DNA of 64,000 nt, taken from positions 304,501 through 368,500 of the forward strand of contig JAKLGU010000001.1 of assembly GCA_022710485.1 (NCBI GenBank), read 5' to 3'. Positions 1 through 64,000 of the stretch are shown here, piece by piece. The position numbers and the translations under genes are program-made. Source of the stretch: Gemmatimonadota bacterium. GTDB taxonomy: Bacteria; Gemmatimonadota; Gemmatimonadetes; Gemmatimonadales; GWC2-71-9. The notes below the pieces were generated by a model, which saw only the letters and a list, made by a program, of their open reading frames with translations, was not told where the DNA came from and did no database searches. How positions within the stretch are numbered: the stretch's first letter is position 1; every line of letters begins with the position of its first letter.

Positions 1-950
1 AGGCGGCGCGCCTTGCTCCGCATTTCGAGCAGCGAGAGGCTCGGCGTGTCGTCGATCCAGACCGGGCAGCTCTGCAGCACCCCGGCCGCGCGCGCCAGGT
101 TGGTGAAGTCGGCGTCCTTGAGCCCACCCTGCCGGACCCGCTGGCTGTCCACCCGCGCCTCGGCGGTCAGCATGCGCTGCACCAGCTGGTCGCGCGACAT
201 CTCGAGCGAGAAGATGGCCACGCCGTGCCCCTCGACCGCCGCGTGCGTGGCGACGTTCAGACAGAACGCCGTCTTGCCCATGGACGGACGGGCCGCTACG
301 ATGACCAGTTCCGACGGCTGGAACCCCGAGGTCAACCGGTCCAAATCTACGAACCCGCTCGGCACGCCCGTAATCGATTTGCCGCTCCGCTGGAGCGCCT
401 CGATGCGCTCCATGGTCGGCCAGAGCATCTCCTTCAGCCGGCTGAACCCCTCGGTCCCCCGCTCCTGCGAAATCTGGAAGATCCGCGACTCCGCCTTGTC
501 GAGCAGGTCGGAGGCGGTGGCGCGGCCGTCGTACGCTTCGGTGATGATGCCGGTGGAGGTCTCGATCAGGCGACGGAGGATCGCCTTGTCCTTGACGATG
601 CGCGCGTGGTACTCGAGGTTGGCCGCCGTGGGCACGGCGTCCACCAGGTCGGCCAGGTAGTCGGCGCCCCCGACCGCGTCGAGCTCGCCGCGACGGCCCA
701 GCTCGTCGCGCAGCGTGACGGGATCGATGACGGTGCGCCGCTCGACGAGGCCGACCATGGCCCGGAAGAGGCGGCGGTGGCTCTCGCGGTAGAACATCTC
801 GTCCAGCACCAGCTCCGTCGCCAGGAGCGCGGCGTCCTGGTCGAGCAGCATGGCGCCCAGCACCGCCTGCTCCGCCTCCTGGCTCCAGGGGACGGCGCGG
901 CCGGTGTAGGTGTCAGCGATCGAGGAGCTGTCGGGCGATACGGACGTCAT
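1..950 (-). CDS. dnaB: Replicative DNA helicase DnaB, 3'-truncated by the window edge
   Basis: Ring helicase that unwinds DNA at the replication fork. About 316 N-terminal codons are visible. They hold the N-terminal primase-interacting domain (WSQEAEQAVLGAMLLD near residue 22), the linker, and the start of the RecA-like core with Walker A ARPSMGKTA. The ATG lies at 948-950 on the complement and the gene runs off the left end. It overlaps the end of the upstream uracil-DNA glycosylase by 38 bp, so the two are likely co-transcribed. No intein or insertion is seen in the visible part. Confidence 0.95.
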   Translation of the reverse strand, partial: MTSVSPDSSSIADTYTGRAVPWSQEAEQAVLGAMLLDQDAALLATELVLDEMFYRESHRRLFRAMVGLVERRTVIDPVTLRDELGRRGELDAVGGADYLADLVDAVPTAANLEYHARIVKDKAILRRLIETSTGIITEAYDGRATASDLLDKAESRIFQISQERGTEGFSRLKEMLWPTMERIEALQRSGKSITGVPSGFVDLDRLTSGFQPSELVIVAARPSMGKTAFCLNVATHAAVEGHGVAIFSLEMSRDQLVQRMLTAEARVDSQRVRQGGLKDADFTNLARAAGVLQSCPVWIDDTPSLSLLEMRSKARR

Positions 951-1725
951 CCCAGGTCGGCTTCTTCCAATTCGGGTTGCGGAGCAATGCGGCGGGGTGG
1001 TACGTGACCACGAGCGGAACGCCCCCGTAGCTGTGAACGGCTCCGCGCAGTTCGCCCAGGCTCTTCCGGACACCGAGCAGCGACTCGGCGGCGGTGGCTC
1101 CGAGCGCGAGGATCACCTTCGGTCGGACCAGCTGCACCTGTCGGCGGAGGTACGGAAGGCAGGCCGTGGACTCGTCCGGCAACGGCTTCCGGTTCTGCGG
1201 GGGCCGGCACTTCACGACATTGGCAATGAATACACTCTCCCGCGGGATCCCGATAGAGCCGAGGATTTGCGTCAGGAGTTCACCCGCGGCGCCGACGAAC
1301 GGGCGCCCGGTTTCGTCCTCGGTGGCGCCCGGTCCCTCCCCGACCAGCATCAGGTCGGCCGACGGGCTTCCTTCTCCAGGGACGGTGTTTTTCCTCCCCT
1401 TCGACAGGCCGCACAGCGTGCACGCCGCGATCCGGGCGGCCACGGCGGTCAGCGTGTCGAGGGTGCCGAGCCCATCCCCCAGCAGGTCGGCCGGCGGCAG
1501 GTCGATCGTGAGGCCGGGGCCTGGGATCGGGGGGGCGCCGCGCTGCCAGGAAACGGCAGCGGGCGGGGCAGCGGGGCTGCGGGGCTGCGGGGCAGCAAGT
1601 GACTCCGGCCCCCCTGCCCCGCTGCCCCGCTGCCCGGCCGCGAGGTACACCTCGCCGCCACCGATCTCCATTTGCTGGCGGAGATACGCCTGCCACTTGT
1701 CAGCCAAGGCGCGCTTCCACGGCAT
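913..1725 (-). CDS. Type-4 uracil-DNA glycosylase (Fe-S) with a repeat-encoded linker
   Basis: Base-excision repair enzyme that removes uracil from DNA. The core shows the family-4 motif GEGPGATEDETGRPFVG, an Fe-S ligand pattern (CTLC near the domain start, then KCR and a Cys 16 residues later) and a C-terminal HPAALLRNP motif. The protein has 270 residues, longer than the usual family length of about 200. The excess is an N-terminal stretch (about residues 30-55) rich in Ala, Pro, Gly and Ser, encoded by GC-rich octamer repeats. The start overlaps the end of coaBC by 26 bp and the stop lies inside dnaB. The true N-terminus is somewhat uncertain because the repeat could sit near a later start. 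Confidence 0.9.
   Translation of the reverse strand: MPWKRALADKWQAYLRQQMEIGGGEVYLAAGQRGSGAGGPESLAAPQPRSPAAPPAAVSWQRGAPPIPGPGLTIDLPPADLLGDGLGTLDTLTAVAARIAACTLCGLSKGRKNTVPGEGSPSADLMLVGEGPGATEDETGRPFVGAAGELLTQILGSIGIPRESVFIANVVKCRPPQNRKPLPDESTACLPYLRRQVQLVRPKVILALGATAAESLLGVRKSLGELRGAVHSYGGVPLVVTYHPAALLRNPNWKKPTWDDVRIARQLLDR
1563..1635. repeat. Octamer repeat (GCGGGGNN) in inverted pair inside the UDG coding region
   Basis: Four direct units (GCGGGGCA, GCGGGGCT, GCGGGGCT, GCGGGGCA, 1563-1594) are followed by a spacer and then about 2.5 units in the opposite orientation (TGCCCCGC, 1615-1635). The arms could pair in DNA or mRNA. The same unit recurs at 4719-4758, 39614-39637, 44261-44316 and 44836-44939. 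The reading frame of the glycosylase stays open through it. Confidence 0.8.
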
Positions 1726-2893
1726 CGAGGATGGTGTCGGCCACTTCCCGCTTCGAGGCGAGCGGCACCACCCGGGCGTTGCCCTCGCGATCGAGGATGG
1801 CCACGCGATTGGTGTCCACGTCGAAGCCCGCGCCGGGCTCGAGCGCGTCGTTGACCACGATGAGGTCGAGCGCCTTCCCCTCCAGCTTGGTCCGCGCCTT
1901 GTGGATGGCGTCCCCGGTCTCGAGCGCGAATCCGACGATGACGCTTCCCCTCTTCCGGACGGCGATCGTCGCGCGCAGGATGTCGGCGGTCGGTTCCATC
2001 GGGATGGCCAGGGCGCCGTCGGTGCGCGGGTGCTTGGCGTCGCTCGGGCTGGAGGGGCGGTAGTCCGCGGGTGCCGCCGCCATGATCAGCACATCGGCCT
2101 GCGGGAGCTCCTCCGCCACCGCCTTCTCGAGATCCTCGGTGGTCTCGACGGAGCGGAGCCGAACCCCGACCGGGGCGGCCAGGTTCACCGGCCCGCTCAC
2201 CAGCACCACGTCGGCGCCGCGTTCCCACGCCGCCTCGGCCAGACGGTACCCCATCTTCCCGCTCGAGCGGTTGGTCACGACCCTGACAGGGTCGATCGGC
2301 TCGCGCGTGGGGCCGGCGGTCACCACCACCGTCCGCCCGGCGAGCGGGCTCCCCCGGCGGAGCAGCCGCGCCGCGTGCGCCAGGATCGACTCCGGCTCGC
2401 TCATGCGGCCGGGTCGGTCGGATGGCCCCTCCGCCAGCGGCCCGACTTCCGGACCCACGAACGCCCAGCCCCGCGCGGCAAGCGCCGCCACGTTCCGCCC
2501 GGTCGCCTCCTGCGCGTACATCGAGTCGTTCATGGCCGGGGCGGCAAGCACCGGACCCGTGCGGGCGAGCAGCAGCGCCGTCAGGACGTCGTCGGCGAGT
2601 CCCTGGGCGGCGCGCGCGAGCAGCTGGGCCGTGGCCGGTGCGACGATGACGAGGTCGGCGGCATCGGCCAGCCGGACGTGCGCGAGCGCCCGGTCCGGCT
2701 CCCAGAGGGAGGTCAGGACCGGGCGCCCGGTCAGTGCTTCGAAGGTCAACGGCCGCACGAATTCCGCGGCGGCGCGCGTGAGGACGACATCCACCCGCGC
2801 CCCCGCCTCGGTCAGGCGTCGGGCAAGAATGCAGCTCTTATAGCACGCGATCCCGCCCGACACGCCGAGAACGACGTGCCGGCCGGCCCACAC
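1700..2893 (-). CDS. coaBC: Bifunctional phosphopantothenoylcysteine decarboxylase / phosphopantothenate-cysteine ligase
   Basis: Two consecutive steps of coenzyme A synthesis: ligation of cysteine to 4'-phosphopantothenate, then decarboxylation. The N-terminal CoaC flavoprotein domain opens with VVLGVSGGIACYK, carries the candidate active-site His in AHVRLADAADLVIVAPAT, and has PAMNDSMY. The C-terminal CoaB domain has TAGPTREPIDPVR and the TNRSSGKMG segment. At 397 residues it has normal length. It sits directly after rpoZ (1-bp gap), the common gmk-rpoZ-coaBC order. The abundance of CoA-dependent genes elsewhere in the window is compatible but not specific. Confidence 0.95.
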   Translation of the reverse strand: MWAGRHVVLGVSGGIACYKSCILARRLTEAGARVDVVLTRAAAEFVRPLTFEALTGRPVLTSLWEPDRALAHVRLADAADLVIVAPATAQLLARAAQGLADDVLTALLLARTGPVLAAPAMNDSMYAQEATGRNVAALAARGWAFVGPEVGPLAEGPSDRPGRMSEPESILAHAARLLRRGSPLAGRTVVVTAGPTREPIDPVRVVTNRSSGKMGYRLAEAAWERGADVVLVSGPVNLAAPVGVRLRSVETTEDLEKAVAEELPQADVLIMAAAPADYRPSSPSDAKHPRTDGALAIPMEPTADILRATIAVRKRGSVIVGFALETGDAIHKARTKLEGKALDLIVVNDALEPGAGFDVDTNRVAILDREGNARVVPLASKREVADTILDAVEARLG

Positions 2894-2894
2894 C

Positions 2895-3107
2895 CTACGC
2901 CTCGGGGCGGCGGCGGCGGATCATCTTGTACTCGAGCCCGCCAAACGTCAGGGACTCGAGCGCGGTGGTGGTCAGCTTCTCGTCGCCGGTGTCCAGGTGG
3001 TCGCGCGGAAACTCGTTCAGGTACCGGGCGAACTTGGCGGCCACGAGCACGCCGAGGTACTTGTTGCCGGCCTTCCGGGCCGCATCCACCGGGGTGTAGA
3101 TCTTCAT
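2895..3107 (-). CDS. rpoZ: RNA polymerase omega subunit
   Basis: Small subunit that helps assemble and stabilise RNA polymerase. The 70-residue product begins MKIYTPVDAARKAGNKY, has the conserved AAKFARYLNE helix and ends in a basic tail. The frame stays open further upstream into gmk, but this ATG has a GGGAGCAGGA-type ribosome binding site about 5 nt upstream and gives the usual omega length. It lies 22 bp after the gmk stop and 1 bp before coaBC, a widely conserved neighbourhood that supports the call despite low sequence complexity. Confidence 0.88.
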   Translation of the reverse strand: MKIYTPVDAARKAGNKYLGVLVAAKFARYLNEFPRDHLDTGDEKLTTTALESLTFGGLEYKMIRRRRPEA

Positions 3108-3129
3108 TGGTTCCTGCTCCCTTGGTTGG

Positions 3130-3774
3130 TCATACGCCTTCGTCCCGGGTAGCCGCCGCGGCGACACCCTGACGCAAATTCTCCACGAAACCCGCCAGGT
3201 CGCGCCGGCGGGCCACCCGGCTCGACTCCGCATCGAGAATGGCCCCGACTGCGTTCACCGCATCCCGCAGGTGCTCGTTGACGACCGCGTAGTCGTACTC
3301 GGTCACCGCGAGCAGCTCTTCCGCCGCCCGGGCCAGGCGAACGCGGCGCGTTTCCGGCGTCTCAGTGTCCCGGCTCCGCAGCCGCTCCACCAGCACCTTG
3401 GCCGACGGCGGCAGGACGAAGACCCGCACGGCGTCCGGCATCCGGCCCATCACCTGCCGCGCCCCCTCGACCTCGATGTCGAGCACGGCGTGACAGCCGT
3501 TGCCGAGCACCCGGTCGATCTCGGCCCGCAGCGTGCCGTAGCGGTGACCGCCGTACGTCGCGTGCTCCAGGAACTCCCCCGCCACGACGCGCCGCTCGAA
3601 CTCCGCCCCGGTCAGGAAGTGATAGTCGTGTCCGTCGCGCTCCCCCGGCCTGGGTGGCCGCGTGGTGGCGGACACCGAATACCCGACGTCGGTGCGGGCC
3701 TGCAGGAGCGCGCGCGCGATGGTCGTCTTGCCACCGCCCGACGGCGAGGACAGCACCAGCAGGAACGGCGTCAC
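3130..3774 (-). CDS. gmk: Guanylate kinase
   Basis: Phosphorylates GMP to GDP with ATP. Residues 8-18 form the P-loop (SSPSGGGKTTI). The GMP-binding segment SVSATTRPPRPGERDGHDYHF, FLEHATYGG and the VLDIEVEGARQV strand follow in the usual order. 214 residues is typical. The start is GTG at 3772-3774, overlapping the yicC stop as GTGA, which implies translational coupling. Together with rpoZ and coaBC it forms a standard housekeeping operon. Confidence 0.96.
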   Translation of the reverse strand: MTPFLLVLSSPSGGGKTTIARALLQARTDVGYSVSATTRPPRPGERDGHDYHFLTGAEFERRVVAGEFLEHATYGGHRYGTLRAEIDRVLGNGCHAVLDIEVEGARQVMGRMPDAVRVFVLPPSAKVLVERLRSRDTETPETRRVRLARAAEELLAVTEYDYAVVNEHLRDAVNAVGAILDAESSRVARRRDLAGFVENLRQGVAAAATRDEGV

Positions 3775-4646
3775 TCGAGGTTCTCGAGCTGCTCGCGGAA
3801 CTTTTCCATTTCACCCTTCATCAGGATGACCTGCTGCGCGATCTCGGCGTCGTTCGCCTTGGAGCCCATCGTGTTGATCTCGCGCCCCAGTTCCTGCGAC
3901 AGGAACCCGAGCTGCTTCCCGACCGCGGCGTCGCCCGCCAAGGCGGCGCGGCAGGCCGACAGATGCGAGGCGAAGCGCACCAGCTCCTCGGTGATATCCA
4001 GCTTGTCCGCCAGGACGGCCACTTCCTGGGCGAGCCGGGCGTCGTCCGCCGCGCGCCCGTCGAGCAGCTCGCTCACGGCGCTCCGCAGCCGGTCGCGCTC
4101 CCGGGGCAGCCGGGCCGGCGCCAGCTCCGCGATCCGGCGGGCCGCGCCCTCGAGAAGGTCGAGCCGGTGCGAGAGTTCGGCGGCCAGCGCCGCGCCCTCA
4201 CGGAGCCGCATCCCCTTGCACTCGGCGATGGCGGCCGCCGCAATCGGCTCGAGCTCGGGCCACGACACGGACGGGAGGTCGCTCCCGTCGAACACCAGCA
4301 CCTCGGGCTGCCGCGCCACCAGGTCGAGGGAGACTTCCCCGACCAGGCCGAGACTCGTCTGCAACTCGCGGAGCCGGGCGACGACGACTCGCGCCCGCTC
4401 GATGTTCAGCGCCAGCGAGGCTTCCCGCGCAGGCGACTCGACCCAGCGCACCGAGACGCTGATGTGGCCGCGCTCGAGATCGCGGCGAAGCCGCTCGCGA
4501 AGCTCCGACTCGAGCGGGGCAAGATCGGACGGGAGCTTGGCCGAGAGATTGAAGAACCGGTGGTTGACCGTCCGGATCTCCATCCGGAGCCGCCCCCCAC
4601 CGGCGTTCCCCTCGCCCGCCCCGAACCCGGTCATGCTGTGCGGCAC
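3771..4646 (-). CDS. yicC: YicC/YloC family endoribonuclease
   Basis: Member of the YicC family, shown in other bacteria to be an RNA endonuclease. The N-terminus reads VPHSMTGFGAGEG, matching the family start (M-x-x-SMT-x-F), so I take the GTG at 4644-4646. An internal ATG at 4632-4634 is the alternative. The C-terminal signature GREINTMGSKANDAEIAQQV is intact. The product has 291 residues, the usual length. It is first in the yicC-gmk-rpoZ-coaBC run and overlaps gmk by 4 nt. Confidence 0.92.
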   Translation of the reverse strand: MPHSMTGFGAGEGNAGGGRLRMEIRTVNHRFFNLSAKLPSDLAPLESELRERLRRDLERGHISVSVRWVESPAREASLALNIERARVVVARLRELQTSLGLVGEVSLDLVARQPEVLVFDGSDLPSVSWPELEPIAAAAIAECKGMRLREGAALAAELSHRLDLLEGAARRIAELAPARLPRERDRLRSAVSELLDGRAADDARLAQEVAVLADKLDITEELVRFASHLSACRAALAGDAAVGKQLGFLSQELGREINTMGSKANDAEIAQQVILMKGEMEKFREQLENLE

Positions 4647-4718
4647 GCGACCCCCGCGAGTCTGGTAAAGCAAGGAAACATAGCGGGTTCCGGGACTGGA
4701 AGATAGGTAGGCCATGGG

Positions 4719-4758
4719 GTGGGGCGGCGGGGCAGCGGGGCAGCAGGGCAGCAGGGCA
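4719..4758. repeat. Octamer repeat array upstream of yicC
   Basis: Tandem octamers (GCGGGGCA twice, then GCAGGGCA twice, with a degenerate unit before them) lie in the 164-bp gap between the TonB-receptor stop and the yicC start. This is the same family as the arrays at 1563, 39614, 44261 and 44836. No gene is seen in the rest of the gap. Confidence 0.8.
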
Positions 4759-4810
4759 GATCGATAGCAGAATTTCAACACATCTTTGTGATGTGGACAG
4801 CATGACAAGA

Positions 4811-6616
4811 CTAGTTGACGAACGACCAGCGGACCCCGTATGTGCTTCCGTAGGCAGGGATTCGGTAGCCGGGGACGTAGGTCTGGCGAGTCCCGGTCAG
4901 GTTGATCCGGTCGTAGTAGAAGCGGAAGCTCCCGATGGCCAGTTCGATATAGCCGCGGAGAAAGGTCGCGCCGTTCAACTGGATCGGGGCCGCGGTGGAA
5001 TCGAGGCCGATCACCCCATCTCCCCACGACTCGACGGCGAGCTGCGCCTTGAGATCGAACGTCCCGCTCTTGAAGGTGCGGAAGAACTTGGAGCGGATGG
5101 TCGCCGAGGTGACGGCGTGGGTGGGCGGATTGCCGTTGGGGGTGCCCGACGTGGGGTTGCTGTAACGGCTCTCCAGGATGATCCACGGGACAGGCGCAAT
5201 CTTTCCGCCGACCGAGAGCCACGTCGTGGAGGGCGTGGTGGCCAGGCCCGGGACGTTGAGGTAGGGCTGCGGCGCCAGGCCCTCGAAGGCGCTGGTCTGC
5301 GATACATCCGCCTGCACCGACACCCAACCCCGCTGCCAGCCGAGGGTGGCCGTCAGGTCGCTGATGTCCTGGGCCACGCTGGTCTCGATGTTCGGCGCCG
5401 CGACCACGCTGCCGAGGCGGGCCGAGGCACTGAGATCGAAGCCGTACGGAAGCACCGCGCCGGCCCGGGCGCCGAGCCACTGGCTCGACTTGTTGCCGTC
5501 GTGCGACTGCCACTCCGCCTCGAGGCTGCCGGTCAGCGTCTTCGTGGGCGCCCACCCCACGGCGCCGCGGACGTCCGCGGGGGTCCACCGCGACCTGAGG
5601 AAGGCGCTCGCGGAGGCGGACAGCGTGGGGCGGCGCCAGGAAGCGACGACGCCCACGCCGTTGATCCGCTGTGAAACACCGCTCCCCGACCATCCGGTGG
5701 AGGAAAAGACCAGGTCCAATCGGCGGGTCAGCTCGCCGGAGCCTCCCTGCGTGAAGGCACGGAATTGCATGTCGCCTCGGGTGCCCTTCACCCCGGCGCC
5801 GAGCGTATCACCGTCCGACGCGACGTAGGGGGCCCGGTCGGGAGTCTGGCCGAGATATTGGAACTGGAGACCCCACCGTTCGCCGCGGAGATAGCTGAGC
5901 TGCAGCCAAGCGTTCGTCTCCTGCGCGTCGCTCGAGGAGGCGTTGTAGGTCGGCGCGTTCCAGTAGTCGGCGGCGAGGGCGTAGCCGAATCCTGACCGGA
6001 ATCGCTTCTGGATGCTGCCGCCGTACCGGGACGTGCTCTGGTCGCCGGTCGCCACCAGGATCTCCGTGGCTGCCGCCGCGCGATCGTGCCTGGGCGTGTA
6101 CATGCGGACGCGCAGCAGGCCGGCCCAGCGTTCGATCTCCACGCGATCGAGGAGGTTGAGCGGCAGGAGCGCCGGGTCCACGCCGACCGAGTCGGGCCCG
6201 ACGGGGGTCACGGGGAGGCCGTCGAGGTAGTACTCGACGGAGGTGGCGCCCCGGCCCTGGTAGCTGGCGTACTCCGGCCGGCCAATCCAGCCGCCTCGCC
6301 AGAGGTAGAGCCCGGGTACCTGCAGCAGGAGTTCACCGACGGACTGCGCGGTGGCCCACTCGAGGGCGGCGGGATCGTACACGATGCGGGAGCCGGTCGG
6401 CATCACGCCGTCGGGATCCAGCCGCGGAGCCACCGGCAGCTGGATCTTGGCAAGGGCCTCGCCCTCGAGGTAGCGGGCGCTCAGGTCGACCGTGTCCTGG
6501 ACGTTGCGAAGGGAGTCCGCCGAGGGCTGCCCGGTCGACTGCGCCTCGAGCGCGGTGACGGCGAGGAGGAGCAGGGCTGCCAGCCCGGCGGCGCTGGCCC
6601 CGCGGTCGCGCGTCAC
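4811..6616 (-). CDS. TonB-dependent receptor plug-domain outer membrane protein
   Basis: Predicted outer-membrane protein of 601 residues. A signal peptide (residues 1-26, hydrophobic core LAALLLLAVTALEAQ) precedes a plug-like domain (about 60-160) with SVGELLLQVPGLYLWRG and YYLDGLPV. The remainder is rich in alternating polar/aromatic strands typical of a beta barrel. It is short for a TonB receptor (usually above 650), and no substrate can be inferred. The GTG start (6614-6616) overlaps the pepA stop as GTGA, so the two are co-expressed. A peptidase partner makes peptide-related uptake conceivable, but that is speculation. Confidence 0.75.
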   Translation of the reverse strand: MTRDRGASAAGLAALLLLAVTALEAQSTGQPSADSLRNVQDTVDLSARYLEGEALAKIQLPVAPRLDPDGVMPTGSRIVYDPAALEWATAQSVGELLLQVPGLYLWRGGWIGRPEYASYQGRGATSVEYYLDGLPVTPVGPDSVGVDPALLPLNLLDRVEIERWAGLLRVRMYTPRHDRAAAATEILVATGDQSTSRYGGSIQKRFRSGFGYALAADYWNAPTYNASSSDAQETNAWLQLSYLRGERWGLQFQYLGQTPDRAPYVASDGDTLGAGVKGTRGDMQFRAFTQGGSGELTRRLDLVFSSTGWSGSGVSQRINGVGVVASWRRPTLSASASAFLRSRWTPADVRGAVGWAPTKTLTGSLEAEWQSHDGNKSSQWLGARAGAVLPYGFDLSASARLGSVVAAPNIETSVAQDISDLTATLGWQRGWVSVQADVSQTSAFEGLAPQPYLNVPGLATTPSTTWLSVGGKIAPVPWIILESRYSNPTSGTPNGNPPTHAVTSATIRSKFFRTFKSGTFDLKAQLAVESWGDGVIGLDSTAAPIQLNGATFLRGYIELAIGSFRFYYDRINLTGTRQTYVPGYRIPAYGSTYGVRWSFVN

Positions 6617-8091
6617 CCCTGCCGGGCCAGCACGAACTCGGTGAAGAGTCGGACGCCCATGCCGGTAGGCCCCTTCACGGAGCCGGCGTCCTCGCTCTGG
6701 GTGTAGGCGGTGCCCGCGATGTCGAGGTGCGCCCAGGGATACCCCTCGGCGAACTCGCGAAGGAACCAGGCCGCGGTGATGCTGCCCGCCGGCCGGCCGC
6801 CGGAGTTCTTCACGTCGGCGATGTCCGACTTGATGTGCTCGCGAAACTCGTCCCACAGCGGGAGCGGCCAGACCCGTTCGCCCGAGCGGTCGCCGGCGCG
6901 GCGCACCTCCTCGGTCAGCGCGTCGTCGGCAGAAATCACCGCCGCCGCCGTGTGGCCGAGCGCGATGACCACCGCCCCCGTCAGGGTGGCGATGTCGAGT
7001 ACGCATGCCGGGTCGTAACGCTTCGCGTAGTGCAAGGCGTCCGCCAGGAGCAGCCGCCCCTCCGCGTCGGTGTTGATGACCTCGATGTGCTTCCCCGACA
7101 TGGCGCGCACCACGTCGCCCGGCTTGTAGGCGGTGCCGGAGAGCATGTTCTCCGCGGAGGGGATGAGGCCCACGACGTGCGCCTTCGGCCGGAGCCGCCC
7201 CAGCGCCTCGAACGCCCCGAGCACGGCGGCGGCGCCGGACATGTCGAACTTCATGTCCTCCATCCGCTCCGCCGGCTTGATCGAGATGCCGCCGGTGTCG
7301 AAAGTGACGCCCTTTCCCACCAGCACGATCGGCGCCCCTGCCGCGCCCTTGTACTCGATCGCGATGAACCGCGGATCTTCCGCGCTCCCCTTCCCCACCG
7401 CGAGGAGGGCGCCCATTCCTTCGCGCTCGATGGCCGCCCGGTCGAGGACGGTAATGTCGAACTTGTGGCGCGCCGCCAGTTCCTGCGCCTGGGCCGCCAG
7501 GAAGGATGGCGTGCAGGTATTGCCGGGGAGCACCTGCAGGCCGCGGGTCAGCACCTGGGCCGCTCCGATGGCGGCACCGAGCGTGTGCCCCGCCTCGGCG
7601 GCGGCGCCGTGTGCCAGGATCTCGACCCGCTCCAGGGCCGGCTTGACCTCCTCCGGCGGAAGCTTGAGGGCGTCGAAGTGCCACGCCCCGTACGCGAGCC
7701 CCTCCGCCGTGGCCTGCGCCGCGTCCGCCTCCGGCACCGCCCCACGTGCCTCGGGCGTCAGGTAATACACAGCCTCTTTGACTCCGCCGAGCCGGGCGCG
7801 CTTGCCGGCGACCGAGGCGGCGCGGCGGACGGTGCGAACGGAGGCGCCGGCCGCGTCGCCCGCGCCGACGAGCAAGATCCGCGCGGCAGGCCCGGCCGGG
7901 TAGACCGAGGCGACCTGGTCCTTCTTCCCGGTGAAATCCCGCGTGGCATAGAGGCGGGCGAGCGCCCCGCCGGCCGCGGCGTCGAGCGCCGCCAGGGAGG
8001 GCGGCATCGCGCCCTGCGGCACCGCCACAATGAGGAGCGGCGTGGCCACGGCGGCAACGTCTGCCTTGCGGAGCGAGGTGGTGAGCGCCAT
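6613..8091 (-). CDS. pepA: Leucyl aminopeptidase (M17)
   Basis: Cytosolic two-metal aminopeptidase that releases N-terminal residues from peptides. The M17 signature NTDAEGRLLLADAL is present, as are the metal/substrate region VGKGVTFDTGGISIKP and the KFDMSGAAAV segment. 492 residues is normal. I chose the ATG at 8089-8091 (MALTTSLRKADV). The frame is open further upstream but the added sequence has no family similarity. It is followed by a 4-nt overlap with the TonB-type receptor and preceded by the GNAT gene 47 bp away. Confidence 0.93.
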   Translation of the reverse strand: MALTTSLRKADVAAVATPLLIVAVPQGAMPPSLAALDAAAGGALARLYATRDFTGKKDQVASVYPAGPAARILLVGAGDAAGASVRTVRRAASVAGKRARLGGVKEAVYYLTPEARGAVPEADAAQATAEGLAYGAWHFDALKLPPEEVKPALERVEILAHGAAAEAGHTLGAAIGAAQVLTRGLQVLPGNTCTPSFLAAQAQELAARHKFDITVLDRAAIEREGMGALLAVGKGSAEDPRFIAIEYKGAAGAPIVLVGKGVTFDTGGISIKPAERMEDMKFDMSGAAAVLGAFEALGRLRPKAHVVGLIPSAENMLSGTAYKPGDVVRAMSGKHIEVINTDAEGRLLLADALHYAKRYDPACVLDIATLTGAVVIALGHTAAAVISADDALTEEVRRAGDRSGERVWPLPLWDEFREHIKSDIADVKNSGGRPAGSITAAWFLREFAEGYPWAHLDIAGTAYTQSEDAGSVKGPTGMGVRLFTEFVLARQG

Positions 8092-8138
8092 TGGGGGGTC
8101 AGTCCGAGAATGATGAATGGTATGGGAGACGGCGCAAG

Positions 8139-8747
8139 CTAACGCGCCGTGGGTGGCTGCCACAACCGCCGCTCGAGCCCGGATTTCACCTCCGGCCATT
8201 CGGCGTCGAGGATCGAGTACATGACGGTGTCGCGCATCCGGCCCCCCTGGGTGCGCTGGTACTTCCGGAAGACCCCTTCCTCCCGAGCGCCAAGCCGCTC
8301 GATGGCCCGGCGGGAGCGCACGTTGAGCGCATCCGTCTTCAGCTCGACCCGGTGGCACTCCCAGACCTCGAAGGCGTGCCGCAGCATCAGGTACTTGGCC
8401 TCGGTGTTGACCGCCGTCCGATGCCACTCAGGGGCCACCCAGGTCCAGCCGATCTCGACGTGGCGGTTCTCCGGATCGAGGTGCCCGAATCGCGTGGACC
8501 CCACAACGCGTCCCGAAGCCCGCTCCACCGTGGCGAAGGGAATGGACCGGCCGTCGGCCTGCTCCGCCAGCGTTTCGTCGAGCCACCCGCGCATGTCGCC
8601 CTCGGTTTCGAGCCGGTCGATGGTCCAGCGCCAGAGGTCCGGGGCGAGCCCGACGGCGAGGAGACCGGCGAAGTGCCGCTCCGCGAGCGGCTCGAGCGTG
8701 ACGATGCGACCCGCGAGCGTGGCGGCGGCGAATGAAGGGGCGTTCAT
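8139..8747 (-). CDS. GNAT family N-acetyltransferase (RimJ/RimL-like)
   Basis: Acetyl-CoA dependent acetyltransferase of 202 residues. It opens with LAGRIVTLEPLAERHFAGL and carries FGHLDPENRHVEIGWTWVAP and LKTDALNVRSRRAIERLG, the acetyl-CoA-binding core and the conserved N-x-x-S-x-x-A segment of RimJ-like proteins. The substrate is unknown. It may be a protein N-terminus or a small amine. A TATATT hexamer ends 6 nt before the ATG, which suggests a leaderless transcript. It is divergent from the cyanophycin operon. Confidence 0.88.
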   Translation of the reverse strand: MNAPSFAAATLAGRIVTLEPLAERHFAGLLAVGLAPDLWRWTIDRLETEGDMRGWLDETLAEQADGRSIPFATVERASGRVVGSTRFGHLDPENRHVEIGWTWVAPEWHRTAVNTEAKYLMLRHAFEVWECHRVELKTDALNVRSRRAIERLGAREEGVFRKYQRTQGGRMRDTVMYSILDAEWPEVKSGLERRLWQPPTAR

Positions 8748-8753
8748 CCTTCC

Positions 8754-8759
8754 AATATA
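8754..8759 (-). promoter_or_regulatory. Putative -10 box of the GNAT gene (leaderless)
   Basis: On the minus strand TATATT is followed by GGAAGG and then the ATG at 8747, so a transcript starting 7 nt after the hexamer would begin at the start codon itself. I see no good -35 match at 17 bp. Confidence 0.45.
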
Positions 8760-8773
8760 TGGCCCGTCCTCGG

Positions 8774-8779
8774 TATTAT
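8774..8779 (+). promoter_or_regulatory. Putative -10 box of the cyanophycin operon
   Basis: TATTAT lies 38 bp upstream of the iadA ATG in an otherwise GC-rich divergent gap of 69 bp. The -35 region is weak. It is the only AT-rich hexamer in the gap on this strand. Confidence 0.4.
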
Positions 8780-8816
8780 CCCGTCCCCCCTCACGCTGAC
8801 GGAGCCATCCCGACGC

Positions 8817-9986
8817 ATGCTGACGCTACTGCGGAACGTCGAGATCTACGCCCCCGAGCCTCGCGACGCCCGCCACATCCTCGTGGGCGGCGGCAAGGTG
8901 CTCTGGATGGGCCGCGATCTCCCCTCACTTCCGGCCTCGCTCGGTGTGGTCGAGCGGGACTTCGGGGGGCGGCGCGTCATCCCTGGGCTCGTGGACGGCC
9001 ACGTCCACCTGACAGGGGGCGGCGGCGAGTCGGGACCGGAGAGCCGTGTGCCGCCGGTGCCCCTCACGCGCTTCACGCGCGGCGGGGTGACGACGGTGGT
9101 GGGCGTGCTGGGCACCGACGACGTCACCCGCACCACCGGCTCGCTCGTCGCGGCGGCACGAGGGCTCGTGGCGGAGGGGCTGAGCGCCTGGTGCCACACC
9201 GGCGGCTACCACCTGCCGCCGACCACGCTGACAGGCAGCGTCCGCGGCGACATCGTGCACGTGGACCGCATCATCGGCGTGGGCGAGGTGGCGCTGAGCG
9301 ACCACCGCTCGAGCCAGCCGACGCTCGATGAACTCCTGCGCCTCGCCGGCGAAACGCACGTGGCGGGGCTGATGACCGGCAAGGCCGGCATCCTGCACCT
9401 CCACCTTGGAGACGGACCGCGCGGCCTGCAGCTCGTCAACGCCGCCCTCGACGCCAGCGAAATTCCTCCCCGCGTATTCAACCCTACCCACGTCAACCGC
9501 CGCCGCGCCCTCTTCGAAGAGGCGATGCAACTCGCCGACCGGGGGGCCTGGATCGACCTCACGGCGTTTCCGGTCGGGCCGGACGAGGACGCGTGGTCGG
9601 CCGAGGACGCCCTGCTCCGCTATCTCGGCGCCGGGCTCCCGGCGGAGCGGATTACCGTCAGCTCCGACGGCGGGGGGTGCCTTCCGGTGTTCGACGCCGA
9701 CGGCCGCGTGACAGACATGGACGTCGGAAGCCCTGGCGCGCTGGCGGCGGCCCTCCGTGGCCTGCTCGACCGCGGCCAGCCGCTCGAGCGAGTGTTGCCG
9801 GCCTTCACCTCCAATCCCGCCGACCTGCTTCGCCTCCCGGACAAGGGTCGGATCGAGGCCGGCGGCGATGCGGACCTCGTGGTGCTGAACCCCAACGGAG
9901 ACCTGACCGACGTGATGGCACTGGGACGCTGGCACATGGTGGACGGGCGGGCGGTGGTGCGCGGAACTTTCGAGGAACTGCAGTGA
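8817..9986 (+). CDS. iadA: Isoaspartyl (beta-aspartyl) dipeptidase
   Basis: Metal-dependent amidohydrolase that cleaves beta-Asp-Xaa dipeptides. It has 389 residues, like E. coli IadA. Metal ligands are visible: HVH near residues 62-64, VGEVALSDHRSSQP in the middle, HLHLGDG, NPTHVNR and the catalytic Asp in SSDGGG. The bridging position that is a carbamylated Lys in E. coli appears to be Glu here (GEVA), as I recall in several other bacterial relatives. First gene of a coupled operon: its stop overlaps the cyanophycinase GTG by 4 nt. In this context its likely substrate is beta-Asp-Arg released by cyanophycinase. Confidence 0.93.
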   Translation: MLTLLRNVEIYAPEPRDARHILVGGGKVLWMGRDLPSLPASLGVVERDFGGRRVIPGLVDGHVHLTGGGGESGPESRVPPVPLTRFTRGGVTTVVGVLGTDDVTRTTGSLVAAARGLVAEGLSAWCHTGGYHLPPTTLTGSVRGDIVHVDRIIGVGEVALSDHRSSQPTLDELLRLAGETHVAGLMTGKAGILHLHLGDGPRGLQLVNAALDASEIPPRVFNPTHVNRRRALFEEAMQLADRGAWIDLTAFPVGPDEDAWSAEDALLRYLGAGLPAERITVSSDGGGCLPVFDADGRVTDMDVGSPGALAAALRGLLDRGQPLERVLPAFTSNPADLLRLPDKGRIEAGGDADLVVLNPNGDLTDVMALGRWHMVDGRAVVRGTFEELQ

Positions 9987-10825
9987 GCCCGGCCCGGCCG
10001 CCCGAGGGCGCGGAGCGCGGGGCGATCATCCCCGTCGGCGGCGCCGAGGAGAAGATGAGCGACGCCCGGATTCTCCGGCGGTTCGTCGACATCGCCGGGG
10101 GGAAGGATGCGCGGATCGCCGTGATCGCCACCGCCTCGCAGCTCGCGGACACCGGCGACCGCTACGAATCGCTGTTCACCGAGCTTGGCGCCGGACGGGT
10201 CCGGGCGCTGCCCTTCGAGTCGCGCGGCGACTGCGACCGCCCCGAGCTGCTGGAAAAGCTGGTCAAGGCCACCGGCATCTTCCTGACCGGCGGCAACCAG
10301 CTGCGCCTGGCCACCACGCTCGGCGGGACCGACGTGGCGCGCACGATCCGCACGCTCAACGCCGCGGGGGTGCCGGTGGCGGGAACCTCCGCGGGCGCCG
10401 CCTTCCTGTCGGAGCACATGATCGCGAACGGGGAGGACGGCGCCGTTCCCCGTGCCAACATCGTGACGCTCGCCCCGGGCCTCGGACTGACGAACCGCGT
10501 CGTGATCGACCAGCACTTCCGCCAGCGCGACCGGCTCGGCCGGCTGCTCACCGCCCTGGCCTACAACCCGTTCGCGATCGGGATCGGCCTCGACGAGGAC
10601 ACCGCCGCCTTCCTGGGGCCGGACGAGACGCTGGAGGTCGTCGGCAGCGGCGGCATCACGATCGTGGACTGCGCCAACGTGGAGTATTCCTCGATGGACC
10701 AGGTCGGCGACCACGAGCCGGTCTGCCTGATCGGGCTCCGCCTGCACATCCTCACCGCCGGCGCGACCTTCAACCTGCACACCCGCGTGGCCACGGCGCC
10801 GAACGCCGCCGCCACCAAGCCCTGA
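9983..10825 (+). CDS. cphB: Cyanophycinase (S51 serine peptidase)
   Basis: Exopeptidase that degrades cyanophycin to beta-Asp-Arg dipeptides. The nucleophile motif is GTSAGAAF, with FLTGGNQLRL and the VVIDQHFRQRDRLGRL segment typical of cyanophycinases. It has 280 residues including a short N-terminal tail; intracellular, no signal peptide. The start is GTG at 9983-9985, overlapping the iadA stop (GTGA). cphA follows 23 bp downstream behind a GGAGG site. Pairing with a dipeptidase and a synthetase makes the assignment firm. Confidence 0.95.
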   Translation: MSPARPPEGAERGAIIPVGGAEEKMSDARILRRFVDIAGGKDARIAVIATASQLADTGDRYESLFTELGAGRVRALPFESRGDCDRPELLEKLVKATGIFLTGGNQLRLATTLGGTDVARTIRTLNAAGVPVAGTSAGAAFLSEHMIANGEDGAVPRANIVTLAPGLGLTNRVVIDQHFRQRDRLGRLLTALAYNPFAIGIGLDEDTAAFLGPDETLEVVGSGGITIVDCANVEYSSMDQVGDHEPVCLIGLRLHILTAGATFNLHTRVATAPNAAATKP

Positions 10826-10848
10826 CCCCGGTCCCCCCCGGGAGGCCT

Positions 10849-13638
10849 ATGCGCATCGTCGAAACCTCGGTCTACCTCGGGCCGAGCCTGTACGCCCATT
10901 TCCCCGTCATCCGGTTCGACCTGGACCTGGGGCCCGTCGAGGCGTGGCCGACCAGCCGGCTCGGACCCCAGTTCAACGACGCGCTGTTCGCGGCCCTTCC
11001 CGGCCTGCTGGAGCACGGCTGCTCGTACGGCGACGCGGGGGGGTTCCGGCGGCGGGTCCTCGAGGACGAGGGGACCTGGCTGGGGCACGTCCTCGAGCAT
11101 GTGGCCATCGAGCTCCAGAACGTAGCGGGCGCCAGCGTCACCTTCGGCAAGACCCGCTCCACCGGCGTGCCCGGGCGCTACCACGTGGTGTTCGAGTACG
11201 AGCAGGAGGAGGTCGGCCTCGAGGCGGGCCGCCTGGCCCTGACCCTGCTCCACTCCCTCCTGCCCGAGGAACTGCGCCCGGAGCGGAGCGTCCCCGCCGA
11301 CTTCGATTTCGCGGAGGAGCGAGACGCCTTCATCCGGTTCGCGCAGCGCCGCGCCCTCGGCCCCAGCACCGGGTCGCTGGTCCACGCCGCCGAGGCCCGC
11401 GACATCCCCTGGATGCGACTGAACGACGCCAGCCTGATCCAGTTCGGGTGGGGGCGCTATCAGCAGCGGGTCCAGGCCACCATCACCAGCCACACCGCCC
11501 ACATCGCCGTCGAGATCGCCTCCGACAAGGAGGAGACGAACAAGATCCTCTCGCGGCTCGGCCTCCCAGTCCCAAAGCAACGGCTGGTCCAGCGCGAGGA
11601 CGAGGCGATCGACGCCGCCCGGCGCATCGGCCATCCGGTGGTGGTCAAGCCGTACAACGCCAATCACGGGCGCGGTGTCGCCATCAACCTGCGCGACGAC
11701 GAGTCGGTGGCGATGGCGTTCCGGCAGGCGCAGGCCATCAGCCGCAGCGTCATCGTGGAGACGTTCATCGAGGGTCACGACCACCGCATGCTGGTCATCG
11801 ACGGCGAGCTGGTGGCGGTGGCGAAGCGTGTGCCCGGGCACGTGGTGGGCGACGGAACGCACACGATCGAGGAGTTGGTGGCGATGGTCAACAGCGATCC
11901 GCGCCGCGGCATCGGGCACGAGAAGGTGCTGACCCGGATCGAGTTCGACTCTCAGGCGGACCGGCTGCTGGCCCAGAAGAACTACACCCGGCAGACGGTG
12001 CCCGCGGCGGGCGAGGCGGTGTACCTCCGGTCCACCGGCAACCTCTCCACCGGCGGCACCTCGGTCGACGTGACCGACTCCGTGCATCCCGACAACCGCG
12101 AAATGGCCATCCGCACCGTCGAGGCCATCGGGCTCGACGTCGGCGGCGTGGACTTCCTGACGCCGGACATCACGCAGTCGTACCGGGAAAGCGGCGGCGG
12201 CGCCATCTGCGAGGTGAACGCGGCGCCCGGGTTCCGGATGCACATGGCGCCGAGCGAGGGGAAGCCGCGCGACGTGGCGGGGCCGGTGCTCGACATGCTC
12301 TTCCCGCCAGGGACGCCGTCGCGCATCCCGATCGCGGCCATCACCGGCACCAACGGCAAGACCACGACCTCCCGCATGCTCGCGCACATCCACAAGCTGG
12401 CGGGACGTACCGTCGGGCTCACCACCACCGACGGCGTCTACATCGACGGCAACCGGACCGTCGAGGGCGACATGACCGGCCCGATCGCCGCGCGCATGGT
12501 GCTCGGCGACCCGCAGGTGGACGTGGCGGTGCTCGAGACGGCGCGCGGCGGCCTCTTGCGCGCCGGCATGGGCTTCCGCCACTGCGACGTGGCGGCCTGC
12601 CTCAACGTGAAATCCGACCACCTCGGCCTCCGCGGCGTGGAGACGCTCGAGGAACTGGCCAAGGTCAAGCGGATCCCGATCGAGGTGGCGCGGGACACCG
12701 CCGTGCTCAACGCCGACGACCCGCTCTGCCTCGCGATGGCCGACTACACCGAGGCGAAGGTCATCTGCTACGTGACGCTGAACCCCGAACACCAGCTCGT
12801 GCGCGCGCACATCCGCGCCGGCGGACGGGCGCTCGCGCTCGAGGCGGGCGTCAACGGGCAGATGATCACCATCTACGACAAGGGCGGGCACATCCCCCTG
12901 CTCTGGACCCACCTGATCCCCGCCACGCTCGAAGGCCGCGCCATGCACAACGTGCAGAACGCGATGTTCGCGGCGGCGATGGCGTTCAGCATGGGGGTCA
13001 AGCTCGAGGACATCCGCCACGGGCTCCGCACGTTCGACACCAGCTTCTTCCAGGCCCCGGGCCGGATGAACGTGTTCGACGAGCACGGGTTCAAGGTGAT
13101 CCTCGACTACGGCCACAACCCCGACGCGGTCGAGGTGATGTGCCAGCTCACCGACCGGATCGAGGTCAAGGGGCGGAAGCTGGTGGTGCTGGCGGGGCCC
13201 GGCGACCGGCGGGACGAAGACCTGCGCGAGATCGCCCAGCGAGCGGCGGGACGGTTCGCGCATTACTTCTGCCGGCGCGACGACTCGCTCCGGGGGCGCA
13301 CCGACGAGGAGGTGCCCCGGATCCTGAGGGAGGCGCTCCTGGCGTCGGGGGTGCCCGACAAGCAGATCACGGTCATCGCCGATGAACAGCGAGCGGTGGA
13401 CGCCGCGCTCCGCATGGCGCGCGCAGGAGACCTCCTCCTGGTCTTCGGCGATTCGATCGCGCGGACCTGGAAGCAGATCATTCATTTCCGCCCCGACGGG
13501 CGCGGTGCGGCGGCCGCCGCCAGCCCGCCCGCCCGCGTGGAAGTCACCGCACCAGGGCCCGGCGCGGAGCTGCCGGACTCAGAGCAGCTCATCCGTGACG
13601 AGCGCGGCGTGCGGCTGGCCCGGGAGGCCGACGACTGA
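10849..13638 (+). CDS. cphA: Cyanophycin synthetase
   Basis: Non-ribosomal, primer-dependent synthesis of multi-L-arginyl-poly-L-aspartate using ATP. It has 929 residues with three parts: an N-terminal domain (about 1-160, starts MRIVETSVYLGP), an ATP-grasp domain (about 220-480, with RLGLPVPKQRLV and GGAICEVNAAPGFRMH), and a Mur-ligase-like domain with P-loop TGTNGKTTTSR near residue 500, ETARGGLLRAGMGF and LDYGHNPDA. All landmark motifs of a full-length CphA1 are present. GGAGG lies only 3 nt before the ATG. The stop overlaps the next start as TGATG. Confidence 0.96.
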   Translation: MRIVETSVYLGPSLYAHFPVIRFDLDLGPVEAWPTSRLGPQFNDALFAALPGLLEHGCSYGDAGGFRRRVLEDEGTWLGHVLEHVAIELQNVAGASVTFGKTRSTGVPGRYHVVFEYEQEEVGLEAGRLALTLLHSLLPEELRPERSVPADFDFAEERDAFIRFAQRRALGPSTGSLVHAAEARDIPWMRLNDASLIQFGWGRYQQRVQATITSHTAHIAVEIASDKEETNKILSRLGLPVPKQRLVQREDEAIDAARRIGHPVVVKPYNANHGRGVAINLRDDESVAMAFRQAQAISRSVIVETFIEGHDHRMLVIDGELVAVAKRVPGHVVGDGTHTIEELVAMVNSDPRRGIGHEKVLTRIEFDSQADRLLAQKNYTRQTVPAAGEAVYLRSTGNLSTGGTSVDVTDSVHPDNREMAIRTVEAIGLDVGGVDFLTPDITQSYRESGGGAICEVNAAPGFRMHMAPSEGKPRDVAGPVLDMLFPPGTPSRIPIAAITGTNGKTTTSRMLAHIHKLAGRTVGLTTTDGVYIDGNRTVEGDMTGPIAARMVLGDPQVDVAVLETARGGLLRAGMGFRHCDVAACLNVKSDHLGLRGVETLEELAKVKRIPIEVARDTAVLNADDPLCLAMADYTEAKVICYVTLNPEHQLVRAHIRAGGRALALEAGVNGQMITIYDKGGHIPLLWTHLIPATLEGRAMHNVQNAMFAAAMAFSMGVKLEDIRHGLRTFDTSFFQAPGRMNVFDEHGFKVILDYGHNPDAVEVMCQLTDRIEVKGRKLVVLAGPGDRRDEDLREIAQRAAGRFAHYFCRRDDSLRGRTDEEVPRILREALLASGVPDKQITVIADEQRAVDAALRMARAGDLLLVFGDSIARTWKQIIHFRPDGRGAAAAASPPARVEVTAPGPGAELPDSEQLIRDERGVRLAREADD

Positions 13639-15365
13639 TGGTCCTGCCTGACACCGTGCGCGACTCTCGGCGGCTCACCGGGCCGAACCTGGTGACCGAC
13701 CGGCCCGGGGCGGTGCTGGAGGTCGAGCTCGCCGACGAGTCGGCGGACGCGTTGGTCGGCTACTGGCACGAGGAGGTGCGCCGCGCGCTTGACGCCGTGG
13801 GCTGGGGCGCCGAATCGCGGGCGGTCCGTCGCTACCCGGGTGGCGCCAGCCTCGCGTTCACGGCCCCCATCGACGCCTTGTACGCCGCCACCGAAGTGAA
13901 CGAATGGGCGTGGACGGCCGCCTCCGCGCGGCTTCACGGCGAGCACATCGACCGCGACGAGGCCTACGCACGGCTGACGGGGCTGGTCGCAGCGGAGCGA
14001 CGCCCCGCCCTTCTGGCGCTGGAGGAGGCAGCCCGCGCCCGGGATGTCCGGTTCCTCTGGGACGACGACTGCGTGACCGTCGGAACCGGGACCGGCTCGC
14101 TCACCTGGCCGATGGATGCCCTTCCCGACCCTGACGCCGTGGACTGGGCCACGGTTCACGACATTCCGGTGGCGCTCGTGACAGGCAGCAACGGCAAGAC
14201 GACCGTGACCCGCCTGGTGAGCGGGATGATCACGGCGGCCGGGCTGGCCGGAGGACACACCTCCACCGACGGCATCAAGGTGGGCGCGGAGACGCTCGAC
14301 GCTGGAGACTTTTCGGGGCCCGGCGGAGCGCGCCGGCTGCTCCGCGACCGCCGGGTCGAGATGGCGGTGCTCGAGACCGCGCGGGGCGGGCTGCTTCGGC
14401 GCGGCCTGGCCGTGGACCGTGCCGACACCGCGGTCATCACCAACATCGCGGAGGATCACCTCGGCGAATCGGCGGTGTACACGATCGCCGACCTCGCCGA
14501 GGCCAAGCTGGTGGTCGCGCACGCGCTCGGAGGCTCGCGGCCGCTCGTCCTCAACGCCGACGACCCGGCGCTCGTGCAGGCAGCCCGCGGCGTCTCCTGC
14601 CCGGTCGCATGGTATTCCCTCGACGCGAAGCATCCCGCACTGGCCGCCGCGGCCGCGGCAGGCGGTTTGACCGCGACCCTCGTCGGCGACCAGGTCAAGC
14701 TCGGGAAGGGCGCCGCCTCGCGCAGCGTCACTTCGGTGAGCAGGATTCCTATCACGGTCGGGGGGGCGGCGCGCTACAACGTGTCGAACGCCCTGGCCGC
14801 CGCGCTGGTCGGAACGATTCTCGGGCTCGACGACACGGCCATCGCCAAGGGGCTCGCCGCGCTGACCAACAGTCCGTCCGGGAATCTCGGCCGGCTCAAC
14901 GCCTTCGAGTTCGGCTCGGTCCGCGCCTTCGTGGACTTTGCCCATAACCCGCACGGGCTGACCGCCCTGATGGAGATGGCACGCGCCCTTCCGGCCGCGC
15001 GGCGCCTCGTGGTGATCGGCCAGGCCGGCGACCGTGACGACCACGCCATCCGCGAGCTGGCGCGTACCGCCTGGCTCGGGGCGCCCGACCGCGTGCTGGT
15101 GAAGGAGATGCCCGACTACCTGCGCGGCCGCCCCGCCGGCGAGGTGACCGGGATGCTCCTGCAGGAACTCCGGCAGCTTGGCGCCCGCGAGGACCAGCTC
15201 GACCTGGCCGTCGGCGAGCTGCAGGCCGCGCGGCAGGCGCTCGCCTGGGCGCGGGACGGGGACCTGCTGCTGCTCACGGTGCACGCGGACCGCGATACCG
15301 TCCTCCGCTACCTGCAGCGCCTCGCCGCCGAGGGCTGGACCGCCGGGAAGCCACTCCCGGCATGA
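13638..15365 (+). CDS. CphA-like protein with Mur-ligase module but no ATP-grasp domain
   Basis: 575 residues. The region from about residue 175 parallels the C-terminal half of CphA: P-loop TGSNGKTTVTR, STDGI, VLETARGGLLRRG, NIAEDHLGE, VDFAHNPHG, VIGQAGDRDD. The first 170 residues contain LTGPNLVTDRPGAVLEVEL, reminiscent of the CphA N-terminal domain, then an unfamiliar segment. The ATP-grasp domain is absent. Known family members suggest ATP-dependent ligation of an amino acid to a carboxylate; the substrate is unknown. Translationally coupled to cphA (TGATG) and to the amidase (ATGA), so it probably acts on the same polymer or a modified version of it. Confidence 0.85.
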   Translation: MVLPDTVRDSRRLTGPNLVTDRPGAVLEVELADESADALVGYWHEEVRRALDAVGWGAESRAVRRYPGGASLAFTAPIDALYAATEVNEWAWTAASARLHGEHIDRDEAYARLTGLVAAERRPALLALEEAARARDVRFLWDDDCVTVGTGTGSLTWPMDALPDPDAVDWATVHDIPVALVTGSNGKTTVTRLVSGMITAAGLAGGHTSTDGIKVGAETLDAGDFSGPGGARRLLRDRRVEMAVLETARGGLLRRGLAVDRADTAVITNIAEDHLGESAVYTIADLAEAKLVVAHALGGSRPLVLNADDPALVQAARGVSCPVAWYSLDAKHPALAAAAAAGGLTATLVGDQVKLGKGAASRSVTSVSRIPITVGGAARYNVSNALAAALVGTILGLDDTAIAKGLAALTNSPSGNLGRLNAFEFGSVRAFVDFAHNPHGLTALMEMARALPAARRLVVIGQAGDRDDHAIRELARTAWLGAPDRVLVKEMPDYLRGRPAGEVTGMLLQELRQLGAREDQLDLAVGELQAARQALAWARDGDLLLLTVHADRDTVLRYLQRLAAEGWTAGKPLPA

Positions 15366-16822
15366 GCGCGGACCTCGGCTCGGGCTTCGCCACCGCGGGC
15401 GAACTCGCCGAGGCGATCCGCGATCGCCAAATCAGCGCGGTCGAGGCGCACGACCTGCACGCCGACCGCATCGCGCGATTCAACCCTCCCCTCAACGCCA
15501 TCGTCATCCCGAACCCGGACGCGCGCGCCCGCGCGATCGCCGCCGATGAGGCGCTCGCCCGCGGCGAGCTGTGGGGCCCGCTCCACGGCGTGCCGGTGAC
15601 GATCAAGGACATCTTCGATGTGAGGGGGCTGCGGAACACCGCCGGCTACCCGCCGGCCAAGGACAACGTGTCCACCACCGATGCGACCGTCACGGCACGC
15701 ATGCAGGGGGCCGGCGCGGTGGTCCTCGGAAAGACGAACGTCCCCCTCCTCTGCTACGACTGGCAGTGCGACAGCCCGATTTTCGGCCGCAGCAACAATC
15801 CGTGGGATGTCAGCCGCACGCCGGGGGGAAGCACCGGCGGGGGCGCGGCCGCGGTGGCGGCCGGGCTGTCGCCGCTCGAGGTCGGCAGCGACGCTGCCGG
15901 ATCGATCCGGATCCCGAGTCATTTCTGCGGAGTGTACGGGCTGAAGCCGACGGAGGATCGCGTGTCGGGGGCCGGGCACGGCGAGCTCCCCGACCGGCCG
16001 CCCGGCGGGCTGCGCCACCTCGTGAGCTTCGGCCCGCTCGCCCGCTCCGTGGCAGACCTGCGCCTGGCGCTCGCGCTCCTCGAGGGGCCCGACCCGCGTC
16101 GGGTCGAAGTCCCGCCCGTGCCGCCGGTCGCAAGGCGACCCGACCTGCCCCGGCCCGAGTCGATGCGGATCGCCTGGATGGACACCCTTCCCCACTGCCC
16201 GACCTCCGCGGAGACGGCAGCGGTCGTTCTCGCGGCCGCACAGGCGCTCGAGACGGCGGGGTGCCGCGTCGAGCGGGTGGCCCCGCTGCATTTCGAGATC
16301 GAGGAAGCGCTCGCGACGTGGGGGGAGATCAACGGCTTCGAAATGGGAGCGATGACCCCGGCGCCGATCAGGCTGCTGATCAGGAACACCACGTTCCTCG
16401 GACTGGGCCGGACCAGGTGGACGCGCGGGCTGCGGGGCGGGTTCGGCATGAACGGGCCCCGCTACATCAAGGCGCTCACGACGCGAGAGCGGTTGATAGC
16501 GGAACTCGAGGCGTTCCTCAACGGCTTCGACGCCTGGCTGCTCCCGGTGGCCGCCGTGCCCGCCTTCCGGCACATGCGTTCGGGGAAGTCGCTCGACGTG
16601 GACGGCACATCGGTGCCGTATACCACGGCGGTCGGCTCCTACGCCGCGCCGTTCAACCTCACCGGGAGCCCGGCGGTGTCGCTGCCGGCCGGTCAGTCGC
16701 CGGAGGGGCTGCCGATCGGCGTACAGTTGGTGGGGCGGCGCTGGGACGACGACCACCTGCTGGCGGTCGCTGAGCGGGTGGCGGAGATCCTGGGACCCTT
16801 CCGGAGGCCCCCGGGTTACTGA
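15362..16822 (+). CDS. Amidase signature family hydrolase
   Basis: 486-residue amidase of the Ser-cisSer-Lys class. Visible elements: the catalytic Lys in HGVPVTIKD (near 81), the GGSTGGGAAAVAAG loop (near 155-168) and the nucleophile region EVGSDAAGSIRIPS (near 175-188). The family hydrolyses many carboxamides, so the substrate is open. As last gene of the iadA-cphB-cphA-Mur ligase operon (ATG overlaps the previous stop as ATGA) it may trim or recycle a product of that pathway. GatA is unlikely because no GatB or GatC is adjacent. The 3' end overlaps the convergent ABC-F gene by 7 bp. Confidence 0.88.
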   Translation: MSADLGSGFATAGELAEAIRDRQISAVEAHDLHADRIARFNPPLNAIVIPNPDARARAIAADEALARGELWGPLHGVPVTIKDIFDVRGLRNTAGYPPAKDNVSTTDATVTARMQGAGAVVLGKTNVPLLCYDWQCDSPIFGRSNNPWDVSRTPGGSTGGGAAAVAAGLSPLEVGSDAAGSIRIPSHFCGVYGLKPTEDRVSGAGHGELPDRPPGGLRHLVSFGPLARSVADLRLALALLEGPDPRRVEVPPVPPVARRPDLPRPESMRIAWMDTLPHCPTSAETAAVVLAAAQALETAGCRVERVAPLHFEIEEALATWGEINGFEMGAMTPAPIRLLIRNTTFLGLGRTRWTRGLRGGFGMNGPRYIKALTTRERLIAELEAFLNGFDAWLLPVAAVPAFRHMRSGKSLDVDGTSVPYTTAVGSYAAPFNLTGSPAVSLPAGQSPEGLPIGVQLVGRRWDDDHLLAVAERVAEILGPFRRPPGY

Positions 16823-18753
16823 CCGAGCGCCTCGAGGCCGGTGGTGGCGGCTTCCCAGGCCGCGAACGCCGCCTCGAACTCGCGCCGTGCCTCCTCGAGG
16901 TCGGTGCCAAGTCGCGCGGCGCGCTTCCCTCCCTCCGCCGTGGCGTACAAGGCGGGATCTTCCATCTTCTCCTTCAGCGACGCGACCATCCGCTCCGCGG
17001 CCGCCACGCGGGCCTCGGCGGCCGTGAGGTTCTCCCGCGCGGCGCGCAAGGCCGCGCGCTCGTCCTTCGCGCGGTCGTCGCCGCGGCGGGTGCGCTTCCG
17101 CTCCTCGACCCGGCGGCTCGACTCGTCTTCCGCCGCGGCCACCGCCGCCGCGTGCTCGCGCTCCCTGCTCGCCTCCTCCCACTCCACGAAGGTGCCCGGG
17201 TAGTCGGTGATCCGGGCGTTGTGCAGCACCCACACCCGCGTGACCAGCGCCTCCAGCAGCGCCCGGTCGTGGCTCACCAGCAGGATGTTCCCGCCCCACG
17301 CGCTCAGCGCGTCCTCGAGCACCTCAATGGACTCGACGTCGAGGTGGTTGGTCGGTTCGTCGAAGATCAGCAGGTTGGCGTTGTCGAGGACCATCATCGA
17401 GAGCGCCATCCGCGCCCGCTCGCCGCCGGAGAGCGAACCGGCGCGGCGGAGCACCGTGTCCCCGCTGAAGCCGAACGCGCCGAGGTGACTCTGGATGGCC
17501 CCGCGGTTCCACATCGGGCGGAGGTCGGCGGTGATGTCGTACAGCGACTTGTCCTGCGGGACCTGCCCCAGGTCCTGCCGGTACCAGGCAGGGCGAATGG
17601 AGTCGCCGAGGCGGAGCTCGCCGGCGGCCAGCCGCATCTCGCCGAGCAGCGCCCGGAGCAGCGTCGTCTTGCCGGCGCCGTTGGGGCCGACCAGCCCGAC
17701 GACCTCCCCGCGGGTGACACGCGCCGAGAAGCGATCGAGCAGGACGCGCTCGTCGATCTGCACGCGGACGTCCTGGGCCACCAGCACCTGGTCGCCGCCG
17801 CGCTCGCCCGGCGGGAACTGGACGGTCATGCTCCCCTCCTCGCCCGGCGGGGGGCCGAGCCGCGGGAGGCGCTCGAGGCGCCGGCGCCGGCCCTTGGCCT
17901 GGGCGCTGTTGCCCCCGGCGATGTTCCGCCGGATGAAGTCCTCCTCGGCCTCAATGTTCCTCCGCTGCTTGTCGAACGCGCGCTGCTGCGAGAGCTGCCG
18001 CTCGGCGCGCTGCTCGAGGAAGCCGGCGTAGCCGGTCTTGTAGGCGGTGATGGTCCGCGCCTCGAAGTGCAGGATGCGGTTGGAGAGCCGGGCCAGGAAG
18101 GCGCGGTCGTGGCTGATGACCAGCACCGTGGCGTCGAGGCCGAGGAGGTGGTCCTCGAGCCAGCGGGTGGTCTCGAGGTCGAGGTGGTTGGTGGGCTCGT
18201 CGAGGAGGAGGACGTCGGCGGGGGCCACGAGCTGGCGGGCCAGCGCCACCCGGCCCCGCTCGCCGCCGCTGAGCGTGGCCACCAGCTGGGTGCGCGCCGC
18301 CTCGGGGTCGAAGCCGAGGCCGTGCAGCACGGCGTCGACGCGAGGGGCCAGGGTGTAGCCGCCGTCCCGCTCGAAACGCTCGAGATCCCGAGAGTAGCGG
18401 TCCATGGCCGCCTCGGAGGGGTCGGCGCCGAGGGCCGCGGCCTGCTCCGCCAGCGACGCCTCGAGCGAGAGCAGTTCCGCAAACGGGCCGGCGGCCGCCT
18501 CCCAGACCAGCGTCGCGTCGCCGAAGTCGCGGTGCTGGTCCATGAGCGAAATGCGGAGGCCGGACTCGCGCGCGACGGTCCCGCGGGACGGCTGGGCGGT
18601 TCCGGCCAGGAGGCGGAACAGGGTCGTCTTGCCAGTGCCGTTCCGGCCGACCACGCCCCAGCGCTCGCCCCGCTCGATGGTGAACGTCGCGTCCGCGAAG
18701 AGCCGGGTCACCCCGAACTCGACGGCGAGGCCCGACGCTGAAAACTGGCTCAC
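16816..18753 (-). CDS. ABC-F family ATPase
   Basis: Soluble duplicated ABC ATPase acting on ribosomes; the family includes translation factors and antibiotic-resistance proteins. Domain 1: Walker A GRNGTGKTT, signature LSGGERGRVALARQ, Walker B VLLLDEPTNHLDLE. Domain 2: GPNGAGKTT, LSGGERARMALSMM, LLIFDEPTNHLDVE. The charged C-terminal tail (about 540-645) looks coiled-coil, as in Uup/YdiF-like members. The start is taken as GTG 18751-18753, overlapping the ArsC-like stop by 4 nt. An ATG at 18763-18765 is the alternative. Nothing in the sequence identifies it as a resistance gene. Confidence 0.93.
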   Translation of the reverse strand: MSQFSASGLAVEFGVTRLFADATFTIERGERWGVVGRNGTGKTTLFRLLAGTAQPSRGTVARESGLRISLMDQHRDFGDATLVWEAAAGPFAELLSLEASLAEQAAALGADPSEAAMDRYSRDLERFERDGGYTLAPRVDAVLHGLGFDPEAARTQLVATLSGGERGRVALARQLVAPADVLLLDEPTNHLDLETTRWLEDHLLGLDATVLVISHDRAFLARLSNRILHFEARTITAYKTGYAGFLEQRAERQLSQQRAFDKQRRNIEAEEDFIRRNIAGGNSAQAKGRRRRLERLPRLGPPPGEEGSMTVQFPPGERGGDQVLVAQDVRVQIDERVLLDRFSARVTRGEVVGLVGPNGAGKTTLLRALLGEMRLAAGELRLGDSIRPAWYRQDLGQVPQDKSLYDITADLRPMWNRGAIQSHLGAFGFSGDTVLRRAGSLSGGERARMALSMMVLDNANLLIFDEPTNHLDVESIEVLEDALSAWGGNILLVSHDRALLEALVTRVWVLHNARITDYPGTFVEWEEASREREHAAAVAAAEDESSRRVEERKRTRRGDDRAKDERAALRAARENLTAAEARVAAAERMVASLKEKMEDPALYATAEGGKRAARLGTDLEEARREFEAAFAAWEAATTGLEALGQ

Positions 18754-19103
18754 TCGGTCACCCATTCCTTCCACGTGTCTTCCGCGGGCCCGATCGCGAG
18801 CCGCTGCTGGCATCGGGCCAGCGGCGTCCGGAGCAGAAGCGGATCATCGGCCAGCCGCTCCAGCCAGCGCTCGTCGGAGAGTGCGGCGCTCCGGAGGCCG
18901 AGCTCGGCGTACCGCTTTCCGTTCCGGTCCACCAGCGCGGCCACGCCGAATTTCTGCGCGAACCGGCGGAGCTCCCCCGGCGAGGCGGCGCGGACCTGCA
19001 GGTCCACGAAATGGGTCTTCACCCGGCGCTCGGCGAAGAAGCGGAGCGCCTTCCGTGTGTCCTGGCACTTCTTCGTGCCGAAGATCTGGACCTCGATCGC
19101 CAC
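18750..19103 (-). CDS. ArsC/Spx-family thioredoxin-fold protein
   Basis: 117-residue member of the ArsC/Spx/YffB superfamily. It begins with VAIEVQIFGTKKCQDTRKALRFF, where the single N-terminal Cys (GTKKC) occupies the ArsC active-site position. The fold is recognisable but function is not: arsenate reductase, Spx-like regulator or glutathione-linked reductase are all possible. GTG at 19101-19103 is chosen because GAGGGG lies 6 nt upstream. Another GTG lies 24 nt further out. It is coupled to the ABC-F gene by GTGA. Confidence 0.8.
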   Translation of the reverse strand: MAIEVQIFGTKKCQDTRKALRFFAERRVKTHFVDLQVRAASPGELRRFAQKFGVAALVDRNGKRYAELGLRSAALSDERWLERLADDPLLLRTPLARCQQRLAIGPAEDTWKEWVTE

Positions 19104-19221
19104 GACCGGCCCCTCGCATGCGGTCACTCGCGGCCGTCCCGGACGGTCCGGGCGGCAGAACGGCCGTAAAGGTACAGGGATGGGGGGCTCCGCACAGGCC
19201 CGGCGGCGTGGGGGCGAATGT

Positions 19222-19227
19222 TATATT
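19222..19227 (+). promoter_or_regulatory. Putative -10 box of the antiporter gene (near-leaderless)
   Basis: TATATT ends 7 nt before the ATG at 19235 in an otherwise GC-rich gap, so initiation would fall on the start codon or within a base of it. There is no recognisable Shine-Dalgarno sequence between the hexamer and the ATG. Confidence 0.45.
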
Positions 19228-19234
19228 CGGCGTC

Positions 19235-20206
19235 ATGGAACTCCTCACCTCCATCCTCCTGGTCGTCGTCGGGCTGGCCCTCCTGGCGGGCGGCGGCGAG
19301 GCGCTGGTGCGCGGCGCCACCACGGTCGCCCGGATTGCGGGCCTGACCCCGGCTGTCATCGGACTGACGGTGGTGGCCGCCGGCACCTCGCTGCCGGAAC
19401 TGGTGGTGAGCATCATGGCGGCGCTCCGGGGCACCCCGGACATCGCGGTGGGCAACGTCGTCGGCTCGAACATCTTCAACATCGGCGCGGTGCTCGGCGC
19501 CGCGGCGCTCGTCGCCCCGCTGGCGGTGCATGGGGCCGCGGTGCGCCTCGAATGGCCGGTGATGTTCCTGGCCAGCTGGATCGGGTTCCTGCTCATGCGG
19601 GACTTCCAGCTCGACCGCCTCGAGGGCGGCTTCTTCCTGGCGTCGCTGGTCGTGTTCACGGCGTATTCGGTCTACATCGCCCGGCATGAGGTCAGCCAGC
19701 AGGAGCTGACCACTTACGCGAGCGAGACGGCCGGCCGCTCGCTGCACCCGCGGACGCGCGAGCTGGGGTTCAGCCTCCTCGCCATCGTGGCGGGATCCGG
19801 GCTCCTGGTGCTGGGCGGGAACCTCCTCGTGGACGGTGCCGTGGCCATCGCTCGGCACGCCGGGATGACGGAGCGCGTCATCGGCCTCACGATCGTGGCG
19901 GCTGGCACAAGCGCGCCGGAGCTCGCTGCGAGCCTCGTGGCGGCTTACCGGGGTCGATCCGACCTGGCACTGGCCAATATCATCGGCTCCAACATCTTCA
20001 ACATCCTCGGCATCCTGGGCGTCACCGCGCTCATTCACCCCATTCCAATCGCCGCCGGGATCGTGCACGCCGACGCCTGGTGGATGCTCGGCTTCGCCGT
20101 GGTGCTGTTCCCGATGATGTGGACCAGGCGGAGCATCTCCCGGATCGAGGGCGGCGTGCTGCTGGCGGGGTACTGCGTCTACCTGGCGACGCTGCTCCGG
20201 TCCTAG
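19235..20206 (+). CDS. Calcium/sodium antiporter (CaCA family, YrbG-like)
   Basis: Inner-membrane cation antiporter, 323 residues with about ten hydrophobic segments. Two inverted alpha repeats are clear: VVAAGTSLPELVVSI...VGNVVGSNIFNIG in the first half and VAAGTSAPELAASL...ANIIGSNIFNILG in the second. These carry the ion-binding Glu/Asn/Ser residues. The family exchanges Na+ or K+ for Ca2+. It is transcribed alone, with a 16-bp perfect hairpin after its stop. Confidence 0.93.
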   Translation: MELLTSILLVVVGLALLAGGGEALVRGATTVARIAGLTPAVIGLTVVAAGTSLPELVVSIMAALRGTPDIAVGNVVGSNIFNIGAVLGAAALVAPLAVHGAAVRLEWPVMFLASWIGFLLMRDFQLDRLEGGFFLASLVVFTAYSVYIARHEVSQQELTTYASETAGRSLHPRTRELGFSLLAIVAGSGLLVLGGNLLVDGAVAIARHAGMTERVIGLTIVAAGTSAPELAASLVAAYRGRSDLALANIIGSNIFNILGILGVTALIHPIPIAAGIVHADAWWMLGFAVVLFPMMWTRRSISRIEGGVLLAGYCVYLATLLRS

Positions 20207-20230
20207 CGCAGGCACGGCCCGCTACGTGAC

Positions 20231-20267
20231 ACAGCCCCCGCCCGGCGCGCTGCCGGGCGGGGGCTGT
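20231..20267. terminator. Bidirectional intrinsic terminator-like hairpin
   Basis: A perfect 16-bp stem (ACAGCCCCCGCCCGGC at 20231-20246 pairing with 20252-20267) has a 5-nt loop GCGCT. It lies between the convergent antiporter and DsrE-like genes. There is no long T tract on either side, but stem strength and position argue for termination. Confidence 0.75.
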
Positions 20268-20288
20268 TGCGTCGGGGAGACGGTACCC

Positions 20289-20810
20289 TCAGGTGAAAAT
20301 GATTTCCCCGCCGGCCGCCATCTCGTAGAAATCGCCGACGGTGATGATCTCCTCGACGGCGTCCACGAAGTCTGACTTGTCCAGGTCGAACATGTCCACG
20401 GACGCCTTGCAGGCGTAGAGCCTTCCCCCCGAGTCGGCGATCATCTGCACGAACTCGCCGATCGGGGGAATGTCCAGCGATTCCATCTTCTTCTGCATCT
20501 GTCGGGTGACGAACGCCGGCATGCCGGGGATCATCCCCAGGAGGGTGGGGAGCCCGAGCGCGGGGTTGCCCACCGTGGCGACCTTCACTTTCCCCTGCTT
20601 GGCCTTCACCACGGCGTCCATGCCGAAGAAGGTGAAGAAGAGGTTGGCCTCGATCCCTTCCATGCGGGCGCCGTTGGCCATGATGAGCGCCGGGTAGATG
20701 CCCTCCAGCGAACCCTTCGACACGATGATGGACACCTTTTCGATCCGTCGCGGCGCGGTCGCCGGCTCGAACTGCACTGACGGCTCGGGATAGACTGCGG
20801 TTGCGGACAT
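20289..20810 (-). CDS. DsrE/DsrF-like sulfur-relay family protein
   Basis: 173-residue DsrE2-type protein. The core IEKVSIIVSKGSLEGIYPAL and the glycine-rich GNPALGLPTLLGMIPGMP segment match the family, and the single conserved Cys (C134, in RLYACKASVDMF) is the expected persulfide carrier. ATG at 20808-20810 is chosen; the open frame upstream lacks family sequence. It lies 28 bp downstream of the TusE/DsrC-like gene and the SQR gene, so it probably accepts or passes sulfane sulfur generated from sulfide. Confidence 0.85.
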   Translation of the reverse strand: MSATAVYPEPSVQFEPATAPRRIEKVSIIVSKGSLEGIYPALIMANGARMEGIEANLFFTFFGMDAVVKAKQGKVKVATVGNPALGLPTLLGMIPGMPAFVTRQMQKKMESLDIPPIGEFVQMIADSGGRLYACKASVDMFDLDKSDFVDAVEEIITVGDFYEMAAGGEIIFT

Positions 20811-20838
20811 GGGCACTGCTCCTGTCAGGAGTTCGGGG

Positions 20839-21156
20839 TCAGATGCAGCCCTTGGGTTTCGGGATCCCGCCGATCTTGGCGGCCAGCTTCGCGGGGCCCT
20901 TCGGGAAGAGCTTGTACAACTCCTTGATGTCCACCCCGGATTCCTTGCCAAGCGAGCGGATCGAGGGGGCGGCACCGGTCGTCAGGTACCGATCCCGCAT
21001 GTAACGGACGACCATCCAGTGCCGCTCCGTCAGTTCCGGAATCCCGTTCTCGCGTGCGATCTCGGCGGCCAGGGATTCGTTCCACTGTTCGGGGTTCTGC
21101 AGGAAGCCCTCGGCGTCCACATCGAGGGCGGTGTCGAGCATCGTGAGCGTGGGCAT
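20839..21156 (-). CDS. TusE/DsrC-family sulfur relay protein
   Basis: 105 residues, close to the family norm. Shows VDAEGFLQNPEQWNESLA, the RHWMVVRYMRDRYL helix and the C-terminal PKPKGCI with the penultimate Cys (C104) that carries the persulfide. The second Cys about ten residues earlier, present in dissimilatory DsrC, is missing, so it resembles TusE or other single-Cys DsrC homologues. No dsrAB lies in this window. An AGGAG site precedes the ATG. It belongs to the arsR-sqr-tusE-dsrE cluster. Confidence 0.9.
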   Translation of the reverse strand: MPTLTMLDTALDVDAEGFLQNPEQWNESLAAEIARENGIPELTERHWMVVRYMRDRYLTTGAAPSIRSLGKESGVDIKELYKLFPKGPAKLAAKIGGIPKPKGCI

Positions 21157-21176
21157 GGTTTCGGTCTCCTCGTGGT

Positions 21177-22454
21177 TCAGCCGGCGGTCGGAGCGGACGC
21201 GGAACGGGTCGGCCGCTTGCCGCGCATGGTCATCCTGGGGGACACGAGCGGAATGTCGTGCCCCGGGAGCAGCATGTGCCAGTACACCCAGCGGAACGCG
21301 AGCTTGCCGAGGTGGTTCAGCCGCGACTCCTTGAGCAGCCGCAGCGGACCCACCACCGGCAGCGGGAAAGTGCCGCTGAGCGGTTCGGTCTCGTAGTTGA
21401 AGTCGATCAGCAATGCCTGGTGGAACCCCGTCTCGATGAAGCAGTTGCTGTGGCCGTCGAAATCAGGCTTCAACGGCTTGCCGACCAGGTACCGGGCGAC
21501 ATTCTCCTCCAGGAGCTCAGCTTGGAAGTGGGCCACCGACCCGGCCTTGGACGCGGGGAGGTTGGTCGCGTCACCGAGCGCGAAGATGTTCGGCTTGCAC
21601 TCCGCCTGGAGGGTGTGCGGATCGGTCAGGACGAACCCGAGGTCGTCGCCGAGACCCTTGGAGCGGCCGACGTACTCGGCGCCGCCGTGCAGGGGGACGG
21701 CCACGAGCAGGTCGAAGGGGAGCTCGCGCTCGTCGTAGGCGACGAGGCGTCCGTTGGCGGCGTCCACCGTGCCGGTGTTGAACTCCCGTTCGAGGCGGAT
21801 GTGCTTGTCCCGGAAGAGGTGCGCCAGTTCCTGGTTGCAGGTCGGCTTGGTGAAGGCGTCATCGAGGGGCGTGACGTAGGTGATGTCCACCTTGTCGCGG
21901 ATGCCACGTTTCGTGAAGTACCAGTCGGCCAGGAAGGCGAACTCGAGCGGAGCGACGGGGCACTTGATCGGCATGTCCACCACATTGATCACCAGGCGTC
22001 CGCCTTCGAAGGCGGCGAGTGCGTCCCGCAGCGCGGTGGCGCCCTCCAGCGTGTAGAAGTCGAACACCTTCGTGCGCCAGCCCTGCCCGGTCATCCCTTC
22101 CGTCTCCTCCGGGAGCACGCGGGTGCCGGTGGCGACGATCAGCACGTCGTGCGAAATCGTCCTTCCGTCCGAGAGCACCACCACGTCGCGGTCGGCCTCC
22201 ACCCGGTCGATCGGCTGTTGGATGTACTCGATGCCCGGGAGGAGTTGCTGGTCCCGCGGCCGGACTACCTGGTCGGGGGTGTAGATCCCGAAGGGCAGGA
22301 AGAGAAGCCCGGGCTGGTAGAGGTGCTCGTTGTCCTGGTCGATGAGCGTGATGGTGGTCGTGAAGGCCCGAAGCTCGCGGCTGAACCGGCGCGCCAGCCG
22401 GTTGGCGATGGTGGTGCCGGCGGTGCCGGCGCCGAGAATGGTGATGCGGGTCAT
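21177..22454 (-). CDS. sqr: Sulfide:quinone oxidoreductase-like FAD protein
   Basis: Flavoprotein predicted to oxidise sulfide and reduce quinone at the inner membrane face. 425 residues: N-terminal dinucleotide fold ITILGAGTAGTTIANRLA, ATG motif LIVATGTRVLP, FALGDATNLPASKAGS near the flavin. Cysteines at 165 (IKCPVAPLEF) and 338 (SNCFIETG) correspond to two of the three classical SQR cysteines. The third, expected near 125, is absent. The C-terminus (about 375-400) is amphipathic, suitable for membrane association. ATG at 22452-22454 overlaps the ArsR stop by 4 nt. Confidence 0.88.
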   Translation of the reverse strand: MTRITILGAGTAGTTIANRLARRFSRELRAFTTTITLIDQDNEHLYQPGLLFLPFGIYTPDQVVRPRDQQLLPGIEYIQQPIDRVEADRDVVVLSDGRTISHDVLIVATGTRVLPEETEGMTGQGWRTKVFDFYTLEGATALRDALAAFEGGRLVINVVDMPIKCPVAPLEFAFLADWYFTKRGIRDKVDITYVTPLDDAFTKPTCNQELAHLFRDKHIRLEREFNTGTVDAANGRLVAYDERELPFDLLVAVPLHGGAEYVGRSKGLGDDLGFVLTDPHTLQAECKPNIFALGDATNLPASKAGSVAHFQAELLEENVARYLVGKPLKPDFDGHSNCFIETGFHQALLIDFNYETEPLSGTFPLPVVGPLRLLKESRLNHLGKLAFRWVYWHMLLPGHDIPLVSPRMTMRGKRPTRSASAPTAG

Positions 22455-22798
22455 GCCGACGCCTCCCGGCCCGCGTCGGGCCGCGTGTTCGTCTGGTCGC
22501 ACTCGCGCACACAGGCGAGGATGTGGGTCACTCTCGGCTCCGTGATGCGGTATCGCATGAACGGGCCGTCGCGTCGGGCGGCCACCACGTTGCGGCCGCG
22601 CAGGATGCCGAGCTGCTCGGACACGGCGACCTGCGTGGCTCCGCTGAAGAGCTGGAGCTCGCTCACACTCGCCTCGCCTACGCGCTCCATGACGTCGAGC
22701 AACCGGAGCCGAAGCGGATGGCCGAGGCACTTGATCACGCCGGCGACGCGCTCAAGCACGTCGAGAGGGGTCGGATCGCAATTGACAGTGGTGGTCAC
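22451..22798 (-). CDS. ArsR-family transcriptional regulator
   Basis: 115-residue winged-helix regulator (IKCLGHPLRLRLLDVME, then VSELQLFSGATQVAVSEQLGILRGRNVV). Cysteines lie at 7, 24, 96 and 100. A pair spanning the helix near the N-terminus and the C-terminus recalls the persulfide-sensing BigR/SqrR type, but the exact positions cannot be verified here. Start GTG at 22796-22798. Its location directly upstream of and overlapping the SQR gene suggests autoregulation and sulfide- or persulfide-responsive control of the cluster. Confidence 0.88.
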   Translation of the reverse strand: MTTTVNCDPTPLDVLERVAGVIKCLGHPLRLRLLDVMERVGEASVSELQLFSGATQVAVSEQLGILRGRNVVAARRDGPFMRYRITEPRVTHILACVRECDQTNTRPDAGREASA

Positions 22799-22959
22799 GG
22801 AGCCCCCTGGGCACCTTGGGGTAAGGGTGTATCACCTTCTAACCATCCCGAACATTGCACCTTCCTTCACAAGGCAGTTACAATCGAAGCTGAAGGGGTC
22901 TTCAGGAAGCCGGCCGCCCTGCGCTGTACCTTGGACTCCTGCACCTCCGGAGTGCCCGC

Positions 22960-23340
22960 ATGCCACCACTCGTCAAAGCCGCTGTGTCGCTCATGTTCGC
23001 GGCGTTCGCCCTGTACTCGATCGGCGTCTGGTCGGTCGTCCTCTCGAAGTTTCTACGGCCGTGGCACGCCGGGTTGTTCTGGCTCGGATTCGCGGCCGAC
23101 ACGACCGGCACGGAGCTGATGCGGCGCATGGCCGGCGGCCTCCACTGGGGCTTTCACACCGCCACCGGCGCGCTCGCCCTCCTCCTCATGCTGATCCACG
23201 CAGCGTGGGCAACCGTTGTCCTCATCCAGGCGAAAGAGCCGCGGCTCCGCAGCTTTCACCGGACGAGCTTGACCGTGTGGCTCGTCTGGCTGATCCCCTT
23301 CGTGACCGGGCTCATCATGGGGCGCCGCAGCGGGCTGTAA
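22960..23340 (+). CDS. HsmA-family (TIGR03987-like) small membrane protein
   Basis: 126 residues with four predicted membrane helices (about 5-25, 38-55, 70-92, 100-120). The pattern VWSVVLSKFLRPWH...DTTGTELM...HTATGALALLLMLIHAAWA matches the family I know as HsmA/TIGR03987, whose function is unresolved. GGAG lies 7 nt before the ATG. It is divergent from the ArsR-SQR cluster across a 161-bp gap in which no other gene is seen, so it could share its regulation. Confidence 0.75.
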   Translation: MPPLVKAAVSLMFAAFALYSIGVWSVVLSKFLRPWHAGLFWLGFAADTTGTELMRRMAGGLHWGFHTATGALALLLMLIHAAWATVVLIQAKEPRLRSFHRTSLTVWLVWLIPFVTGLIMGRRSGL

Positions 23341-23442
23341 GGAGGGGGACTGCGCCCCCTTGCGGCGCCCGGTACCGGACTGCCTATTGGAATCGTTCGG
23401 GATGGGGGGAGCGGGGCGCTGGATGCCAATCAGGAGGTGGCC

Positions 23443-24627
23443 ATGCGTGGTTTGTTGCGGATCGTCCTTGTGCTATGCATCGGCGCGACGGCGCTTACAT
23501 CGCCGGCCGCGAGCCAGATCGGCGGCATCAAGGTGCCGAAGGTTCCCAAGGTGCCCACCGTCCCGACGGCCCCCGCGGCGCCCACGACGCAGGCACCCGC
23601 CGCCCAGCCGGCTCCAGCCGATTCCACGCCTTCGACGGCCGCGCAGCCTGCCGGAGCGCAGGCCGGCGCGGCGGCGAAGCCGACAGGCCCGGGCCAGGGG
23701 GCGTGGGTCAATTACGACTTCCAGCCCGGCGAGATCCCGCTCTACGTGGACGATTTTTCGAGGGACCGGGTCGGCAACTTCCCGAAGCGATTGGAGTTCA
23801 TCTCCGGCAACATGGAAGTCGCCGAATGGAACGGGGTTCGCTTTCTCCGCGCCACGACGCGATCCAGCTTCTCGATCATCCTGCCCGACACCCTCACCGA
23901 TCGTTTCACGATGGAATTCGACGCGACAGGCTCCATCGCGAACATCTTCACGACGGTCACGTTCGCGCCCAACGCCCCGAGCTACGCCGCCTTCCGGTAC
24001 TTCAATGACCGCCTCCAGGGCGGCATCGACGGTACGGGCCCCAAGGCGCTCGCGATGGGCAAGCCGTCTGCGTTCGAAACCCCGTTCCGGTTCCGGATCA
24101 TGGCCGACGGGAAGTACGTGAAGGTCTACATCGACGAGACCCGGGTCGCCAACATCCCGAACGCCGATCTCGGCCGCTCGAACAAGATTACGATCGAGTT
24201 CGCCGGGTCGGAGGAGAAGCCGGCGTTCGTTGGCAACTTCAACGTATTGGCCGGCGGCCGGGAACTCTACGACGCCCTCGAGGAGAATGGGCGGGTGGCC
24301 ACCCAGGGGATCTACTTCGACTCGGGCTCAGACAAGATCAAACCGGAATCGACGCCGACGCTGGTCGAAATCGCCGAGATGCTTAAGGACCACCCGGACC
24401 TCGACCTGCTGATCGAGGGGCACACCGACAATGTGGGTGCGCCGGCCTCGAACCTGGCGCTCTCCGACCGGCGAGCCGCGGCGGTGCGGCAAGCCCTGGT
24501 CGACATCTACAAGATCGACGGCAACCGGCTCACTACCGTCGGCTTCGGGGACACCGTGCCCGCGAAGCCGAATACGACGCCGGAGGGGCGGCAGCAGAAT
24601 CGGCGGGTGGAGCTGGTGAAGAAGTAG
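23443..24627 (+). CDS. OmpA-family peptidoglycan-associated protein
   Basis: 394 residues. Signal peptide (about 1-22), then a Pro/Ala/Lys-rich low-complexity linker (about 25-85), a beta-rich jelly-roll-like region (about 95-270) and a C-terminal OmpA domain with GIYFDSGSDKIKPES, LLIEGHTDNVG, LSDRRAAAVRQAL and GRQQNRRVEL. The last domain binds peptidoglycan; the middle domain resembles LamG-like folds but is not assigned. A near-perfect AGGAGG lies 5 nt before ATG 23443. A strong hairpin follows the stop. Confidence 0.9.
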   Translation: MRGLLRIVLVLCIGATALTSPAASQIGGIKVPKVPKVPTVPTAPAAPTTQAPAAQPAPADSTPSTAAQPAGAQAGAAAKPTGPGQGAWVNYDFQPGEIPLYVDDFSRDRVGNFPKRLEFISGNMEVAEWNGVRFLRATTRSSFSIILPDTLTDRFTMEFDATGSIANIFTTVTFAPNAPSYAAFRYFNDRLQGGIDGTGPKALAMGKPSAFETPFRFRIMADGKYVKVYIDETRVANIPNADLGRSNKITIEFAGSEEKPAFVGNFNVLAGGRELYDALEENGRVATQGIYFDSGSDKIKPESTPTLVEIAEMLKDHPDLDLLIEGHTDNVGAPASNLALSDRRAAAVRQALVDIYKIDGNRLTTVGFGDTVPAKPNTTPEGRQQNRRVELVKK

Positions 24628-24647
24628 AGGAGTGGTCGAAAGGAAAT

Positions 24648-24678
24648 GCCCCTGTCCGGCGAGGTGCCGGGCGGGGGC
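24648..24678 (+). terminator. Terminator-like hairpin after the OmpA gene
   Basis: 13-bp stem (24648-24660 with 24666-24678, including two G-T pairs) and 5-nt loop, 20 bp after the stop, followed by TTCCTGTT. It also lies downstream of the convergent DUF1254 gene, whose stop is at 24739. Confidence 0.65.
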
Positions 24679-24738
24679 TTCCTGTTGCCATCTGTCCGTG
24701 CATGCCCGAGCAGAGAGTCGAGCCCGGGTCCGAGGCTC

Positions 24739-26256
24739 CTACTTCACCAGCTCGATCTCCCCGGGCCTCCACGTCTTGTCGAACCACGGCCCGAGCGGTC
24801 CGTACAGACGGAGAATCATGAACCAGCCCTGGCCGGGAACCGTCTGAACCCAGTTGTTCTCCTTGCCCGTCGGTGCTTTGGGCCCAAAATAGACATCCAC
24901 GGATCCGTCGCTGTTCACGAGGATCCCCTTGTCCTGGCTGCTGACGCTCGGGAATTGCTGGTCGGTCTGGATCATGGAACGCGTCTGGTTGTCATAGACG
25001 ATGACGGACCAGAAATCCTTCACGGGGACGTTGGGCGGCAGGCGCAGGCGGTACGTCTTGCCTCCGTCGAGCGGCTTCCCATCCGCGTCCTGGGCGGACC
25101 AGGGATACTGCGACCCCTTGCCGACCATCTTCTCCGCCATGGCCGGCGTCACCCCAGTCGCGAAGTAATAGAAGAACGCTGCCCCGTCGAGGTTGGAGAC
25201 CCCGGGAGCGACCTCGAAGTTGTACCCGCCGAAGAAGGGAAGCCGCCAGGGGCTGCCCGGATAGAAGTACGCGTCCGTGTCACGAATCCGGAACGCGATG
25301 GCCCGCGCGGTGACGGCCCCGATGTTCGCCGCGTCGGTCAGGATGCGCTTCATTCGCGCGTCAGGATTGAACGGCTGGCCCTTCTGGATGCCGATCGAGG
25401 CGAACAGGCCGAGGGTCGTCGGGTCGCTCCCCTCGCTCGGCTCCTCCTGGATGACCTCGTTCAGCAGGCCCCAGAAGGAGTAATCGCCGGGCGGGACGAA
25501 GTTCGACGGGATTCCCGAGGCATTGACGAGTTTCACCGCGGGCGGATTGGCTGCCTCGGAGAGCTGATAGATCTTCAGGTACTTCCGGACGGCCTCCACA
25601 CCGGGCTTCGGTGAACCGTCCACGAGGAACGACCGAAAGGGCATCCACGAGCCGTAGGTGCTTGGCCGGACGACGAAATACCCGGCCGGCACGTCCCCCG
25701 TGTAGCCGGGGGGCAGGACGAGATACTTGCCGCCCTTCCCCTGGTCGGCGCCGGTGATGCCGACATCGGCCACCCAGCGATACCAGAAGTCATCGATGAG
25801 CCCGAGGACCATCGGCGGAACCTCCACCACCAGCGGACCCTCGTGCGTGTCCAGCCACACGAAGCTGTAGACTGTGTTGTCGTTCGCGGTCAGTTCCACG
25901 GTCCTGGAGTCCACCAGGGTCTCCCAGATCACGTTGGTCTGGTTGACCGGGCCGAATCCCTTCAGCGTGGCCCGCATGCCGGCCTGGTTCACGATCGGGA
26001 TTGCCAGCAGGTAGGCCTGCAGCGCCCTGGACGCGTCGAGATTGTCGTAGACACGCTGGGTTGTCGCATCGTCGGGGTAGCCGTAATTCAGCGTCAGGGT
26101 GCCGATCGAACTGGGCACCGTGTCGGGAACCATGACTCCCGGCGCGATGGGAGTGGTCATTTTCATCGGTTGTCCCTGCTGGGCCAAGCCGGGGGCGGTC
26201 GCCGCCAGGCACAGTGCTGCTGCCGTCAGCCCGCTCCGCGTGAGATGAAATGGCAT
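24739..26256 (-). CDS. Secreted DUF1254/DUF1214 domain protein
   Basis: 505 residues with a signal peptide (about 1-25, ending GLAQQ). The N-terminal half (about 50-190) fits DUF1254 and the C-terminal half (GGKTYRLRLPPNVPVKDFWSVIVYD, then GWFMILRLYGP) fits DUF1214. Proteins with this pair are common, periplasmic or secreted, and lack a known activity. It is a single gene in the plus-minus gap between the OmpA gene and tRNA-Leu. Nothing nearby suggests a pathway. Confidence 0.88.
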   Translation of the reverse strand: MPFHLTRSGLTAAALCLAATAPGLAQQGQPMKMTTPIAPGVMVPDTVPSSIGTLTLNYGYPDDATTQRVYDNLDASRALQAYLLAIPIVNQAGMRATLKGFGPVNQTNVIWETLVDSRTVELTANDNTVYSFVWLDTHEGPLVVEVPPMVLGLIDDFWYRWVADVGITGADQGKGGKYLVLPPGYTGDVPAGYFVVRPSTYGSWMPFRSFLVDGSPKPGVEAVRKYLKIYQLSEAANPPAVKLVNASGIPSNFVPPGDYSFWGLLNEVIQEEPSEGSDPTTLGLFASIGIQKGQPFNPDARMKRILTDAANIGAVTARAIAFRIRDTDAYFYPGSPWRLPFFGGYNFEVAPGVSNLDGAAFFYYFATGVTPAMAEKMVGKGSQYPWSAQDADGKPLDGGKTYRLRLPPNVPVKDFWSVIVYDNQTRSMIQTDQQFPSVSSQDKGILVNSDGSVDVYFGPKAPTGKENNWVQTVPGQGWFMILRLYGPLGPWFDKTWRPGEIELVK

Positions 26257-26371
26257 GCGCTGCTCCGTTCAAAAGAATCGCGTGGAAGTCTGGACGGAGC
26301 CGTCCCGCCCAGGTCGAACGAAGATAACATCGCCCGCGCACGTCGCGCGGTGACCTCCCCGGTACGACAGC

Positions 26372-26402
26372 GCCCCCACCGAGCGCGCTGCTCGATGGGG
26401 GC
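26372..26402 (-). terminator. Hairpin downstream of tRNA-Leu
   Basis: 13-position stem with one mismatch (26372-26384 with 26390-26402) and loop GCGCT, the same loop as the hairpin at 20231-20267. It lies 22 nt beyond the tRNA 3' end, and there is no T tract. Confidence 0.5.
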
Positions 26403-26424
26403 TAAGTCGTTTGTCCACTTGAAG

Positions 26425-26507
26425 TGCCCGAGGCGAGAGTCGAACTCGCACGGGGTTGCCCCCGACGGATTTTGAGTCCGTTGCGTCTGCCATTCCGCCA
26501 CTCGGGC
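26425..26507 (-). tRNA. tRNA-Leu (anticodon CAA)
   Basis: Acceptor stem GCCCGAG (5' end at 26507) pairs with CTCGGGC near the 3' end. The anticodon stem-loop ACGGA-CTCAAAA-TCCGT gives anticodon CAA (reads UUG). A long variable arm (CGGGGGCAACCCCG) marks class II, and the T arm is CGAGTTCGACTCTCG. The discriminator is A at 26425; CCA is not encoded. A plausible promoter (TTGCGC, 17-bp spacer, CATCTT) precedes it. Confidence 0.95.
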
Positions 26508-26564
26508 GCCGCGGGAGGAAGATGGGCAGGCAGCCGGGGGGGCGCAAGAACCGCCGCCCGGGCC

Positions 26565-27077
26565 TTACGGCGGCGGGCCCGCCCCGGCCCCACCCTGCAT
26601 GCGCTGTTGCTGCCGCTGCTGGCGGATTTCCTCGATGCGCGCCATGAGCCGCTCCCGCATGACCAGGAACTGCGCCCGCTGCACCGGCGTGAGGTACTTC
26701 GCCATTTCCTTGTCCTCGTCCACGAAGCTCTTCACATAATTCACCTTCAGGTCGAGGAGCCGGTCCACCAGCCTGCCGACGCTGTCGGAGTTCGCCGCGA
26801 TGCCGGGCCGGAGCTGCGCCTGCAGCGCCCGCTTGATGGCGCGCTCCTCGCGCTCCATGGCCCGCCGCTTCGGGGCGTAGGTGCCCAGCGTGGCGCGGAG
26901 CTGGGTGGCCTGCTGGTCAGTGAGGCCCAGCATCTCCTGCACCTGCGCACCGAAGCGCGTCTCGATCTGTTGCCGCATGCGGACGGCCTCGGGACTGTCG
27001 TCCCCGTCCTCCTGCGCCACAGCCCGCCCGGACAAGGCCGCCACCGCCACGAGCAGCACCCACACGATTCGTCGCAT
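26565..27077 (-). CDS. Spy/CpxP-like periplasmic protein
   Basis: 170 residues with a signal peptide (about 1-20, VLLVAVAALSGRAVAQ). The remainder is helical and charged, with LTDQQATQLRATL and a C-terminal LTPVQRAQFLVMRERL segment, matching the LTxxQ-type repeats of Spy/CpxP stress chaperones. It is the last gene of a sigma/anti-sigma operon: ATG 27075-27077 overlaps the anti-sigma stop as TGATG. An in-frame ATG at 27087-27089 is an alternative start. Its probable role is envelope-stress chaperone or sensor partner of the anti-sigma factor. Confidence 0.78.
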   Translation of the reverse strand: MRRIVWVLLVAVAALSGRAVAQEDGDDSPEAVRMRQQIETRFGAQVQEMLGLTDQQATQLRATLGTYAPKRRAMEREERAIKRALQAQLRPGIAANSDSVGRLVDRLLDLKVNYVKSFVDEDKEMAKYLTPVQRAQFLVMRERLMARIEEIRQQRQQQRMQGGAGAGPPP

Positions 27078-27565
27078 CAGATCTCCCATGAGCGCTCCAT
27101 CCGTTCGAGTTCCCTGGGATCCAGGTCGTCGAGCGACGGGGCATCGGAGGTGGAGGTTTCGGTCCACGAGGTTTCCAGCGATTCCAGCACGTCCGCCAGC
27201 TCGCCGTACGCCAAGCCATCAAGACCGGGGACGTCCACTGCCAGAGGCGGGGCAGGTTGGCCGCGGGGCAGTTTGGCTGGAAGAAGGATGATTGCGATCA
27301 CCGCCGCGGCGGCGAGGCCGATCAGCCAGCGCCGACGCTGGAACCGGCGCACAATCGGTTCGGTGCGTAGCCGGTGCAGCACCCGCGCCGCCAGCGCGTC
27401 CGCGTCGATGCTCGCCTGCGCTCCCACGGCCCGGCCGGCACTCACCACCGCCCACTCCGCCCGGCATCCGGCGCAGGTGCGGAGGTGTTCCGCCTCCTCC
27501 TGACTCCAGGTGGCGGCGCCGGCGGCGACGGAGGGCATCCGGTCGGACAGTTCCTGACAGGTCAT
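27077..27565 (-). CDS. Zinc-finger anti-sigma factor, membrane-bound
   Basis: 162 residues. N-terminal ZAS-type motif (HLRTCAGC, His-x3-Cys-x2-Cys) within MTCQELSDRMP...; one transmembrane helix (about 80-97, WLIGLAAAAVIAIILLP); acidic periplasmic tail of about 60 residues. It should hold the preceding ECF sigma factor inactive. The ATG overlaps the sigma stop (ATGA), as expected for a stoichiometric partner. Confidence 0.9.
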   Translation of the reverse strand: MTCQELSDRMPSVAAGAATWSQEEAEHLRTCAGCRAEWAVVSAGRAVGAQASIDADALAARVLHRLRTEPIVRRFQRRRWLIGLAAAAVIAIILLPAKLPRGQPAPPLAVDVPGLDGLAYGELADVLESLETSWTETSTSDAPSLDDLDPRELERMERSWEI

Positions 27566-28110
27566 GGTACCAGCTCCTTCAACTTCCTGATGGCGTGATG
27601 GTAATGCACCCGCGCCGACCCCGCGGTCGTGCCCAGCGCGGCGGCGATCTCGCCGTAATCCAGCCCCTGCTGCGCCCTGAGAAGAAAGACCTCCCGCTGC
27701 AGGCGGGGGAGCCGCGCCAGACCGGCCCGGATCCGACCTGCCGTCTCGTCGGCGACGAGTTCGGAAGCCGGGTCTCGCCCATCCGGCAGGTCGTGGTCCT
27801 CGATCGACAGCACCACCCTGCCCTTCCCGCGTCGATAGGCATCCTTGCGAAGGTTCGAGGCGATGCTGAACAGCCAGCTCCGGAACGACGATTCCTTCCG
27901 CCAGCTGTCGAGACCCCGAAAGGCCTTGAAGAACGCCTCCTGCGCCAGGTCCTCCACCTCACCGGGCCCGGCACCGGCCCCGGTCAGGAACCGGGCGAGC
28001 GCCGACGCGTGCCGCCGGACCAGGTCGGCTGCCGCCTGCTCGCTTCCCGCCTGCCACGCCGCCGCCAGGGCGGCATCGGATGGCCCATCGAGCTCGGTCA
28101 GGGATGCCAT
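27562..28110 (-). CDS. ECF-type RNA polymerase sigma factor
   Basis: 182 residues. Region 2 contains DLAQEAFFKAFRGLDSWRKESSFRSWLFSIASNLRKDAYRR and region 4 contains LPRLQREVFLLRAQQGLDYGEIAAALGTTAGSARVHYHHAIRKL. The signal it answers to is unknown, but the partners (zinc-finger anti-sigma, Spy-like protein) point to envelope stress. It is divergent from the TetR gene across 95 bp. I cannot recognise an autoregulatory ECF promoter there. Confidence 0.93.
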   Translation of the reverse strand: MASLTELDGPSDAALAAAWQAGSEQAAADLVRRHASALARFLTGAGAGPGEVEDLAQEAFFKAFRGLDSWRKESSFRSWLFSIASNLRKDAYRRGKGRVVLSIEDHDLPDGRDPASELVADETAGRIRAGLARLPRLQREVFLLRAQQGLDYGEIAAALGTTAGSARVHYHHAIRKLKELVP

Positions 28111-28150
28111 TCAACAGGCTTGGACGCCACGCGGCACCGGGTGTTAAGCG

Positions 28151-28198
28151 TTGACCCGACCGACTTGGTCGGATAACTTCCCCCGAACGATCGTTCGG
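28151..28198 (+). promoter_or_regulatory. Promoter and palindromic operator of the TetR gene
   Basis: A -35-like TTGACC (28151-28156), 17-bp spacer and weak -10 TAACTT (28174-28179) are followed by a perfect 16-bp palindrome CCGAACGATCGTTCGG (28183-28198) covering the expected start site. A smaller palindrome CCGAC-TTG-GTCGG sits in the spacer. The placement, 8 nt before the start codon, fits autorepression by the TetR protein. Confidence 0.7.
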
Positions 28199-28205
28199 AC
28201 GGGTG

Positions 28206-28811
28206 ATGCAACCTTTCGACAAGCGCCTCGACAGCCTCCTCGCCGCCGCCGCAAAGACTTTTGCGGAGCGGGGTTACCACGCCACGTCGATGCGGGACCT
28301 GGCTCGGGCCAGCGGCTTCAGCCTGGCCGGGATGTACCATTATGTCGAGAGCAAGCAGGAGTTGCTCTTCCAGATCCAAGACCGTTGCTTTGTCCTGGTG
28401 CTGGAGGGGGCTAGGGCGGCCGTCGCGACCGCCCCCGACCCCGAGTCGCGACTCCGCGCCTTCATCCGGCATCACGTGACCTTCTTCGCGTCGCACATGG
28501 CCGAGATGAAGGTCCTGGCCCACGAGGAAGACGAACTGACCGGGACGATGCGGGCGCACGTCCGCCGGCGCAAGAAGGAATATGTCGGGCTCCTCACCGA
28601 GCTCCTGACGGACGTCCCCGGCGAGCACGCCGATCCGCACATCGCGGCGTACGCGCTGTTCGGCATGATGAACTGGATCTACACCTGGTATCACCCCGCA
28701 GGCCCCACGCCGCCGGCCGCCCTGGCCGACGAACTGGCCTCGCTCTTCCTGGACGGCTACATCGCCGCTCACCATGCGACCCCGCGACTGGTCGCCACGC
28801 TCGGAGGATGA
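28206..28811 (+). CDS. TetR-family regulator of the acyl-CoA operon
   Basis: 201 residues. The helix-turn-helix is at about 10-55 (AAAAKTFAERGYHATSMRDLARASGFSLAGMYHYVESKQELL), followed by an all-helical ligand domain. Family members with this kind of C-terminal domain often sense acyl-CoA esters; that ligand is inferred from the downstream genes. ATG 28206 (GTG 28203 possible) lies just after the palindromic operator. Its stop precedes the next start by 4 bp, so it heads the catabolic operon it likely represses. Confidence 0.88.
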   Translation: MQPFDKRLDSLLAAAAKTFAERGYHATSMRDLARASGFSLAGMYHYVESKQELLFQIQDRCFVLVLEGARAAVATAPDPESRLRAFIRHHVTFFASHMAEMKVLAHEEDELTGTMRAHVRRRKKEYVGLLTELLTDVPGEHADPHIAAYALFGMMNWIYTWYHPAGPTPPAALADELASLFLDGYIAAHHATPRLVATLGG

Positions 28812-28815
28812 CCCC

Positions 28816-29649
28816 TTGACCGCAACGCTGACCTCTCCACGCCCCGGCGCCCCCGCGCACACCGACAAGGTCCTCGTGAACTACGAGGTCCGCGACGGCC
28901 TGGCCATCATCACGCTCAACGACCCGCCGGCCAACACCTACACCTACGAGATGTTCCGGCAGCTTGACGCCGCCATCCTCGACGCCCGCATGGCCGACGA
29001 GGCGCACGTCATCGTCATCCGGGGCCACGGCGAGAAGTTCTTCTCCGCCGGCGCCAACATCTCGATGCTCAACAGCGTCACCCCGCGCTTCAAGTACTTC
29101 TTCTGCCTCCACGCGAACGAGACGCTGAGCCGGCTCGAGCAGACCCCGAAGCTCACCATCGCCGCGCTCAACGGTCACACCGTCGGCGGCGGGCTCGAGA
29201 TCGCCATGGCCTGCGACATGCGCATCGCCTGCCGGAACGCCGGCAAGATCGGGCTTCCCGAGGTGAACCTCGGCGTGCTGCCGGGGACCGGCGGGACCCA
29301 GCGGCTCTGCCGCCTCATCGGCAAGTCGGCGGCGATCGAGTTCATGGTGACCGGCGAGACCTTCTCCTTCGAGAAGGCCGAGGAGATGGGGCTGGTCAAC
29401 CACGTGTTCGAGAAGGACGGCTTCTGGGAGCAGGTCCAGATGTACGCCAAGCAGTTCTGCCCGCCCAACAAGGCCTCCAAGGCGGTCGGCGCCATCAAGC
29501 GGAGCGTGCAGTCCGGCATGGACCTCCCCTTCGAGAGCGCGCTGACGCTCGAGCGGGAGCTGCAGCAGCAGCTCTTCCAGTCCTCGGACGCCAAGGAAGG
29601 GCTGGCCGCGTACGTCGAGAAGCGGATGCCCGCCTTCGAGGCCAAGTAG
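28816..29649 (+). CDS. Enoyl-CoA hydratase/isomerase (crotonase family)
   Basis: 277 residues. The oxyanion-hole segments (EKFFSAGANISML and NGHTVGGGLEIAMACD) and the catalytic-Glu loop IGLPEVNLGVLPGTGGTQRL are intact, so both hydratase glutamates are present. I chose the TTG at 28816-28818 because GGAGG (within the TetR stop region) lies 8 nt upstream and no ATG or GTG offers a better start. Substrate unknown. Immediately upstream of the aldehyde dehydrogenase. Confidence 0.88.
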   Translation: MTATLTSPRPGAPAHTDKVLVNYEVRDGLAIITLNDPPANTYTYEMFRQLDAAILDARMADEAHVIVIRGHGEKFFSAGANISMLNSVTPRFKYFFCLHANETLSRLEQTPKLTIAALNGHTVGGGLEIAMACDMRIACRNAGKIGLPEVNLGVLPGTGGTQRLCRLIGKSAAIEFMVTGETFSFEKAEEMGLVNHVFEKDGFWEQVQMYAKQFCPPNKASKAVGAIKRSVQSGMDLPFESALTLERELQQQLFQSSDAKEGLAAYVEKRMPAFEAK

Positions 29650-29652
29650 GCG

Positions 29653-31086
29653 GTGCGGACCGACCTGTTCATCAACAACGCGTGGACCCCGGCCGCGAAC
29701 GGCCGGCGGTTCGACGTGATCAACCCCGCCACCGAGGAGATCCTCGCCTCGGTGGCGGAGGGGGACGAGTCCGACATCGACCGGGCGGTGGGCGCCGCCC
29801 GCGCCTGCTTCGAGTCGGCCGAATGGCGCGGGCTTTCTGCGCGGAAGCGCGGCGCTCTTCTCTTCAAGGCCGCCGACCTCCTGGCGGCACGGCTCCCCGA
29901 GATGGCCGAGCTCGAGACGCGGCAGAACGGCAAGCCGCTCTTCGAGTCGAAGATCGACGTGTCGTCCACGGTGGAGACGCTGCGCTACTACGCGGGCTGG
30001 TGCGACAAGTTCGGCGGGGAGACCGTCCCGGTGGACGGCAACTTCCTCACGTACCTCCGCCACGAGCCGATCGGCGTGGTCGGCGCCATCGTGCCGTGGA
30101 ACTTCCCGCTCAACATCGCCGGCTGGAAGTTCGCGCCGGCGCTGGCCGCGGGTTGCACCATCGTCCTGAAGCCCGCCTCCGAGACGCCGCTCACCGCGCT
30201 CCTCATGGGAGAGATCTTCGCCGAGGCAGGCCTGCCGGCGGGCGCCTTCAACGTGGTGTCGGGCCACGGCTCGACCGCCGGCTCGGCGCTGGTCCGGCAC
30301 CCCGACGTGGACAAGATCTCCTTCACCGGCTCCACGGCGGTGGGGCAGCGCATCATGCGCGACGCCGCCGACACGGTGAAGCGCCTCACGCTGGAGCTGG
30401 GCGGCAAGAGCCCCAACATCATCTTCGACGATGCCGACCTGGCCGCCGCGGTCCGTGGGGCCCAGAACGGTATCTTCTACGGCAAGGGCGAGGTGTGCGC
30501 GGCGGGGAGCCGGCTCCTGGTCCACCGCAAGGTGAAGGACCAGGTGGTCGAACAGCTCGCCGAGCGGACGAAGACCCTGCTTCCCGGCGACCCGTTCGAC
30601 AAGAAGACCCGCCTCGGCGCCATCGTCTCGAAGCAACAGCAGGAAAGCGTGCTCAAGTACATCGGGATCGGGAAGTCGGAAGGGGGGACGGTCGTGGCGG
30701 GAGGCAAGGCCGCCACCGTAAACGGGAAGGGATACTTCGTCGAGGCCACCGTGTTCGACGGGGTCAAGCCGGAAATGACCATCGCCCGCGAGGAGATCTT
30801 CGGCCCGGTGCTCGCCGTTCTCGGCTTCGACGACGAGGAGGAGGCCGTCGCCCTGGCCAACCAGTCCATGTATGGTCTGGCCGCCGGCGTCTGGAGCCGT
30901 GACATCGGCCGCGCGCACCGGGTGGCCCACGCCATCCGCGCCGGCACCGTCTGGGTCAACACCTACAACATGTACGATCCGGCCGCCCCCTTCGGTGGAT
31001 TCAAGGCCTCCGGCTTCGGCCGCGACCTCGGCCGCACGGCGCTGGAGGGGTACACCGAGACCAAGTCGGTGTGGATCGCCCTGTGA
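29653..31086 (+). CDS. NAD(P)-dependent aldehyde dehydrogenase
   Basis: 477 residues with all family landmarks: PWNFPL (Asn150), KPASETP (Lys173), [20 protein letters not shown] (Glu248) and the nucleophile in GEVCAAG (Cys282). It oxidises an aldehyde to a carboxylate. The GTG start lies 3 bp after the crotonase stop. In the box and paa aromatic pathways a semialdehyde released after ring cleavage is oxidised by a dehydrogenase in the same cluster, which is the role I would test first given the diiron oxygenase downstream. Confidence 0.92.
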
Positions 31087-32276
31087 CCGACGCGTTCATC
31101 GTCTCGGCCGTCCGCACCCCGATCGGACGCGCCGGCGGCGCGCTGGCTGGCGTGCGGCCGGACGACCTCGCCGCGATCGCCATCCGGGCGGCGGTCGAGC
31201 GGGGCCGCCTCCCCGGCGCCGCCATCGACGACGTCATACTCGGCTGCGCCAACCAGGCGGGAGAAGACAACCGGAACGTGGCGCGGATGGCACTGTTGCT
31301 GGCCGGGCTGCCGGTCGAGGTGCCCGGGCAGACGGTGAACCGGCTCTGCGGCTCCGGCCTGCAGGCGCTCGCGAGCGCGGCGCAGGCCATCAAGGCTGGC
31401 GAAGGCGAGCTGTTCGTGGCCGGCGGGGTGGAGAGCATGACCCGCTCCCCCTACGTGACCTTGAAGGCCGGCACCGCCTGGGACCGGGGCACGCCACAGG
31501 TGGCTGACACGACGCTGGGCTGGCGGTTCGTCAATCCCGCCATGCCGGCTGACTGGACCATCTCCCTCGGGCAGACGGCGGAGAAGGTCGCCCACCTCCA
31601 CGGCGTCACGCGCGAGGAGCAGGACGCCTTCGCCGCGGAGAGCCAGCGGCGGACCCAGGCGGCGGTGTCGGCCGGCCACTTCGATGCGGAACTGGTACCG
31701 GTGACGAGCCCGGGCGTGAAGGCACCGGTCACCACGGATGAGCACCCGCGCCCCGACGCGACGCTCGAGAGTCTGGCCAAGCTCAAGCCGGCGTTCGCCA
31801 AGGACGGCACCGCCACCGCCGGCAATTCCAGCGGCATCAACGACGGCGCCGCCGCGCTCGGCGTGGCCAGTGCGGCCGCGGTCAAGGCACACGGCCTCAC
31901 CCCGCTGGCGCGCATCGTCGGGACCGCCGTGGCCGGCGTGGACCCGAGCTGCATGGGGCTCGGTCCGGTGCCGGCCACCCGGAAGCTGCTCTCGCGGCTC
32001 GGGCTGTCGGTTTCCGACCTCGATCTGGTCGAACTGAACGAGGCCTTCGCGGCGCAGGCCATCCCCTGCATCCGGGAGCTGGGCCTCGACCCGGCCCGCG
32101 TCAACGTATCCGGGGGGGCGATCGCCCTCGGGCATCCGCTTGGAGCCAGCGGCGCACGGATGACCGCCACGCTGGTCCACGCCCTGCGGCGCACCGGCGG
32201 CCGCTACGGGCTGGCCACGATGTGCATCGGCGTCGGGCAGGGCATCGCGATGGTGATCGAGCGGACTGAGGACTGA
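31083..32276 (+). CDS. Acetyl-CoA C-acyltransferase (thiolase)
   Basis: 397 residues. Nucleophile Cys89 in [37 protein letters not shown] (active-site His) and the second Cys in [11 protein letters not shown] are present, so it is a degradative or biosynthetic class II thiolase. GTG 31083-31085 overlaps the dehydrogenase stop as GTGA. The last codons (Arg-Thr-Glu-Asp-stop) are themselves made from the GGACTGA heptamer array that continues past the stop. Confidence 0.93.
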
Positions 32277-32318
32277 GGACTGAGGACTGAGGACTGAGGA
32301 CTGAGGACTGAGGACTGA
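32263..32318. repeat. Heptamer tandem array GGACTGA x8 across the thiolase stop codon
   Basis: Eight exact copies of GGACTGA. The first two encode the thiolase C-terminus and its TGA stop; the last, followed by GG, supplies a GAGG 5 nt before the next ATG. No spacer, no dyad symmetry. Confidence 0.95.
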
Positions 32319-32325
32319 GGCGACG

Positions 32326-33138
32326 ATGATGGAGACGCTGGGTGTGATGGTCAAGAGTGCGATCGGCATCGAGGTCGCGGGCGGCGTCGGGACGATCACC
32401 CTGAACCGTCCCGAACGGCTCAACGCGTTCGACGCCGAGATGCTCCTCGAGCTGCTGGCCGCGACGCGCGCGCTCGTCGAGGACGAGGCGGTGCGGGCCA
32501 TCGTGCTGACGGGGAGCGGGCGGGGCTTCTGCGCCGGGGCGGACCTCGACCGGCTGGGTGAGCCGTCGGGGGCGATCGACGAGGACGCGGCGATGGAGTT
32601 GGTCCGGACCGGCTCGGAAGTGGTGCAGCTGCTGCATCGCGCCCCCAAGCCGGTGCTGGCGAGCCTGAACGGCCCCGCCGCCGGCGGTGGCGTGGGGCTG
32701 GCGCTGGCCTGCGACCTCAGGATCGCTGCGGAGAGTGCCTCCCTCGGGTTGGTGTTCCACCGGCTGGGGCTCCATCCCGATTTCGGCACCAGTTGGTTCG
32801 TGCCACGGCTGGCCGGGAGCGCGGCGGCGCTGGAGCTGCTCTGGACGCCCCGGATGCTCCCGGCGGCCCGCTGCCTGGAACTCGGGCTGGTGAACCGGGT
32901 GGTACGAGACGAGCAATTGCAGCACGAGACGGCGGCGTGGGCCGCCCGGCTGGCGGCGCTGCCGCCGATCGCGGCGCGGCTGGCCAAGCGGGCGGTGCGC
33001 GAGTCGGCGTCGACGACGCTCGCCGAGTCGCTGATCATCGAGGCGCGCCATTGCCGGGAGTGTTTTCGCAGCGAGGACGCCGTCGAGGGGCTGGAGGCGT
33101 ACCACGCCAAACGGGTTCCCGAATTCCACGGACGGTGA
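32326..33138 (+). CDS. Enoyl-CoA hydratase/isomerase (crotonase family)
   Basis: 270 residues. GRGFCAGADLDRL and NGPAAGGGVGLALACDLRIAA form the oxyanion hole. The first catalytic-Glu position (usually GGGxELAL) is Gly-Val-Gly here and the second loop reads FHRLGLHPDFGTSWFVPRL with no Glu, so it is more likely an isomerase (PaaG/ECI-like, second Asp/His-type chemistry) than a hydratase. ATG 32326 follows a GAGG derived from the heptamer array; ATG 32329 and ATG 32347 are alternatives. Confidence 0.87.
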   Translation: MMETLGVMVKSAIGIEVAGGVGTITLNRPERLNAFDAEMLLELLAATRALVEDEAVRAIVLTGSGRGFCAGADLDRLGEPSGAIDEDAAMELVRTGSEVVQLLHRAPKPVLASLNGPAAGGGVGLALACDLRIAAESASLGLVFHRLGLHPDFGTSWFVPRLAGSAAALELLWTPRMLPAARCLELGLVNRVVRDEQLQHETAAWAARLAALPPIAARLAKRAVRESASTTLAESLIIEARHCRECFRSEDAVEGLEAYHAKRVPEFHGR

Positions 33139-33145
33139 GGACGAC

Positions 33146-34276
33146 ATGCGGAAAGTGAACAACTTTGACGACTGGATCGACTACTTCCGCTACTGGCAGG
33201 ACTCGATCGGCATTTCCGAGAAGGAAATGGCCGGGACGCCGTTCCGGAAGGTCGGCTTCGACGCGAAGTTCGGCGAGCCGGAGGCGGAGGCGATCGAGTT
33301 CGGCCATTACAAGGGCCAGACCAAGTGGCCGACCATCATGCACATCCCCGACCAGCGGATCCGGGACGCCCTGCTCAACCTGATCGTGTTCCAGGGCGAC
33401 ACCGAGTTCGCCTCGGTGGAGCAGCAGCGTCAGCTGCTCGAGCGGGCGCCGAGCGACTACGACCTCTTCTCGCTGATGCGCGTGATGAGCGAGGAGATGC
33501 GGCACGGGTGGCAGATGTCCTACCTGCTCTGCACCCACTTCGGCGACGAGGGGAAGCGCGAGGCGCAGAAGCTCCTGGATCGCCGCGCGGAAGAGGGGGA
33601 GCGCCTCCTGGGCTCGTTCAACGAGATCGTCGAGAACTGGCTCGACTTCTTCACCTACACCCAGTTCATCGATCGCGACGGCAAGTTCCAGCTCCAGATG
33701 CTCTCCACCTCGTCGTTCCATCCCCTGGCCCGCTCGATGGGCCCGATGCTGAAGGAGGAGAGCTTCCACCTCGGCACCGGCAACAACGGGCTGCGCCGGA
33801 TCCTGAAGGCGGGCCGCGTGCCACCTGAAGTGGTCCAGCGGTACTTCAACAAGTGGGTGCCGACGGCGTTCGACCTCTTCGGCACGGACAACTCTTCGAG
33901 CGCGCACTGGGCATACGTCTGGGGCCTGAAGGGCCGCTTCGACGAGCGGGAGACGCAGGACGAGGCGAACCTCGCGCACCTCAACGAGGCGAGCCGGGAG
34001 CTCTATCGGCAGGAGATCACCCGGCTGGTGGACCGGCTCAACACCGCCATCTCGGACCCGGAGCAGCACCTGCTGGTGCCGGACTCCAAGTTCAACCGGA
34101 AGATCGGGCTCTACGCCCGCCAGCACTTCACCATCACCGGGGAGCCGGTGGACGCGGCGAAGTACCCCGCGTACCTCGCGTCGGTGATGCCGAACGATGC
34201 CGACCGGACCCTCCTGAAGGACCTGCTCGACGAACCTGACTGGATCGAGCTGCGGAAGCTGGAGGAGAACAACTGA
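33146..34276 (+). CDS. BoxB/PaaA-family diiron oxygenase component
   Basis: 376 residues, ferritin-like diiron protein. Candidate metal ligands: Glu87 (FQGDTEFASVEQQ), Glu117-x2-His120 (SEEMRHGW), Glu205-x2-His208 (KEESFHLG). From memory, QGDTE-x-ASVEQQR, DRDGKFQL and GLKGRF are shared with benzoyl-CoA 2,3-epoxidase BoxB more closely than with phenylacetyl-CoA epoxidase PaaA. BoxB has about 470 residues, so this is a shorter relative. The reductase (BoxA or PaaE) and the PaaB/C/D partners are not in the window. Context points to epoxidation of an aromatic or cyclic CoA-thioester. Confidence 0.8.
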   Translation: MRKVNNFDDWIDYFRYWQDSIGISEKEMAGTPFRKVGFDAKFGEPEAEAIEFGHYKGQTKWPTIMHIPDQRIRDALLNLIVFQGDTEFASVEQQRQLLERAPSDYDLFSLMRVMSEEMRHGWQMSYLLCTHFGDEGKREAQKLLDRRAEEGERLLGSFNEIVENWLDFFTYTQFIDRDGKFQLQMLSTSSFHPLARSMGPMLKEESFHLGTGNNGLRRILKAGRVPPEVVQRYFNKWVPTAFDLFGTDNSSSAHWAYVWGLKGRFDERETQDEANLAHLNEASRELYRQEITRLVDRLNTAISDPEQHLLVPDSKFNRKIGLYARQHFTITGEPVDAAKYPAYLASVMPNDADRTLLKDLLDEPDWIELRKLEENN

Positions 34277-34287
34277 CGCGGCCGCTG

Positions 34288-34947
34288 GTGATCGCCCACC
34301 GGGGCGCCTCCGGCTACGCGTTCGAGAACTCACCGGCCGCCTTTCGGGAGGCGGCCGCGCGGGACGTGGACGGAGTCGAGCTGGACGTCCACGCCACCGC
34401 CGATGGCGGCATCGTCGTGCATCACGACCCTGAACTCACCGGCGGACAGCCGCTCGACGCCCTGACCCTCGCCGAGGCGACGGCCTGGCTCCTGCCGAAC
34501 GGCGAGCCGGTCCCGACGCTTGCGGCGGCGCTGAAGCTGATCGGCGACCGGGACGTGTGGGTCGAGGTCAAGTCGCTGCCCGTGGCCTACGACGCCGCGC
34601 TCCTGTCCGCGCTGGACCACGGCCCTTTCCCCGCCCGCTATGCCGTCCACAGCTTCGACCACCGGGTCACCGCGCGGCTTTCCCGGCTCCGCCCGCAACT
34701 CCGGCTGGGCGCCCTGCTGTCGTCCCGGGTGATCGACCCCGTGGCCGTCGTCCGGGCCTCCTGCGCCACGACCCTGTGGCAGGAATGGACCGCGATCGAC
34801 CAGGCGCTGGTGGACGCCGTCCATGCTGCCGGCATCCAGGTCATCGCGTGGACGGTCAACGACCCAGCCGCCGCGGCGAGGCTGGCACGGATGGGTGTGG
34901 ACGGGCTCTGCGGCAACTACCCGGACCGGCTGGAGGTGCCGACATGA
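34288..34947 (+). CDS. Glycerophosphodiester phosphodiesterase family protein
   Basis: 219 residues of the GDPD TIM barrel: IAHRGASGYAFENS, GVELDVHATADGGIVVHHD, VWVEVKS and the C-terminal GVDGLCGNYPDRL. His, Glu and Asp catalytic/metal residues are in place. It normally releases glycerol-3-phosphate from phospholipid head groups. GTG at 34288 is used; CTG codons upstream could extend it by five residues. It sits inside the acyl-CoA operon, 11 bp after the diiron gene and overlapping the next gene by ATGA. Confidence 0.88.
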   Translation: MIAHRGASGYAFENSPAAFREAAARDVDGVELDVHATADGGIVVHHDPELTGGQPLDALTLAEATAWLLPNGEPVPTLAAALKLIGDRDVWVEVKSLPVAYDAALLSALDHGPFPARYAVHSFDHRVTARLSRLRPQLRLGALLSSRVIDPVAVVRASCATTLWQEWTAIDQALVDAVHAAGIQVIAWTVNDPAAAARLARMGVDGLCGNYPDRLEVPT

Positions 34948-35810
34948 GCGGCTTCCCGACGCGGGTGGCGGTCATCGGCGCCGGCACCATGGGCGCCGGC
35001 ATCGCCCAGGCCGCCGCGACGGCTGGCTGGCCCACGACGCTGACCGACAGCCGCCCCGAGGCGGTGCAAGGGGCCGTGGACCGGATCGCGCGCACGCTGG
35101 ACGGCGCCGTGCAGCGGGGCAAACTCGATGCAACGGCGCGGGACGCGATCCTGGGCCGGCTGCAGACCACCTCCGGCATCCGCGCGGCCTGTGAGGGCGC
35201 CGACCTGGTGGTCGAGGCGGTGCTGGAAGACCTCGACGTCAAGCGCGACGTCATGAGCCAGGCGAGCGACTGGGCCATGCCCTCGGCGCTTCTGGCCACC
35301 AATACCTCCTCGATTTCCATCGCCGACATCGCCGCCGACCTGCCCCGCCCCGAGCGGCTCATCGGGATGCACTTCTTCAATCCGGTGCACCTGATGAAGC
35401 TGGTGGAGATCGTGACCCACGACGCCACCGACGACACGGCGCGGGCCGACGCGCTGGCCGTTGTGCAGGCGATGGGCAAGGAACCGATCGTGGTGCGCGA
35501 TTCGCCCGGCTTCGCGTCGAGCCGGCTCGGGATCGCGCTCGGCCTCGAGGCGATGCGGATGCTGGAGGAGGGGGTCGCCAGCGCCGCCGACATCGACCGG
35601 GCCATGGAGCTGGGGTACAACCACCCGATGGGCCCGCTCAAGCTGACCGATCTGGTCGGGCTCGACGTCCGGCTCCGCATCGCCGATTACCTCCACCTGG
35701 CCCTGGGCGCCGAGCGGTTCGCGCCCCCGGCCATCCTCCGCCGCCTCGTCGCCGAAGGCAAGCTCGGCAAGAAAAGCGGCCACGGCTTCTACGACTGGTC
35801 CCAACCATGA
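34944..35810 (+). CDS. 3-hydroxyacyl-CoA dehydrogenase (PaaH/Hbd type)
   Basis: 288 residues. NAD fold [30 protein letters not shown], the catalytic His in [28 protein letters not shown] and a C-terminal helical domain with [17 protein letters not shown]. Oxidises 3-hydroxyacyl-CoA to 3-ketoacyl-CoA, the substrate for the thiolase upstream. ATG 34944 overlaps the GDPD stop and its own stop overlaps the next start, both as ATGA. Confidence 0.93.
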
Positions 35811-36589
35811 GCGCATCCAGCAACGTCCTGAAGGAAGTCCACGGCCGCGTGGCCCTTCTCGTCATCAACCGCCCCGAGAAGCGGAACGCCCTCGACAGCG
35901 CGACCCGCGCCCGGCTCCTCGACCTCCTCGACGAGCTCCGCGCCGACGCGGAGGTGCGGGTGGTGGTCCTGACCGGCGCGGGCGACAAAGCGTTCGTGGC
36001 AGGGGCCGACATCTCGGAGTTCGAGGGACGGAGCCCCATCGACCAGTTCCGGGTGATGTCGGGCCGGACGGTCTTCGATGCGGTGGATAGCTTCCCGAAG
36101 CCGGTCATCGCGGCGCTCAACGGGTTCACCCTCGGCGGTGGTTGCGAACTCGCCATGGCGTGCGACATCCGCCTCGCCGCGGACACCGCCAAGCTCGGCC
36201 AGCCGGAGGTCAACCTCGGCATCATCCCCGGGGGCGGCGGCACCCAGCGGCTGCCCCGCCTGGTGGGCGCCGGGGCGGCGTACAAGCTGCTTTACACCGG
36301 CGACCTGATCGGCGCCGAGGAGGCGCTCCGCATCGGCCTGGTGGACGAGGTGGTGCCGGCGGCCGAACTGCGTGCCCGGGCCCTGGCGCTGGCCGAGAGC
36401 ATCGCGCAGAAGAGCCCCGTGGCGCTGCAGCTGATCAAGGAAGCGGTACGGGCGTCACTTCGCGGAACGCTCGACGAGGGATTGAAGCAGGAGACCACGC
36501 TCTTCGGACTCGCATTCTCCAGCGAGGATAAGGCCGAGGGTGTCGCGGCATTTCTCGGGAAGCGCCCCCCCGAGTTCAAAGGCAGGTAA
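35807..36589 (+). CDS. Enoyl-CoA hydratase (crotonase family)
   Basis: 260 residues with both hydratase glutamates: [12 protein letters not shown] and [20 protein letters not shown]. The oxyanion-hole partner is [13 protein letters not shown]. It is the most canonical of the operon's three crotonases and the likely beta-oxidation hydratase. Last gene of the TetR-headed run, coupled to the dehydrogenase (ATGA). An inverted repeat starts 10 bp after the stop. Confidence 0.92.
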
Positions 36590-36598
36590 GTCACACAT

Positions 36599-36662
36599 CT
36601 TTGCGCTCTTCGCGCCTTCGCGGTAACAGCTGTGCACCGCAAAGGCACGAAGGGCGCGAAAG
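36599..36662. repeat. Imperfect long inverted repeat (CTTTGCG...CGCGGT type)
   Basis: The left arm (36599-36624, CTTTGCGCTCTTCGCGCC...) and right arm (36636-36662, ACCGCAAAGGCACGAAGG...) are near-complementary over 26-27 nt with an 11-nt loop. It may act as a terminator for the acyl-CoA operon. Similar 'CGCCTTCGCGGT' elements occur between genes in many unrelated bacterial genomes. Confidence 0.8.
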
Positions 36663-36684
36663 TAGTTTCAGGGAGTGCCGAGCA

Positions 36685-37557
36685 TTGACCAATCTGCCCT
36701 ATCCTGTATCCGACATGCACATCCACATCCAGCCGTGGCGGCAGCTGAAGCCGGCGGTGGCGGACGTCATGCGCGTGGGCAAGGAGGCCCACTGGGACCG
36801 GTTGATCGCCCTGATGGACGACCCGAAGGCGCTGCTCGAGGTGATGAACGCGTCGGGGGTGTGGCGGGTGGCGCTGATCAACTACCCCAGCCCCGACCTG
36901 ATGGGGTTCGACGACTCCACCAACACCTTCGCCGCCCGGTACGCCGAGGCGTCGCCGGAGCGGATCCTGCCGTACGGGGGCGTCCACGCCCGCTTCACCA
37001 AGGATCCCGAGGGCGACGTGGACCGCCTGATCGAGCTCGGCATCCGCTGCCTCAAGATCCACCCGCCGCACCAGTGCCACGCCGCTAACGCCTACACCGA
37101 GGGCCTCGAGGCGTTGGGTCGGATCTATCGGCGCTGCGAGGAGCGGGGGCTCCCCGTGCTGGTCCACACCGGCACCAGCATCTTTCCCGGCGCGCGGTCC
37201 AAGTGGGGCAACCCGATGGAGCTGGACGACGTCGCCATTGATTTTCCGAAGCTGACCATCGTGATGGCGCACGGCGGCCGACCACTCTGGATGGAGGAAG
37301 CGTTCTTCATCCTGCGCCGGCACCCGAACGTCTACCTGGAGCTCTCGGGCATTCCGCCCGCCCGCCTTCTGGAATATTTCCCGAGGCTGGCCGACATCGG
37401 CCACAAGACGATCTGGGGCACCGACTGGCCCAGCCCCGGGGTGCACGACCTGCGCAAGAACCTCGACGCCTTCCGCGCCCTGCCCCTTCCGGCCGAGCTG
37501 CAGCGCGCCATCCTGTCGGACACGAGCCTCCGGCTCTTCCCGACCGTCTCCCGTTGA
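36685..37557 (+). CDS. Amidohydrolase family protein (amidohydrolase_2 type)
   Basis: 290 residues of metal-dependent TIM-barrel hydrolase. HxH metal motif DMHIHIQPW at residues 10-18, KIHPPHQC, LVHTGTSIF, MAHGGRPLWMEEAFF and GTDWPSPGVHD near the end supply the other ligands. Related proteins include decarboxylases and hydrolases of small aromatic or carboxylic acids, so the substrate is open. I chose TTG 36685 (GGGAG 9 nt upstream) because the first ATG would place HxH at the extreme N-terminus. Confidence 0.85.
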   Translation: MTNLPYPVSDMHIHIQPWRQLKPAVADVMRVGKEAHWDRLIALMDDPKALLEVMNASGVWRVALINYPSPDLMGFDDSTNTFAARYAEASPERILPYGGVHARFTKDPEGDVDRLIELGIRCLKIHPPHQCHAANAYTEGLEALGRIYRRCEERGLPVLVHTGTSIFPGARSKWGNPMELDDVAIDFPKLTIVMAHGGRPLWMEEAFFILRRHPNVYLELSGIPPARLLEYFPRLADIGHKTIWGTDWPSPGVHDLRKNLDAFRALPLPAELQRAILSDTSLRLFPTVSR

Positions 37558-37576
37558 ACTCCCCCAGGAGCTGCCC

Positions 37577-38311
37577 GTGATGCGCCACCTTCTCGCGGTC
37601 GCCGGAGCGCTGACCCTCGCCACGACCGTCCCGGCCGCCGCCCAGGACTCGCTGCCCCAGCCCCGGCCGCTTCCGATCGAGGCGAAGAAGCTGATCCCGC
37701 ACCGGGACAGCATGGTCGTCCTCGTGAACAACCAGCCGCTCGGCACCAGCGTCTGGGGCGTGCAGAAGCAGGGTGACAGTCTCGAGGTTCACGAGTTGAC
37801 CATCATCGGCTCGACGATGCGCCAGGAAACCACCGTCGGGCTGACGAAGAAGGGCGAGCCGCTCCGGGTCACCCAGACGGGGATGATCCGGGACGTGCAG
37901 GGCGGGATCGACATCCGCTACGCTGGCAATCGCGTAACCGGCAACGTCACGGCGGTGTCGGCCGAAGGGCCGAACAAGTTCACCGTGGACACCACCGTGC
38001 CGGACGGCACCGTGGACGACAACTCCGTGCAGGCGCTGCTCTCGGCGCTGCCCTGGCAGGAGGGGGCGGGGTGGAACTTCTGGATGTACAGCGCGGGCAC
38101 CAATTCGGTGTCGGTGATGGCGCTGTTCGTCGTCGGGCAGGAGACGGCGATGGTGCCGGCGGGAGCGTTCGAGGCCTGGCGGGTGCGGCTGACGGGTGGG
38201 GCGACGAGCGTGGACTTCCTGGTATTGAAGCGGGCGCCACACACCCTGTTGAAGATCGAGATGAGTGGCGCCCCGTTGAAATACGAACTCGTGTCGGGCG
38301 GAGGGCTCTGA
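37577..38311 (+). CDS. Secreted protein of unknown function
   Basis: 244 residues with a signal peptide (about 1-23, LLAVAGALTLATTVPAAAQ). The mature part is beta-rich with no catalytic motif I recognise. It contains MVVLVNNQPLGTSVWGV and LKIEMSGAPLKYELV, loosely like DUF3108-type lipid-binding periplasmic proteins. AGGAG lies 6 nt before GTG 37577; ATG 37580 is an equally good start. The gene lies 19 bp after the amidohydrolase and may be co-transcribed. Confidence 0.7.
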   Translation: MMRHLLAVAGALTLATTVPAAAQDSLPQPRPLPIEAKKLIPHRDSMVVLVNNQPLGTSVWGVQKQGDSLEVHELTIIGSTMRQETTVGLTKKGEPLRVTQTGMIRDVQGGIDIRYAGNRVTGNVTAVSAEGPNKFTVDTTVPDGTVDDNSVQALLSALPWQEGAGWNFWMYSAGTNSVSVMALFVVGQETAMVPAGAFEAWRVRLTGGATSVDFLVLKRAPHTLLKIEMSGAPLKYELVSGGGL

Positions 38312-38314
38312 GGG

Positions 38315-38689
38315 CTAGGGCCGGTCCGCCTTCGGCGCCGCCGCGGCCTCGTCGATGATCGGCTCCTCCGGGTCGAGCTCCGGCTCCTCCGCCGGGGTGT
38401 CGGTGACCGACACCACCGTCGCCTTCTGCGTGGCGATCTGGGTTTCGATCGAGGCGATCTGGGTTTCGAGGTCGCCGATCTTGAGGACGAGGGCGTCCAC
38501 CCTGCGCTGGTCCGCCTCCACCCCCTTTTCGCGGTGGTAGGCGATCATGCCGAGGTCGCGGGCCGCGTTGTCGCGGCGCCGCTTGACGCGAAGCAGCTCG
38601 ATCTGGAGGCGGCCCTCGTCGAGGGCGGCGCTGGCGCGCCGGCCGAAGTTCTCGAGCTCGCTGTTCAATTTGGAAAAGAGAGAGGCCAT
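38315..38689 (-). CDS. Small coiled-coil protein of unknown function
   Basis: 124 residues, no signal or membrane segment. Residues 1-95 are a continuous heptad-like helix (FSKLNSELENFGRRASAALDE..., then VDALVLKIGDLETQIASIETQI), and the last 30 are acidic and Pro/Ala-rich. I cannot assign a family. Convergent with the secreted protein gene (3-bp gap). It lies downstream of rpmA, separated from it by a strong terminator hairpin, so it has its own promoter in the AT-richer stretch 38690-38780. Confidence 0.65.
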   Translation of the reverse strand: MASLFSKLNSELENFGRRASAALDEGRLQIELLRVKRRRDNAARDLGMIAYHREKGVEADQRRVDALVLKIGDLETQIASIETQIATQKATVVSVTDTPAEEPELDPEEPIIDEAAAAPKADRP

Positions 38690-38782
38690 GGTCTGCTCCG
38701 TGGTCGGGTTTCGCGAACCTGACGGGCTCCAGGAGCGGAATGTTTCATTTCGAACCCTGTCGCCCCGGTTCAGGAAAAGAAT

Positions 38783-38814
38783 AAGGGGGATGCGGCCCAG
38801 GCCGCATCCCCCTT
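38783..38814 (-). terminator. Intrinsic terminator of the rplU-rpmA operon
   Basis: Perfect 15-bp inverted repeat (38783-38797 with 38800-38814, AAGGGGGATGCGGCC arm; terminal pairs open to form the loop), followed on the minus strand by ATTCTTTTCC, a T-rich tail. It lies 22 bp after the rpmA stop. Confidence 0.88.
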
Positions 38815-38836
38815 GCTGCATCCGCGGAGCCCCGAA

Positions 38837-39103
38837 CTAGGCGGTGGCGACCTTCGGATAGACAGAGACCTTTTTCCGGCCCTTGTCGCGGTACTCGAAC
38901 TTGACGATGCCGTCCACCTTGGCGAAGAGGGTGTCGTCGGTGCCCTGCCCGACATTCTTGCCGGCATGGATGACGGTGCCCCGCTGACGGACCAGGATGT
39001 TGCCGGCCAGCACGTTCTCTCCCCCGAACTTCTTGATGCCGAGATACTGGGGATTGCTGTTGCGGCCGTTGCGGCTGGAGCCTACGCCCTTTTTATGAGC
39101 CAT
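38837..39103 (-). CDS. rpmA: 50S ribosomal protein L27
   Basis: 88 residues. Starts [22 protein letters not shown] with the typical basic N-terminal extension reaching the peptidyl-transferase centre, then [14 protein letters not shown]. No Firmicutes-type cleaved N-terminal prosequence. It lies 7 bp after rplU, the standard pairing, and ahead of a strong terminator. Confidence 0.98.
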
Positions 39104-39110
39104 GAGAGCC

Positions 39111-39425
39111 TCACCCTACCTTGACGTCAGTGATTAGGACCTCGGTGAACTTCTGCCGATGCCCCGTCTTGCGGCGATAGCCCTTCCGCCGCTTGAACTT
39201 GAAGACGTAGATCTTCTTTTCCTTGCCGTCGCCCACGACCTCGGCCGTGACCTTGGCGCCCTTGACCAGCGGGGTACCGGCCTTGACCGTCGTGCCGTCG
39301 GAGGAAAGAAGCACCTCGTCGAACGTGACCTTGGAGCCGGGCTCGGCTTCCATGAGGGGAAGGCGCACGACCTTGCCCTTCTCCGCGCGGAATTGCTTTC
39401 CCAACGCCTTGAAAATCGCGTACAT
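39111..39425 (-). CDS. rplU: 50S ribosomal protein L21
   Basis: 104 residues, beginning [17 protein letters not shown] and ending in [23 protein letters not shown], the L21 signature. I start at ATG 39423-39425; the frame is open 12 codons further but this is the conserved start. A good sigma-70 promoter lies 44 bp upstream. Binds 23S rRNA together with L20. Confidence 0.98.
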
Positions 39426-39468
39426 ATCACGACCCGTTGCCAAATGGTGATTCTGCAGCAAGCCCAGA

Positions 39469-39497
39469 AGTCTAGCCGGGGATAGGCGTTAGGTCAA
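39469..39497 (-). promoter_or_regulatory. Sigma-70 promoter of rplU-rpmA
   Basis: On the minus strand TTGACC (39497-39492), 17-bp spacer, TAGACT (39474-39469). The predicted start gives a leader of about 37 nt before the rplU ATG. It is the best consensus match I see in the window. Confidence 0.75.
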
Positions 39498-39554
39498 GCG
39501 GGCCCCGCCGTCCGTTCTGCCCATCGGCCGGCTCGGGCCAGCCTCACCCCCTGT

Positions 39555-39581
39555 CCCCCTCTCCAGCAAGTGGAGAGGGGG
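39555..39581. repeat. Inverted repeat CCCCCTCTCCA...TGGAGAGGGGG
   Basis: Perfect 11-bp arms (39555-39565, 39571-39581) with a 5-nt loop, preceded by CCTCACCCCCTGTC. A close relative lies at 43010-43049. Located between rng and rplU; it could act as a terminator for rng. Confidence 0.8.
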
Positions 39582-39613
39582 AATCCCTGCCGAAATACGG
39601 GTCACTGCCCACC

Positions 39614-39637
39614 GGCCCCGCTGCCCCGCAGCCCCGC
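39614..39637 (-). repeat. Octamer array directly after the rng stop codon
   Basis: In rng orientation the TAG stop is followed at once by GCGGGGCT, GCGGGGCA, GCGGGGCC, in exact 8-nt register. The same register relative to a stop codon is seen at 44261 and 44836. Confidence 0.85.
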
Positions 39638-41242
39638 CTACGCCACGGCGTACAGCTCCGTAACGTCCCTGCCCCCCGGCCGGCTCATGAGCCGGAACTC
39701 GTCCAGCCGCATCATCGGGTCGTCCCGGAGCTCCAACTCCAGCCCGGTGGCCCGGATAAGGGCCTGGAGGAGCTTGGGCTCCTCTTCGAGCATATAAATG
39801 GCCACCTCGGGATGGAGCCGGACTGCCAGCTGGCGCTCCCGGGCCTCGTGGCCGGCCCGGCGGAGGGACCGCTCCAGCCGTCGGGTGACGATTTCCGGCT
39901 TGAACACCCTTCCACTGCCGGCGCAGGTGGGGCATTCGGTTGTCTGGGAGGCCCAGAGCGACGGCCGGACCCGCTGACGGGTCATCTCGATCAGGCCGAG
40001 CTCGGAGACGGCGAATGCCTTGGTCCGGGCCCGGTCGCGGGTCAGGTGGGAGCGCAGTTCCTGGAGCACCTTTTCCCGGTTGGACCGGGTGTCCATGTCG
40101 ATGAAGTCGCAGACGATGATGCCGCCGACGTCTCTCAGGCGAAGCTGCCGCGCGATTTCCTTGGCCGCCTCGAGGTTGGTCTTCAGGATGGTCTTTTCCG
40201 GGTCCTTCTTGCCGGTGTAGCGCCCGGTGTTCACGTCGATGGACACGAGCGCTTCGGTCGGCTGGATGATGATGGACCCGCCGGTGGACAGCTCGCAGCG
40301 CGGCTTGAAGAGGTCGCGGATTTCCGACTCGATGTCGAACTTGTCGAAGAGCGGCTGGTCCTCGGTGTAGTGGTGCACCCGCTTCATCAGGTCGGGGTCG
40401 ATCTGCTCGAGGTACTGCTCGACCTCGTTGAAGAGCTCCTTGGTGTCCACGTAGAGGGCGTCCACCTTGGCGCTGAAGAGGTCTCGGATGATGCCGCGGG
40501 TGAGGCTCGTTTCCCGCTGCACCAGGGCCGGCGCGCGGACGAAACCCTTCTTCCGGTTGATCTTCTTCCAGAGGCCGAGCAGCGATTCCACCTCGCGCGT
40601 GACCTGCTCCTCGGTGACCCCCTCGGCCACGGTGCGCACGATGACGCCGCCGGCATCCTCCGGGAGCACCTTGCGGACCATCTCGCGCAGCTTGGATCGC
40701 TGTTCACGGCTCTCGATCTTCCGGCTGACGCCGACGCGCGAGGCGAACGGCATGTAGACGAGGAAGCGGCCAGGGAGGGAGATCTGCGCCGTGACGCGTG
40801 AGCCCTTGGTGCTGATCGGCTCCTTGGTCACCTGCACCAGGATGGTCTGGCCCTTCTTCAGGAGGTCCTGGATGTTGGGCACGGCCGACCGGTGGTCCAC
40901 TTCGCGCTGGCGGGGGGCGGCCTTGTCGCGGGGGTTGCCGTTCGACGCCTCCAGCGCGTCCTCGTCGGGGACGTCGGCGTCGTCGTCGCGTTCGTCGGGG
41001 TCTTCGTCCTCATCGGGCTCGAGGAGGTCGGAGGCGTGCAGGAACGCCGACTTTTCCAGGCCGATGTCTACAAAGGCGGCCTGGATGCCGGGGAGGACCG
41101 CGTCGACGCGGCCGAGGTAAATGTCGCCGAGGGAACGGCGCTGGTCAGGACGATCGTAGAGGAGCTCTACGAGCCGATCGTCCTCGAGGATGGCCACGCG
41201 GGTCTCCCGCCGGCCTCCATTGATGAGAATTTCGCGCTTCAC
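39638..41242 (-). CDS. rng: Ribonuclease G/E family endoribonuclease
   Basis: Single-strand RNA endonuclease for rRNA and mRNA processing. 534 residues: S1 RNA-binding domain (about 35-150) interrupted by an acidic insert DEDEDPDERDDDADVPDED, then the catalytic DNase I-like subdomain (SIDVNTGRYTG and VCDFIDMD, the Mg-binding aspartates) and the Zn-link Cys pair ECPTCAGSGR. It lacks the long C-terminal scaffold of RNase E, so it is RNase G-like. Start GTG 41240-41242. The rplU-rpmA operon follows downstream in the same direction. Confidence 0.94.
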   Translation of the reverse strand: MKREILINGGRRETRVAILEDDRLVELLYDRPDQRRSLGDIYLGRVDAVLPGIQAAFVDIGLEKSAFLHASDLLEPDEDEDPDERDDDADVPDEDALEASNGNPRDKAAPRQREVDHRSAVPNIQDLLKKGQTILVQVTKEPISTKGSRVTAQISLPGRFLVYMPFASRVGVSRKIESREQRSKLREMVRKVLPEDAGGVIVRTVAEGVTEEQVTREVESLLGLWKKINRKKGFVRAPALVQRETSLTRGIIRDLFSAKVDALYVDTKELFNEVEQYLEQIDPDLMKRVHHYTEDQPLFDKFDIESEIRDLFKPRCELSTGGSIIIQPTEALVSIDVNTGRYTGKKDPEKTILKTNLEAAKEIARQLRLRDVGGIIVCDFIDMDTRSNREKVLQELRSHLTRDRARTKAFAVSELGLIEMTRQRVRPSLWASQTTECPTCAGSGRVFKPEIVTRRLERSLRRAGHEARERQLAVRLHPEVAIYMLEEEPKLLQALIRATGLELELRDDPMMRLDEFRLMSRPGGRDVTELYAVA

Positions 41243-41688
41243 GCGTGGAAACCTCGATCGGTCGCAATGCGGCGGCCCGACCCGGAAGGGCCTGGACGGA
41301 GGTTGCGCCGATCAGTACGAGGGAATCCCACATGGCCGACCATCCCTCGGCCCAGCCGTTCCGGACGGCCCGCAGGCCCGCCCCGGCACGAAGGGTGAGG
41401 ATCGGATTCAGGTGGGACAAGACAGAGGGCGGGAATCCCGCCAGCAGGTAATGAGAACGACGAAAATGCAGCCCCGGCCGACCCGTTCCCGAGCGCCCCG
41501 CCGGACCGACCGGCACGGGGCGTTCATGGAGCTGGTGGAGGCCGGACAACCGAGAAATCACGCCAAGCACAGTCGCCCCCCAGGCTCGGACCCGGGAGGC
41601 GAAAATGAACGCAAAGTGTGGTGGTGAAACCGACTTCATGCTGGAATGATACGGTACGGCACCCCCCGGGGCAATAGACCGCCCCGGA
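41243..41688. other. 446-bp gap upstream of rng, no gene recognised
   Basis: The frames here give no product with a recognisable family or good start. The rng transcript probably begins inside it, giving a potentially long 5' leader, a feature known for regulated RNase E genes. A 7-bp GC hairpin (41666-41672 with 41681-41687) lies right after the acyl-CoA dehydrogenase stop and could be its terminator, though no T tract follows. Confidence 0.5.
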
Positions 41689-42906
41689 CTACCCCTCCAG
41701 CGAGGCCAAGATGTTCCTGGCAATGACGATACGCTGGATCTCGCTGGTCCCTTCCCCGATTTCGCAGACCTTGGCGTCGCGCATCATCCGCTCCACCGGA
41801 TAGTCGGTGGTATAGCCGTAGCCGCCGAAGACCTGGACCGCCTTCGTGGTGACTCGCATCGCCAGTTCGGAGCAGTAGAGCTTGGCCATGGCCGCCTCCT
41901 GCTTGAACGGGCGCCCGTTCTGCTTGAGCCAGGCGGCATGGTACAGCAGGTGGGTGCCGGCCTGGATTTCGGTGGCCATGTCGGCCAGCTGGAAGCTGAC
42001 GCCCTGGAAGCTGGCGATGGCCTGCCCGAACTGCTTCCGGACCGAAGCGTACCTGAGCGCTTCCTCGTAGGCACCCTCCGCGATGCCGAGCGACACGGCG
42101 GCGATCCCGATCCGGCCCGCGTCGAGGGTCTTGAGGAAGTTGACGAACCCCTCGCCGATGGTGCCCAGCACGTTTTCCTTGGGGACGACCGCGTCCTCCA
42201 GGATCAGCTCGCGGGTGTCGGAGGCCCGCCACCCCATCTTCTCCTCCTTCTTCCCGGCCCGCACCCCCTTCGTCTTGGGCAGGTCCTCCGCGTGGCCGAC
42301 GCCGAGGGTCCGGCAGCGCGCGAGGTCCACGGTGTCCTTGGTGACGATGAAGCTGGTGATGCCGCGGTGGCCGGAGCCAGGGGAGGTGCGGGCCGTGACG
42401 GAGAAGATCTCGCCGACGCCGGCGTGCGTGATGAAGACCTTGGAGCCGTTAAGGAGGTAGTGGTCGCCCTTGTCCACGGCGGTGGTGGCGGTGCCGCCGG
42501 CGTCGCTGCCCGCGCCTGGTTCCGTCAGGCCGAATCCGCCCAGCACCTTGCCGGAGGCCAGCAGCGGGACGTAGCGCTCGCGCTGCGCTTTCGTGCCGAA
42601 GTCCATGATCGGCGAGGTGCCAAGGTTGGTGTGCGCGCTGATGGTGAGAGCGTGACTGGCGTCCACCTTGGCGAGCTCGTGGAGGACGATGTAATAGGAG
42701 AGCTGGTCCATGCCTGCGCCGCCGAGCTCTTCCGGCCAGGGGACCCCGAGGAGGCCGAGCGGCCCCATCTTGGCGACGTTGTCCCAAAGAAACTCAGAGG
42801 TGCGATCGAGGTCCTTGGCGACCGGGGCGACATCGGTCCGGGCGAATTCCCGCACCATGTCGCGCACCTGGAGGTGCTGCTCGCCGAAGTAGAATGGGAG
42901 TTCCAT
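41689..42906 (-). CDS. Acyl-CoA dehydrogenase
   Basis: FAD enzyme for the first beta-oxidation step, passing electrons to ETF. 405 residues: [58 protein letters not shown] and the catalytic-Glu segment [18 protein letters not shown] are present, as in short-chain members. ATG 42904-42906 ([11 protein letters not shown]) is chosen over an upstream ATG that adds a basic, non-family extension. Transcribed alone; its substrate could belong to either acyl-CoA cluster of this window. Confidence 0.94.
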
Positions 42907-43009
42907 AGGCCGTCCGGTCCAGGGTGGGCGTCTCCCCAAATCTACCATGGGGCGCGGGCCGAATCACCCCGGGGGGCGGTTACCTTTCCTGCTCCGATCA
43001 CGTCAAGTC

Positions 43010-43049
43010 CTCACCCCCTTTCCCGCTCTCCACCATGTGGAGAGGGGGG
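43010..43049. repeat. Inverted repeat CTCTCCAC...GTGGAGAG
   Basis: 8-bp perfect core arms (43026-43033, 43037-43044) flanked by partly complementary C- and G-runs, with the same CCTCACCCCCT lead-in as the element at 39541-39581. It lies between the divergent acyl-CoA dehydrogenase and the sugar dehydrogenase genes. Confidence 0.75.
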
Positions 43050-43075
43050 ACGACCCTGGAGAACCGCTGTTGACG

Positions 43076-44260
43076 ATGGACTTCACGATGGTTCGACGGA
43101 CGATACGTCTCGCCTTGCATCTGGCCCTCGGCCTGGCCATCGGCTGCGGCGAGGACAACTCCGGTCCGGCCGCTCCGCCGGCCGACCTGACCCTCACCGC
43201 CATCGACAGCGGGTACGACTTTCCGATCCAGGTGATGGCCCCGCCCGGCGATGCCACTCGGCTGCTGATCCTGGAGCGGCGCGGCCGACTGGTGCTCCGC
43301 AAGAACGGAGTGCGGCTCGATTCCGCCTACGTCAACCTCACCGCCCTCACAGGCGAGCCCGGCGTGGCACGGGAGTACGGGGTCCTCGGCGTGGCGTTTC
43401 ACCCGCAGTACGCGACCAACCGGCGGCTCTTCGCCTACCTGATCGACCAGAACGAGGACACGCGGCTCGTGGAACTGCTGGCCGACGCGAACTTCGACCA
43501 CGCGAGCCCGACGCCGGTCCGCACGATCCTGCAGTTCTCCCAGCCCAGCTACGCCATCCATTACGGGGGCACCGTGGCGTTCGGGAAAGACGGCTACCTC
43601 TATCTGGCCACGGGAGACGGCGAGACGGGCGGCGTGCCGTCCAGCCCCGCGCAGGACAGCGCGTCGCTGCTCGGCAAGATGCTCCGCGTCGATGTCGACG
43701 GCGGGGTGCCCTATGTCATCCCCGCCGGCAACCCGTTCGTGGGGCGCGCCGGGTGGCGGGGCGAGATCTACCACGTGGGGCTCCGGAACCCGTACCGCTG
43801 GAGCGTGGACCGGCAAACCGGCGACCTCTGGTGGGGCGACGTCGGCGAGGACAGCTGGGAGGAGGTCAATTTTTCGCCGGCCGGCACCGGCGGACTCAAC
43901 TACGGCTGGCCCTATCGGGAGGGCAACGCCTGCTGGCTGCCGGCGACGGGCTGCCCCTCCGCCGGCCTGACGGCCCCCGCATACGCGTACTCGCACAGCG
44001 AGGGGTGCTCCGTGATCGGCGGCGTGGTCTACCGCGGATCAGCGATACCCGGGAGGAAGGGCACCTATCTCTTCGGCGACTTCTGCCGCAATACCTTCCG
44101 CTCGCTGACCCGCTCCTCCTCCGGCAGCGTGAGCGACGTGACCACCTGGACACCGACCATCCCCGCCGACAACCTGGCCGGCTTTGGCGAGGACGCTGCG
44201 GGCGAGGTGTACATCGCGATGGCGTCGGGGAGGGTGTACAGGGTGGTGGCGGTGGAGTAA
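43076..44260 (+). CDS. PQQ-dependent sugar dehydrogenase-like lipoprotein
   Basis: 394 residues. A lipoprotein signal peptide with lipobox (ALGLAIGC) is followed by a six-bladed propeller: FDSAYVNLTAL..., GVLGVAFHPQYATN, HYGGTVAFGKDGYLYLATGDG, GEIYHVGLRNPYRWSVD, WGDVGEDSWEEVNF, all typical of the soluble glucose/sorbosone dehydrogenase fold. Predicted to oxidise a sugar in the periplasm using PQQ; no PQQ synthesis genes are in the window. Start could be ATG 43076 or ATG 43088. The stop codon abuts an octamer repeat array. Confidence 0.87.
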   Translation: MDFTMVRRTIRLALHLALGLAIGCGEDNSGPAAPPADLTLTAIDSGYDFPIQVMAPPGDATRLLILERRGRLVLRKNGVRLDSAYVNLTALTGEPGVAREYGVLGVAFHPQYATNRRLFAYLIDQNEDTRLVELLADANFDHASPTPVRTILQFSQPSYAIHYGGTVAFGKDGYLYLATGDGETGGVPSSPAQDSASLLGKMLRVDVDGGVPYVIPAGNPFVGRAGWRGEIYHVGLRNPYRWSVDRQTGDLWWGDVGEDSWEEVNFSPAGTGGLNYGWPYREGNACWLPATGCPSAGLTAPAYAYSHSEGCSVIGGVVYRGSAIPGRKGTYLFGDFCRNTFRSLTRSSSGSVSDVTTWTPTIPADNLAGFGEDAAGEVYIAMASGRVYRVVAVE

Positions 44261-44316
44261 GCGGGGAAGCGGGGAAGCGGGGAAGCGGGGAAGCGGGGAA
44301 GCGGGGAAGCGGGGCC
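44261..44316 (+). repeat. Octamer array GCGGGGAA x6 plus GCGGGGCC, starting at a stop codon
   Basis: Begins at the first base after the TAA of the sugar dehydrogenase and ends with a GCGGGGCC unit, as does the array after rng. Confidence 0.95.
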
Positions 44317-44355
44317 GATGCTCCTATTTGTGGAACTCCTGGGCAAGGGGGCGAT

Positions 44356-44835
44356 GTGATAGATGGAACCTCACTCGAGAAGCGAATTGAAGTGCTCGAA
44401 CGGCACAACCGCAGCCTGCGGTGGACCGTCATCCTCACCCTGGCCCTGTCGCTGCTCGGCCTGATGTGGGGCCGGGTGTGGCCGAGAAACGGCGTGGTCG
44501 AGGCGAGCGGCTTCGTGGTGACGGACCGGGATGGAAAGGTCCGGGGCAGCTTCGCGTTCGACCAGAACGGCGTCGGCCTCAACCTGCAGGACGAACGCGG
44601 ACTCTGGCGCGCCGGGTTCCTGGTGGACAACACCGGCCGCCCCGCCATGTTCCTCTTCGACACCGTGGCGCAGCCGGTGGTGACGCTGAACCTCCAGAAC
44701 AGCGGGGCCCCCTCGCTCCGGATGCGCGCACCCGGCAACGAGAACACCCTCCAGGTGCGGCTCGGCACCGGCGGCGCTCCGGGCGTCTTCCTGACCAGCG
44801 GAGCGGACACGGCGGCGCTGGTGATGCCACAGTAA
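44356..44835 (+). CDS. Single-pass membrane protein of unknown function
   Basis: 159 residues. A short cytoplasmic N-terminus with a coiled-coil-like stretch (LEKRIEVLERHNRSLR), one membrane helix (about 21-40, TVILTLALSLLGLMWG) and an external beta-rich domain with repeated D/G-rich strands (VVTDRDGKVRGSFAFDQNG, LRMRAPGNENTLQVRLG). I know no family. GTG 44356 follows AAGGGGG at close spacing. It is bracketed by octamer arrays at 44261-44316 and 44836-44939. Confidence 0.72.
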   Translation: MIDGTSLEKRIEVLERHNRSLRWTVILTLALSLLGLMWGRVWPRNGVVEASGFVVTDRDGKVRGSFAFDQNGVGLNLQDERGLWRAGFLVDNTGRPAMFLFDTVAQPVVTLNLQNSGAPSLRMRAPGNENTLQVRLGTGGAPGVFLTSGADTAALVMPQ

Positions 44836-44939
44836 GCGGGGAGGCGGGGAAGCGGGGAAGCGGGGCAGCGGGGCAGCGGGGCAGCGGGGCAGCGGGGCAG
44901 CGGGGCAGCGGGGCAGCGGGGCAGCGGGGCAGCGGGGCA
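44836..44939. repeat. Octamer array, 13 units (GCGGGGCA x10), between convergent stops
   Basis: One GCGGGGAG, two GCGGGGAA and ten exact GCGGGGCA units begin at the first base after the TAA of the upstream gene and end 8 bp before the convergent recQ stop. The longest array of the family in this window. Confidence 0.95.
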
Positions 44940-44947
44940 GCGCGAAG

Positions 44948-46312
44948 CTAGCCTGAAGAGTGCTTGTCGCAACCGGCACAACGTCGAAGGTGCTCCCCAA
45001 AGTACCGGAGCAGTTCGGACCTCCTGCAGCGTGAGGTGGTGGCGTAGCGTTCCATGGCCGAGATTCGATTGGCAGCGCGCTTCCTCCGCTCCCGCACCCG
45101 CTTCCAGTCTGGCGCGCCCCCCTCCGGATCGAGCTCCTTCCTGAGCCGCTCCACCGATTCCCTCACGTTCGACGGCAGGCTGGCGAGCCTCGCGGGATCC
45201 CGCCACGCCAGCTCCACCACCCGTTCCGCCGGGAAGGTGACGTCGAGCTGGCGGCGGTGGAGTTCCGCATCGCCCTTGGCGTAGAGCAGGATGCAGCTCG
45301 ACCGCTCCCCGTCCCGCCCTGCCCTGCCCGCCTCCTGGTAGTACGACTCCGGCGTGGGCGGCAGCATCCAGTGCACCACCACCCGGACATCAGGCTTGTC
45401 GATCCCCATCCCGAACGCACTGGTGGCGGTGACGACGTCGAGCTGTCCCGACAGAAACCGGTGCAGTACTTCCTCCCGCCGTTCCCGGTCCAGCCCCGCG
45501 TGATACGCGGCACACCGGAACCCGGCGTAGTGGATCGAGCGGGCCAGCCCCTCGGTCGTACGCCGGGTGGGCGCGTAGACGATGGCCGTGCCACGCCGAG
45601 GAGACAGGTGCTCGAGCAGCCGCCGGAAGCGGTCCCGGTCGGTCACCACCCGCTCGACGCCGAACCAGAGGTTCGGGCGGTCGAAGGAGTCGAGGTGCAG
45701 ATCCCAACGCCGCGCGCCACCGAGGCGGAGCGAGGTGGCGATGTCCTGCCGGACCTCGGGCGTGGCGCTCCCCGTCAACGCCACCACTGGCGGGCGCCCG
45801 AGCCTGATCCGCGCCGCGAGCAGCAGCCGGTAGCTCGGCCGGAAGTCGTGCCCCCACTCACTGATGCAATGGGCTTCGTCCACGGCGAGCAGCCCGACCC
45901 GCACGCCCTGCCCGCCGAGGGCCCCGGCTAGGCGCTCGAGACGTTCCGGCGAGACGTACAGCAGCTTAAGCGTGCCCTGCCTGACGGCGTCGAGAACCGC
46001 TCGCTGACTCTCGGCGTCCTGCGCACTGTTCAGCGCCGCGGCGGCCAGCCCGCGCCGTTTCCCGGCCTCGACCTGGTCCTGCATGAGCGACAGGAGCGGA
46101 GAGACGACGACGGTCAGCCCATCGAGCACCAGCGCGGGCACTTGGAAGCAGACCGACTTGCCGCCGCCGGTCGGCAGGACCGCCAGGGTGTCGCGCCCCG
46201 CCAGCACTGACTGGACGACGCGCCGCTGCGCGGGGCGAAAATCAGGGAAGCCGAAGTGGCGGAGGAGGGCGGCCCGGGCAAGGGCGAGGCGGGCGGGAAG
46301 CGGCGGCGTCAC
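44948..46312 (-). CDS. recQ: RecQ-family ATP-dependent DNA helicase (short form)
   Basis: 3'-5' DNA helicase. 454 residues: PTGGGKSVCFQVPAL (Walker A), VDEAHCISEWGHDFRPSY (DEAH box), VALTGSATPEVR, FGMGIDKPDVRVVVHW and YYQEAGRAGRDG. The zinc-binding cysteines lie at the very end (RCRRSELLRYFGE...CAGC). The winged-helix and HRDC domains of classical RecQ (about 600 residues) are missing, as in several bacterial short RecQ proteins. Start GTG 46310-46312. It is the last gene of the 19-kb minus-strand run. Confidence 0.9.
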   Translation of the reverse strand: MTPPLPARLALARAALLRHFGFPDFRPAQRRVVQSVLAGRDTLAVLPTGGGKSVCFQVPALVLDGLTVVVSPLLSLMQDQVEAGKRRGLAAAALNSAQDAESQRAVLDAVRQGTLKLLYVSPERLERLAGALGGQGVRVGLLAVDEAHCISEWGHDFRPSYRLLLAARIRLGRPPVVALTGSATPEVRQDIATSLRLGGARRWDLHLDSFDRPNLWFGVERVVTDRDRFRRLLEHLSPRRGTAIVYAPTRRTTEGLARSIHYAGFRCAAYHAGLDRERREEVLHRFLSGQLDVVTATSAFGMGIDKPDVRVVVHWMLPPTPESYYQEAGRAGRDGERSSCILLYAKGDAELHRRQLDVTFPAERVVELAWRDPARLASLPSNVRESVERLRKELDPEGGAPDWKRVRERRKRAANRISAMERYATTSRCRRSELLRYFGEHLRRCAGCDKHSSG

Positions 46313-46384
46313 GCACGGACGATGCGCGACCGCTGGCGCAACGCTGGAATCAGAACGCCGCCGGCGGGGACATCCCGCCGCGAC

Positions 46385-46576
46385 TCAGCCTCCGGACGGA
46401 CCGGAGTCGGGGGGCCTGTCCTGGCGGCGCTGCTGGATCTTCTGGATGATGCGCACCGCGAGGGAGGTGCCGAGAAGCCCGATGGCGATCCAGACCAGGG
46501 TCTGGTCGTCCCGGGCGATGCCGAGGAGCGCGGCCAGGAAGCCCATCAGCGAGGTGAACAGGCGGAACGGGTTCAC
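46385..46576 (-). CDS. 63-residue membrane protein coupled to a crotonase gene
   Basis: Two hydrophobic segments (about 5-20, RLFTSLMGFLAALLGIA, and 25-42, LVWIAIGLLGTSLAVRII) precede a basic, glutamine-rich tail. No family recognised. GTG 46574-46576 overlaps the crotonase stop as GTGA, and the frame has the same GC-rich codon pattern as its neighbours, so I take it as a real gene. Possibly a membrane anchor or just an operon passenger. Confidence 0.65.
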   Translation of the reverse strand: MNPFRLFTSLMGFLAALLGIARDDQTLVWIAIGLLGTSLAVRIIQKIQQRRQDRPPDSGPSGG

Positions 46577-47331
46577 TTGTCGAGGAACGCCGCGATGGCC
46601 CGCTTGAAGTCGGGCGTGCTCCGTGCGAGCGCATTGACCTGCGCGCCGAGGGAGATCCCCTCCTGGAACGAGAGGCCGTCGAGCTGGTAGAACTGGCGCT
46701 TGGTGAGCGCGAGGGCCGAGCCGCTGGTGGCCGCGAGCGCGGCGAGGACCCGCCCCGCCTCGGCATCGAAGCCGGCGTCGGGAATCACACGCGACACGAG
46801 CCCGGCCGCGAGGGCCTCGCCGGCCGAGAGGACGCGCCCCGTGGCGGCCAGGTCGAAGGCCAGCTTCTCGCCGGTGAGGCGGCGGAGGAGGGTCATCACC
46901 ATGGCCGGCACGAAGCCGCGCTGGATCTCGGGATACCCGAACTGGGCGCTGGCGGTCGACAGGACCAGGTCGCAGGCGGTGGCGAGCCCGGCCCCGCCGG
47001 CGAGCGCCCGCCCGTGGACCACGGCGACGACCGGCTTGGGCAGTTCGCGGATCTTGATGAAGAGCCCGCCCATGTGCAGCGCGGCGAGTTCGTTCTGCTC
47101 GGGGGTGTGCCCCGCGCTGGCGAGGAGCTCGGCGAGATCGGCGCCGGCGCAGAAGTCCTTCCCCGCCCCCCGCACGGCCACCACCCGCACGTCGGCGTCG
47201 AGATCGGCGCGCTCGAGCGCGGCGTGCAGCGCGTCGAGGGTCGGCGTGTCGAGCGCATTCCGCTTGTCTGGACGGTTCAGAGTCAGTGTGAGCACGCCCC
47301 CCTCGAGACCGACCAGCACGGGGGCGCTCAC
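46573..47331 (-). CDS. Enoyl-CoA hydratase/isomerase (crotonase family)
   Basis: 252 residues. KDFCAGADLAELLAS and HGRALAGGAGLATACDL form the oxyanion hole. The first catalytic position is Gly-Ala-Gly rather than Glu, while FGYPEIQRGFVPAMV keeps the second Glu, a pattern seen in methylglutaconyl-CoA hydratase-like members (AtuE/LiuC). That fits its AtuA neighbours. GTG 47329-47331 overlaps the previous stop (GTGA). Confidence 0.88.
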   Translation of the reverse strand: MSAPVLVGLEGGVLTLTLNRPDKRNALDTPTLDALHAALERADLDADVRVVAVRGAGKDFCAGADLAELLASAGHTPEQNELAALHMGGLFIKIRELPKPVVAVVHGRALAGGAGLATACDLVLSTASAQFGYPEIQRGFVPAMVMTLLRRLTGEKLAFDLAATGRVLSAGEALAAGLVSRVIPDAGFDAEAGRVLAALAATSGSALALTKRQFYQLDGLSFQEGISLGAQVNALARSTPDFKRAIAAFLDK

Positions 47332-47696
47332 CGGGCGCCCTTCCGCGCCTTGCGCGCCACGGCCACCGGCACCGGCACCTCCATCCGCAGCAGGGCCGTC
47401 GAGTACACCTTGCCCTGCGCGTCGGTCTTGAGGGAAATCGTCCCGCCGCCGTCGAGCGCGTCGTGGAGGAGGAAGTTGAGCGCGGAGAGATTCGGCAACT
47501 CGTATCGGTCCACGCGACTCACCATCCCCCGGAAGTGCCGCCGGACTCGCGCCACCGTGACCGCCTTGCGGAGGAGGTCGTACCACTCCGGCTCGAGGGC
47601 AATGAGCCCGACGTTCGCGGTGTTGCCCTTGTCGCCGGAGCGGGCGTGTGCCAGGTACCGGAGCTGGAGCGGAACGGTCTTGGCGGTGGCCATCAT
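47328..47696 (-). CDS. AtuA-like ferredoxin-fold subunit
   Basis: 122 residues. [23 protein letters not shown] is the signature of the AtuA-like C-terminal domain, which in many proteins is fused to AtuA. Here it is a separate gene, coupled to AtuA by ATGA (ATG 47694-47696). The family belongs to acyclic terpene/leucine-type acyl-CoA catabolism, but its biochemical role is not established. Confidence 0.88.
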
Positions 47697-49072
47697 GCCT
47701 CCAGGATCTCGACCCGCACGCCGGGCTCGACGGCGGTCCGGTCGATCAGCGCGGGCCAGTACGCCACGATCTCCTCCACCTGGGGGCGCCCACCGGCGAA
47801 CCCCGTCACACTGGGCGGCCCGGTGAGCACCAGCGGCGCGATCTCCCGTGTAAAACGCTCCACGGCGGCCTTGTCGGTCGAGCGGACGCCGATCCGAAGC
47901 TGCACCTCGGGAAGTTCCGGGCTCGCGGGACCCGCCAGCCTGCCGTGCGTGGCGTCCACGCCGACGTACTCCGTGAGGATCTGCTCGAACTCGAGGCCCA
48001 GGTCCTTGAGCCGCTGGCGGAGGATCGCGTCGGCGGCGCGCGCCTTGTCGTGCGCGTCGGGCCAGCCGTACACCAGTGTGCCGACCGCCTTGTATCCGTA
48101 GAAGTAAGCGATGGAGACCTTGAGCATCGGTGTCCGGGGGCCGCCGCGGATGCCACTCACCTGGACGCGGTCCTTTCCCGCCCGCTTCAGTCGGATGGTA
48201 GTAAAGTCGGCCACGCCGTCCGGGGTGATGTACTGGTGCGGGTCGCCCATCTCGTACACCAGCTGCTCGGTGACGGAGGGGACCGACACGACGCCCCCCG
48301 TGCCGGGGTGCTTGGTGATGACGAACGACCCGTCTTCGTGCGCCTCGACGATCGGGAAGCCGGGATTGGCCAGCCCTTTCACCGATCGCCAGTCCTTGAG
48401 CAGGTTGCCGCCCGAGCTCTGGGCGCCGCACTCGATGATGTGCCCGGCCACGGTGCCGGCGGCGACCTTGTCCCAGTCGTCGAAGTCCCAGCCGAACTCG
48501 TGGAACATCGGCGCCAGGGTGAGGCCGGTGTCGGTGACGCGCCCGGTGATGACCACCTGCGCCCCGCGGCGGAGCGCCTCGACCATCGGCTGCATGCCGA
48601 GGTAGGCGTTGGCCGAGAGGACCCGGTCGCGGATGTCCGACAGGGGGCGGCCGGTCTCCATGTCGCGCATCTCGTGGCCGGCGGCGATGAGTTCGTCGAG
48701 GTCGGGCAGGAGGTCGTCGCCGGTCACGAGCCCGACCTTGAGCTTCCCTCCGAGCCCGAGCTTCCGCGCGGAATCGAGCACCGCCTCCGCGCAGCCGCGC
48801 GGGTTGACGCCGCCGGCATTGGACGTGACGCGGATGCCCTTCTTCACGATGTCGGGGAGGATCCGCTCCATGAGCGGCACGAAGTCGCGCGCGTAGCCCG
48901 CGTGCGGGTTGCGGGACCGCTGCTTCTGCATGATGGACATCGTGACTTCGGCCAGGTAGTCCATCATCAGGTAGTCGATCGGCCCGCCCTGCACCTGGCG
49001 GACCGGCGCTTCGAGCCAGTCGCCCCAGAAGCCCTGCCCGCCGGCGATGCGCACCACCTTGCCGCCACTCAT
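47693..49072 (-). CDS. Acyclic terpene utilisation AtuA family protein (DUF1446)
   Basis: 459 residues. [62 protein letters not shown] and the [15 protein letters not shown] segment are typical of AtuA. The family accompanies geranyl-CoA or similar carboxylase pathways; molecular function is unproven. ATG 49070-49072 overlaps the subtilase stop (ATGA). With the carboxylase beta subunit and the crotonase it forms a partial atu-like set lacking a biotin carboxylase alpha subunit in this window. Confidence 0.9.
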
Positions 49073-51891
49073 CGCATCACCGGTCCGATCGGCACCGGCA
49101 GCCCGGCGGTCCGCGTCCAGCGCTGGTCTCCGCTCATCACGACTCCCTGCCCCAGCGGAAAGAACCCGTCCGGCAGTGGCCACGGCGACGCCGGCATCTG
49201 GAACATGACGGCCGCCGACTTGCCCGGCGCGAGTTCGACCGTCCGGCTTTCCTCGCTCCCCAGCACGTCCAGCACCACCGGCTCCGCGGCCAGGAGGCGG
49301 AACCGCACCTTGAGCGTCCAACTGCCGGTGTCGGCGCTATCGGCAAAGGCCGGCGTGAGGCGGAGGGTGAAGGTCTGCCGCAGCGGCGATTCCGGCAATT
49401 CCGTCCGGAGCCGCACATCGGCGTAGTTCATCGGCTCTTCGGCGACGATGCGGCCCTCCGCATCGTACAGCGTGACGGCGAAGTCGGTGAAGCGCGCCCA
49501 GTCCGCCGCCGGCATGTCGGCGTCCACGACGAGCTCGGTGGCCCAAGCGGGCGCCGTGAAGGAGACCGATTCCTCCCGGCTCCCGGAGCCTGGCACCAGG
49601 GCGCCCCGCTCTGCTCCGACGAGGGCGGCGCCGACCTGCAACGTGGCCGGGGCCCCCGACAGGTTGGCGAGCGAGAGTTCCACACCCTTCGGGTTCCGGC
49701 CGAGGCCGATCCGCACCGGCGACGACCGCACCGCCACCGCCGCCGCGCCGGGCGTCACCGGTGAGGCGAGGGCATCCGCCTCCCAGAGTCCTGGCCTGGC
49801 GTCGGCGGCGTCCACCACGAAATCGGCCGGCGCGGTGGGGCCGGCGCCCAGCACGTTCTCGTCGGGGCCGGGCCGACCCTTCGGCGCATGGAGCGCACCA
49901 AGGAGAGTGGGGCTGTCGGGGCCTGATGCGACGCGGACCGAGAACGGCCGTCCTGAGTCCACGGCGAAGAACACCCGCTCGGTGGCGCCCGCCTCCAGGG
50001 CAGTCACGCCCAGCGCGGTGTCGGCGGGGACCGGCACGATCACCGTGTTGACGAGCCGGAAGAGCGGGCCGGCGAGCGTATCAGGGCCCCAGCCCGTCAC
50101 CACGCCGACATGCATGCCGGGGGAGCGGAGCTCAGCCGGCCGATACCGGAGGTCGACGTTCGTTACGCCGGCGCCGAGCTGGACGCGGGCGGGCGCGACG
50201 AGCCAGGGCGCATCGCTCCGCAGCGTAACCGCGATCGGGGAGGCGCCGGCCGGCCGCTCGACCTGGAATCGCTGGGTGGTGTCGGCCGTCGATGCAAGAC
50301 GTCGGAACGCCGCGCTCCCTCCCCCCGCACCGACGGAACGGGTCCGCACCTCCGGCACGTCCCGATTCTCGCTCAGCCAGGTCCAGGCCGAGCCGACGTT
50401 CGGCGTCCCGGTGCCCTGGTCGAGATAGGTTGCACCGGCAAGCGGCCGGGCCGTCACCATCAGCGCCTGCTTCAACTGAAGTGCGCTCGGCGCCATCCGC
50501 TCCGCCGCGGCGCCTGAGCGCAGCAGTGCCAGGAGTCCCGCGGCGTGCGGCGACGCCATGCTGGTGCCGCCCTTCCGCTCGTCGCCGATATTGAACCGCG
50601 GGACCGTCGAATACGCCACGCCGGGGGTGACGATATCGGGCTTGGCAAGCTCGCCGCCGCGCGAGGAGAAGTAGGCCACGGGGTCGGGCCGGCCGTCCTC
50701 CGGATCCCCCGCCAGGAAGGCGAGGGGGAAGGTGGCGCCCACCGTGAGCGCGCGATCCGCCGAGCCCGGGAACCCAAGCGTGGAGAGGCCCGGGCCGTCG
50801 TTGCCGGCGCTGATGGCCATGACCACGCCGGGATTGGCGGCGAGCACGGAGTCCACGATCGCGTCCATCCGCGCGGTGCCCTCGACCTCGTTCCCCACGC
50901 CGAAGCTCATGTTCAGCACCAGGGGGAGATTCCGCGTCTTCGCGAAGCGAATGGCGTAGTCCATTGCGCGGAGCATGCTGCCGGTGACGGTGACGCCGCC
51001 GTGGGCGTTGTTGGCGATCTTGAGCCCGAGCAATTGGGCGCCGGGCGCCACACCGTCGAACCCGCCGACGCCGTACATGTCGTTGCCCGCCGCGATCCCC
51101 GCCACGTGCGTCCCGTGGCCGCTGGTGTCGAAGAAGAGGTCGAGCGAAGGGACGCCGCCGGACACCGCGATGTTGACCGCCACGGTGAGCGGAGACGGCT
51201 GACCCGGCTCGGCCCAGCCGAAGGTGTCGCGCCCGTGCAGGTAGTCGCGCACCGGGCGCTCCCCCGCGAGCGACCCGTCGCCGTCGGAGTCCACCAGGAC
51301 GACCCAGCCGTCGCTGGCCTGCGTCACCAGCACCGCGAGCGAGTCGGCGTCGTCGCCGTCCCCGTTGACGTCGGCCGCCGGCATTTCGCCCAGGGGGCGC
51401 TCGTGGAGCAGGCCGCCGTACCAGGGGCCGGCGGCGTTGAGCGTCCGCACCCGGCTCATCCCGCCCAGCGTGACGCCGCCGATGCGCACGGTGTCGCCCG
51501 CCGGGTCCACCCGCGTGAGCGGCACGGCGCCTTCGTGGGAAAAGTCCCGCAGGTCGAGGAGCTTCGGGCTGCCGTTCGGCGTCCGCTGCAGGCCGGGAAC
51601 GCCGGCGTCGATGCCGCTGTCCAGGATACCGATCAGCACGCCGCGGCCGTCCCACTCGGGATGCAGGGCCAGGAAGTCGGTCACGCCTGTGGCCGCGAGC
51701 GGCATCCATCCCCTGGCATAGGCGGCGTCGGCCGGCGCCACCGGCGCCGAGGCCGGCGGGACGCTGTCGGCCGGGAGAGCGACCACCGGGGCCTCGGTGC
51801 GGCCGGGATCGATGTTGGGCTGGGGCTGCTGGACGGCGGGCGCGCAGCCGAGCGCGAGTGCGCCCGCGAGGAGGATCGAGCGAGTCTGCAT
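49069..51891 (-). CDS. Subtilisin-like serine protease (S8), lipoprotein
   Basis: 940 residues. Lipoprotein signal ([10 protein letters not shown], Cys16), then an S8 catalytic domain: Asp91 in IGILDSGID, His near 258 in SGHGTHVAG, Ser near 443 in [12 protein letters not shown] large insert (about 100-230) separates Asp and His, resembling tripeptidyl-peptidase II-like members. The C-terminal 450 residues are beta-rich. Envelope-facing protease of unknown target. Its ATG overlaps the carboxylase stop (TGATG) and its stop overlaps AtuA (ATGA), an odd position inside an acyl-CoA operon. Confidence 0.92.
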
Positions 51892-53537
51892 CAGCGTTGC
51901 GTGACCGAATCGAGCGGGGGAAGCACGAAGGGCCCGAGGTGCGGCCCGGCATAGTTGGCGACGGTGCGGAGGAGGAACGCGAGCTGGTCGCGGGTCTCCT
52001 CGGGGGTGACAATGGCGTCGACGTAGCCGCGGGCGGCGGCGAACTTGGCGTCCAGCTGGTGTTCGTAATCCTCGCGCATGGACTCGACGGAGGCCTGCAC
52101 CGCCGCCGACGGCTCGGCGCCGGCCTGGCGGGCCTTCTCGAGCTCGGGGCCATGCACCGCCGTCACCGCGGACTCTCCCTCCATGACCGCCATGCGCCCG
52201 GTGGGCCAGGAGAGGATGAAGTCGGGATCGAACCCCTGTCCTGCCATGGCGTAGTAGCCGGCGCCGGAAGCATGATTGACCGTGAGCACGATCTTGGGCA
52301 CGACAGCGGTGGCCATCGCCTCGACGAACCGCGCGCCGGCCCGGATGATGCCTGAATGCTCCGCCTCGGGGCCTACCATGAAGCCGCTGACGTCCTGGAT
52401 AAAGAGGAGCGGGATCCGCTCCCGGGAGGCCGTCTCGATGAAGTACGCTACCTTCTCCGCGCTCTCGGTATACACGATGCCGCCGAACTTCGGCCGGGCG
52501 CCCTGGGCCCCCTTCACGAGCCCGCGCCGGTTGACGATGACGGCCACCGGCCACCCTTCGAGGTGCGCGTGACCGCAGATCATCTCCTTGGCCACTTCAG
52601 GCTGGAACTCGTCCAGCACTCCGCCATCGAGGAGGCACTCGAGCAGGTGCGGCACGTCGTACGACATCCGGTGGTCCTGCGGGAGGATGTCGTACAGCTC
52701 CTTGGGCGAGCGCTTCGGCTCCCGGACAGGGCGGAGACTGTGCTTCACGCCGTCGAGTCGCGGGAGCCGGCTCACGTACTCGCGAATCCGCAGCAGGCAC
52801 TCGGCGTCGGTGGCGGCGCGGTAGTGCGCCACGGCGCTGATTTCGGTGTGGGTGCGCGCGCCGCCAAGGAACTCGCCGTCCACCGTCTGGCCGGTGGCGC
52901 CCTTCACGAGGTTGGGCCCGCCGAGCCCCATGAAGCTCGTGCCGTCCACCATGAAGATCACGTCGGAGAGCGCCGGCAGGTACGCCCCGCCCGCCACGCA
53001 GCTGCCCATGACCGCGCTGACCTGCGGCACGTGCAGGTAGCGGCGCATGATCGAGTTGTAGTAGAAGATCCGCGCGGCGCCGTACTGGCCCGGGAACACC
53101 CCGCCCTGGTACGGCAGGTTCACGCCGGCGCTGTCCACCAGGTAGATGATCGGGATCCGCTGCCGCATGGCGACTTCCTGCGCGCGGAGGATCTTCCGGA
53201 TCGTCTCCGGCCACCACGACCCTGCCTTGACGGTGGCGTCGTTCGACACGACCACCACCTCGCGGCCCTCGACGCTTCCGACCCCGGTGATGACGCCGGC
53301 CCCGGGGGCCTGCCCGTCGTACTGGTCATAGGCCATCAGGAGGCCGAGCTCGACCCAGGTGCTCTTCGGATCGAGGAGCTGCTCGACGCGCTCGCGCGGG
53401 GAGAGCTGCCCCTTCTCGTGCATCTTGGCCACGCGCTTGGCGCCGCCGCCGAGCTGGAGGCGGCGGGCGAGCGCGAGATACTCGTCGGTCAGGGTGCGGA
53501 GCCGGCCGGCGTGTGCGGCGTCGCGGGGAGGAGTCAC
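51891..53537 (-). CDS. Acyl-CoA carboxylase beta (carboxyltransferase) subunit
   Basis: 548 residues with both crotonase-fold halves: KMHEKGQLSPRERVEQLLD, VVSNDATVKAGSWWPETIRK, LVDSAGVNLPYQGGVFPG, MGSCVAGGAYLPALSD, and in the C-half FIQDVSGFMVGPEAE and SGAGYYAMAGQGFDPDF. The glycine-rich acyl-CoA and biotin oxyanion sites are intact. Substrate may be propionyl-, methylcrotonyl- or geranyl-CoA; the sequence alone does not decide. The alpha (biotin carboxylase/BCCP) subunit is not in this window. GTG start, 1 bp after the B12-subunit stop. Confidence 0.92.
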   Translation of the reverse strand: MTPPRDAAHAGRLRTLTDEYLALARRLQLGGGAKRVAKMHEKGQLSPRERVEQLLDPKSTWVELGLLMAYDQYDGQAPGAGVITGVGSVEGREVVVVSNDATVKAGSWWPETIRKILRAQEVAMRQRIPIIYLVDSAGVNLPYQGGVFPGQYGAARIFYYNSIMRRYLHVPQVSAVMGSCVAGGAYLPALSDVIFMVDGTSFMGLGGPNLVKGATGQTVDGEFLGGARTHTEISAVAHYRAATDAECLLRIREYVSRLPRLDGVKHSLRPVREPKRSPKELYDILPQDHRMSYDVPHLLECLLDGGVLDEFQPEVAKEMICGHAHLEGWPVAVIVNRRGLVKGAQGARPKFGGIVYTESAEKVAYFIETASRERIPLLFIQDVSGFMVGPEAEHSGIIRAGARFVEAMATAVVPKIVLTVNHASGAGYYAMAGQGFDPDFILSWPTGRMAVMEGESAVTAVHGPELEKARQAGAEPSAAVQASVESMREDYEHQLDAKFAAARGYVDAIVTPEETRDQLAFLLRTVANYAGPHLGPFVLPPLDSVTQR

Positions 53538-53538
53538 G

Positions 53539-53964
<426 letters not shown>

Positions 53965-53997
53965 GCTCGCGAACTCCTGTCTGGTATGTCGCGGCGG

Positions 53998-55164
53998 CTA
54001 CCGAAACCGGAGCAGCGCCGCCATGCCGTGAATCGCCTTCTTCGCCGCCGGCTCGAACACCACATTGACGGCGACCCGCTGCCGGAGCGCCTCCTCGATC
54101 GCGTCGTCCACGACGTCGAGGACCGGGACCACATCGCCCTCTCCGCGGAGGTCGGCCTCCATCAGCCCGAGCCGCCCGGAGGCCACGCCGCGGAACCCCG
54201 GCTCGGCCACGTCGGGATCCACCAGCAGGGTGCGCACCTGCCCCCGGCCGAGCGCCTTGAGGGTCTCGTGGACGCCGTCCACCGCCCAGCCCGTCCCGAG
54301 CCCTTCCTCGAGGTCGTGCATCAGGAGGAGCTCCGAGGTGCGCTCCCAGGTTTCCCGCACCTGCAGCGTGGCGGCCAGCACCTCCGCCGGGCTCACCGAC
54401 TTGGCGTTGAGGCGGACCGACCCCATGACCCGGTCGAGCAGATAGGGATGAAGGAACGGCTGCAGCGCCGCGGCGTCGGTGCCGATGCCCGCCAGCACGA
54501 TGCCGTGGACCGGCGACGCCTTGTCGAGCGCCAGCAGCTGCTGCGCCGCCGCATCGAGATGCCGCTGGCGCTCGGTGCGGATCCGGTTGTTGTAGCTGTG
54601 CTCTCCCCAGCCGGGGCCGTCCTGGTCCCCGTGATAGCGGCCGCCGCGCGTGGCATCGGCGGTCAGGCCGGGCATCTCGGTGGCGCCGAAGGCGGTCACC
54701 TGGAAGAAGCGTGCGGCGGTGCGGTCGAGCACCGCCGTCAGGATGCGGCCAAATTCGTCCTCCGCGGCGGCGAGCTCGCGGACCAGCGGTGTGCGGTCAA
54801 CGGCGAGCCGTGAACGGTGCACCGACGGTAGCGGGACCACCTCCCACAACTTGGCCGGGCCGCAGGCGAAGATGGCGACCCCCTGCGAGGAGGGGAGGTT
54901 GCCGGGCTGCTTCAGGAAGTCGAGGACGCGGGCCATGTCGACGCGGACGGCCTCGACGGTGGCGCGCTCGAGGCCCAACTGCGGCAGCGCCGACTCCAGC
55001 GCGCGCACCCGGTTCTTCACCTTGATGAGGTACTTGCCGCGCGCGCGATCCCGCGGCTCGACCTTCAGGTAGCAGGTAACGACGCGATGCGACCCGGGGC
55101 GAAACTGGTTGAGACGGGCGAGCTGCGCCGCGATGCTGCCCGCGGTGGGGGTGCTGCGTGCCAT
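53998..55164 (-). CDS. Bacterial archaeo-eukaryotic release factor (baeRF)-like protein
   Basis: 388 residues. The layout resembles bacterial eRF1/Pelota-like proteins: an N-terminal region (VVTCYLKVEPRDRARGKYLIKVKNRVRAL), the SQGVAIFACGPAKLWEVVPLP strand set, a central domain opening ILTAVLDRTAARFFQV with a loop GGRYHGDQDGPGWGEH where family members carry modified GGQ-like loops, and a C-terminal domain (VRTLLVDPDV, VVFEPAAKKAIHGMAALLRF). No true GGQ is present. Possible role in ribosome rescue or hibernation, unproven. AGGAGG lies 5 nt before ATG 55162-55164. Inserted between the two mutase subunits. Confidence 0.7.
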   Translation of the reverse strand: MARSTPTAGSIAAQLARLNQFRPGSHRVVTCYLKVEPRDRARGKYLIKVKNRVRALESALPQLGLERATVEAVRVDMARVLDFLKQPGNLPSSQGVAIFACGPAKLWEVVPLPSVHRSRLAVDRTPLVRELAAAEDEFGRILTAVLDRTAARFFQVTAFGATEMPGLTADATRGGRYHGDQDGPGWGEHSYNNRIRTERQRHLDAAAQQLLALDKASPVHGIVLAGIGTDAAALQPFLHPYLLDRVMGSVRLNAKSVSPAEVLAATLQVRETWERTSELLLMHDLEEGLGTGWAVDGVHETLKALGRGQVRTLLVDPDVAEPGFRGVASGRLGLMEADLRGEGDVVPVLDVVDDAIEEALRQRVAVNVVFEPAAKKAIHGMAALLRFR

Positions 55165-55192
55165 GACTTCCTCCTGGCCGACGGCCCAGGCG

Positions 55193-56896
55193 TCAGAAGA
55201 ACACCGGTTCCCGGTAGGTCCCGAAGACGCCCTCGAGCACGTGGCGGATTTCAAAGAGAGTGCAGTACGCCCGCGCGCAGTCTAGCATCGCGGGCATCAC
55301 GTTCCGGTCCTCGGCGGCGGCCTGGCGCAGCGCCTCCAGCCGGCGGTCCACGAGCGCCTGGTCCCGGGTGGCGCGCAGCTTCGCAAGCCGCGCCCGCTGC
55401 GACGATTCCGCCTCGTCGCCGATCTTGAGAATTTCCACCGGCGCCTCGGCGTCCTCCACGAACTCGTTCACGCCGACCACGGTGCGCTGGTGCTGCTCCA
55501 CCTCGTGCTGGAACCGCGCCGCGGCGCGCGCAATCTGCCGCTGCGACCACCCCGCCTCGATCGCCTTGACCACCCCGCCCTGCGCATCGATCTCGGCGAA
55601 GATGGCCTCCGCCTCCCGCTCCAGCTGGTCGGTCAGCGCCTCCACGTAGTAGCTGCCGCCCAGCGGGTCGGTCACGTTCGGTACGCCGGTCTCGTACGCC
55701 AGGATCTGCTGGGTGCGGAGGGCGATGCGCACCGAGTCCTCGGTGGGGAGCGCGAGGGTCTCGTCGAAGGCGTTGGTGTGCAGCGACTGGGTCCCGCCGA
55801 GGGCGGCGGCCATCGCCTGGTAGGCGACGCGGACCACGTTGATCAACGGCTGCTGCGCGGCCAGCGTGACGCCGGCGGTCTGGCAGTGGAACCGCATGAT
55901 CCAGCTGCGCGGGTCCCGCGCGTTGTAGCGCTCGCGCAGGTGGCGGGCCCAGATCCGGCGGGCCGCCCGCATCTTGGCGATTTCCTCGAAGAAATCGTTG
56001 TGCACGTCCCAGAAGAACGAGAGCCGCGGGGCGAAGCTGTCCACGTCGAGCCCGCGCGCCACGCCGTGCTCCACGTAGCAGAAGCCGTTGGCCAGCGTGA
56101 ACGCCAGCTCCTGCACCGCGGTGGCCCCCGCCTCCCGGATGTGGTATCCCGAGATGGAAATCGTGTTCCACTTCGGGGTGTGCTCAGCGGCCCACTCGAA
56201 GAGGTCCACGATCACCTTGAGCGCCGGCTCTGCCGGGAAGATCCAGGCGTGCTGCGCCATGTACTCCTTGAGGATGTCGTTCTGGATCGTCCCCTGGAGC
56301 TTGTCGATGGACACGCCCTGCTTTTCGGCGGCGGCCACGTAGAAGCAGAAGATGATGGCGGCCGGCCCGTTGATCGTCATCGACGTGGACACCTGGTCCA
56401 GCGGGATGCCGTCGAAGAGCGTCTCCATGTCGGCCAGCGAGGAGATCGCGACGCCGCACTTGCCGACCTCCCCCTCGGAGCGTGGGTGGTCGCCGTCGTA
56501 GCCCATGAGGGTCGGAAAGTCGAAGGCCACCGAGAGGCCGGTCTGCCCGCGGGAGAGGAGGAACTTGTACCGCTCGTTGGTGTCCTGGGCGGTGCCGAAG
56601 CCGGCGAACTGCCGCATCGTCCAGAGCTTCCCGCGGTAGCCGCTGGGGTGGATCCCTCGGGTGTAGGGGAACTGCCCCGGGAGGATGCCCTGCGCGAGGA
56701 GGTCGGGTGCAAGGTCGAGCGGCGTGTACACCGGCTCGACGGCGCGGCCGGACACCGAGGTGAAGTCGGTGTCGTCCCGCATGGGCAGCTTGCCGAACCG
56801 GGCACGCCAGGCGGCCACCTCGGAACGCAGCGCGGCGAGCTCACGCTCCTTCGCGGCGAGCTGCTCGCGGTCGGTCGTCTTGTCGGTCGAGCTCAT
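55193..56896 (-). CDS. Acyl-CoA mutase large subunit (methylmalonyl/isobutyryl-CoA mutase family)
   Basis: 567 residues: a charged N-terminal helix then the substrate TIM barrel ([55 protein letters not shown] with the cobalamin-proximal His, [32 protein letters not shown]). No fused B12 domain. By remembered alignment, Tyr89 of methylmalonyl-CoA mutase is kept, but Arg207, which binds the free carboxylate, is Gln (EYMAQHAW), as in isobutyryl-CoA mutase. Substrate therefore uncertain. ATG overlaps the meaB stop (ATGA), so MeaB is made with it. Confidence 0.9.
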
Positions 56897-57933
56897 GGGC
56901 GCGCTCCCTGCTTGAGTCCGTCCAGAATCCCGCCTGCCACTTCGTATGGGCTGACCCGGCCCGCCTCGAGGTCGTCGAGCCGGTCGCGGATCGCCTGCCC
57001 GGCGCCGGTCTCGTCCCAGACCCAGCGGACCAGCGCGCGGTCCACCACTTCGCGGGTCCGCTCCTCGAGCCGCCGACGGCGGCGCTCCCGCATCGTGCCC
57101 GAAGCGGCGAGCCAATCGCGGTGCGCGTCCAGCGCCGCAATCACTTCGCCGATCCCCTCCCCCTTGGCCGCAATGGTGGCGAGCACCGGGTGCTTCCATT
57201 CGGCGTCCGACTCCGCTGCGAGCGCCTCCGACTCCGCCGTGGTGCGCGCCTTGAAGCCGTGGTGCGCCGGCACGTGGCGGAAGGCGTTCCCCCGCCGGAT
57301 GCCGAGGGTGATCTCGATTTCCTGGCGCAGCTTGTCGGCCCCGGGGCGGTCCGCCTTGTTGACGACGAAGAGGTCCGCCACCTCCATCACGCCCGACTTG
57401 AGCGTCTGGATCCCGTCGCCCGACTCCGGCACGAGCAGCAGCAGGCTGCTGTCCGCCATGCGCGACACCGCGAGCTCTGACTGGCCGACGCCGACCGTCT
57501 CCACCAGGATCCGGTCGAACCCCGCCGCGTCGAGGACGTCGCAGACCTCGCGCGTGGAGGTGGCGAGCCCGCCCAGCGAACCGCGGGTGGCCATCGAGCG
57601 GATGAAGACGCCCGGGTCGAGGGCGATGCTCTCCATCCGGATGCGGTCGCCGAGCAGCGCGCCGCCCGAAAAGGGGCTGGTCGGGTCCACCGCCACGACG
57701 GCCACCTGGTGCCCCTGCGACCGGTAGGCCGCCACCAGCCGCTCGGTCAGGGTGGATTTGCCGGCGCCGGGCGGGCCAGTGATGCCGATCCGGTGCGCGC
57801 GGCCGAGGCCGGGATGCAGCGCGCTAAGCAGCGCCTCGAACCCTGGCCGGCCGTTTTCCACCACCGAAATGGCCCGGGCCAGCGCGGCGGGCTGGCGCGC
57901 CCGGAGACCGTCGAGCATGGCGTCACGATCCAT
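56893..57933 (-). CDS. meaB: MeaB/ArgK family G-protein chaperone of the mutase
   Basis: 346 residues. [17 protein letters not shown] (Walker A), [33 protein letters not shown] (switch region), [12 protein letters not shown] (NKxD). GTPase that loads and protects adenosylcobalamin in the acyl-CoA mutase. Lies directly upstream of the mutase large subunit (ATGA overlap) and 35 bp downstream of mgtE. Confidence 0.95.
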
Positions 57934-57968
57934 GCTGGAAAGTCACCCGGAACAGGGGCCGGGGCAAG

Positions 57969-59306
57969 CTAGAGGAGGAAGCGCGTGGCCATCCCCAGCA
58001 GCAGGAAAAAGCCGCACATATCGGTGAAGGTGGTGACGAACACCGAGCTCGCGATCGCGGGATCGATCTTGAGCCGCTCGAGGAGGAGCGGGACGAAGGC
58101 CCCCGCGAACCCGGCCACCCCGAGATTGGCGGTCATGGCGAAGGCGACGACCGCCCCGAACCGGGGACCGTCGACTAGCCAGCCGATGCCGCCCGCCATG
58201 ATGGCGGCCATCAGCCCCACAGAAAGGCCGACGAGCATTTCCTTGCCCACGATGCCGGCCTCGCGGCCCGGCGCCACCTGCCCCAGCGCGATGCGGCGGA
58301 TCGAGACCGCCAGGGCCTGGGTGCCGGCGTTGCCGCCCATCCCGGCGATGACCGGCATGAACACCGCCAGCCACTTGATCTCCTGGATCGCGTTGGAAAA
58401 GACCAGCACCACCGAGGCCGCCGCGAAGGCGGTGAGGAGGTTTACGTACAGCCAGGGCAGCCGGCTGCGGACGGCGTCGGTCCACGGCGCGCCCAGTTCC
58501 TCGTCGGCGGAGACGCCGCCGAATTGCAGGAGGTCCTCGGTCGTCTCGGCCTCGACCACGTCGATCACGTCATCGAAGGTGACGCGGCCCAGCAGCACGC
58601 CGTTGCCGTCCACCACGGGCACGCTGGGCACGTTGTACCGGGCCATGAGGCGGGCCACTTCCTCCTGGTCCCGATCCGGCGTCACGCTGATCTCGGCCGG
58701 TTCCATGAACTCGCGGACGCTCCGGTCGGGCGGGCTCGTCACCAACTGGTTGAGGGGCAGCAGCCCCACGAGCCGGTTGGCCGGGTCCACCACGAAGACC
58801 TGGTAGAACCCCTCCATCTCCTCGGCCTGCCGCCGGATCTCCTCGATCGCCTCGCCCGCCGTGACGGTGTCGAAGACCGTCACGACGTGGGTCGTCATCA
58901 GCCCGCCCGCCGACTCCTCGTCGTAGGCGAGGAGGCGGTCCACATCGGACCGGTCCTCGACCTCGGACAGAATCCGCTCCTGCTCCTCGGGCTCGAGTTC
59001 CTGCAGGATGTCGGCGGCGTCGTCGTCCGCCATCTCGTCCACGATGTCGGCGGCCTGCTCGGGCTCGAGGGCCGCGAGGGTATCCTCGGCGTGCTCCTCC
59101 TCCGGCATCTCGACGAGCGCCTCGCCCGACACCTCGGGCGGGAGGGCGCGGACGGCGGTCAGGCGTTCGTCCTCGTCGAGCGACGAAAGGACGTCGGCGA
59201 GGTCCGCAGGCTCCAGCTCGAGCGCCCGCTTGACGAATTCGTCGATGCGGCCGGCGCGGAGCAGTTCGGCCAGGCCCGGCTTCGACTTCGCGGCACGCGG
59301 GCTCAT
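57969..59306 (-). CDS. mgtE: MgtE-type magnesium transporter
   Basis: 445 residues. N-terminal superhelical domain (about 10-120, MADDDAADILQELEPEEQERIL), two CBS domains (about 130-255) that sense Mg2+, then five membrane helices with VFMPVIAGMGGNAGTQALAVSIRRIALGQV (the conserved pore segment) and DPAIASSVFVTTFTDMCGFFLLLG. Imports Mg2+ across the inner membrane. ATG overlaps the preceding CorC-type gene's stop (ATGA), an Mg2+-linked pairing. Confidence 0.95.
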   Translation of the reverse strand: MSPRAAKSKPGLAELLRAGRIDEFVKRALELEPADLADVLSSLDEDERLTAVRALPPEVSGEALVEMPEEEHAEDTLAALEPEQAADIVDEMADDDAADILQELEPEEQERILSEVEDRSDVDRLLAYDEESAGGLMTTHVVTVFDTVTAGEAIEEIRRQAEEMEGFYQVFVVDPANRLVGLLPLNQLVTSPPDRSVREFMEPAEISVTPDRDQEEVARLMARYNVPSVPVVDGNGVLLGRVTFDDVIDVVEAETTEDLLQFGGVSADEELGAPWTDAVRSRLPWLYVNLLTAFAAASVVLVFSNAIQEIKWLAVFMPVIAGMGGNAGTQALAVSIRRIALGQVAPGREAGIVGKEMLVGLSVGLMAAIMAGGIGWLVDGPRFGAVVAFAMTANLGVAGFAGAFVPLLLERLKIDPAIASSVFVTTFTDMCGFFLLLGMATRFLL

Positions 59307-60499
59307 GCGGACTCCCTCACCAGGGGGACGAGCGCGACAGGCCCCGGCCGGACGAGCACCCGGTCCACGCGCGTGGCGGTGGCGGTCACCACGTCAATCT
59401 CCAGCCCGCCGATCACGAAACGCTCTCCTGCCGCCGGGATCCGGCCGGCCAGCTCGGCGAGCAGGCCGCCGATGGTGGAGGCGCCCCGCGCCGGCAGCGC
59501 CACCCCGAAGCGCGCCGCGACGTCGGCGGTCGAGGTGGCCCCGTCGAGTTCGGCCAGGGTCGTACCGCCCGGCGCCGGGAGAGTCGCGGGGGGCTGGTCG
59601 TGTTCGTCGTAGATCTCGCCGACCAGCTCCTCGAGCAGGTCCTCGAGCGACACGAGCCCGAGCGTCCCGCCGAACTCGTCGAGCACGATCGCGAGGTGGC
59701 GCCGCTCCCGCTGCATGTCGAGGAAGAGCTCGCCGGCCGCACGCCCCGGCGCGGCCACCGCGACGGGCCGCAATGGCAGCGGGTCGCCGGGTCGCAGCTT
59801 GAAGAGGTCGAAGGCGTGGAGCATCCCCACGATCTCGTCGAGCGTGCCGCGGTACACCGGGATCCGGCTGTACCCGCTCTGCGTGAACACCTGCACGATG
59901 TCCTGCAGCGTGGCGTCTTCCGGAATGGCGATGAGGTCGGTGCGGGGCGTCATGATCTCGCGCACCGGCCGGCTGGCGAACGCCATGACGCCGCCAACCG
60001 TGCGGAGGTCCTCGTCAGCGCGGAGGCCCACCGCCGCGCCTTCGCGCCAGAGCGTGCGGAACTCCGTGGCCCGCGAAGGCCGGCGGTCAGGCAGCAGGAT
60101 GCCGAGGAACCGCGCCCATGGCTCGAGCAGCGGCATCGCCACGCGGGTGACGCGATCGGCCCGCGAGGCGGTGAGCCAGCGGGGCGCCAGGTACCCGCTG
60201 AACAGGACGAAGGGGACCGCCACCAGGGCGACGATCGGCGCGAGGAGCAACATCCCCGACCTGGCGAAGATGGCGGGGAACGCCGCGCCGATCAGGATGA
60301 CGCCGAATGCCGAGGTGGCCGCCGCCGCGGTGAGGATGGACTCGATGCGGGAGAGCCACGTCAGCGCCGAGGAGCCGCCGCGCAGCTGCCGGGACACCGC
60401 CCGCGCCAGCTCCGCCCGGCTCACGTACACCAGCGCCGCCCCGGCCATCGATCCGAGAAGCGTGAGCGCCAGCCCAAGCAGGAAGGCAGCCAAGATCAC
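59303..60499 (-). CDS. CorC/HlyC-type CBS-domain protein, copy 1
   Basis: 398 residues. CNNM-like N-terminal membrane domain (about 1-140, four helices), a CBS pair with VREIMTPRTDLIAIPEDATLQDIV and GYSRIPVYRGTLDEIVGMLHAFDL, the LAIVLDEFGGTLGLVSLEDLLEELVGEIYDE motif, and a C-terminal CorC/HlyC transporter-associated domain. The family is implicated in Mg2+/Co2+ homeostasis; haemolysin naming is historical. GTG overlaps copy 2 (GTGA). Confidence 0.92.
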   Translation of the reverse strand: MILAAFLLGLALTLLGSMAGAALVYVSRAELARAVSRQLRGGSSALTWLSRIESILTAAAATSAFGVILIGAAFPAIFARSGMLLLAPIVALVAVPFVLFSGYLAPRWLTASRADRVTRVAMPLLEPWARFLGILLPDRRPSRATEFRTLWREGAAVGLRADEDLRTVGGVMAFASRPVREIMTPRTDLIAIPEDATLQDIVQVFTQSGYSRIPVYRGTLDEIVGMLHAFDLFKLRPGDPLPLRPVAVAAPGRAAGELFLDMQRERRHLAIVLDEFGGTLGLVSLEDLLEELVGEIYDEHDQPPATLPAPGGTTLAELDGATSTADVAARFGVALPARGASTIGGLLAELAGRIPAAGERFVIGGLEIDVVTATATRVDRVLVRPGPVALVPLVRESA

Positions 60500-61677
60500 G
60501 CGGCCTCCCCCGAGCTGGTGCCTTCTCCCGCCGGCACCCGGCGCGCGATCACCCGGCGGACGCGCCGACGCGCCACCTGCTCCACCTCGAGTTCGACGCC
60601 GCCGATCCGCACCCGGTCGCCGGCGCGGGGGACGCGACCGAGTTGCGCGAGCACCAGCCCACCCACGGTGCTGACCTCCTCGTGGCCCAGGTCCTCGTGA
60701 AACAGCGACTCAAGTTCGGTCAGGGCGACCCCACCCAGGACGCGGAAGGTGTCGGGATCCACCGCCACGACCGGCTCGACCTCGTCCACGTCGTACTCGT
60801 CGTGGATTTCCCCCACCACCTGCTCCAGGATGTCCTCGAGGGTGATGAGCCCGGCGGTGCCCCCGAACTCGTCCACCACCACGGCCAGGTGGCTTGGTCC
60901 CCGCTGGAAGTCGCGGAGCTGGCGGTCGAGCGTCTTGCCCTCGGGGACGAAAGGCACCGGGCGGATCAGGGTAGTCCAGCGCGCCGCGTTCGGGGCGTCG
61001 TCGAGGTGGGCCAGCATGTCCTTGGCGTACACCACGCCGGCCACCGCGTCGGGCTGGCCCTCGAAGACCGGCAGGCGCGCGTGCTCGGATCGGCTCAGCG
61101 TCGAGACGACGTCCTCCCGCGCATCCGACAGGTCCACACCGACGATGTCGATCCGCGGCGTCATCACCTCGGCGACGGTCATGTCGGACAGGGCGAAGAC
61201 GCCGATCATGGCGTCGCGGTGCGCCGGGCCGATCGCGCGGCCGGGCGCGGCGACCGGGCGCATTCCGCGCTGGTCCACCACGGTGACGAGGCGATAGAGG
61301 GGGCGGAAGATGGCGAGCGACCGCGCCGCGCCGGGGCGCACCAGCCGCGCGAGATCGGGGGCGATGGCGGCAAGGAGCCGCGGGAGGAGGTCGCCCACGA
61401 CCCATACGACCGACACGGAGAGGAAGAGGTGCACCGCCGCCTTGAGCGGTGGCCAGGCCCACCAGACGACGGAGGTGGCGGCCGCCGCTCCGGCGATCAC
61501 CAGGAGCGCGAGGTGCGCCAAGTGAAGGCGCCGCGCGAGCGGCAGCCCGGCCGCGACGTCCCCCTCCGCGCGCGGGAGGTCTCCCTCCGCCTCGGCGGCA
61601 AGCGCCAGCCACGCCGCCCAGAGCGCGAAGACGAGGAGCGCCGCCGGGGAGAGATAGCTGTGGAAGAGGTCGGTCAC
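60496..61677 (-). CDS. CorC/HlyC-type CBS-domain protein, copy 2
   Basis: 393 residues, a divergent tandem paralogue of copy 1 with the same order: membrane domain (about 8-115), MTVAEVMTPRIDIVGVDLSDARED, ARLPVFEGQPDAVAGVVYAKDML, LAVVVDEFGGTAGLITLEDILEQVVGEIHDEYD and CorC-associated domain. GTG 61675-61677 is chosen because it overlaps the ybeY stop (GTGA); the open frame upstream lies within ybeY. Confidence 0.92.
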   Translation of the reverse strand: MTDLFHSYLSPAALLVFALWAAWLALAAEAEGDLPRAEGDVAAGLPLARRLHLAHLALLVIAGAAAATSVVWWAWPPLKAAVHLFLSVSVVWVVGDLLPRLLAAIAPDLARLVRPGAARSLAIFRPLYRLVTVVDQRGMRPVAAPGRAIGPAHRDAMIGVFALSDMTVAEVMTPRIDIVGVDLSDAREDVVSTLSRSEHARLPVFEGQPDAVAGVVYAKDMLAHLDDAPNAARWTTLIRPVPFVPEGKTLDRQLRDFQRGPSHLAVVVDEFGGTAGLITLEDILEQVVGEIHDEYDVDEVEPVVAVDPDTFRVLGGVALTELESLFHEDLGHEEVSTVGGLVLAQLGRVPRAGDRVRIGGVELEVEQVARRRVRRVIARRVPAGEGTSSGEAA

Positions 61678-62099
61678 AGCACCGTCCGCAGGTAGCGTTC
61701 CTGCCGAACCCACATGGTGGACGCCTCGCGGCCGGCACCGTCGTCGTGGTCCCACCCGAGGATGTGCAGCGTACCGTGGATGACCAGGCGGAGCAGCTCC
61801 TCGCGCAGCGGCAGGCCGCGGCGGCGCGCCTCGCGCTCCGCCTGCCAGCGGCAGATGTAGAGGTCGCCGAGCAACCCTCCCCGCGGGTCGGGCAGGGCGA
61901 AGCTGATGACGTCGGTGGGGAAGTCGTGCCCCTTGTGGTGGTGGTTCATCTGGCGCATCGCCTCGCGCCCGAGGAAGGTGACGGACACCGCCGCGTGGCG
62001 GCGCTCGCCCTCCAGCACCGCCCGGACCGCCTTGCGCACGGCGGCCGCCGGCACCGGTACGACGCGGCCGTGGACGGTGACTTCAGCCGCCGATGCCAC
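61674..62099 (-). CDS. ybeY: Endoribonuclease YbeY
   Basis: Single-strand RNase for 16S rRNA 3'-end maturation and ribosome quality control. 141 residues with VSVTFLGREAMRQMNHHHKGHDFPTDVISF and the zinc-binding HGTLHILGWDH. Start GTG 62097-62099, preceded by AGGAG; 15 bp after phoH, the common phoH-ybeY-corC order. Confidence 0.95.
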   Translation of the reverse strand: MASAAEVTVHGRVVPVPAAAVRKAVRAVLEGERRHAAVSVTFLGREAMRQMNHHHKGHDFPTDVISFALPDPRGGLLGDLYICRWQAEREARRRGLPLREELLRLVIHGTLHILGWDHDDGAGREASTMWVRQERYLRTVL

Positions 62100-62114
62100 G
62101 CGTCTCCTGCACCG

Positions 62115-63074
62115 TCATCCGACCTGGTCCTCCGCGTACGCGCGGATGATGTCCCGCACCAGACGGTGGCGGACAACGTCGGTGTCCTGGAGGTAGCAGA
62201 AGGAGATCCCCTCGATGCCGGGGAGGATCCGCTCCACCTGGATGAGCCCCGAGTCCTCGCGCTTGGGGAGGTCCACCTGCGTCTTGTCGCCGGTGACCAC
62301 GACGCGGCTGTTCACGCCAAGGCGGGTGAGGAACATCTTCATCTGGGCGCCAGTGGCGTTCTGCGCCTCGTCGAGGATGATGAAGGCGTCGGAGAGCGTA
62401 CGGCCGCGCATGTAGGCCAGCGGCGCGATCTCGATGATGCGAGTCTCGAGCGCCTTCTGCACCTTCTCCGACGGCATCATGTCCTCGAGCGCGTCGTAGA
62501 GTGGGCGGAGGTAGGGATCCACCTTCGCCTGCAGGTCGCCCGGGAGGAAGCCGAGCGACTCGCCCGCCTCGACGGCGGGCCGGGCGAGGATGATCCGCTT
62601 GACCCGCTTCCGCGCCAGCGCCTCCACCGCCTTGGCCACCGCGAGGTAGGTCTTCCCGGTGCCGGCGGGGCCGATGCCGATCACGATGTCGTGCGCGGCG
62701 ATGGCGGCGAGGTAGTCCTTCTGGCCCGCGGTCTTGGCAACGATGGCCTTCCGCATCCCCGGCAGCACGATGCGCCCGTCGCCGCTGGTGGCGGGGAGTT
62801 CGGCCCCCGGCTCCGAGGCGATGCGGTAGACGTCTTCCGGCGCGATGGACTCCCCCATGCGAGCGAGGTCGATCAGCCCCTGCACCACAGGCGTGGCCCG
62901 CTCGATCTGCTCGAGGGTGCCGCCCAGGGTCAGGGTGTCGCCGCGCAGGGTGGCGCGGACCCCGAGGGCGCGCTGGAGTTCGAGCAGGTTCACGTCGTTG
63001 ACGCCGCCGAGCAGGAGGGGATCGGCGCCCTCGGTGGAGAGGCGGTGCACGACGTCGTTGGCGTCAGCCTTCAC
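62115..63074 (-). CDS. PhoH-family ATPase
   Basis: 319 residues. N-terminal KH-like region (about 15-110), then a helicase-like ATPase: [23 protein letters not shown] (Walker A), [42 protein letters not shown] (Walker B). Associated with RNA metabolism, often with YbeY. Start GTG 63072-63074 lies inside the aspS end (11-bp overlap). Confidence 0.94.
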
Positions 63075-64000
63075 CAGTTACCTCCAGGTGGAGCGCGGCG
63101 AGATCCTTCGCGTCCACGGTGGTCGGGGCGCCCTCGAAGAGGGCGCGGGCGGCGGTGGACTTCGGGAAGGCGATCACGTCGCGGAGCGAGGTGGCTCCGG
63201 CCAGGAGCATGACGATCCGGTCGAAGCCGAGCGCGAACCCGCCGTGGGGCGGCGCGCCGGCGGCGAGGCCGTCGAGGAGGAACCCGAACCGCCGGCGGAT
63301 GTCCGGCTCCGGGATGTCGAGCAGCTCGAAGATCGTCGTCTGCAGCTCCGGCGTCGTGATCCGGATGGAACCGCTGCCGAGCTCGTTGCCGTTGTACACC
63401 GCGTCGTAGTGCAGCGCGCGGCACTTCCACGGCTCCGAGCGGAGTCGCGCGGCGTCATTCGGGTGCGGCGCGGTGAAGGGGTGGTGCGCCGGCGACCACG
63501 CGCCGGTGGCGGGGTCCTGCTCGAAGAGCGGGAAGTCCACTACCCAGCAGAAGGCGTGCGGCTCCGAGGGCGTCACGCCGGGCCGCCGGGTGAGCGCCAC
63601 GCGCACGGCGTGCAAGGCGGGGGAGGTGACGGCGTCCGCGCCGGCGACGGCGAGCAGCAGGTCGCCGGTGGCGCCGCCGACCTTTTCGAGCGTGGCCGCG
63701 CCGATCGCCTTGACCCCCTGCCCTTCCCAGCCTGCTTCAGTGCGCTTGGCCCAGATGAGCCCGCCGGCGCCGGCGTCCTTGGCCGCGGCGGAGAGGGCGT
63801 CGATCTCTTTCCGACTCGCGTCGCCCTGGCCGGCCGCCACGATGCCGCGCACTCGGCCTCCGCCGTCGATGGCCGTCCGCACGAACGGCGCGGCGTCCGC
63901 CGCCACGAGCGGCGTCAGGTCCCGGATCTCGAAACCGTAGCGGAGGTCGGGCTTGTCCACGCCGTAGCGCTCCATGGCGTCGCGGTAGGCCAGGCGCCGG
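63064..64000 (-). CDS. aspS: Aspartyl-tRNA synthetase, 5' part outside the window
   Basis: The C-terminal 311 residues are visible, starting mid-protein at RRLAYRDAMERYGVDKPDLRYG. The rest includes the bacterial-type GAD insert (about 25-130 of the visible part), AHHPFTAPH, and class II motif 3 GFALGFDRIVMLLAG with LRDVIAFPKST. Charges tRNA-Asp (or Asp/Asn). Both the insert and the end are intact. No asparaginyl specificity can be judged without the N-terminal domain. Confidence 0.96.
   Translation of the reverse strand, partial: RRLAYRDAMERYGVDKPDLRYGFEIRDLTPLVAADAAPFVRTAIDGGGRVRGIVAAGQGDASRKEIDALSAAAKDAGAGGLIWAKRTEAGWEGQGVKAIGAATLEKVGGATGDLLLAVAGADAVTSPALHAVRVALTRRPGVTPSEPHAFCWVVDFPLFEQDPATGAWSPAHHPFTAPHPNDAARLRSEPWKCRALHYDAVYNGNELGSGSIRITTPELQTTIFELLDIPEPDIRRRFGFLLDGLAAGAPPHGGFALGFDRIVMLLAGATSLRDVIAFPKSTAARALFEGAPTTVDAKDLAALHLEVTGEG

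Follow-up and report, generated by a model that had tools for sequence, protein, structure and literature searches.

A putative ligase resembling cyanophycin synthetase without its ATP-grasp domain is the conserved partner of an Asp-terminated CphA clade

The window analysed is a 64,000-nucleotide stretch of contig JAKLGU010000001.1 from a Gemmatimonadota bacterium (GWC2-71-9), and it contains a run of five forward-strand genes whose ends overlap or nearly touch. The first, iadA (8817–9986, +), encodes an isoaspartyl dipeptidase (TIGR01975), which carries out the second degradation step, and is followed by the cyanophycinase gene cphB (9986–10825, +; Peptidase S51, TIGR02069), the true start of which probably lies ~50 bases inside the annotated frame. 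Next is cphA (10849–13638, +), coding for a complete cyanophycin synthetase with N, G and M domains that belongs to the MurX-associated CphA clade described below; its C-terminal extension (13483–13635, +) consists of a variable linker and a conserved tail (...LIRDERGVRLAREADD) with Asp as the last residue. The ATG of the fourth gene, murX (13638–15365, +), shares one base with the cphA stop codon. Its product, here named MurX, is a 575-residue putative ligase, CphA-derived and without ATP-grasp. The amidase gene that follows (15362–16822, +) has a 4-base overlap with the murX stop, was considered as a member of the system and was set aside, as among the loci examined it adjoins murX only in the window's own genus (L065, 73% identity); it is probably outside the MurX system. 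Further along the window, a DsrC-like protein is encoded leftwards (20839–21156, −; PF04358, E 9e-34) near a pyridine nucleotide-disulphide oxidoreductase (21177–22730, −), suggesting a role in sulfur metabolism.

The CphA of the window matches the Cyanophycin_syn N domain, RimK/ATP-grasp and both Mur domains in Pfam and scores 1135 bits, above the NCBIfam cyanophycin synthetase cut-off, so that the complete cphA reported beside murX in the original prediction is indeed present. MurX contains all three of the motifs listed there (TGSNGKTT, ETARGGLLRRG and HNPHG), and its Pfam matches are confined to Mur_ligase_M (PF08245, E 1.8e-22) and Mur_ligase_C (PF02875, 4e-10), both above the gathering score; Pfam finds no ATP-grasp family, as had been claimed. 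The best NCBIfam match of MurX covers the Mur portion of the CphA model (positions 477–850, E 6e-104), and at 348.7 bits it falls below the TIGR02068 equivalog cut-off of 850 bits. Against the MurE subfamily model MurX scores 98 bits (cut-off 257), with the match beginning at model position 85.

The N-terminal likeness to CphA that had also been proposed is real and is weak by sequence (hhalign E 0.002, residues 3–33), with a second colinear anchor to the start of the CphA G domain (E 0.04); it is settled by structural comparison. The AlphaFold model of MurX, built from an alignment of 16 natural homologues, has a pLDDT of 93 and a pTM of 0.92, and Foldseek superposes its N and M parts on the complete CphA1 chains 7lgj and 7wae with TM scores of 0.81–0.83 by query length over 880 columns. 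The alignment runs end to end, with N and M placed as in CphA1. Because it covers the whole target, with a gap where the G domain lies, MurX is, as modelled, a CphA from which the ATP-grasp (G) domain has been removed. The earlier description of the protein as the Mur half of CphA is therefore better replaced by N plus M with the G domain deleted: MurX comprises an N domain (residues ~1–105), what is left of the first part of the G domain (~106–165) and an M domain (~175–575). The N-domain peptidase motif Cx19HxxEH is absent from MurX residues 1–105, and the family alignment contains no conserved HxxEH in that region.

Ten ATP-, Mg- and catalysis-related positions were checked in 24 MurX proteins from several phyla, with roles taken from residues that bind ATP or Mg or are needed in the M domains of TeCphA1 and SuCphA1 (PMC9427784, PMC9262961). 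The equivalents of TeCphA1 N497, K499, T500, T522 (as T or S), E558, R731 and H748, those of SuCphA1 D585 and H586, and the lysine aligned with the carbamylated Lys of MurE are kept in 24/24. Loss of P-loop or metal residues in homologues, named in advance as grounds for abandoning the original prediction, was not seen in any homologue examined, and on these residues MurX is predicted to be a functional ligase. The amino acid donor site is different. By sequence alignment to one MurE, 23/23 partner CphAs and 25/32 other CphAs have Asp at the position corresponding to the Asp of the DNPR donor motif, and MurX has not retained it. At D868, the acidic lid residue, D or E is present in 23/23 and 26/32 of the same groups and His in 21 of the 24 MurX proteins, and the MurX donor loop has a one-residue insertion and a Tyr. 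Since the Arg-side motif and donor pocket of CphA are changed in MurX, its donor may be an amino acid other than Arg, and the altered pocket fits the earlier suggestion that a different amino acid is attached. R255 was considered as a diagnostic MurX residue and discarded, because Arg is found there in some CphAs also.

The MurX-associated CphA clade keeps all three CphA active sites, and C58, H80, E83 and H84, the Cys and HxxEH of the N-domain peptidase, are invariant in the partner CphAs. With these residues intact, the idea that MurX makes up for an inactive M or N domain of its partner is rejected. The N-domain peptidase motif is what makes CphA1 primer-independent, and the partner CphA retains it; MurX may still have a priming role, but a shortage of primers would not be the reason for it.

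The cphB–cphA–murX cluster is present in the window's class, Lysobacteraceae, Acidobacteriota, Planctomycetota, Myxococcota, Eisenbacteria and Alphaproteobacteria. A class-wide search found full-length MurX in more than 30 genomes, nearly always directly downstream of cphA and with cphB upstream, and 55 of 249 Lysobacteraceae genomes encode it. A scan of named genomes gave further examples in Acidobacteriota, Eisenbacteria, Planctomycetaceae, Lysobacter, Defluviimonas, Cysteiniphilum and Plesiocystis, and plasmids carry murX in Ruegeria, in Shinella and in a record labelled Roseateles, with the product named 'Mur ligase family protein' by PGAP. The pair is strongly conserved. Within the class, MurX is found in 34/36 genomes with the matching CphA clade (at least 67% identity), both exceptions having a cphA cut by a contig end, and is absent from ~25 genomes with only the other CphA clade (40–56% identity). 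Two class genomes have MurX without a detected cphA; in one (G267) the contig begins inside murX, and the other (G261) has fragmented frames. In Lysobacteraceae, cphA and MurX occur together in 54 genomes and each alone in one, at contig ends or as fragments. One genome (G026) has a MurX-clade CphA (L197:6490–9324) followed by 4.8 kb without MurX, and a MurX at the end of another contig; a further genome (G286) has a divergent CphA with neither the tail nor MurX. This class-wide and cross-phylum conservation, together with the intact active sites, rules out a pseudogene or local duplicate.

MurX forms one clade on trees (98/95), as does its CphA (100/100), and distances in the two proteins are correlated (Mantel r 0.75, p < 0.0005), although the cphB–cphA pair gives 0.69 and the correlation is hence not specific. 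MurX evolves faster than CphA, with a median identity of 44% compared with 69%.

The Asp-terminated tail of the partner CphAs, which the original prediction had missed, is new here and is the strongest clue to the role of MurX. MurX-associated CphAs end in a variable-length linker followed by a conserved '(R)DERGVRLARE..D' segment, typically LVRDERGVRLARESDD, and Asp is the last residue in all 74 non-redundant members with a readable end. Among 73 complete CphAs without MurX the tail motif is found in none, and one ends in Asp. The RGV-to-end spacing is usually 8 residues and ranges from 7 to 13, indicating that the terminal Asp itself is what is conserved. An origin of the Asp as a side effect of a ribosome-binding site or an overlapping start codon is rejected: its codon is GAC or GAT, the stop codons differ, the distance to the RRL motif of MurX varies from 17 to 290 bases with the murX start sometimes far off, and in G026 the tail ends in Asp although cphA and murX are on different contigs. 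A divergent CphA from another genome (G431; L201:4006–6879, −), 54% identical to that of Lysobacter, has a shortened tail core (LVRDKRGVRLRRG) without the terminal Asp, and MurX was not found in that genome. Since the trees give a single origin for the tail and one for MurX, their association rests on one shared origin; the link is one of strong conservation and perfect co-occurrence, with no repeated independent gain.

Several known proteins resemble MurX in part. CphA1 (PDB 7LGJ, 7WAE) has the same placement of N and M and the same ATP, Mg and catalytic residues, and murX, moreover, adjoins cphA and cphB; MurX differs in being without ATP-grasp and the N-domain Cx19HxxEH, has a different donor loop, and cannot extend the Asp backbone. 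CphA2 is likewise CphA-derived and has lost one of two synthetic activities; it is a cyanobacterial enzyme that polymerises beta-Asp-Arg dipeptides with a single active site (PMC10206079). MurX has instead lost ATP-grasp, in keeping with the contrast with CphA2 drawn at the outset, and does not come from cyanobacteria at any of the loci examined. Betaproteobacteria have a short CphA (~690–820 residues; L088, L101) upstream of CphA, also an incomplete copy in tandem with a complete one, but with the opposite loss: the Mur lid is missing, and N, ATP-grasp and part of Mcore are retained. MurE shares the Mur ligase fold and catalysis and ligates an amino acid to an acceptor carboxylate; MurX is without its UDP-binding (UDP-MurNAc) N-terminal domain, and the genome has its own MurE (L200). 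Also related are actinobacterial orphan-M proteins (L107:4044–6500, L111:7368–9224, L129:7536–9251 and L132:9720–11981, −), which lie beside cphA and have a CphA-type Mur without ATP-grasp. They fall together with MurX on the tree of M domains (100/98) and have the YLRGR and HAER motifs in common with it. They differ in their N-terminal region, in orientation to cphA, in the absence of a terminal Asp from the partner CphA and, in two of them, in C-terminal TPR repeats.

CphA paralogues with decayed ATP-grasp regions are present in Duganella and Deinococcus (L136:9217–11283, −; L205:3684–5765, in which the frame is also split; L206:4023–6197), where the G domain seems to have been lost separately. 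Beside cphA, members of the class that carry the other CphA clade encode a standalone CphA N domain (PF18921) plus a further 140–220 residues (L066:10372–11472; L067:7850–8722, −; L068:7830–8978, −; L072:7427–8500, −), possibly as a separate primer-making peptidase.

The open-access literature, with subscription papers on non-cyanobacterial cphA outside its scope, yielded no description of a G-less CphA partner or of an Asp tail, nor a function for the arrangement, as the original prediction had supposed. The genome paper for Lysobacter capsici AZ78 describes a two-gene cluster of cphA and cphB (PMC4742617), so that the third gene, murX, seems to have been overlooked.

In CphA1, a chain with an unmodified Asp at its end is bound by the M site, between the N domain and Mcore (PMC9427784), and cyanophycin grows at its C-terminus, with the M sites acting on the C-terminal Asp (PMC9427784, PMC9262961). 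MurX would descend from a cyanophycin synthetase that lost ATP-grasp, and would have become the regular partner of one CphA clade, retaining N and M, the two domains that hold an Asp-ended chain in CphA1. The partner CphA would offer such an end on itself, by way of a long flexible linker and a conserved tail. Because MurX keeps N and M and its partner presents an Asp-ended flexible chain, the tail could bring MurX to CphA either as a docking handle or as an acceptor, and MurX would then ligate an amino acid to an Asp-terminated chain, that of the tail or of the growing polymer. We favour, with moderate confidence, the reading that MurX is an active ATP-dependent ligase, coupled through the tail to one CphA clade and acting on an Asp-terminated chain; from the tail and the retained domains we infer both the contact between tail and MurX and the nature of the acceptor. 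Against this reading, the actinobacterial orphan-M proteins, which are related to MurX, are paired with CphAs lacking a terminal Asp, the single shared origin of tail and MurX limits the weight of their association, MurX evolves faster than CphA, and the read-through model described below predicts no docking of the tail.

The tail could have one of two parts in this scheme. If it serves for docking only, MurX might put a different amino acid on cyanophycin side chains, giving a mixed polymer. The donor residues kept in CphA and changed in MurX, namely the MurE-DNPR-aligned Asp and D868, favour this, as do the insertion and Tyr in the donor loop; we regard it as a tentative possibility, as the donor mapping is a sequence alignment to one MurE and plain docking would not need an invariant last tail residue. 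A specific form of the favoured reading, with the tail as acceptor, has MurX modify the tail Asp and CphA extend the polymer from its own C-terminus, in the manner of glycogenin, the protein primer for glycogen. The C-terminal growth of cyanophycin, the retention of the N–M cleft in MurX and a tail that is always Asp-ended, with variable spacing and a long linker, are consistent with this. The partner CphAs nevertheless keep the Cys and HxxEH of the primer-making peptidase, which should make a protein primer needless, and an AlphaFold model of a natural read-through (Lysobacter CphA tail, the stop as Gly, and MurX) gave no docking, with a tail pLDDT of 32–44; this is a weak objection, since the alignment is shallow and the carboxylate is not free in that construct. 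Tail-primed synthesis is thus unlikely, and its full consequence, that MurX loads the tail Asp, the polymer is built from the CphA C-terminus and chains are covalently anchored to the enzyme, slightly more so.

Two further explanations do without a new ligation. MurX could be a structural or regulatory subunit, a pseudo-enzyme that binds cyanophycin or CphA and tunes activity. Mur-like proteins that are not ligases exist (the plastid RNA polymerase component PAP11 is among the matches), and the sequence of MurX evolves faster than that of CphA; the retention of all the checked ATP, Mg and catalytic residues in all MurX proteins is not expected of a pseudo-enzyme, and we consider this role doubtful. 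That MurX is a redundant or decaying CphA duplicate performing the same Arg ligation is improbable. It has the fold and catalytic residues of CphA, and there are separate G-domain losses near cphA elsewhere, in Duganella and Deinococcus, but a single deep clade retained with its CphA across several phyla, with intact frames, an invariant active site and an altered donor loop, argues against redundancy.

Cyanophycin is a bacterial nitrogen-storage polymer and a sought-after biopolymer, the synthesis of which is thought to need one enzyme. The conserved MurX–CphA pair and the tail suggest an undescribed second ligation step in this synthesis. Conservation of a second ligase across Lysobacter, Ruegeria, Shinella and numerous uncultured bacteria would mean an unrecognised polymer composition, a new way of starting or anchoring chains, or a new regulated complex.
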